From positions 1-20,187 of the IMG/VR virus record IMGVR_UViG_3300033146_000839: DNA of 20,187 nucleotides; one strand, written 5' to 3'. The notes beneath the pieces were generated by a model that worked only from the letters and a program-made list of their open reading frames with translations, searched no databases and was not told where the DNA came from. Origin of the DNA: a virus. The translations under genes and the position numbers were made by a program. Below, piece after piece: positions 1 to 20,187 of the stretch. Each line of letters starts with the position of its first letter. The first letter of the stretch is position 1.

Positions 1-1
1 C

Positions 2-220
2 GTTCTCCCCGCCAAACCAGATTCTGAATTTAATGGAAAAGCATGTTTTAATATTGATTGTGCTGATGAATATAACTCTTTTGCTAGAGGAATTAAATCT
101 TTTCATCGATGGTCTCAACATACTAAATCTGAAAATATTCGACAATGGGCTAATCAAAATAAAGGGAAATCCTTTTATGTAACTAACAATGGTTCTTATA
201 CCAAAGTAGCAAGAAAATAG
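2..220 (+). CDS. C-terminal end of an unrecognised phage protein (5' truncated)
   Basis: An open frame enters from the left edge and ends at TAG 218-220, giving 72 residues of a C-terminus. The fragment is polar and basic, with the segment FARGIKSFHRWSQHTKSENI followed by an Asn/Lys/Ser-rich tail ending in KVARK, and has two cysteines close together (CFNIDC). No catalytic motif or known fold is recognisable. It ends 10 bases before the next start codon, whose ribosome site (AGGAG, 219-223) overlaps its stop, so it is probably co-transcribed with the small gene and the Ig-like and PAAR genes that follow. By position, upstream of a PAAR gene, it could belong to a tail or baseplate protein, but this is inference only. 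Confidence 0.6.
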   Translation, partial: VLPAKPDSEFNGKACFNIDCADEYNSFARGIKSFHRWSQHTKSENIRQWANQNKGKSFYVTNNGSYTKVARK

Positions 221-230
221 GAGAAATGAA

Positions 231-446
231 ATGGCTAAAATAACAACAGATGATTCCACAGGAATTCAAATAGCAACAGTTGAACTTGAAACACCCGAAG
301 GTTTTTCACAATATCAAATGGGTTTGGAAAAAGGAATGTCGTCGCAACATCCCGAAACCAATGAGCTCCTAAAGTTCCGTTCAGAGAACAACCAAAATGC
401 TCGTATTTATGTTAAATATGGTGAGTTTAGTAGACAGGTTAAATAA
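231..446 (+). CDS. Small hypothetical protein, 71 aa
   Basis: A short soluble protein beginning MAKITTDDSTG, with no signal peptide, membrane segment or recognised motif. It is rich in Gln, Asn and Glu and ends in a basic stretch (GEFSRQVK). AGGAG at 219-223 lies 7 bases before the ATG at 231; an ATG at 226 is in another frame and does not stay open as a credible gene. Its final base is the first base of the next start codon (TAATG junction), so translation is probably coupled to the Ig-like gene. The function is unknown; the neighbours suggest a virion or tail-associated role. Confidence 0.7.
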   Translation: MAKITTDDSTGIQIATVELETPEGFSQYQMGLEKGMSSQHPETNELLKFRSENNQNARIYVKYGEFSRQVK

Positions 447-1180
447 TGCCAGATATCAACCCAACATTAGATTTACGTGAACTGGTTTATTTTGATGGAA
501 AACCATTTTATATAGTATCTCATAAAATAGTGTTTACTGCAATTGATAATAAAGTTGTTTATCAAATCGCTCAAGATTTACCTAATATGTATGGTACTTG
601 GAGAGGCACTTATCCAAACGAACTGGCTATTTTTGATCGTGAGGATTTAATGTCACAATCAGAATATGATTCTTATCAATTAGCACAAATTGAAACTGCT
701 GCTAATCATTATGAATATACATTAACCGGAATTCCAATTATCTTATTAAATGGTCTTCCAGAAGAAAATTATGTATTTGATGGTACAGTGACTTATCCTT
801 GGGATGGTATATCTTATCCTCCATATGACCCAGCAACAGAAATTCCTTTAAATACTATTTGGGATGATCAAGGTGCTCATGTTCATGATATGTCTGATGA
901 AGGTCAAGCTGGAGTAAATGGTTCATTGATCCATGTTGGTATTATTTCTTGGGATGGAACAATCTATTCAATCGATAATCAAGATTTTAATTTAAATGTT
1001 GAAATCAGTTATACAGATCCTAATGATATCACAACATTAGTACCAAATATCAATTTATCAACTCTAGGGAAATATTCAATTTCATATCGTATTCATGATT
1101 TTCAAGGAATCGCTTCATATACAGTATTAAGACACATTAATGTATTTGAAGTTCCGGTTCCTCCTGCGAGTGGTTGTTAA
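446..1180 (+). CDS. Ig-like (DUF5011-type) domain protein, probable virion surface or tail protein
   Basis: A 244-residue protein. Residues 1-90 form a unique N-terminal region containing FDGKPFYIV and LPNMYGTWRGTYPNEL. From about residue 94 (GIPIILLNG) to 234 it follows the pattern of bacterial Ig-like DUF5011 domains: an opening P-I-I-x-L-N-G strand, then W-D-D-Q-G-A-H (139-145), and the closing strands LSTLGKYSISYRIHDFQG (residues 204-221) before a final strand ending INVFEVP. Such domains are common in phage tail and head appendages and often mediate weak carbohydrate or cell-surface binding. It overlaps the preceding gene by one base and the PAAR gene starts one base after its stop, which suggests a joint role at the tail tip. 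The domain assignment is from pattern recognition; the attachment site on the virion is inferred. Confidence 0.7.
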   Translation: MPDINPTLDLRELVYFDGKPFYIVSHKIVFTAIDNKVVYQIAQDLPNMYGTWRGTYPNELAIFDREDLMSQSEYDSYQLAQIETAANHYEYTLTGIPIILLNGLPEENYVFDGTVTYPWDGISYPPYDPATEIPLNTIWDDQGAHVHDMSDEGQAGVNGSLIHVGIISWDGTIYSIDNQDFNLNVEISYTDPNDITTLVPNINLSTLGKYSISYRIHDFQGIASYTVLRHINVFEVPVPPASGC

Positions 1181-1181
1181 A

Positions 1182-1496
1182 ATGCCAGCTGTAACTCGTA
1201 ATGGAGATATTTCTGTAGGTATTTGTGCTTGTTGTTGTGCTGGTTGTCCTCATATATGGACATCAACACATTTTGGTGGGAGTAATGATGTTTTGGCAAA
1301 TGGTCGTGGTGTTATGCGGTTGGGTGATCTTGGGGCTTGTACTTGTCCACATTGCCCAATTTCACATGCTGCGGTTGCGAGTCCAAATGTTTTAGTTAAT
1401 GGTCGTGGAGCGCACCGTTTGGGTGATTTACATATTGTACCTTGTGGAACTGGCAATGTTGTGTCAGCTAGTCCAAATGTAATAATTAATGGATAA
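1182..1496 (+). CDS. PAAR-domain spike-tip protein, cysteine-rich (T4 gp5.4-like)
   Basis: A 104-residue PAAR-type protein. PAAR proteins form a small metal-bound cone that sharpens the tip of the contractile-tail central spike (T4 gp5.4) or the VgrG spike of type VI secretion. The sequence shows the typical repeating hairpins: NDVLANGRGVMRLGD (residues 35-49), PNVLVNGRGAHRLGD (68-82) and SPNVIING (97-104). It has nine cysteines, five of them clustered at residues 15-22 (CACCCAGC), three in CTCPHC (53-58) and one at 88, with nearby histidines that could bind the structural metal. The start is ATG 1182, one base after the Ig-like stop; the longer in-frame version from 1140 would overlap the previous gene by about 40 bases. 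Its codons are visibly more G+C-rich than those of its neighbours. Confidence 0.9.
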   Translation: MPAVTRNGDISVGICACCCAGCPHIWTSTHFGGSNDVLANGRGVMRLGDLGACTCPHCPISHAAVASPNVLVNGRGAHRLGDLHIVPCGTGNVVSASPNVIING

Positions 1497-1508
1497 GGAA
1501 AAGAAATA

Positions 1509-2630
1509 ATGAGTACATCAATTATAAATATTAGTCAAACAAGAATATTTTTAGCAGGATTACACGAAACAAATATCAATTGGATTAAAATCAGAGCTTT
1601 AATTAGCTTGCTTGAAAATGATATTCCAGAAGCAAGTGCGAAATGGTCTAAATTCAAATTTAAAATTGTTCCATTATTCACCGTACAAAACATGGCATTA
1701 ATGGGTTCTGCTTCAAAAGCAGACAATGTTCCTGATGAAACTATTACAAGAATTGCACCTGCCGTTCAACCCGCATCGGTTTTTGATTTATATAAATCTG
1801 CTCTTGATGAAGGTTTCACATTAAATCCTGAAAAAGTTTGGATTCCAACAAATATTGATCCACAAATTTATGATGAAGAATTAACACAAGCTATTGGAAA
1901 TTGGTTTGCTTTGGCAGAATTATATGTTAAAGTGGTTGATTGTTTATATGTTATTGGTTTATTAAAAGCATTTTGTGGTCCAAAATCCGATTTGATTGAA
2001 GAAGTAATATTAAACGGTATAAAAATAGCACGAACACCTGGGCAAGCTATTCAAATGTTCCCAAATACTAATTCTTATTTGTTAGAAAATTCTTGGACAC
2101 ATTTTGATTCTTATCGTGTATTTAATTCCTTTTCAATTGAATATTTTTATTGGTTATCAAGAAGTGAAAGTAATTATGTTCAAAATGATCCTCCATTTGA
2201 ATTTGATATTATTGTTGATGAAACACCATCTTTTGAGGTTCTTGATGATGGTATTGTTGTTGATCCATGGGCAGATCCTGAAGAACATAGAACATTAACA
2301 TTTAGATTTAAAACTGAAGATCAATCAGGATTTGAAGAAGATGATATATTTATTGGGATGAATTTTGCTTCCAAAACAATAGCTGCTGATCCGTTGGTTC
2401 AATTACCCATGCTTAATCCTTTAATGTCATCAGATTATTCAAAATATGAATGGTTATATGAACGTGATATGTTAAATGAATATAAAATTATAATGTCACC
2501 ACCAGAAGAACAAGATGGTGAAGAAGATTCAGAAGGGCATATCGCTAATCCTTGGGACCCAGCAGCCTGGATTCCTACAAGTTTTGCTAATATTGCTTTA
2601 GCTATAAGAATCACAAAGGATAATAGATGA
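1509..2630 (+). CDS. Unrecognised large protein, 373 aa, probable virion-associated
   Basis: A 373-residue protein with no signal peptide, no enzyme motif and no family I recognise. The N-terminal third (MSTSIINISQTRIFLAGL onward) looks mixed alpha/beta. The middle is hydrophobic-helical around NWFALAELYVKVVDCLYVIG (residues 137-156), too interrupted by charge to be a clear membrane span. Residues 225-290 are rich in Asp, Glu and Pro, and the C-terminus has an acidic linker (PPEEQDGEEDSEG) before a final ordered segment. It follows the PAAR gene by 12 bases with AAGGAAAAG at 1495-1503 as ribosome site, and overlaps the next gene by four bases (ATGA), so it belongs to the same late unit. A tail or baseplate role is plausible from position, not shown. 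Confidence 0.75.
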   Translation: MSTSIINISQTRIFLAGLHETNINWIKIRALISLLENDIPEASAKWSKFKFKIVPLFTVQNMALMGSASKADNVPDETITRIAPAVQPASVFDLYKSALDEGFTLNPEKVWIPTNIDPQIYDEELTQAIGNWFALAELYVKVVDCLYVIGLLKAFCGPKSDLIEEVILNGIKIARTPGQAIQMFPNTNSYLLENSWTHFDSYRVFNSFSIEYFYWLSRSESNYVQNDPPFEFDIIVDETPSFEVLDDGIVVDPWADPEEHRTLTFRFKTEDQSGFEEDDIFIGMNFASKTIAADPLVQLPMLNPLMSSDYSKYEWLYERDMLNEYKIIMSPPEEQDGEEDSEGHIANPWDPAAWIPTSFANIALAIRITKDNR

Positions 2631-2896
2631 GAATTATAAATTTATTATGTGAGTTCAAAGAAGAAAAAGACGAGGATGGTAATCTCCAAGTTCAAAATTA
2701 TGTTTCTATGGGGAGATTAACATTTTGGATAACTTTTGGTTTTATGATTCATTTTTGGTTTTTTACTGAAAGTGGTGGGGTTCCAGCAACATTATATGAT
2801 GTATTTTATTTAATGGTTCTTTATAATTTTTTCAAGAAACCTTTAGATATGATGAAAACTGGGGATTTTAAAGATGTTTTTTCGAGAAGAAAATAA
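2627..2896 (+). CDS. Small two-segment membrane protein (holin-like candidate)
   Basis: An 89-residue protein. A charged cytosolic N-terminus (EFKEEKDEDGN) is followed by two hydrophobic segments, about residues 30-47 (rich in Phe and Trp) and 53-70, separated by a short turn ESGGVP, and then a basic C-terminal tail ending SRRK. This size and a two-span, N-in/C-in topology fit class II phage holins, which are often annotated by topology alone, but the sequence does not match a holin I can name, and T4 itself uses the unrelated single-span holin t. It overlaps the upstream 373-aa gene by four bases (ATGA). It is the last gene before a strong sigma70-type promoter, so it closes the first late unit. 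Confidence 0.7.
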   Translation: MRIINLLCEFKEEKDEDGNLQVQNYVSMGRLTFWITFGFMIHFWFFTESGGVPATLYDVFYLMVLYNFFKKPLDMMKTGDFKDVFSRRK

Positions 2897-2897
2897 G

Positions 2898-2926
2898 TTG
2901 ACAATTCATTAAACTCTTGTTATAAT
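2898..2926 (+). promoter_or_regulatory. Consensus sigma70 promoter with extended -10
   Basis: TTGACA at 2898-2903 and TATAAT at 2921-2926, separated by exactly 17 bases, with TG at 2918-2919 giving the extended -10 TGTTATAAT. Both hexamers match the Escherichia coli consensus at every position. Transcription would start near 2933, about 28 bases before the TTG start of the nuclease gene. It begins two bases after the stop of the membrane-protein gene. A fully consensus host-type promoter within T4-type late genes implies expression by unmodified host RNA polymerase early in infection. Confidence 0.85.
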
Positions 2927-2960
2927 ATAATAAACATTTAATTAACTAATGGAGTTTTAA

Positions 2961-3668
2961 TTGAAATATTCGCCTTATTCATTCACCAAAATTGAATCTT
3001 ACCTCAAATGTCCAAAAATATTTCAATATAAATATATTGAGAAATTAAAGATTAAAGTCGATCCAAGTCATTTTGAAAAGGGTAGATATTATCATTCAGT
3101 CTTAGAATATTATCCCAAAGAAATTGATTTTTATTTTAAATATACTGACGAAGCAACACAAGAAATTTATAAAGAAACTATTCAAAGGTTCATTGAGCAT
3201 CCTCACGTTCAAGAATTATTGAATAACAAATTTGCTTCTGAATTAGAATTTAAGTTTGATGATAAAATGGATTTAACCGATATTAGTAAATGGCAAAGTC
3301 ATTTATATGGTTATATTGATTTTATTGGTAAAGATGAAGAAATATATGTTATTGATTGGAAAAGTAAAGATCATGGAGTACGCTTTCCAACTAACAAACA
3401 ACAATTAGAAATGTATGCTGGTTGGATATTTAAAGCTCGACCAAAATTACAAAAAATCAAATGTGAATTTGCTTATATTGAAAATATTACATTTGAGACA
3501 TTTGAATATACTCGTGAACAGGGTTTAGGGTTCGTTCAAGATATTGAAGATAGAATTAAGATTATTGAAAATGATCTAAAATTTGATAAGAAATTATCAA
3601 AGAAATGTACTAAGTGTGATTATTTTAATAATTGTAAACCATTTAATATTAGTGTTAAAAGGAATTAA
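2961..3668 (+). CDS. PD-(D/E)XK nuclease of the Cas4/RecB type with probable Fe-S cysteines
   Basis: A 235-residue nuclease of the PDDEXK_1 superfamily, which also includes Cas4, the AddB C-terminus and RecB. The motifs are in the expected order: YSFTKIESYLKCP with Cys17; GRYYHSVLE with the active-site His45; GYIDF with Asp120; IDWKSK with Asp132 and Lys134; and QLEMY (Gln148/Tyr152). A C-terminal cluster KKCTKCDYFNNCKP supplies Cys216, Cys219 and Cys225. With Cys17 these make the four-cysteine arrangement that binds a [4Fe-4S] cluster in Cas4, AddB and Dna2. All catalytic residues are present. The start is TTG 2961, supported by TAATGGAG (2948-2954) six bases upstream; no in-frame ATG is near. 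It is the first gene after a consensus sigma70 promoter. The family's activity is 5' or 3' exonuclease or flap cleavage on DNA; its role here (recombination, host DNA degradation, end processing) is unknown. Confidence 0.88.
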   Translation: MKYSPYSFTKIESYLKCPKIFQYKYIEKLKIKVDPSHFEKGRYYHSVLEYYPKEIDFYFKYTDEATQEIYKETIQRFIEHPHVQELLNNKFASELEFKFDDKMDLTDISKWQSHLYGYIDFIGKDEEIYVIDWKSKDHGVRFPTNKQQLEMYAGWIFKARPKLQKIKCEFAYIENITFETFEYTREQGLGFVQDIEDRIKIIENDLKFDKKLSKKCTKCDYFNNCKPFNISVKRN

Positions 3669-4177
3669 TGATGAGTCGTGGATTATATCAAGTACATTAT
3701 CCTAAAATTGGGAAAGTAACAATTAAAATTAAAAATATTATTATGAAATATAATCATAATGATATTGTTGAAGAACAAGCTTTCTTTGCGAACTATCCAC
3801 ATATTTTTAAAGCAAGACCAGATTTAGATAACGTTAATGTTAACGTTAATGCGCCTCAAGAAAAAACTGTACGTGAGGTTGAAGAATTTGTGCCAATTGC
3901 TTTTGAAACAGAACCATCTGAAGTACAGACGGTAGAAGCAATTGAAGAAATTCCTATTCCAACACCAACACCAGAATCGGATGTTGAAGGATTTAAGGAA
4001 TTACCGATTGAAGAAGTTCAAGAAGATATTGTTGAATATGAAATTGAGAAAGCGGGAAAAGGTTGGTATCGTGTACTTGACAAAAACGGTAATCAAGTCT
4101 TTCCTCTTGATACAACCAAAAAATGCCGAAAGAAAGCTGCCGAAACATTTATATCCACAGAAAGGGATGAACAATGA
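3668..4177 (+). CDS. Acidic linker protein with a GWY C-terminal domain (copy 1)
   Basis: A 169-residue protein in three parts: a small beta-rich N-terminal segment (GLYQVHYPKIGKVTIKIKN) with the phrase YNHNDIVEE, an acidic low-complexity linker rich in Glu, Val, Pro and Thr (residues 60-117), and a C-terminal domain YEIEKAGKGWYRVLDKNGNQ running to residue 164. The C-terminal domain is repeated in the next gene. The ATG at 3668 shares a base with the nuclease stop; a second ATG at 3671 is equally well placed from AAAGGAA (3658-3664), so the first residue is uncertain. The next gene overlaps by four bases. The function is unknown; a short N-terminal domain that reads 'gDIvEE' resembles small phage head-region proteins, which is only an impression. 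Confidence 0.75.
   Translation: MMSRGLYQVHYPKIGKVTIKIKNIIMKYNHNDIVEEQAFFANYPHIFKARPDLDNVNVNVNAPQEKTVREVEEFVPIAFETEPSEVQTVEAIEEIPIPTPTPESDVEGFKELPIEEVQEDIVEYEIEKAGKGWYRVLDKNGNQVFPLDTTKKCRKKAAETFISTERDEQ
3830..3851 (+). repeat. Short tandem repeat, unit AACGTTAATGTT
   Basis: The 12-base unit AACGTTAATGTT (3830-3841) is followed directly by a second, 10-base partial copy AACGTTAATG. It encodes the Asn-Val alternation NVNVNVNA at the start of the acidic linker. It is most simply a replication-slippage expansion in a poorly constrained linker. Confidence 0.6.
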
Positions 4178-4695
4178 GAGTACAAGTAATTCAAAATGTA
4201 AGTTTTTTACATAAAGGTGAAAAATACGGTCCTGGAGATATCATTGAAGAATTTAATGGTAAACTTGACAAATATATTAGACAAGTCGGGGCTGCTCCCA
4301 AACCAAAACCAACTCAACCTAAAGAAGAAACTCAACCTAAAGAAGCTTTAATGGAATCAAAACCTATTATTGATAAACCCATTACACGCACTGAAGAAGG
4401 AACAGAAGTTTTGGCAACATTTGATGAAGAAATTAACCTTTCTCCAGAAATGATCAAAGCTAAAATTGCCGAAATTGAATCAAAATCTGAAGATGATAGT
4501 ATTGTATTTCCTGATGATGTTACTGATGTTATTGTTCCTGATGATGTTGAAGAAGAAGTTGAAAAAGTAGAATATAATGTGGTTGAAGTTGGTCGTGGTT
4601 GGTATGAAGTTCATGATGCAAATGGTAAATCAGTATCTGAAAAGAAAATGCGTAGAGATGATGCTGAAAGTCTTTTAGAAGAACTTTATGCTTAA
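4174..4695 (+). CDS. Acidic linker protein with a GWY C-terminal domain (copy 2)
   Basis: A 173-residue protein with the same architecture as the gene before it: a small N-terminal domain (RVQVIQNVSFLHKGEKYGPG then DIIEEF, like the KYNHNDIVEE phrase of its neighbour), a long Pro/Lys then Glu/Asp-rich linker (residues 45-130), and the C-terminal domain YNVVEVGRGWYEVHDANGK followed by a charged helix DDAESLLEELYA. The shared pattern is E-x-G-[KR]-G-W-Y-x-V-x-D-x-N-G. The N-terminal segment resembles small phage proteins of the pattern 'v..nvsf.G..y..GdiIe', found near portal and head genes in many phages. It starts at ATG 4174 inside an ATGA overlap and is followed after 13 bases by the neck gene gp13. 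The function is unknown; neck or head association is inferred from position. Confidence 0.75.
   Translation: MRVQVIQNVSFLHKGEKYGPGDIIEEFNGKLDKYIRQVGAAPKPKPTQPKEETQPKEALMESKPIIDKPITRTEEGTEVLATFDEEINLSPEMIKAKIAEIESKSEDDSIVFPDDVTDVIVPDDVEEEVEKVEYNVVEVGRGWYEVHDANGKSVSEKKMRRDDAESLLEELYA
4312..4345 (+). repeat. Tandem 18-base repeat in linker
   Basis: The 16-base block ACTCAACCTAAAGAAG occurs at 4312-4327 and again at 4330-4345, separated by AA, so the period is 18 bases. It encodes two copies of T-Q-P-K-E in the Pro/Lys/Glu linker of the second acidic protein and keeps the reading frame. Confidence 0.7.
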
Positions 4696-4708
4696 TTAGG
4701 AAATTATT

Positions 4709-5500
4709 ATGGCAAACCCAAATTATAACACAAGACGGGGGTTGAAAGATTATGTTCTGCGAAATTTAGGACATCCCGTTATAAATGTTGAATTAGATGA
4801 TATGCAGATGAATGATTTCATCAACACTGCACTTGAAGAATTCTTACCTTATTCGGATGATGGACATCAAAAACGTTTTAAGGTACTTCAATTGGAATGT
4901 GGTAAAACATCTTATACAATGACAAACAATGTTTATTCTATTTTAGGTTTATATCAATCTAATTATCTTGATTATTCCCCAGCTCCTTCTGATTTATTCA
5001 GTATCAATCAATACATGGCTAATGATATGATGATTGGTGGTTTAGGAAAGATGGATATTCTTTCATTAGAATTAGTTCAAGAACAAATTTCTACATTGGG
5101 TGTTGTGTTTGGAAAACGGATTGAATATGAATATAATGAAATCACCAAAGAATTATATTTACATGCTGATCCAAAATCACAAACATATTTTAATGATATT
5201 GGTGGAAACAATTTAATGGTTTTTATGGAATATTATAAAAAGCTTGATTATGATTTATTTGAAGATAGTGAAGAAAATCCACTCTTCGGTCATTATTGGG
5301 TTCAACAAATTTGTGTTGCTTATGGTCGGATTCAATGGGCTATGAACTTAATGAAATATAATGGTTCTACTTTACCTAATGGCATGACATTAAATCCTGA
5401 AGCACAATTAGAAAAAGGTCAAAATTCAGTTGAAATGCTTATGACTCAATTACATGAAGAAAATAAATTTAGTGATCCAGTAGATTTCTTTATTGGGTAA
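4709..5500 (+). CDS. 13: Neck protein gp13-like (head completion)
   Basis: A 263-residue homologue of T4 gp13, which with gp14 forms the neck that closes the filled head and receives the tail. The diagnostic part is the N-terminus: LKDYVLRNLGHPVINVELDD followed by MNDFINTALEEFLPY, the helical pattern shared by gp13 proteins of T4-superfamily phages. The protein is shorter than T4 gp13 (about 309 residues). A middle segment with SINQYMANDMMIGGLG and a C-terminal helical region (YWVQQICVAYGRIQWAMNLM) follow. Ribosome site AGGAAA (4698-4703) precedes ATG 4709. It is immediately followed by a strong terminator, and gp14 is the next gene, as in T4. The assignment rests on sequence pattern plus synteny. 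Confidence 0.82.
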   Translation: MANPNYNTRRGLKDYVLRNLGHPVINVELDDMQMNDFINTALEEFLPYSDDGHQKRFKVLQLECGKTSYTMTNNVYSILGLYQSNYLDYSPAPSDLFSINQYMANDMMIGGLGKMDILSLELVQEQISTLGVVFGKRIEYEYNEITKELYLHADPKSQTYFNDIGGNNLMVFMEYYKKLDYDLFEDSEENPLFGHYWVQQICVAYGRIQWAMNLMKYNGSTLPNGMTLNPEAQLEKGQNSVEMLMTQLHEENKFSDPVDFFIG

Positions 5501-5526
5501 AAAATCACAAATTGAATATTATTTAT

Positions 5527-5562
5527 AAAAGGCGAGTACTTAAAATGGTACTCGCCTTTTTT
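5527..5562 (+). terminator. Intrinsic terminator after gp13
   Basis: Stem GGCGAGTAC (5531-5539) pairs perfectly with GTACTCGCC (5548-5556) around the loop TTAAAATG. The stem is preceded by AAAA (5527-5530) and followed by six T (5557-5562). It ends the unit that starts at the sigma70 promoter at 2898 and lies just before a late promoter. Confidence 0.92.
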
Positions 5563-5567
5563 GTCTT

Positions 5568-5575
5568 TATAAATA
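5568..5575 (+). promoter_or_regulatory. T4-type late promoter for gp14-gp17
   Basis: An exact TATAAATA octamer, the sole essential element of T4 late promoters read by RNA polymerase with gp55. It lies six bases after the terminator's T run and about 30 bases before the gp14 start codon, in the 105-base intergenic gap. Transcription would begin about six bases after the octamer. Confidence 0.82.
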
Positions 5576-5605
5576 CAGGTATAAAACACTTTATTGAGGT
5601 TTATT

Positions 5606-6298
5606 ATGGGGCAATTTAGAAGACCATCATATGGAAATGGAGCACATCCATTTCGAATGAATCAACAATTACCAACTGCTGATATCGAACTATTCAAAGA
5701 TATTTTTGAAGAAGGGGTGCAGCTGCATGGTGATCCTCTCATTTATATTCAAAAAGAATATGCTGAAGAAGAAGCTACTTTTGGTGAACATTTAATTGAA
5801 ACAATGCGAGATGTTCATCATCTTTATGGATTTATTGAACAAACTGAAGGTTGGGAGGGAACGGGTGAAATGTTCTCTAAATTTGGTATTCGTTCAATGG
5901 ATGATATGACAATTCATATACCCAAAAACACATTTTATGATTTAGAATTTCAACCGAAAATTGGTGATATTATCTATCATGTAACAACTAAAAAATTATG
6001 GGAAATTGAAGATACTAAAGATGATAAAGATTATTCCTTTCATCCTTTAGGTCAGCATGTTGCTTATATTTTAGGTTGTAAATCTTATCGTTTCGATCAT
6101 ATTGAAGCTGGTGAAGAATTCACTCAATCAGAGGATGAACATATTCAAACAATCAATGAAGTATTATTCGGTGATGGTGATGTACATGAAAATGCTCATG
6201 ATTTTGAAATTGAACAGAAAAATGATAAATTAGATGCTGAAATCATTGATCAGGATATTATAGATGATTCTGAAGATGATCCGTTAGGATTTGGCTAA
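5606..6298 (+). CDS. 14: Neck protein gp14-like (head completion)
   Basis: A 230-residue homologue of T4 gp14 (about 256 residues), the partner of gp13 in the neck. Family features visible: a basic N-terminus with MGQFRRPSYGNG and HPFRMNQ; then DIFEEGVQLHGDPLIYIQKEY, matching T4's 'aEsiQmrGve.yYvpreY'; FGEHLIET; FIEQTEGWEGTGEMFSKFGI (T4: FEGYEGANSFFSNFG); IGDIIYH; and LWEIEDTKDD before HPLGQHVAY. The C-terminal 40 residues are acidic. I chose ATG 5606 with TGAGG (5595-5599) as ribosome site rather than the in-frame TTG 5594, which overlaps that site. The stop shares a base with the gp15 start. Confidence 0.9.
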   Translation: MGQFRRPSYGNGAHPFRMNQQLPTADIELFKDIFEEGVQLHGDPLIYIQKEYAEEEATFGEHLIETMRDVHHLYGFIEQTEGWEGTGEMFSKFGIRSMDDMTIHIPKNTFYDLEFQPKIGDIIYHVTTKKLWEIEDTKDDKDYSFHPLGQHVAYILGCKSYRFDHIEAGEEFTQSEDEHIQTINEVLFGDGDVHENAHDFEIEQKNDKLDAEIIDQDIIDDSEDDPLGFG

Positions 6299-7404
6299 TG
6301 CAATATTTTGCACATAGAAATATAATTCGAAAATCTGTCATTTCATTTATGACATTATTTGATAAGATTTGGATTGAGAAATATCGGAGTGATGGTTCTA
6401 CAAAATTATTTCGAGTTCCAATTCAATTTGCGAACCGCGAAAAGTGGTTACAACAAATTCAATCAAAAGTTCATTTTGCTGGAAATCATGATGGTTTTCA
6501 CAATAATGCTCGTTTTGAAATCGATATGATTTTTCCAAGAATCTCAACTAACATTACTTCTCTTAGTTATGATACTGTCAGAAAAGTAGGAAAAACTAAT
6601 AAACTTTTCGCATGTGAAAATTGTACATTAAATGATTTGAAAGTCGATTCTTCTTTTGCACCAGCACCATGGAATCTTGAATTCGAATTAGCTATCATAT
6701 CTAAAAATATGGATGATGGCTTACAGATTATTGAACAAATTGTTCCTTTCTTTCAGCCTTCATTATCGGTAAACATTAAATATCTTGAAGGATTTGCTTC
6801 GGATTCAATTCCTATTATATTAGATTCTGTTACACCAACACATGATGAAGATTTGGATGCTGATGTTGATCGTAATTTTATTTGGATTTTAACATTCAGA
6901 ATGAAGATCAATTTTCATACACCAAAACGTATTATGGGGAGAATTGATGATGTTATTATGAATCTTCATCCTAATGAAAAAGGCGTGGAGCATGATCAAT
7001 TAACACAATATCAATTAAATGCTAATAAGTTAGAAAATATAAATGAAATGAATGATGTATTCGGTTTAATATTTGATCGTGCTAATAAAACTATCGCAAT
7101 TCAAAAACGTTCCGAAGGTGAAATAAGAGATTTTATCACAGAATATAAAGATACAGAATATGAAGTTTTGTTAATAACATCTGAAGGTGATTTCGAATAT
7201 ACCGCTGATGAATTTTATATGACTGATTTAGCAGGAACAACCACATATCTTGTTCAAGCGGATTATAATATTATAAGTATTAAGACAACAACTGTTGATG
7301 AAGCTATTGGTGCGCCTCAAGTTGTTGAATTCATGGAAAAAACATCGAATACAACTTTTAATATGGCTATTACTGATACAGGAGATTTAGAAATATCTCA
7401 ATAA
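6298..7404 (+). CDS. 15: Tail-sheath stabiliser / tail completion protein gp15-like, with C-terminal extension
   Basis: A 368-residue homologue of T4 gp15 (272 residues), which caps the finished tail at the head-proximal end and joins it to the neck. The gp15-like part covers about residues 8-225: FDKIWIEKYRSDGSTKLFRV, then VPIQFANREKWLQQI, ARFEIDMIFPRIS, the segment PAPWNLEFELAIISKNMDDG, IVPFFQPSLSVNI, and the closing FIWILTFRMKINFHTP. The last 120 or so residues (FGLIFDRANKTIAIQKRSEG onward) are not in T4 gp15 and look like one or two small beta domains. The ATG at 6298 overlaps the gp14 stop. A possible alternative start is Met18 (MTLFDKIW), closer to where T4 gp15 begins. Confidence 0.9.
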   Translation: MQYFAHRNIIRKSVISFMTLFDKIWIEKYRSDGSTKLFRVPIQFANREKWLQQIQSKVHFAGNHDGFHNNARFEIDMIFPRISTNITSLSYDTVRKVGKTNKLFACENCTLNDLKVDSSFAPAPWNLEFELAIISKNMDDGLQIIEQIVPFFQPSLSVNIKYLEGFASDSIPIILDSVTPTHDEDLDADVDRNFIWILTFRMKINFHTPKRIMGRIDDVIMNLHPNEKGVEHDQLTQYQLNANKLENINEMNDVFGLIFDRANKTIAIQKRSEGEIRDFITEYKDTEYEVLLITSEGDFEYTADEFYMTDLAGTTTYLVQADYNIISIKTTTVDEAIGAPQVVEFMEKTSNTTFNMAITDTGDLEISQ

Positions 7405-7414
7405 GGAATGAATA

Positions 7415-7996
7415 ATGTCAATTAACGATGATAAATTAAAGAAATTGCATGATAAATTTAATATGGCTGAAGAATCAATTGATCAAATGACAAAAGCAAT
7501 TGATGTTTTAGTTGATGATTCGGATTTAAGTGCTTTAGAAGTTACTGAAATTGCTGAACCTGGAAAACATTTACCTACCGATTTAGATTCTTTTGAAGAA
7601 GTTTTTACACTTGATCTTCTCAAACAGGATTTCATGTCTATGCGTACAAACATCTTAGCGGTTATCAATCGTGGTCAAAGTATTTTAGAAGACACAGGAC
7701 ATTTAGATATTGGTGATATGAAAGCTTCGCAACTTGAAGCTCTTTCAAGTCTTCAAAGATCAACAGGTGAAAACATTAAATTGTTAATGGGAATTTATAA
7801 AGATATTATCGCAGTTGAGAAAGATAAATATGTTCTATTGAGGGGTCTTAATCAAGAGAACTTAGGCACTGTTCCACAAACTCCTATTACTGTAGGGGAA
7901 GGTGGCACATTAACACAAAACGTGATTGTCGCGGGTTCTACACATGATATACTTAGACTAATGGAAGACGCACAGAATGAAGTAAAAGGTAACTAA
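7415..7996 (+). CDS. 16: Small terminase subunit gp16-like
   Basis: A 193-residue acidic, mostly helical protein placed directly before the large terminase, as in T4 (gp16, 164 residues). T4 gp16 forms a ring that regulates the gp17 ATPase and recognises DNA for packaging. The central segment, about residues 65-155, carries long amphipathic helices (FEEVFTLDLLKQDFMSMRTN; SSLQRSTGENIKLLMGIYKD) consistent with the gp16 oligomerisation core. The C-terminus is a Gly/Thr-rich linker with a final helix HDILRLMEDAQNEV, possibly the gp17-binding tail. AAGGAA (7403-7408) is the ribosome site; the stop shares a base with the gp17 start, giving translational coupling of the two terminase subunits. Confidence 0.88.
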   Translation: MSINDDKLKKLHDKFNMAEESIDQMTKAIDVLVDDSDLSALEVTEIAEPGKHLPTDLDSFEEVFTLDLLKQDFMSMRTNILAVINRGQSILEDTGHLDIGDMKASQLEALSSLQRSTGENIKLLMGIYKDIIAVEKDKYVLLRGLNQENLGTVPQTPITVGEGGTLTQNVIVAGSTHDILRLMEDAQNEVKGN

Positions 7997-9675
7997 TGGC
8001 AACGAAAGTAACTTGGGATTTACCCGATATTCTTACCGATATCGATGGTAATGATTCTATATATTACGAAAATAACAAAAACTTAAAAAAAGCTGATGTT
8101 CAATTACCTTATAGTGAAGAACATATTAAAGAGTTTTTGAAATGTAAAAATGATATATTCTATTTTGCGGAAACATACTACCATATTCGTGATTTAGATT
8201 TAGGTATACTTAAAATAAAATTACGTGATTATCAGAAAGAAATGCTAACTTCCTTTATTGATAATCGAAATTCTATTGTTAATGCTACTCGTCAGTGCGG
8301 TAAATCTACTGCGTTTGAAATTTTCGTTTGTCATTATGTTTTATTCCAAGAACATAAAGCCGTTGCTATTCTTGCCAATAAAGCAACTTCCGCTTTAAAT
8401 ATCCTTAGAAAAGTTAAAGTCGCTTATGAACTATTACCTAAATGGTTACAATCAGGGATAAAAGTATGGAATAACAATATGATCGAAATGGAAAATGGCT
8501 GCACCGTATTAGCAGCAGCCACTTCTTCAAGTGCAGTACGTTCATATTCAATTAACTGCCTAATTATTGATGAAATGGCATTTATTCCAAACACAATTTG
8601 GACAGAATTCTTTTCATCTGTTTATCCAACTGTATCCTCATCCAAAACATCCAAAACAATATTGGTTTCAACACCAAATGGGATGAATCACTTTTATCGA
8701 TATTGGCAAGGTGCTACCACCAAAGACGCAAACCTTAAAAATTCATTTAATCCAATATTGGTTCATTGGACACAAGTTCCTGGTCGAGATGAGAAATGGT
8801 ATAAAGAAACTCTTTCCAATATGACTACTGAAGAATTCAATAGAGAATTCGAAGGTAAATTCTTGGGTTCTGCGTTAACATTGATTTCATCAAAATGTTT
8901 AGAACAATTATCATTCAAAGCTGAAATAAAGAATACACCAATTCATGAATTGTTAAATGATCATGATAGATTCCTGCGTGTATATAAAAAGGTTCAAAAA
9001 AATCATGCTTATATTATGTCGGTGGATTCATCCAAAGTAACCGAAAATTCATCTGGTGATCCAGTCGCAATTCAAGTTATTGATATTACCAGATTTCCGT
9101 TTAAACAGGTTGCCGTTTTTCAAACTGCACATGATATGCATTATCTTCAAATTCCTGAAATAGCATATACAATAGGTAAATACTTCAATTGGGCTTATGC
9201 GTTTGTTGAAAATAATGAAATTGGGCAGCAAATCGTTGATTCTTTAGCATATGATTTTGAATATGAAAATGTATTTTTCGAAAAACCAAACTTGGCAGGT
9301 TATCGAACAACAAAGAAAACAAAACGATTAGGTTGTTCTAATATTAAAGGGTGGGTTGAACGTGGTAAACTAATTATCAATGATGCTTATACAATTGAAG
9401 AAATGAGTACATTCATTAAACAGAAAAATGGTTCTTGGGCAGCTGAAGAAGGTTATACAGATGATTTGGTTATGGCATTGATGGGTTGTTTATTCTTCAC
9501 GACAAGACCTGAATTTGATGCTTTCACTGATTTGAAACATATGGCTGATGTATTGTTTAATGAAGAACGATTAGCGAAAATTGAAGTAGCAACGGAAGAA
9601 GAATTACCAGCGTTTGGGGTGGTTGATGATGGTACAGGTGAAGATGATATTTTTGACACATCTTGGTTGTACTGA
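7996..9675 (+). CDS. 17: Large terminase subunit gp17-like (packaging ATPase-nuclease)
   Basis: A 559-residue DNA-packaging motor of the T4 gp17 family (610 residues in T4). N-terminal ATPase: LRDYQKEML (adenine-binding Q motif) at 77, Walker A TRQCGKST (98-105, Lys103), Walker B CLIIDEMA with Asp192 and Glu193, and coupling motif STPNG (225-229). C-terminal RNase H-fold nuclease: Asp344 in MSVDSSK, Glu405 in FVENNE and Asp489 or Asp490 in YTDDLVMAL, the expected metal-binding triad. All key residues are intact. It is slightly short at both ends against T4. It acts at the portal gp20, encoded downstream. The start ATG 7996 overlaps the gp16 stop, with AAAAGG (7984-7989) upstream. Confidence 0.97.
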   Translation: MATKVTWDLPDILTDIDGNDSIYYENNKNLKKADVQLPYSEEHIKEFLKCKNDIFYFAETYYHIRDLDLGILKIKLRDYQKEMLTSFIDNRNSIVNATRQCGKSTAFEIFVCHYVLFQEHKAVAILANKATSALNILRKVKVAYELLPKWLQSGIKVWNNNMIEMENGCTVLAAATSSSAVRSYSINCLIIDEMAFIPNTIWTEFFSSVYPTVSSSKTSKTILVSTPNGMNHFYRYWQGATTKDANLKNSFNPILVHWTQVPGRDEKWYKETLSNMTTEEFNREFEGKFLGSALTLISSKCLEQLSFKAEIKNTPIHELLNDHDRFLRVYKKVQKNHAYIMSVDSSKVTENSSGDPVAIQVIDITRFPFKQVAVFQTAHDMHYLQIPEIAYTIGKYFNWAYAFVENNEIGQQIVDSLAYDFEYENVFFEKPNLAGYRTTKKTKRLGCSNIKGWVERGKLIINDAYTIEEMSTFIKQKNGSWAAEEGYTDDLVMALMGCLFFTTRPEFDAFTDLKHMADVLFNEERLAKIEVATEEELPAFGVVDDGTGEDDIFDTSWLY

Positions 9676-9797
9676 AATTTATTTCCTTTTTTATAAATAA
9701 CTATACACGTTACAAATACATAGTATAAATTGCTCCAAGGCACTCGTTTGTTTAGAATCAATTTATATAAACCCATAACTCAATTAGGAGTAATAAG
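9676..9797 (+). promoter_or_regulatory. Late promoter and long leader for the tail-sheath gene
   Basis: The 122-base gap between gp17 and gp18 contains an exact TATAAATA at 9692-9699 just after a T run, the T4 late-promoter octamer. Initiation near 9705 would give a leader of about 90 bases before ATG 9798, with the strong ribosome site TTAGGAG at 9784-9790. A second near match, TATAAATT (9724-9731), is imperfect at the last base. I see no clear hairpin in the leader. Confidence 0.8.
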
Positions 9798-11885
9798 ATG
9801 GCATTTAGTCTTTCCCCTTCAGTTGATATTCGTGAGTATGATTTAACTTTATCTGTACCTAATCTACCAAGCGCAAAAACTGGTATGGTTATTCGTTCTG
9901 ATAAAGGCGAATCACTCAAGATTCAATCAATTACAAGCGAAAGAGATTTAGTTAAAGCTTTCGGAGAACCAACAGCGTATAACTATCAAGATTGGTATAA
10001 CGCATGGAACTTCTTACAGTATGCTAGTTCTCTTTACATGGTTCGTGCAATGGATGATTCTGTTGAAAATGCTGGTATTGAAGTTACCACAAACGCAACA
10101 AATCCTTTGCTTGTTGATGTAGAACAATTAACTCAAGAAAATCTTTATAATCCAGACAAAGCTGAATTGACTTTAGAAACTGAAGTCACTCCAGAAGGTA
10201 TTCGTTTTTATAATAAAGAAATTCAACATTCACAAAATTATGCTGTTGCTATTTGTATGAATAATTCAGAATGGAAGCGACCATTTTCCGCTGATGGTTT
10301 TGATTTACTTCATACATTAACATCAACTTCAGCTTTTGAAGATGATGGTTCAACCCCAGCAACAAGTACCGTAATTCCTTTTTCTAACAATTCAATGATT
10401 GTTGGTGATACTTTTGAATTTGATGGTCATTCATACACTGTAACAATTGTTGATGATGTTGCCAACACAGTTGAAGTAGAACCACAATTAGTTGCTGGTG
10501 ATGGTCTTACACAAATCACATTCACATCTGATATGGTTCCAGAAGTTAAATCATATCGTGAAGAAACATTTTCATCTGACTTAGTTAATAGTGATGGTTC
10601 TTTAGTTTCTTTTGATAAGTTTTTCGAATATCCACCAGAATTTGTTAAAGGTGAATTTGCTATTGTTGTTCTTGAAAAAGATGAAGATGGTAAATATGAT
10701 AATATTGAAGAATTTATTGTATCGAAAAAAGAATCTGGTCGTGATTCCGAAGGTAGAAATGTCTTTGTTGATGAAGTATTCTTCAAAAAATCAAATCTTT
10801 TATATGCTAAATATAATGTTGATTATACTACTGATCTTAATACTTCAGATTCTCCTTTAGTTAAACTTGAAGGAACAACCATTACTTTAGAAGCAACAGA
10901 ACCAGTTTGGTTATATCCACGTAAGAAACAATTCTTAACTGATTTAACCACATTTGATAAATGGATTTATGATCCAATTGGTTATAAACAATCAGACGTA
11001 ATGGCTGCTGGTGATGAATTTGCTGATCCTGAGTCTTTTGATGTTAACTTATTAGTTTCTCATCAACTTGATATGAATCGTGCTTCTACTATTGCTGCTT
11101 CACGTAAAGATTGTTTAGCTATTGTTGCTCCGTATGATTATATTTCACTTGTTGGAAAATCAGCTACCGAAGCTTCGCAATGGTTAATTGAAGAATATGG
11201 TTCACAAACATATCCAATTGCTGCTACCTTTAATACATTTAATTCATATTCTGCCATTTATGGTAATATGAAATATCAATACGATAAATTCAATGATGTA
11301 AATCGTTGGTTGTGTATTGCTGGTGATATCGCTGGTTTAGCTGCTCAAACAGATGCTAATCGTGATCCATGGTGGGCTTTTGCTGGTTTAGAGCGTGGTA
11401 AGATTCGTAATTCAATTAAACCTGCTTTTAATCCAAATAAGCAAAATCGTGATGATCTTTATATTAACAGCATTAACCCTGTTATGTCTGTTCCTGGTGA
11501 AGGTGTCATGATCGTTTGGGGTCAAAAGACTTCATTAGCAAAACCTTCTGCTTTTGATAGAGTTAATGTTCGTAGATTGCTTATTACATTAGAAAAAGCA
11601 ATCGCTACTGCTTCCCGTTATGCGTTGTTCGAATTTAATGATGAATTTACTCGCGCAAGACTTCGCGGTTTAATTGAACCATTCTTACGTGATGTTAAAG
11701 GGAGACGTGGAATTTATGACTTCCTAGTTGTTATTGATTCATCAAATAATACAGCTGAAGTTATTGACAAAAACGCATTGATTATTGATGTTTATATTAA
11801 ACCTACCAAGGTTGCTGAATTTATTCAGATCAATATGAACGTAACTCGTACAGATGCTAACTTCCAAGAATTAATTGGTCGTTAA
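9798..11885 (+). CDS. 18: Tail sheath protein gp18-like
   Basis: A 695-residue contractile tail sheath protein (659 in T4). The N-terminus has the family hallmark SPSVDIREYDLTLSVPNLPS followed by GMVIRSDKGE, LVKAFGEP and YMVRAMD. The C-terminal third is the conserved sheath core: WWAFAGLERGKIRNS, the helix RRLLITLEKAIATASRYALF then EFND, RLRGLIEPFLRDVKGRRG, and the final beta strand VYIKPTKVAEFIQINMNVTR that donates to the neighbouring subunit. The middle, roughly residues 110-370, is the variable surface-exposed protrusion region. It is driven by its own late promoter and ribosome site TTAGGAG, fitting a major structural protein, and the tube gene follows as in T4. Confidence 0.97.
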   Translation: MAFSLSPSVDIREYDLTLSVPNLPSAKTGMVIRSDKGESLKIQSITSERDLVKAFGEPTAYNYQDWYNAWNFLQYASSLYMVRAMDDSVENAGIEVTTNATNPLLVDVEQLTQENLYNPDKAELTLETEVTPEGIRFYNKEIQHSQNYAVAICMNNSEWKRPFSADGFDLLHTLTSTSAFEDDGSTPATSTVIPFSNNSMIVGDTFEFDGHSYTVTIVDDVANTVEVEPQLVAGDGLTQITFTSDMVPEVKSYREETFSSDLVNSDGSLVSFDKFFEYPPEFVKGEFAIVVLEKDEDGKYDNIEEFIVSKKESGRDSEGRNVFVDEVFFKKSNLLYAKYNVDYTTDLNTSDSPLVKLEGTTITLEATEPVWLYPRKKQFLTDLTTFDKWIYDPIGYKQSDVMAAGDEFADPESFDVNLLVSHQLDMNRASTIAASRKDCLAIVAPYDYISLVGKSATEASQWLIEEYGSQTYPIAATFNTFNSYSAIYGNMKYQYDKFNDVNRWLCIAGDIAGLAAQTDANRDPWWAFAGLERGKIRNSIKPAFNPNKQNRDDLYINSINPVMSVPGEGVMIVWGQKTSLAKPSAFDRVNVRRLLITLEKAIATASRYALFEFNDEFTRARLRGLIEPFLRDVKGRRGIYDFLVVIDSSNNTAEVIDKNALIIDVYIKPTKVAEFIQINMNVTRTDANFQELIGR

Positions 11886-11896
11886 TTAAAATTATA

Positions 11897-11918
11897 TTGG
11901 GGGTGTAAAAACCCCCAA
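11897..11918 (+). promoter_or_regulatory. G+C-rich hairpin between sheath and tube genes, no T run
   Basis: TTGGGGGT (11897-11904) pairs with ACCCCCAA (11911-11918) around the loop GTAAAA, an 8-bp perfect stem. It is extended by AT pairs with one bulge on each flank. It is followed by AAATATAGGAG, not by a T run, so it is not a standard intrinsic terminator. It ends just before the ribosome site AGGAG of the tube gene. Likely roles are mRNA processing or stabilisation of the abundant tube message; this is inference. Confidence 0.65.
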
Positions 11919-11934
11919 ATATAGGAGATAAATT

Positions 11935-12444
11935 ATGGGAATCGCATTAACAGATTTTAAAGCTAAAGTTCAAGACGTGGCACGTACTAATCGTTTCTTG
12001 TTTACTTTTGCTTCCCCAGTGAGTGGGGCAGATTCTGAAACCATGTCTTATCTTTGTAAAGGTGCTCAATTACCTGCAAAGACCATTGGTGAAATTGTTC
12101 TGAATTGGCAAGGTATGCAAAATAAAATTGCTGGTGATCCAACTTTTGATGATCTAACATTAACTTTCATTAATGATTATGAGCAAGTGGGTAGAAAAAC
12201 ATTTGAGGATTGGATGCATTTTATTGATGATCAAACTTCTAATGAAAGAGAAGCTTCAGGTGATTACAAGATTGATTGTACAGTTGAACTTCTTGGGCGT
12301 AAAGGTGAAACTATTTCTGCCTTTAAAATGTTTGGTGTTTGGCCCAAACAATTAGATGCCGTTGATCTTAATTCTGAATCAAGTGATACTATGTCCGAAT
12401 ATGGCGTTACACTTGGGATGGATTATTGGGAACGAGTTTCTTAA
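11935..12444 (+). CDS. 19: Tail tube protein gp19-like
   Basis: A 169-residue tail tube protein (163 in T4). Family features: an N-terminal segment DFKAKVQDVARTNRFLFTF that leads into the beta barrel, CKGAQLPAKTIGEIVLNWQG (the 'lPg..ig' strand), the segment AGDPTFDDLTLTFINDYEQ, and the tube helix KTFEDWMHFIDD. The C-terminus closes with WPKQLDAVDLNSESSDTMSE and YGVTLGMDYWERVS, as expected of the gp19 fold. Stacked hexameric rings of this protein form the channel inside the sheath. Ribosome site TAGGAG (11922-11927). It is followed by a strong terminator. A second protein of the same fold lies at 15521-16009. Confidence 0.95.
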   Translation: MGIALTDFKAKVQDVARTNRFLFTFASPVSGADSETMSYLCKGAQLPAKTIGEIVLNWQGMQNKIAGDPTFDDLTLTFINDYEQVGRKTFEDWMHFIDDQTSNEREASGDYKIDCTVELLGRKGETISAFKMFGVWPKQLDAVDLNSESSDTMSEYGVTLGMDYWERVS

Positions 12445-12477
12445 ATCAAAAATTAAATTATTTTTAATTTATTTGGA

Positions 12478-12506
12478 GAGGTGCTATTTTAGCACCTCTT
12501 TTTTTT
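12478..12506 (+). terminator. Intrinsic terminator after the tube gene
   Basis: GAGGTGCT (12478-12485) pairs perfectly with AGCACCTC (12491-12498) around the five-base loop ATTTT and is followed by eight T (12499-12506). An AT-only inverted repeat (AAATTAAA ... TTTAATTT) just upstream is much weaker. This ends the sheath-tube unit and separates it from the envelope-protein cassette. Confidence 0.93.
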
Positions 12507-12521
12507 GGCTTTTCTTAAAAA

Positions 12522-12529
12522 CATAAATA
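12522..12529 (+). promoter_or_regulatory. Possible late promoter (CATAAATA variant) for the envelope cassette
   Basis: CATAAATA differs from the T4 late octamer TATAAATA only at the first base and lies in the same place relative to a terminator as the exact octamer before gp14: 15 bases after the T run and 30 bases before the start codon. It is the only late-type candidate for the genes from 12560 onward. The mismatch suggests a weaker promoter, or that expression depends on readthrough. Confidence 0.45.
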
Positions 12530-12559
12530 GTAATATCATTCTCTTATAGGGTAAAAATA

Positions 12560-13585
12560 ATGAAAAAATTAATTCTTATATTATTCTTTTGTCTTCTCAC
12601 AACACAAGCATATACTAAAGAGTGTATCAATGTGGTAATATTATTTGATAAATCTTATGAAAATCAAAGCGGTGGGATTTTAAGTAAAGAATTAAATAAT
12701 TATATGAATAATGATTTATATAAAATCTCACGTATCTATATGAATTGTGATGCTACTTGTACCGAAAATAAAATGCAATTAAGATTTGAAAAAGCTTTGC
12801 GGAAAGCTGAAAATAGAGATCCAAATTATCTTATTATTAGTAATCAGAACTTATGGGATTTATATCATCATCAAATTGTAAATTTTAAAAATAAATTACA
12901 TGTTAAAGTTGGTTTGTTTAATATGTTTAAATCTTCTGATAATTTTCAGTTTGATTTCGGACACGACTTTTCGGGTTTCTTTATTGATTATTCAACAATT
13001 GATCTAAACACATTTATGTTTTACACTAAACGAAATGGGATAGAATTTGATCATTTCTATATTCTAAGAGACGAATCAGCTTATAGCTTAAAAATAGCAA
13101 CACATTTAAAGAAAATCTTGCGAACATATGGACGGTTCTTTCAAATAGAAGTTACTACACTCTCATCAATTCAAGGTTTAAAGAATAAAATTATTGAATT
13201 ACAAAATAAACCCCAAGGTATAATAATTCCAATAATTAAACAGGTAATGGATTCCGATATCAAAAAGGAAATCATGACCACAATTACTCATCATAACAAA
13301 AAACATTTTGAATTAAGTGTTTTAGAAGATGATACAGAATATCTTTGTTTTAGTTTATCACATATTATCAATAATGAGTTTGTAAAATTTAAAAAATACC
13401 CTGATTATTCGCAACATATAGATCAACTAAATATGGGGCAATTATTAAATCATTTTGGTGGTGATAAAAATATATTTGCTATTGAAAAAACATATTTTAT
13501 AATGAATGAAGAACGTGTTAAAGAAATTTTTGGTGGATATAAGTTATTAAGGTTTAAAAACGATTTCGTAGATTTTTTGAGGTGA
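12560..13585 (+). CDS. Exported periplasmic-binding-protein-like protein
   Basis: A 341-residue protein with a clear Sec signal: MKK, a hydrophobic core (residues 4-13) and TTQA, with likely cleavage after Ala17. No lipobox is present. The mature part alternates strands and helices: ECINVVILFDKSYENQSGG, YLIISNQNLWDLYH, LHVKVGLFNMF, FDHFYILRDESAYSLKIATH with LKKILRTYG, and GIIIPIIKQVMDS. That is a two-lobed Rossmann-like plan reminiscent of type 1 periplasmic binding proteins, in particular ABC_sub_bind-type sensors, though I cannot confirm the family. Cys63 and Cys67, and Cys22, could form disulfides after export. It heads a cassette with two membrane-protein genes that starts after a terminator. 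No T4 virion gene at this position encodes an exported protein. ATG 12560 has a modest ribosome site TAGGG (12547-12551). Confidence 0.8.
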   Translation: MKKLILILFFCLLTTQAYTKECINVVILFDKSYENQSGGILSKELNNYMNNDLYKISRIYMNCDATCTENKMQLRFEKALRKAENRDPNYLIISNQNLWDLYHHQIVNFKNKLHVKVGLFNMFKSSDNFQFDFGHDFSGFFIDYSTIDLNTFMFYTKRNGIEFDHFYILRDESAYSLKIATHLKKILRTYGRFFQIEVTTLSSIQGLKNKIIELQNKPQGIIIPIIKQVMDSDIKKEIMTTITHHNKKHFELSVLEDDTEYLCFSLSHIINNEFVKFKKYPDYSQHIDQLNMGQLLNHFGGDKNIFAIEKTYFIMNEERVKEIFGGYKLLRFKNDFVDFLR

Positions 13586-13589
13586 CATA

Positions 13590-13955
13590 ATGAGTACATC
13601 AAAAATTATTAATAAAATCTATGAAAAAATAGCATATCATGTTAAATATACTATCAATGATGATGGTATTATAATTAAAGAAGAACGAAATAACAATTTT
13701 GATATGGGGCGGTTGAATATTATATTAATATCTTTATTAATATTCATAATATTTGTTTTTACAATAGGTCTAACATCATATGAATTACATAAAATATCAC
13801 AAGATAAAGTCTATCAATCAACATTTTATGTAAATCAATTATGTTTTCGGGGGGAAGATTTAAGTGAATGTTTTAATATTCATCATAATCAACCCGTTAA
13901 AATTTATTTAGATGAACAAAATGATATAAAAACTCTTTTTATATCCGGAGATTAA
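13590..13955 (+). CDS. Single-span membrane protein with small periplasmic domain
   Basis: A 121-residue protein: a cytosolic N-terminus of about 40 residues (IYEKIAYHVKYTINDDGIII then KEER), one strongly hydrophobic segment at residues 42-62 (Ile/Leu/Phe), and a C-terminal domain of about 58 residues. The positive residues before the span (KEERN, and Arg41) predict N-in/C-out. Cys85 and Cys94 lie in the C-terminal domain and could be disulfide-bonded, which fits an outside location. It starts four bases after the exported protein's stop with GAGGTGA as ribosome site, and the next gene starts four bases after its stop. I recognise no family. It could contact the exported protein in the periplasm. 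Confidence 0.75.
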   Translation: MSTSKIINKIYEKIAYHVKYTINDDGIIIKEERNNNFDMGRLNIILISLLIFIIFVFTIGLTSYELHKISQDKVYQSTFYVNQLCFRGEDLSECFNIHHNQPVKIYLDEQNDIKTLFISGD

Positions 13956-13959
13956 TATA

Positions 13960-14601
13960 GTGTTTGAATTTATCATAAATCTTTCAACATCAGCGTATTT
14001 TGCGTTGGGTGCGGTTTCAATAACTGTTATAGTAGTTATTTTAATTATTACACCATTGATGAATCATGTAAAACAATTAGATGAAGTTGTTATGAAGAAA
14101 TTATCTTTATTACCAACAACTGATACATATTCAACTTTATTTGAACTTATTACAGATCAAAATGTGTTGAATGAAGGTTTATTAAAAGAATATGGTGAGA
14201 TTAGAAATTCTGTAATTAAATTAAATGAAATAATTTCAGGTTTAAATGGTGATCAAGAAATATTACAACATAATATGGATATTTTTATTGAACAAATGAA
14301 TAATTTAGAAATATCTTTAGAAGATTATACTGCACATTTAGAATTCAATGATGATAAAGCATCAAGACAGATAAATAGTTTGGTTAAAGCTCGTATTGAT
14401 ATGACAACCTTTTTAATCAAATTAATAGAATCATTAAAAGCATCCAAACATATTGAACCAGATTTTAGTGGTGAGACATTATATGCTATTCGAGAAGAAT
14501 TACGAGTGGGTGTTGAAACAATTAAAAATATGAATTATAGATCTCATCAAACAAATCCACGATCAGGTTCTGTTGATAAACTAACAGATTTTGAATACTA
14601 A
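13960..14601 (+). CDS. Membrane-anchored coiled-coil protein
   Basis: A 213-residue protein: an N-terminal hydrophobic span at about residues 13-33 (ALGAVSITVIVVILIITPLM), then about 180 residues of helical, heptad-like sequence (residues 35-165: LDEVVMKKLS, LLKEYGEIRNSVIKLNEIIS, HNMDIFIEQMNNLEISLEDY) and a polar tail rich in Ser, Asn and Arg. This is the plan of a membrane-anchored cytosolic coiled coil, as in signalling or scaffold proteins, but there is no catalytic, HAMP or GGDEF motif. The start is GTG 13960, placed by CCGGAG (13945-13950) nine bases upstream and by the stop of the previous gene. It is tightly linked to its neighbours on both sides. The function is unknown. Confidence 0.75.
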   Translation: MFEFIINLSTSAYFALGAVSITVIVVILIITPLMNHVKQLDEVVMKKLSLLPTTDTYSTLFELITDQNVLNEGLLKEYGEIRNSVIKLNEIISGLNGDQEILQHNMDIFIEQMNNLEISLEDYTAHLEFNDDKASRQINSLVKARIDMTTFLIKLIESLKASKHIEPDFSGETLYAIREELRVGVETIKNMNYRSHQTNPRSGSVDKLTDFEY

Positions 14602-14611
14602 GGAAACAATC

Positions 14612-15511
14612 ATGATTAAAACATTTCCAGTCGATTTAATGTCATTAATACATCATATTCAAGTACAATATGAAAAAGTATTAAACAACAAAAAATTTAA
14701 ATCAAGAATGTGTTATTGTAAAAAAGAAATTTTCTCACAATTCACTTATACCGTTGAGAATGTTATTATTAAATTAGGAGCAAGAACATTAAAGTTCCTT
14801 GAAGATTTCAATGTTGAACTATCAACCGATTTAGCTGATTTAAGAACTTGGTTTAATAAAGAAGTTTATGATTCATTATATGAGAATGAACGTGTTTCAA
14901 ATAAACTTGTATTAACATTTCAATTACTCCAAGAATATCAAGATGAGAAGTTTTTCGATATAATTGAAAAGAAATATGATAATATATTAAATATTTTGAA
15001 ATCAGATAAAGAAACTGGAGTTGAACAAGAATTAAATGATTTGTTTGAAGAAATTCGTGCTTGGTATGAACTATTCCTATATATGATATTAGCAACACAA
15101 TTTAATTGTCAATCTTTCGGTGATGATTACCTAAAAGATCATGGGGTTGCATTTGATGTTGCAGTTCCTGATGATAGAAGATGTATTCATGAAGGAGATT
15201 GTGATGTTCATATGAAAGTTGTTGAAGCTGGTGAACAGATAAATATAATCATGACTAATGATTTTATTGATGATATAACTTGGTTAGATAAAATGATGTG
15301 CATCATTTCAAATTATCACACTAATCCTTCTTCAGTAACATTAACATTAGATTATAGAATGTATGACCATTTAGTTCAATGTAAATTATCAGAAAGACAT
15401 TATGATAAATTAATTGAAGCTAATAAACACTTCAAAAATATGACAATTAAAAATCATGAAGGAATTAATTTTAACGGTCATTATGAAGCAATTAAACATT
15501 TGATCGATTAA
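14612..15511 (+). CDS. Helical cytosolic protein with Cys/His cluster, unrecognised
   Basis: A 299-residue soluble protein with no signal or membrane span. Residues 1-165 are predicted mostly helical (VDLMSLIHHIQVQYEKVLNN; VSNKLVLTFQLLQEYQDEKF; EIRAWYELFLYMILATQFNC). Residues 166-200 carry a possible metal site: Cys166 and CIHEGDCDVH with Cys191, His193, Cys197 and His200; Cys34 and Cys36 (MCYC) may contribute. The C-terminal third is mixed alpha/beta. ATG 14612 with AAGGA (14600-14604) is preferred over the in-frame TTG 14591, which overlaps the previous gene. It continues the cassette of the two membrane proteins, 10 bases behind them, and is followed after nine bases by a tube-fold gene. 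It could be a cytosolic effector of the cassette or a structural protein. Confidence 0.75.
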   Translation: MIKTFPVDLMSLIHHIQVQYEKVLNNKKFKSRMCYCKKEIFSQFTYTVENVIIKLGARTLKFLEDFNVELSTDLADLRTWFNKEVYDSLYENERVSNKLVLTFQLLQEYQDEKFFDIIEKKYDNILNILKSDKETGVEQELNDLFEEIRAWYELFLYMILATQFNCQSFGDDYLKDHGVAFDVAVPDDRRCIHEGDCDVHMKVVEAGEQINIIMTNDFIDDITWLDKMMCIISNYHTNPSSVTLTLDYRMYDHLVQCKLSERHYDKLIEANKHFKNMTIKNHEGINFNGHYEAIKHLID

Positions 15512-15520
15512 GGAATTAAC

Positions 15521-16009
15521 ATGTCAGAATTAGATTATTGTAATAGTATTAATTTACTAAAATCTGCACAGTTTAAATTGATATTAGAACACCCAGAAAG
15601 AACTGTTGAATTTTTTGTTCAAGAATGTAATATCCCAGGATGGTCAATAGGGGCAATGGAAGTCCCTTGGATGGCACAGAATCAACAACGTCCGGGAGAT
15701 AATATTACTTGGAATCAATTAAGTGCAATGGTGGTTTGTGATGAAGAGTTAAGAGCCCTCATTGAATGCCATAAATATTGTTTTAGAATTAAGAACCCCA
15801 AAACTGGTGAAATAGGCGGCCCTGAAGAAACTTTTGATGCTAAATTAATGATTTTAACTAACAAAAATAATTATCAGCATGTTATCACATTTTATGATGC
15901 TTGGATTGAAACGGTTTCAGATTTACAATTATCTCATACAACATCTGAAGATGATCCAGTTACTTTTAGTGTTGACATTCAATATGATTATTATGCAATT
16001 GGTGAATAA
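15521..16009 (+). CDS. Second tail-tube-fold protein (tube initiator or terminator candidate)
   Basis: A 162-residue protein that reads like a gp19-fold member: FKLILEHPERTVEFFVQECN then IPGWSIGAMEVPWM (the strand and 'lPg..ig' pattern of tube proteins), NITWNQLSAMVVCDEELRAL with EC (strand then the ring helix), LMILTNKNNYQHVITFYDAW, and the closing DPVTFSVDIQYDYYAIGE. It is clearly diverged from the main tube protein at 11935. In T4, tube-like folds also occur in the baseplate tube initiator gp54 and in gp48, although those are about twice as long. I therefore suggest a tube initiator, terminator or minor tube ring. Ribosome site AAGGA (15510-15514); gp4 begins directly after its stop. Confidence 0.72.
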   Translation: MSELDYCNSINLLKSAQFKLILEHPERTVEFFVQECNIPGWSIGAMEVPWMAQNQQRPGDNITWNQLSAMVVCDEELRALIECHKYCFRIKNPKTGEIGGPEETFDAKLMILTNKNNYQHVITFYDAWIETVSDLQLSHTTSEDDPVTFSVDIQYDYYAIGE

Positions 16010-16480
16010 ATGGGATATTATCAAATTGCTAATTTTGAAAAGTATCTAAAAAATCCTCATAAATATAAGGGAATCAAACCCATTACATTGCGTTCAGGAT
16101 GGGAAATTAAATTCGCGACTTGGTTAGATAAAAACTCCAGTGTTTTATGTTGGAATTCTGAAACTATTGTTATCAAATATGATTTTTTTGATCCAATTAA
16201 AAAGAAAGTTCGAAAACATAGATATTTCACCGATTTTTGGATGCAGGTTACAGATAAGAATGGTTCCATAAAAGAATATGTGATCGAAATCAAACCATAT
16301 GATCAGACGAAACCACCCGCCAAACCCAAACGGCAAACTCAAGCACATCAAAAACGAGTTTACACATATTTAAAAAATCAAGCAAAATGGACAGCTGCTC
16401 GGAAATTTTGTGAAGACCAACAACATCTCGGAAAAGACATTTCATTTGTGATTTTGACTGAAAAAGATATTCCCGTTTAA
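16010..16480 (+). CDS. 4: Head completion nuclease-fold protein gp4-like
   Basis: A 156-residue homologue of T4 gp4 (also called gp50/4, about 150 residues), needed to complete packaged heads and thought to trim or protect the packaged DNA end. It has a TnsA-type PD-(D/E)XK core: RSGWEIKFATWLDKN with Glu32, RYFTDFWM with Asp75, and EYVIEIKPYDQTKPPAKPKRQT with Glu93 and Lys95. The last of these is the E-I-K catalytic element and the Pro/Lys loop is typical of the family. Catalytic residues are all present. In T4 gene 4 lies in another cluster near genes 2 and 53; here it sits between a tube-fold gene and the portal. The start abuts the previous stop. Confidence 0.9.
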   Translation: MGYYQIANFEKYLKNPHKYKGIKPITLRSGWEIKFATWLDKNSSVLCWNSETIVIKYDFFDPIKKKVRKHRYFTDFWMQVTDKNGSIKEYVIEIKPYDQTKPPAKPKRQTQAHQKRVYTYLKNQAKWTAARKFCEDQQHLGKDISFVILTEKDIPV

Positions 16481-16486
16481 TTGTAT

Positions 16487-16494
16487 TATAAATA
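16487..16494 (+). promoter_or_regulatory. T4-type late promoter before the basic protein and portal
   Basis: An exact TATAAATA octamer in the 30-base gap between gp4 and the next gene. Initiation near 16500 would give a very short leader of about 11 bases that still includes the ribosome site AGGAT (16500-16504). It would drive the basic protein, the portal and the collagen-like gene. Confidence 0.75.
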
Positions 16495-16510
16495 ACACTA
16501 GGATAATAAA

Positions 16511-16969
16511 ATGGCAAGAAAACAATTAAAAGATAATGCGATATATTTTTTCAGATATAAAAATCCTGCGGGTAAAGGGAGATTGAAAGTTTGGGATACA
16601 GCTCCTTTAATTATTCCATTAGATGTTACAAGAAAATCCCTTTTGGCGGTTAACATTCACTGGATACCCAAAAATCAAAGAGCAGATTTTGTTGATTTCT
16701 TATTAACATATTTTGCAGCTGGAAAAATGGGTGGCAAACGTTTTAAGCGTTCCAAATTATATTATAGTTTTATTAAATCCGGTAGAGTAAAATGGGCTAT
16801 GGTGGCTATTCGTAGATATCATTTATCAAGAATAACCAACATGCAAGAAGTAAAAAAAGAAGACTGGGATAAAGTTCTCGGTAAACGAAAATTCAGAGCG
16901 AAATTTCAATATGATTCTTGGATTAAAAATCTTACTAGAGGTTTTAGAAATCCAACTAAGAAGAAATAA
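16511..16969 (+). CDS. Basic conserved phage protein, packaging-region, function uncertain
   Basis: A 152-residue, strongly basic protein with no membrane span. It contains IYFFRYKNPAGKGRLKVWDT then APLIIPLDVTRKSLLAVNIH with WIPKNQRADFVDFLL, a KGG/KRFKRSK basic loop, and IRRYHLSRITNMQEVKKEDW near the end. This order resembles a small protein family found in T4-superfamily marine phages with the pattern 'YYD.fPLv.p.......gLNlHYlPp..R..fld.L', usually annotated as hypothetical or loosely as a DNA end protector; I recall the pattern but cannot verify it. The basic charge and a place between gp4 and the portal fit binding to packaged DNA. It has its own late promoter immediately upstream. Confidence 0.7.
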   Translation: MARKQLKDNAIYFFRYKNPAGKGRLKVWDTAPLIIPLDVTRKSLLAVNIHWIPKNQRADFVDFLLTYFAAGKMGGKRFKRSKLYYSFIKSGRVKWAMVAIRRYHLSRITNMQEVKKEDWDKVLGKRKFRAKFQYDSWIKNLTRGFRNPTKKK

Positions 16970-16978
16970 GGATAATCA

Positions 16979-18787
16979 ATGGGTATTTTAAATACAATAA
17001 CTGAAGAACTAAAAAAACCAATTTATAGTAAAGCGGAAGCTGATCTTGAAAATAAGAAAAAACTTTCAACTTCTTCTACCGATAAAGATACAGAAACTAA
17101 TTATATTAGTTATGATCCATTTTCTGCTTATACTCATTCATCATTAGAAGAACATACTTCTTTTGCTAATAGACGTGAGATGATCGGTAAATGGCGTAAG
17201 TGTGTTTGGAATCCTGAAGTTGATGAAGCTATCAATGAAATTATTGGTGAAGCTATCGTTTTCGATGAGCAGGAACAAGTTGTAGATATCAATCTTGATG
17301 AACTCGAAATGAGTGATAACATCAAAGAAAAAATCATTGAATCCTTCAAAAACATTTTATTCCTTTTGGAATTCAATCTAAAAGGTGAGGATTTATTCAA
17401 AAAATGGTATGTTGACGGACAATTAAATGTTGAAGTTGTCTATGATAATACCAAAATTAAAGAAGGTATCCAAAAGTTAATTATATTAACTCCTTTTAAT
17501 ATTTGGAAAATCAAAAATAAGAAAACTAACGAATTCAAATATATTATCAAAGATGAAAAACCAACTAATAATTATGTTCAAGATACCAAAAAAGCTGAAC
17601 GTATATTTGATGTAGAACAGATTACACAAATTGTTTCTGGTATGTGGTCAGGTGATGGTAAAACGCCTGTTTCATATCTTCAAAAAGTTGTTAAACCAAT
17701 TAACCAATTAAATCTTTTAGAAGATTCCGTGGTTATTTGGCATATTACCCGTTCTCCAGAAAAACGTGTATTCTATATTGATACAGGTAACTTACCAAAA
17801 TCTAAAGCTGAAGAATATATTAAAAGACTTATTGCGAAATATAGACAAAAGAAAGTATATAATGCGGATGATGGTTCATTAGAAAATAGATCAAAATCAA
17901 TTTCAATTCTTGAAGATTTCTGGCTTCCAAGAAATGCGCAGGGTCGTGGTACACAAATTGATACTTTGGCAGCTCAATCACAAGGTATGGAATCCATGGA
18001 TCATGTGGATTATTTTGTAAACAAGATTTACAAAGGTTTGAATATCCCAAGATCAAGACGTGATCAAGAGGATAGAATACAAATCAACAATTCAATTGAT
18101 GTTGAAAAAGATGAAATGAAGTTTTTCAAATTTGTTTTACGTTTGAGAAGACGGTTTAACAATCTATTTGTTGATCTTCTCAAGAAAGATTTATTATCTA
18201 AAAAAGTTATTAAACTTCAAGATTGGGAAACCATTCAAGAACATATTCAATTTATTTATGCGAATAATAACCCATATTCTGATATTAAGAAATTACAATT
18301 ATTAGAAATGCGTATGGGAATTGCTGCTAATGCTTTAGATATGATCGAAAATGATTTCTTGTCTAAAGATTGGGTTCGTAGAGAAATTTTAGCACAATCT
18401 GAAGAAGAAATTAAAAAAATTAAAAAAGAACGTGAAGAAGAGAAAAAAGAGGGTGATGATGTTGTTGGTGGTAATGGTGAAGAACCAGAAACATTTGCTC
18501 AACCTGCTCAAGAACCAGAAGAACCAGAAGAACCAAAAGAACCACAAGATGGTTTTCAACAAGCTAAAGAAGAAAAACCTTCTTATTTAACTTCGGGTTT
18601 CAAAGATGAATTAAGTGCTTTAATTCAACAAGAAGTTAGAAATGCGGTTAATGAATTAAAATCAATGGAAATGAACAAAAAGAAAACTGATATTATAAAT
18701 TCACTTAAAGAAGGTGATATAATCAGTAATGGAAATACCGAATTAATTCTTAAAAATGGTAAATTAATTCCTTATACAGAAGACTAA
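16979..18787 (+). CDS. 20: Portal vertex protein gp20-like, with acidic C-terminal extension
   Basis: A 602-residue portal protein (524 in T4), which forms the dodecameric ring through which gp17 packages DNA. The family core runs from about residue 40 to 475: ISYDPFSAYTHSSLEEHTSF followed by REMIGKWRKCVWNPEVDEAINEII; LLEFNLKGEDLFKKWYVDGQ; the segment VVIWHITRSPEKRVFYIDTG with NLPKSKAEEYIKRLIAKYR; SILEDFWLPRNAQGRGTQID then TLAAQSQGMESMDHVDYFVN; and LNIPRSRR. After residue 475 there is a Lys/Glu helix, a Pro/Glu linker (EPEEPEEPKEP), then about 65 residues (YLTSGFKDELSALIQQEV onward, ending ELILKNGKLIPYTED) absent from T4 gp20. AAGGAT (16968-16973) is the ribosome site. Confidence 0.96.
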   Translation: MGILNTITEELKKPIYSKAEADLENKKKLSTSSTDKDTETNYISYDPFSAYTHSSLEEHTSFANRREMIGKWRKCVWNPEVDEAINEIIGEAIVFDEQEQVVDINLDELEMSDNIKEKIIESFKNILFLLEFNLKGEDLFKKWYVDGQLNVEVVYDNTKIKEGIQKLIILTPFNIWKIKNKKTNEFKYIIKDEKPTNNYVQDTKKAERIFDVEQITQIVSGMWSGDGKTPVSYLQKVVKPINQLNLLEDSVVIWHITRSPEKRVFYIDTGNLPKSKAEEYIKRLIAKYRQKKVYNADDGSLENRSKSISILEDFWLPRNAQGRGTQIDTLAAQSQGMESMDHVDYFVNKIYKGLNIPRSRRDQEDRIQINNSIDVEKDEMKFFKFVLRLRRRFNNLFVDLLKKDLLSKKVIKLQDWETIQEHIQFIYANNNPYSDIKKLQLLEMRMGIAANALDMIENDFLSKDWVRREILAQSEEEIKKIKKEREEEKKEGDDVVGGNGEEPETFAQPAQEPEEPEEPKEPQDGFQQAKEEKPSYLTSGFKDELSALIQQEVRNAVNELKSMEMNKKKTDIINSLKEGDIISNGNTELILKNGKLIPYTED

Positions 18788-18790
18788 ATT

Positions 18791-20020
18791 ATGCCAAAGT
18801 CATTTAAAGAATTATCTCTTGAAAAAGATTTACAAGAACAAAATTTAGGCGAATTTGATATTGTCAAAAAATCTGCGCCTAAATCACTTCTTGAAATGGA
18901 TGATTTATCTGAATTCAATTTAATTATTCGTAAAGAAGAACAAATTGAACAGATTAGTATTGTCGAGGGTGAAAAGGGTAAACAAGGAATCCAAGGTGAA
19001 CAAGGGTTAATTGGTGAACAAGGAATCCAAGGTGAAACCGGACCTATCGGTGTTCAAGGTAAACAAGGACCGAGAGGGATAAGGGGTAAAGATGGAAATA
19101 TCGGACCTCAAGGAATCCAAGGTGAACAAGGCTTAAAAGGTGAAAACGGTTTTGTCGGTGAACAAGGTGAACAAGGCGAACAAGGAATTCAAGGTGAGCA
19201 AGGAATTCAAGGTAAAACTGGTAAGGTCGGAGCTTCTGGTGCTCCCGGGCCAATCGGTGAACAAGGAATTCAAGGTAAACGTGGACCGCAGGGTGTTCCT
19301 GGAGTCGCTGGTCAAAAAGGCGAAAAAGGCGATATTGGGGTTCAAGGAAAACAAGGAATTCAAGGTGAGCAAGGAATTCAAGGAGAAATCGGACCTAAAG
19401 GTAAAACCGGAAAAATAGGTAAAACGGGTGAACAAGGCGAAATCGGTCTCCAAGGAAAAATAGGTAAAACAGGTAAACAAGGTCCGATGGGTGATCGAGG
19501 TTTACGTGGTTACAAGGGTATTCAAGGAATTGCCGGTCCCCAAGGGGAACAAGGGATTCAGGGTGTTCAGGGTGAAATTGGTAAACAAGGTTTAGCTGCT
19601 GAACATCAAATTCAAACAAACGGTGTTCGTTGGAAAAAACCTAATGGTGATTGGGGTGAATGGCTATATGTCAAAGGACAAGCTGGTATTATGTCCAGCG
19701 GTTCGGGTATTGGTCAAGCTGAAGCTTCAGGAATAGCACAACATTTAATTGATAAAGCTTTAGAAGGTTTTGATCCTGGAACTCCAGGCGGTGGTATCAT
19801 TGTTGAAGAAGAACAAGAAGTTATTCACAATGGAACAACTGTTATTGATACACCCTCAGATTTGAAAATTGGTTCACAAGAAATTTATTTGAATGGCATT
19901 AGATTATCAGTTGGTAACAATAGAGATTATTCAATTGATGAAACAAATATACGATTTCTCAATGGTTGGGAATTATTTAATCAAGATATTATAAATATCT
20001 TATATAGTAAAAATATTTAA
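18791..20020 (+). CDS. Collagen-like fibre protein
   Basis: A 409-residue protein. Residues 1-59 are a charged non-repetitive head (MPKSFKELSLEKDLQEQNLG onward). Residues 60-269 are 70 uninterrupted Gly-X-Y triplets, dominated by GIQ, GEQ, GKQ and GKT, the pattern of phage collagen-like triple helices, with few prolines and many Gln, Glu and Lys. The C-terminal domain (270-409) begins HQIQTNGVRWKKPNGDWGEW (a motif frequent after collagen repeats in phage proteins) followed by LYVKG, then a Gly-rich linker and a final beta segment with EIYLNGIRLSVGNNRDYSID. The protein is probably a trimeric surface fibre on head or neck, perhaps host-binding. The start is ATG 18791, three bases after the portal stop, with only a weak ribosome site, which suggests translational coupling to the portal. 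Confidence 0.9.
   Translation: MPKSFKELSLEKDLQEQNLGEFDIVKKSAPKSLLEMDDLSEFNLIIRKEEQIEQISIVEGEKGKQGIQGEQGLIGEQGIQGETGPIGVQGKQGPRGIRGKDGNIGPQGIQGEQGLKGENGFVGEQGEQGEQGIQGEQGIQGKTGKVGASGAPGPIGEQGIQGKRGPQGVPGVAGQKGEKGDIGVQGKQGIQGEQGIQGEIGPKGKTGKIGKTGEQGEIGLQGKIGKTGKQGPMGDRGLRGYKGIQGIAGPQGEQGIQGVQGEIGKQGLAAEHQIQTNGVRWKKPNGDWGEWLYVKGQAGIMSSGSGIGQAEASGIAQHLIDKALEGFDPGTPGGGIIVEEEQEVIHNGTTVIDTPSDLKIGSQEIYLNGIRLSVGNNRDYSIDETNIRFLNGWELFNQDIINILYSKNI
18968..19597 (+). repeat. Collagen-type repeat tract (9-base periodic, 70 Gly-X-Y codons)
   Basis: A 630-base tract coding the triple-helix region. Blocks such as GGAATTCAAGGTGAGCAAGG (19182, 19357) and GGAATCCAAGGTGAACAAGG (18987, 19110) recur almost identically, so it is a recombination-prone region whose copy number may vary between relatives. 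It also creates long open frames on other strands and frames, which are shadows. Confidence 0.9.
19990..19997 (+). promoter_or_regulatory. T4-type late promoter before the last gene
   Basis: An exact TATAAATA octamer within the final codons of the collagen-like gene, 40 bases before the next start codon. Its distance to the start matches the other late promoters in this window, so it is probably functional despite overlapping the coding end. Confidence 0.65.
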
Positions 20021-20037
20021 TATAGGAGAATATTATT

Positions 20038-20187
20038 ATGGCTAGAACATTAGTTCGTGGCTCAACTCAAATTATGGAAGAATCGATCTTTAATGATCAG
20101 ATTGCTGAAAAAGATCCAGGTAATGGATATAACGGGATTGAATTAGATAAAATTGAAAATTCTGAACATATTGTTTTGTCAGATGGT
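20038..20187 (+). CDS. N-terminus of a further late protein (3' truncated)
   Basis: The first 50 residues of a gene that runs off the right edge: MARTLVRGSTQIMEESIFND, then QIAEKDPGNGYNGIELDKIE and a short Ser/His-containing end. The start is ATG 20038 with TAGGAGAA (20023-20030) as a strong ribosome site and a late promoter just upstream, so a well-expressed structural protein is likely. The segment 'RGSTQI...SI.N.QI' resembles the start of phage fibre or appendage proteins, and the collagen-like gene before it supports that, but the fragment is too short to assign. T4 has the prohead core genes 67, 68 and 21 after gp20, and this sequence does not look like them. Confidence 0.75.
   Translation, partial: MARTLVRGSTQIMEESIFNDQIAEKDPGNGYNGIELDKIENSEHIVLSDG

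Follow-up and report, generated by a model that had tools for sequence, protein, structure and literature searches.

Gene content of the locus and its relatives

The analysed DNA (hereafter, the window) is a virus record of 20,187 bases that carries T4-like genes, including gp13 (phrog_211), gp14, gp15, and a gp17-type terminase. The best named relatives of the large terminase include Pelagibacter phage HTVC008M, methylophage Melnitz, and cyanophages, at ~40% identity. Searches with the nuclease and gp13 retrieved five syntenic contigs, and wider profile scans added one further relative only (L024); a DNA-level search with the region gave no match among isolated phages. All six relatives, and with them every case of the nuclease-gp13 arrangement, come from a single metagenome (3300033146); these contigs are fragments, and their open reading frame (ORF) lists were made mechanically by a program. 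The common gene order is a 71-aa ORF, a 244-aa ORF, (in some phages) a PAAR-like and a 373-aa ORF, an 89-aa ORF, the nuclease, two small acidic proteins, gp13, gp14, gp15, and gp16. In the relatives, identity to the window proteins is 48-71% for the nuclease and 60-90% for gp13. The features of the locus are reported in Table 1.

Table 1. Features of the nuclease-gp13 locus, with positions in the window
Feature	Position	Strand	Evidence
Sigma70-type extended -10 promoter, TTGACA-17-TATAAT	2898..2926	+	Sequence; kept in six relatives
Predicted start of transcription and the 28-nt leader that follows it, which holds a GGAG Shine-Dalgarno (2951-2954)	2933..2960	+	Start inferred from spacing; without strong sequestering structure
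PD-(D/E)XK (RecB/Cas4-like) nuclease, 235 aa, TTG start	2961..3668	+	Pfam PF12705 3.4e-17, PF01930 2.4e-05; phrog_69 exonuclease 9.3e-18
Uncharacterised acidic protein, 169 aa; C-terminal motif common to next gene	3668..4177	+	
Uncharacterised acidic protein, 173 aa	4174..4695	+	
Neck protein gp13 (head-tail adaptor Ad2), 263 aa	4709..5500	+	phrog_211 3.8e-28; named neck-protein relatives
Intrinsic terminator closing the nuclease-gp13 unit, 14-bp stem and T tract	5527..5560	+	In 5/7 phages
T4-type late promoter element TATAAATA before gp14, opening the next late unit	5568..5575	+	Conserved before gp14 in the window, G001, G002, G003, and G004

Both Pfam matches of the nuclease are above the family cut-offs, and in an alignment of six proteins the catalytic D...(D/E)xK residues (D120 and D132-x-K134) are invariant, which suggests an active RecB/Cas4-like enzyme. 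Four cysteines (C17, C216, C219, and C225) are also invariant in the six proteins and could perhaps form an iron-sulphur site of the Cas4/AddB type. A search of solved structures with the nuclease profile gave no match at 0.01. The window and L003, its nearest relative, use TTG as the start codon of this gene, and the remaining relatives use ATG. The closest relatives of the protein are the RecB-like exonucleases (phrog_69) of Campylobacter and Vibrio T4-like phages, which belong to the same PD-(D/E)XK family and share ~29-32% identity over ~95% of the protein. In those phages the gene lies in replication and recombination neighbourhoods, beside uvsW, DNA polymerase, or SSB/primase, whereas here it lies beside gp13. 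As far as we searched, the placement of such a promoter, with its nuclease, beside gp13 in the virion block is seen only in the present phage group.

A C-terminal GxGWYxVxDxNG motif is common to the two small acidic proteins (BLASTP 1e-06), which may be paralogous; neither had a family match among the Pfam and phrog profiles. Elsewhere in the window, a 409-aa protein with long collagen-like GxY repeats (18791-20020) directly follows the portal-type gene. In the reversed contig G004 (31790-35087, L009), the large terminase region is seemingly split into a 135-aa terminase fragment, a 326-aa ORF with its own TATAAATA, and a 576-aa ORF, possibly by an inserted mobile element.

A sigma70-type promoter is conserved before the nuclease gene

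The element upstream of the nuclease reads TTGACA ATTCATTAAACTCTTGT TATAAT, and all four features of an extended -10 sigma70 promoter are present: TTGACA, a spacer within 16-18 nt (here 17), TATAAT, and TGn before the -10 (TTGT-TATAAT, with TGT before the -10). Its -10 region is TATAATATA and not the T4-type late element TATAAATA. An initial annotation of this DNA had described the element as a complete match to the host consensus, and our sequence scan found the same match again; the consensus meant is the general bacterial one. The promoter occupies the first part of the 64-nt gap between the stop of the 89-aa ORF (2896) and the nuclease start codon. If the last T of the -10 is counted as -7, transcription would start at about 2933, the same position that the annotation had proposed. 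An A-rich UP-like block was noted as a candidate element.

The pattern TTGACA-N15-19-TATAAT has one match in the window. Shuffled windows held a mean of 0.10 perfect matches, with at least one in 9 of 100 shuffles, and in a general promoter scan weaker sites were not in excess (100 versus 115.5 expected). Taken alone, the window is thus only mildly significant evidence for a promoter, and the significance of the match comes from its position and its conservation.

The initial annotation had proposed a comparison with the upstream regions of related phages, and this comparison showed that each of the seven syntenic phages has the element immediately upstream of the nuclease, always with TG and with a spacer of 16 or 17 nt. 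The match is 12/12 in the window, L004, L005, L006, and L007, 11/12 in L003 (TTGATA), and 10/12 in L024 (TTTACT, a poor -35). When the 120 nt of upstream sequence were shuffled, a match of at least 11/12 with TG appeared in 1-10 of 20,000 trials per phage; the real sequences reach it in six phages out of seven. Mean pairwise identity among the seven phages (anchored on the -10, with 0.33 expected by chance from composition) was 1.00 for TG and -10, 0.86 for the -35, 0.36 for the spacer, 0.35 upstream, and 0.36 downstream. The promoter elements are constrained, and the spacer and flanks have drifted to near chance, a pattern that points to a clear footprint of selection confined to the promoter elements. 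The presence of the same element at the same place in six relatives with the same gene order argues that the promoter is real.

The promoter belongs to a class that precedes early genes

Sites of the same kind (at least 11/12 matches, with TG) were counted in six contigs, for a total of ~191 kb: all 23 of them are on the coding strand, with no site on the opposite one, and shuffled sequences gave ~0.7. In G004, G001, and G005 the genes that follow include those for the large subunit of topoisomerase II, a 410-aa phrog_2319 protein, the processivity clamp, DNA polymerase, UvsY, and a gp55-type late sigma factor. Thus, the sites stand before early or replication genes and not before late virion genes, with the exception of two that sit well inside genes (G004 4462 and 33026), because of which a good match alone is no proof of use. 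Expression of the gene for the gp55-type late sigma factor has to precede late transcription, and the class can therefore be read as pre-late.

Judged from the genes that they precede, the TTGACA/TG/TATAAT sites are the putative early promoter class of this phage group, and the nuclease is a predicted early island in the late virion block. In G004, UvsY, which follows the major head protein, is likewise an early gene among late genes. The class of genes preceded by such sites and the strict conservation of the element support the earlier proposal of a host-type promoter firing before the late switch. On the other hand, that proposal treated a perfect promoter as unusual, whereas the early genes of this group normally carry near-perfect promoters.

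Late promoter elements and the end of the transcription unit

The window holds seven matches to TATAAATA, a number not clearly above chance (4.05 expected). Those at 5568, 9692, and 16487 are intergenic and conserved in the relatives, which agrees with the initial description of the other recognisable promoters of the window as T4-type; those at 1523, 3027, and 19990 are inside genes. In general, TATAAATA elements precede gp14, gp18, the 150-aa gene before the portal, and other late genes. One lies before a UvsW-like helicase in G004; in T4, UvsW is late. Late elements are also found upstream of the unit in relatives (G001 18218, and G004 20812 and 21902).

In the window no strong terminator was predicted between 2926 and 5527, and none was found inside the units of the relatives; L004 and L005 have weak 6-bp hairpins within the first of the two small genes, and these were judged by-products of coding sequence. 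The terminator after gp13, which in the window is followed by the TATAAATA at 5568 and then by gp14, is kept in the window, L003, L004, L005 (where the hairpin is visible in the sequence and its score comes from the opposite strand), and L006. It is missing in L007, where gp14 directly follows gp13, and in L024, where extra sequence with a small ORF lies between the two genes and has no such stem.

As no terminator intervenes before 5527, early transcription from this promoter should run through gp13. A T4-style hairpin that blocks early translation was sought for the nuclease, the small genes, and gp13, and the folds were no stronger than those of shuffled sequences; the predicted folds leave the nuclease and gp13 ribosome binding sites accessible. 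The initial annotation had proposed that the nuclease and the three genes after it, up to the terminator, may be made early. This is supported as far as the predicted early transcript goes, which covers all four genes.

Timing of the nuclease and of gp13

The explanation that we prefer, and consider very probable, is that 2898-2926 is a functional early promoter driving a unit of the nuclease, the two small proteins, and gp13 up to the terminator at 5527-5560, as an early island. Host RNA polymerase with its primary sigma factor would recognise the promoter once the phage DNA enters, and would transcribe this short unit. The own promoter of the nuclease, together with the neighbours of its relatives, suggests an early role: the enzyme would be required at an early stage, probably in recombination, replication, or the processing of host DNA, and would keep its own promoter for this reason. 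As the last gene of the unit, gp13 would be transcribed early, and probably again late, by gp55-dependent read-through from upstream or from a start inside the nuclease gene. We judge early gp13 mRNA to be likely. Early synthesis of gp13 protein is plausible; that a meaningful part of the protein is made early is a more tentative proposal, to which we would give somewhat less than even weight.

Late transcription of gp13 is probable because of the late elements upstream in the relatives and because TATAAATA occurs at nt 587-602 of the nuclease gene in four of the seven phages, with a chance of 0.03-0.09 each under synonymous codons. This intragenic element is a possible internal late promoter for gp13, a reading made post hoc. 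All four copies cover the same codons (I-I-N) toward the 3' end of the gene, at 27338 in G004 (reversed), 21568 in G005, 7389 in G003 (reversed), and 3455 in G002 (L004); at that place TATAAATA is absent from the window and from L003. The TATAAATA at 3027 was also considered as a late promoter for gp13 and discarded, as its presence is expected from the codons (chance 0.79).

Among the alternatives, the one closest to our explanation opposes only the part of it that concerns gp13: the promoter would serve the nuclease alone, perhaps with the small genes, and gp13 would in practice be late, through upstream read-through or the TATAAATA inside the nuclease gene, its early mRNA being minor or untranslated. 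Of 29 distant contigs in which gp13 could be seen, not one carried the nuclease or, immediately ahead of gp13, a site of at least 11/12 (the upstream sequence was often short); nor was the nuclease found near gp13 or the terminase in the distant contigs. The promoter thus tracks the nuclease, and appears to belong to it, because distant phages that have gp13 and no adjacent nuclease are without it. The intragenic element of the four phages, the late elements upstream in the relatives, and the T4 precedent of e and soc, whose early transcripts are poorly translated (PMC3014915), point in the same direction. However, the sole TATAAATA inside the nuclease gene of the window is the codon-expected one, the ribosome binding site of gp13 is not hidden by structure, and no terminator separates gp13 from the early promoter. 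Overall, we give this alternative close to an even chance. The opposite proposal, that gp13 is deliberately made early in this phage group, for an early non-structural role or to be stockpiled before assembly, comes from its position in the nuclease unit with no adjacent late promoter, and from the terminator and then late promoter that separate it from gp14 in five of the seven phages; we consider it unlikely.

The promoter could also be active through infection, as a delayed-early or middle promoter, in a group that may lack a MotA-type system and rely on sigma70 promoters for every pre-late gene. Indeed, the same class precedes uvsY, a middle gene in T4, and no MotA or AsiA match was found in the contigs, which are fragments and were searched without a positive control. 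A MotA-dependent middle promoter was itself rejected: the MotA box (TGCTTTA) is absent at -30, where TTGACAATTCATTAAAC stands instead, and the full -35 is present. Against a promoter that is not strictly early, a full -35 with an extended -10 needs no activator, and the sequence does not separate immediate from delayed early. We hold this reading to be possible but less likely than not. Lastly, the shuffled windows with a perfect match could be taken to mean that the element is a coincidence in AT-rich DNA and no promoter. A chance match is contradicted by the position-specific conservation in seven phages despite diverged flanks, and the complete strand bias of the promoter class also goes against it; thus, we regard coincidence as extremely improbable.

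Near-consensus host promoters mark early genes in these seven uncultured T4-like phages, and early genes can thereby be called from sequence, even inside virion blocks. It follows as a prediction that the RecB/Cas4-like nuclease should be made early and that gp13 mRNA should already be there ahead of the late switch.

Comparison with known systems

The pairing of host-sigma early promoters with TATAAATA late promoters is already well described in T4-like phages (PMC1524935, PMC9004378), and the element at 2898-2926 is a new, well-conserved member of the known T4-like host-sigma early promoters. In T4, RB69, RB49, RB43, Aeh1, and 44RR, such promoters lie upstream of early-gene orthologues as well as of novel early ORFs (PMC1524935). 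The likeness to the T4-type early promoters lies in the TATAAT-like -10, the GT-rich sequence before it, and the presence of a -35 (PMC1524935). The T4 -35 is GTTTAC at -36 to -31, whereas here it is the plain bacterial TTGACA, nearer to the G at -33 reported for RB49, RB43, and Aeh1 (PMC1524935). The -35 varies among T4-like phages, and none of the seven phages has GTTTAC as its -35: six have TTGACA or TTGATA and one (L024) TTTACT. The promoter would thus work like those of the T4-like early class, without being of the T4 subtype.

The marine T4-like methylophage Melnitz has a similar division, with sigma70 promoters taken as early and TATAAAT-type promoters taken as late, both predicted by a general program (PMC9004378). 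Compared with Melnitz, the class described here is backed by a comparison of seven phages, and one copy of it lies in the virion block. The nearest parallel for gp13 is that of T4 e and soc, late-function genes that are carried on early transcripts with their translation held back, an RNA helix blocking it early in infection (PMC3014915). T4 gene e has this helix and an adjoining late promoter, whereas for gp13 no such helix is predicted and no late element lies directly before the gene.

Follow-up and report, generated by a model that had tools for sequence, protein, structure and literature searches.

The window, the whole stretch of DNA analysed here, is a virus record of 20,187 bases in which late genes of T4-like type were recognised. 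Genes for exonuclease-like, neck and sheath-stabiliser proteins, terminase, sheath and tube precede the segment 12560-15511. After it come a second tube-like protein, gp4-like head-closure and gp2-like DNA-end-protector proteins, the portal and a collagen-like protein. The terminase was identified from tblastn matches, and its nearest named homologues (Pelagibacter phage HTVC008M and others) are about 40% identical. In HTVC008M and Melnitz, two T4-like relatives, the tube adjoins the portal and the cassette is absent between them, which makes the tube-to-portal block an extra of the window lineage. Within this block gene A heads a tight late cassette, A-B-C-D, encoding in turn a secreted protein with a periplasmic-binding-protein (PBP) fold, a transmembrane (TM) protein with a cysteine pair, a TM protein with a coiled coil, and a soluble protein. 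The features are as follows.

1140-1496: PAAR-like spike protein, cysteine-rich (phrog_281, E 3.3e-11)
11935-12444: tail-tube gene, the normal tube gene
12475..12508, plus strand: terminator-like hairpin of the factor-independent type, a 12-pair stem and T run between the tail-tube gene and A
12522..12529, plus strand: CATAAATA, T4-late-promoter-like element, 38 bases 5' of the ATG of A
12560..13585, plus strand: gene A, 341 aa, secreted, predicted type I PBP fold (phrog_31505 match, E 6e-8)
13590..13955, plus strand: gene B, 121 aa, one TM helix (44-62) by hydropathy
13960..14601, plus strand: gene C, 213 aa, GTG start, TM helix (12-30) by hydropathy, then a long coiled-coil-like region
14612..15511, plus strand: gene D, 299 aa, soluble protein, helical bundle and C-terminal beta-alpha domain
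15521-16009: second tail-tube-like protein, directly after the cassette (phrog_45, E 1.4e-22)
18791-20020: collagen-like GXX-repeat protein, directly 3' of the portal

The three partner genes, which the preliminary description of the locus had passed over in favour of A, are what makes the finding interesting. Intergenic gaps in the window are 4 (A-B), 4 (B-C) and 10 bases (C-D), and they range from -11 to +19 bases across the seven cassettes listed. Scans with window D lead to seven other viral contigs, each carrying A-B-C-D in order. In six of these seven relatives the second tube gene comes after D, just as it does in the window. The exception, L056, has all four genes together with hairpin and promoter (3433-6915) in a different gene neighbourhood, and this relocated but intact cassette suggests that the cassette moves as a unit. 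The second tail-tube-like protein (15521-16009) is kept in L018-L022 and L055.

The cassette appears to carry its own transcription signals. A scan of the region for the terminator pattern found five sites, against 1.2 ± 1.2 in shuffles, and the stem at 12475..12508 is the longest. By eye, a hairpin and T run lie upstream of A in all seven cassettes with readable upstream sequence, window included. The T4 late promoter consensus is TATAAATA, and NATAAATA is found 24-42 bases upstream of the A start in 8/8 window-type cassettes, compared with a background fraction of 0.027 among 60-mers sampled along the same contigs. YATAAATA occurs 12 times in the window where 7.5 are expected, and six of 100 shuffles reach as many. 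As this is no strong general excess, the promoter argument stands on position and conservation.

Gene A runs from an ATG at 12560 to a stop at 13585. Its dN/dS (0.25 against L018, 0.22 against L019) indicates purifying selection, which excludes a chance open reading frame. The N-terminus reads MKKLILILFFCLLTTQA up to the presumed cleavage point and YTK beyond it, with a positive start, a strong hydrophobic run and a small-x-small site, so that residues 1-17 or 1-19 resemble a signal peptide that would probably be cleaved. In a crude signal-peptide scan of our own, which is not SignalP and has a high background, 35 of 38 distinct A-family members are positive, against 93 of 412 other ORFs of at least 150 aa from the same loci. 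A lipobox was not seen in A, where C11 falls within the hydrophobic run. The PBP fold of the model starts at residue 21, leaving the putative signal peptide as the sole part of A outside the fold. The exported protein with a signal-like N-terminus that had been proposed from the sequence is supported, and its signal peptide is probably cleavable. The cysteines are at residues 11, 22, 63, 67 and 263; C63 and C67 are invariant across six window-type A sequences, and C22 is not conserved. Y33, R170 and D171 are also invariant in these six, and may lie near the cleft, judging by strand ends alone. Export had further been called unusual for a myovirus late gene. This does not hold, since the T4 antiholin RI has a cleavable signal peptide (PMC8385771), and an exported late protein is in itself not unusual for a myovirus.

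The gene A product is predicted at high confidence to adopt a type I PBP fold. An AlphaFold2 model built from 25 aligned sequences has a pLDDT of 86.7 and a pTM of 0.82, and DSSP on this model confirms the strand-helix alternation that the preliminary description had read from the mature sequence. Foldseek returns type I PBPs (258 PDB chains at E<=0.001, best 2.0e-7). VIA-align, in agreement, gives Z>=8 for 976 of 1000 chains and a best Z of 18.9 over 268 residues; the match covers residues 21-341, nearly the whole chain, in two alpha/beta lobes. The suspected binding-protein fold is therefore upheld by structure prediction and structural search alike. The closest structures are CD0873 (6hnj, Z 18.9; 6hni, Z 18.1), L-Trp-bound 3lft (Z 18.2) and 3lkv from V. 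cholerae (Z 17.9), followed by other binding proteins and LacI-type regulators at Z <=16.7. In a viral structure library the best three matches are A0A1C3NF84 (309 aa), a Yoloswag protein and a Dickeya JA13 protein.

CD0873, 3lft and 3lkv, which we take to be ABC_sub_bind-type (Pfam PF04392) proteins, the group already named in the preliminary description, share with A the two-lobed type I fold and export, superposing at Z 17.9-18.9 with an rmsd of 4.1-4.5 over 266-271 residues. Unlike them, A lacks a lipobox and importer genes, has three phage-specific partners, and is only 8-10% identical to them; among the 50 structural matches listed, identity is 6-14%. Pfam ABC_sub_bind matches none of 25 A-family members at E<=1, the A alignments used as profiles against PDB sequences yielded chance matches alone, and A does not resemble any solved or Pfam binding-protein family in sequence. 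Genome-contig scans with window-type D and enteric jumbo D found no bacterial relative, although the short peptide patterns used miss distant homologues. Recent acquisition from a host, one origin put forward for A, is not supported by these results, in that the lack of any ABC_sub_bind sequence match argues against a recent host gene. LuxP (1zhh; Z 15.3, rmsd 3.6, 262 residues) also shares the fold, and in LuxP-LuxQ a PBP docks on a membrane sensor. The putative partners of A differ in being small phage proteins with no kinase, and nothing connects A to a known signal.

Hydropathy and sequence patterns suggest how the partners might sit in the envelope. In B, a part of about 40 residues before the TM helix is probably cytosolic and a C-terminal domain of about 55 residues probably periplasmic. 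Its pre-TM net charge is positive in five of six window-type members and 0 in the window itself. C85 and C94, which follow the TM helix, are invariant in 6/6 window-type sequences, and jumbo B has four cysteines. Past its TM helix, window C has an amphipathic helix with 3.5-residue periodicity (z 3.2) in a region that is probably cytosolic; the periodicity recurs in 6/6 window-type C (z 2.5-3.8) and in six tested of 30 jumbo C (4.8-6.6). The charge pattern of C is weak, so that its N-out orientation is tentative. For D, alignment with relatives favours the ATG at 14612 over the TTG at 14591. Its AF2 model has a pLDDT of 78.9, and a fold search gave helical-bundle matches alone (Z <=9.2), uninformative by the tool's own note. 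A C-x-H-x(n)-C-x-V-H cluster, conserved in 8/8 window-type D, is a possible metal site. Measured against two relatives, dN/dS falls from A (0.22-0.25) through B (0.17-0.21) and C (0.13-0.14) to D (0.09-0.13). The periplasmic side of the cassette varies while the cytosolic side is conserved, and constraint grows from the outside in.

A cassette in the same order is found in distantly related jumbo phages of Erwinia, Dickeya and Pseudomonas, plus NCTB, and was read in Yoloswag, Y3, JA29, NCTB, PaBG, Lu11, HRDY3 and Sen-NF. The Yoloswag cassette starts with an exported A-like gene, and genes resembling B, C and D come after it. Sixty phage records match Yoloswag A, 57 of them across 80% or more of its length, and 71 match Yoloswag D. 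Two jumbo-D scans gave 32 viral-contig loci, many from near-identical phages, and by profile all four genes are present in every one of the 32. JA29 and Yoloswag are 27.8% identical in A and 52.4% in D, so here too the periplasmic member is the more variable. The A of Sen-NF is short (193 aa) and its signal peptide was not flagged in our scan. A search of the viral contigs with NCTB A returned nothing; one with window A found no relative there and in the phage collection two Yoloswag records alone (E 0.03), and window C found nothing in the phage collection.

Profile-profile comparison of window-type with jumbo-type proteins gives 98.1% (E 7.8e-14) for A, 89.5% (E 1.9e-6) for C, 13% (E 0.0022) for B, whose best partner this is, and 0.2% (E 0.28) for D, against at most 1.3% for the 12 off-diagonal pairs. 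Among 1060 sequences (window ORFs and shuffles) a jumbo-A HMM ranks window A first (E 1.5e-11); jumbo B and C profiles also rank their window counterparts first, weakly (E 0.031 and 0.012), and the D profile did not. These profiles indicate that A and C are homologous between the cassette types and are suggestive of homology for B, and the D proteins are putative counterparts matched by position alone. As D is undetected and B suggestive, a shared four-part machine is indicated for A and C alone. The proteins of phrog_31505, phrog_31730 and phrog_19088 (Yoloswag gp92, gp90 and gp89) accordingly resemble the window cassette in gene order and architecture, and differ in a D that is unrelatable by sequence and in a B with four cysteines where the window has two; they are uncharacterised. 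Homology of D through shared columns picked by eye was not supported, as four sub-profiles and the reverse direction rank real D below shuffles. Three matches of window D in the jumbo phages SPLA10 and PCH45 were set aside as chance-level, their neighbourhoods being without the cassette, and the matches of jumbo D to PglZ (E 0.0055) and of jumbo C to JetC (E 0.002) were attributed to chance or coiled coil.

The Vibrio phages Va1 and pv27 (L008; L009 5534-6771) have C and D. A and B were undetected in their whole records, the B search having had no positive control. A C-D core lacking the periplasmic part may therefore exist, and C-D could work without input from A or B.

A list of parts running from periplasm to cytoplasm, late, with its outer parts evolving fastest, reads most simply as a sensor and relay. 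A would be a soluble periplasmic receptor that feeds a dedicated transenvelope relay built by the phage itself; B, which would sit in the inner membrane with a small periplasmic domain of disulfide type, would be the docking site of A; C would transmit the state through the membrane by way of its TM helix and cytosolic coiled coil; and soluble D would act or pass the state on in the cytoplasm. Because of late production and, in the T4-like lineage, its own late promoter, the most likely use would be to gauge, as infection ends, what state the envelope or the surroundings are in, the cue being a small ligand, cell-wall fragments or superinfection. The output might fix the time of lysis or shut out secondary infection, as T4 RI-T does by means of unrelated proteins. 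We infer an A-B-C-D interaction, ligand binding and a biological output, and hold a late transenvelope relay that works like T4 lysis inhibition, and is not a member of that system, at a little short of an even chance. It is rather doubtful, though worth stating, that the cassette founds a new class of phage transenvelope signalling machine, common to the T4-like and several jumbo lineages, in which a periplasmic PBP receptor senses a small molecule and acts through two membrane proteins on a cytosolic effector that decides lysis time or competitor entry. The preliminary description had offered a sensor or a decoy competing with a host receptor complex. The sensor half survives, and a free-standing decoy is unlikely because A stands at the head of four conserved genes, the other three of which would supply it with partners in the membrane and the cytosol.

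To our knowledge, phage sensing of the periplasm is known in few lytic phages, T4 RI being the best described. RI lies in the periplasm and restrains the holin T (PMC8385771, PMC11413866). The T4 lysis-inhibition system (RI antiholin, T holin, RIII) shares with the cassette a phage-encoded signal-peptide protein in the periplasm and a T4-like phage as its setting, and B would resemble a T-type membrane partner in its small cytosolic N-part, single TM helix and periplasmic C-domain (same sources). It differs in that the cassette has a PBP fold and two TM partners of opposite predicted topology, sits among structural genes and has no lysis-family sequence match. The Pfam and PHROGs searches gave no match to RI, T or RIII, and such small proteins diverge fast. 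An endolysin or peptidase gene lies a few kb downstream of the cassette in Lu11, HRDY3 and pv27 and lends weak support to a lysis link; beside the window cassette no holin or endolysin gene was recognised. Searches of NCBIfam, PADLOC and Rfam, and for tRNAs, returned nothing relevant to the cassette. No description of the cassette was found in open-licence PMC papers, which does not prove its absence from the literature, and a term search of the main text of PMC7824862, PMC7412058, PMC6143709 and PMC13282480 found neither 'periplasm' nor 'signal peptide'. If the relay reading is true, it would offer a tractable second kind of envelope sensor in culturable Erwinia, Dickeya and Pseudomonas jumbo phages, and direct tests of what large lytic phages perceive towards the end of infection would become possible.

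Superinfection exclusion or receptor blocking is the best-surviving competitor, though unlikely. Here A would block tail tips, DNA or a host entry protein, with B-C-D as an anchor that does not signal. Late expression, envelope location and the quicker divergence of A and B, the exposed members, would fit an arms race, and the jumbo cassette is placed after tail-fibre genes. A blocker, however, would need neither an entire PBP fold with both lobes nor a large cytosolic partner under such constraint (dN/dS 0.09-0.13).

Lysis execution, with the two TM proteins acting like holin or spanin and A and D as accessories that disrupt or prime the envelope, is quite improbable. It would suit a late unit with two small TM proteins and the nearby endolysin or peptidase of Lu11, HRDY3 and pv27. 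Window B and C, however, have no lysis-family match in Pfam or PHROGs, the one weak spanin match (E 0.052, to a Vibrio C) stands among other chance-level matches, and we know of no role for a PBP fold in known lysis machines. Very little probability attaches to a morphogenesis factor, be it a membrane anchor or quality control for the assembly of tails or fibres, or a cassette protein that is itself part of the virion. The cassette does lie among structural genes in the window lineage (tube and portal) and in Y3 and PaBG (tail fibres), yet an exported PBP-fold protein cannot reach cytosolic assembly, HTVC008M and Melnitz have adjacent tube and portal without a cassette, and the L056 cassette is at a distance from the tube genes. 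That A scavenges nutrients or acts as a decoy, feeding or competing with a host ABC importer, is hardly probable at all: the nearest folds are ABC importer binding proteins and phrog_19088 is named ABC transporter, but nothing in the cassette resembles a permease (B and C each have a single TM), there is no ATPase motif except one Walker A pattern in 37 D, and A is unlike the solved and Pfam binding-protein families in sequence.

Regardless of function, propagated labels are corrected for a group of uncharacterised genes that have matches in dozens of phage records. Jumbo or Vibrio D is annotated as ABC transporter, after the name of phrog_19088, in L005, L006, L007, L009, L011 and L014. This label is not supported, there being no permease-like gene, an ABC signature in 0/37 D proteins and the Walker A pattern in 1/37. 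For Yoloswag gp92 (L002 5587-6597), GenBank gives a start at 5860 where the frame is open from 5587, 91 codons apart; the GenBank start drops the signal peptide, and the signal-peptide stretch overlaps the preceding gene. In the Alcaligenes phage Afa-NA1 (L012) part of A is fused to D, and B and C are missing. This record was left out of the family sets because the A'-D fusion looks like a rearranged record. Afa-NA1 and the Salmonella phage Sen-NF (L013) have identical tail-region proteins despite differing stated hosts, and misassembly or mislabelling of these records is possible.
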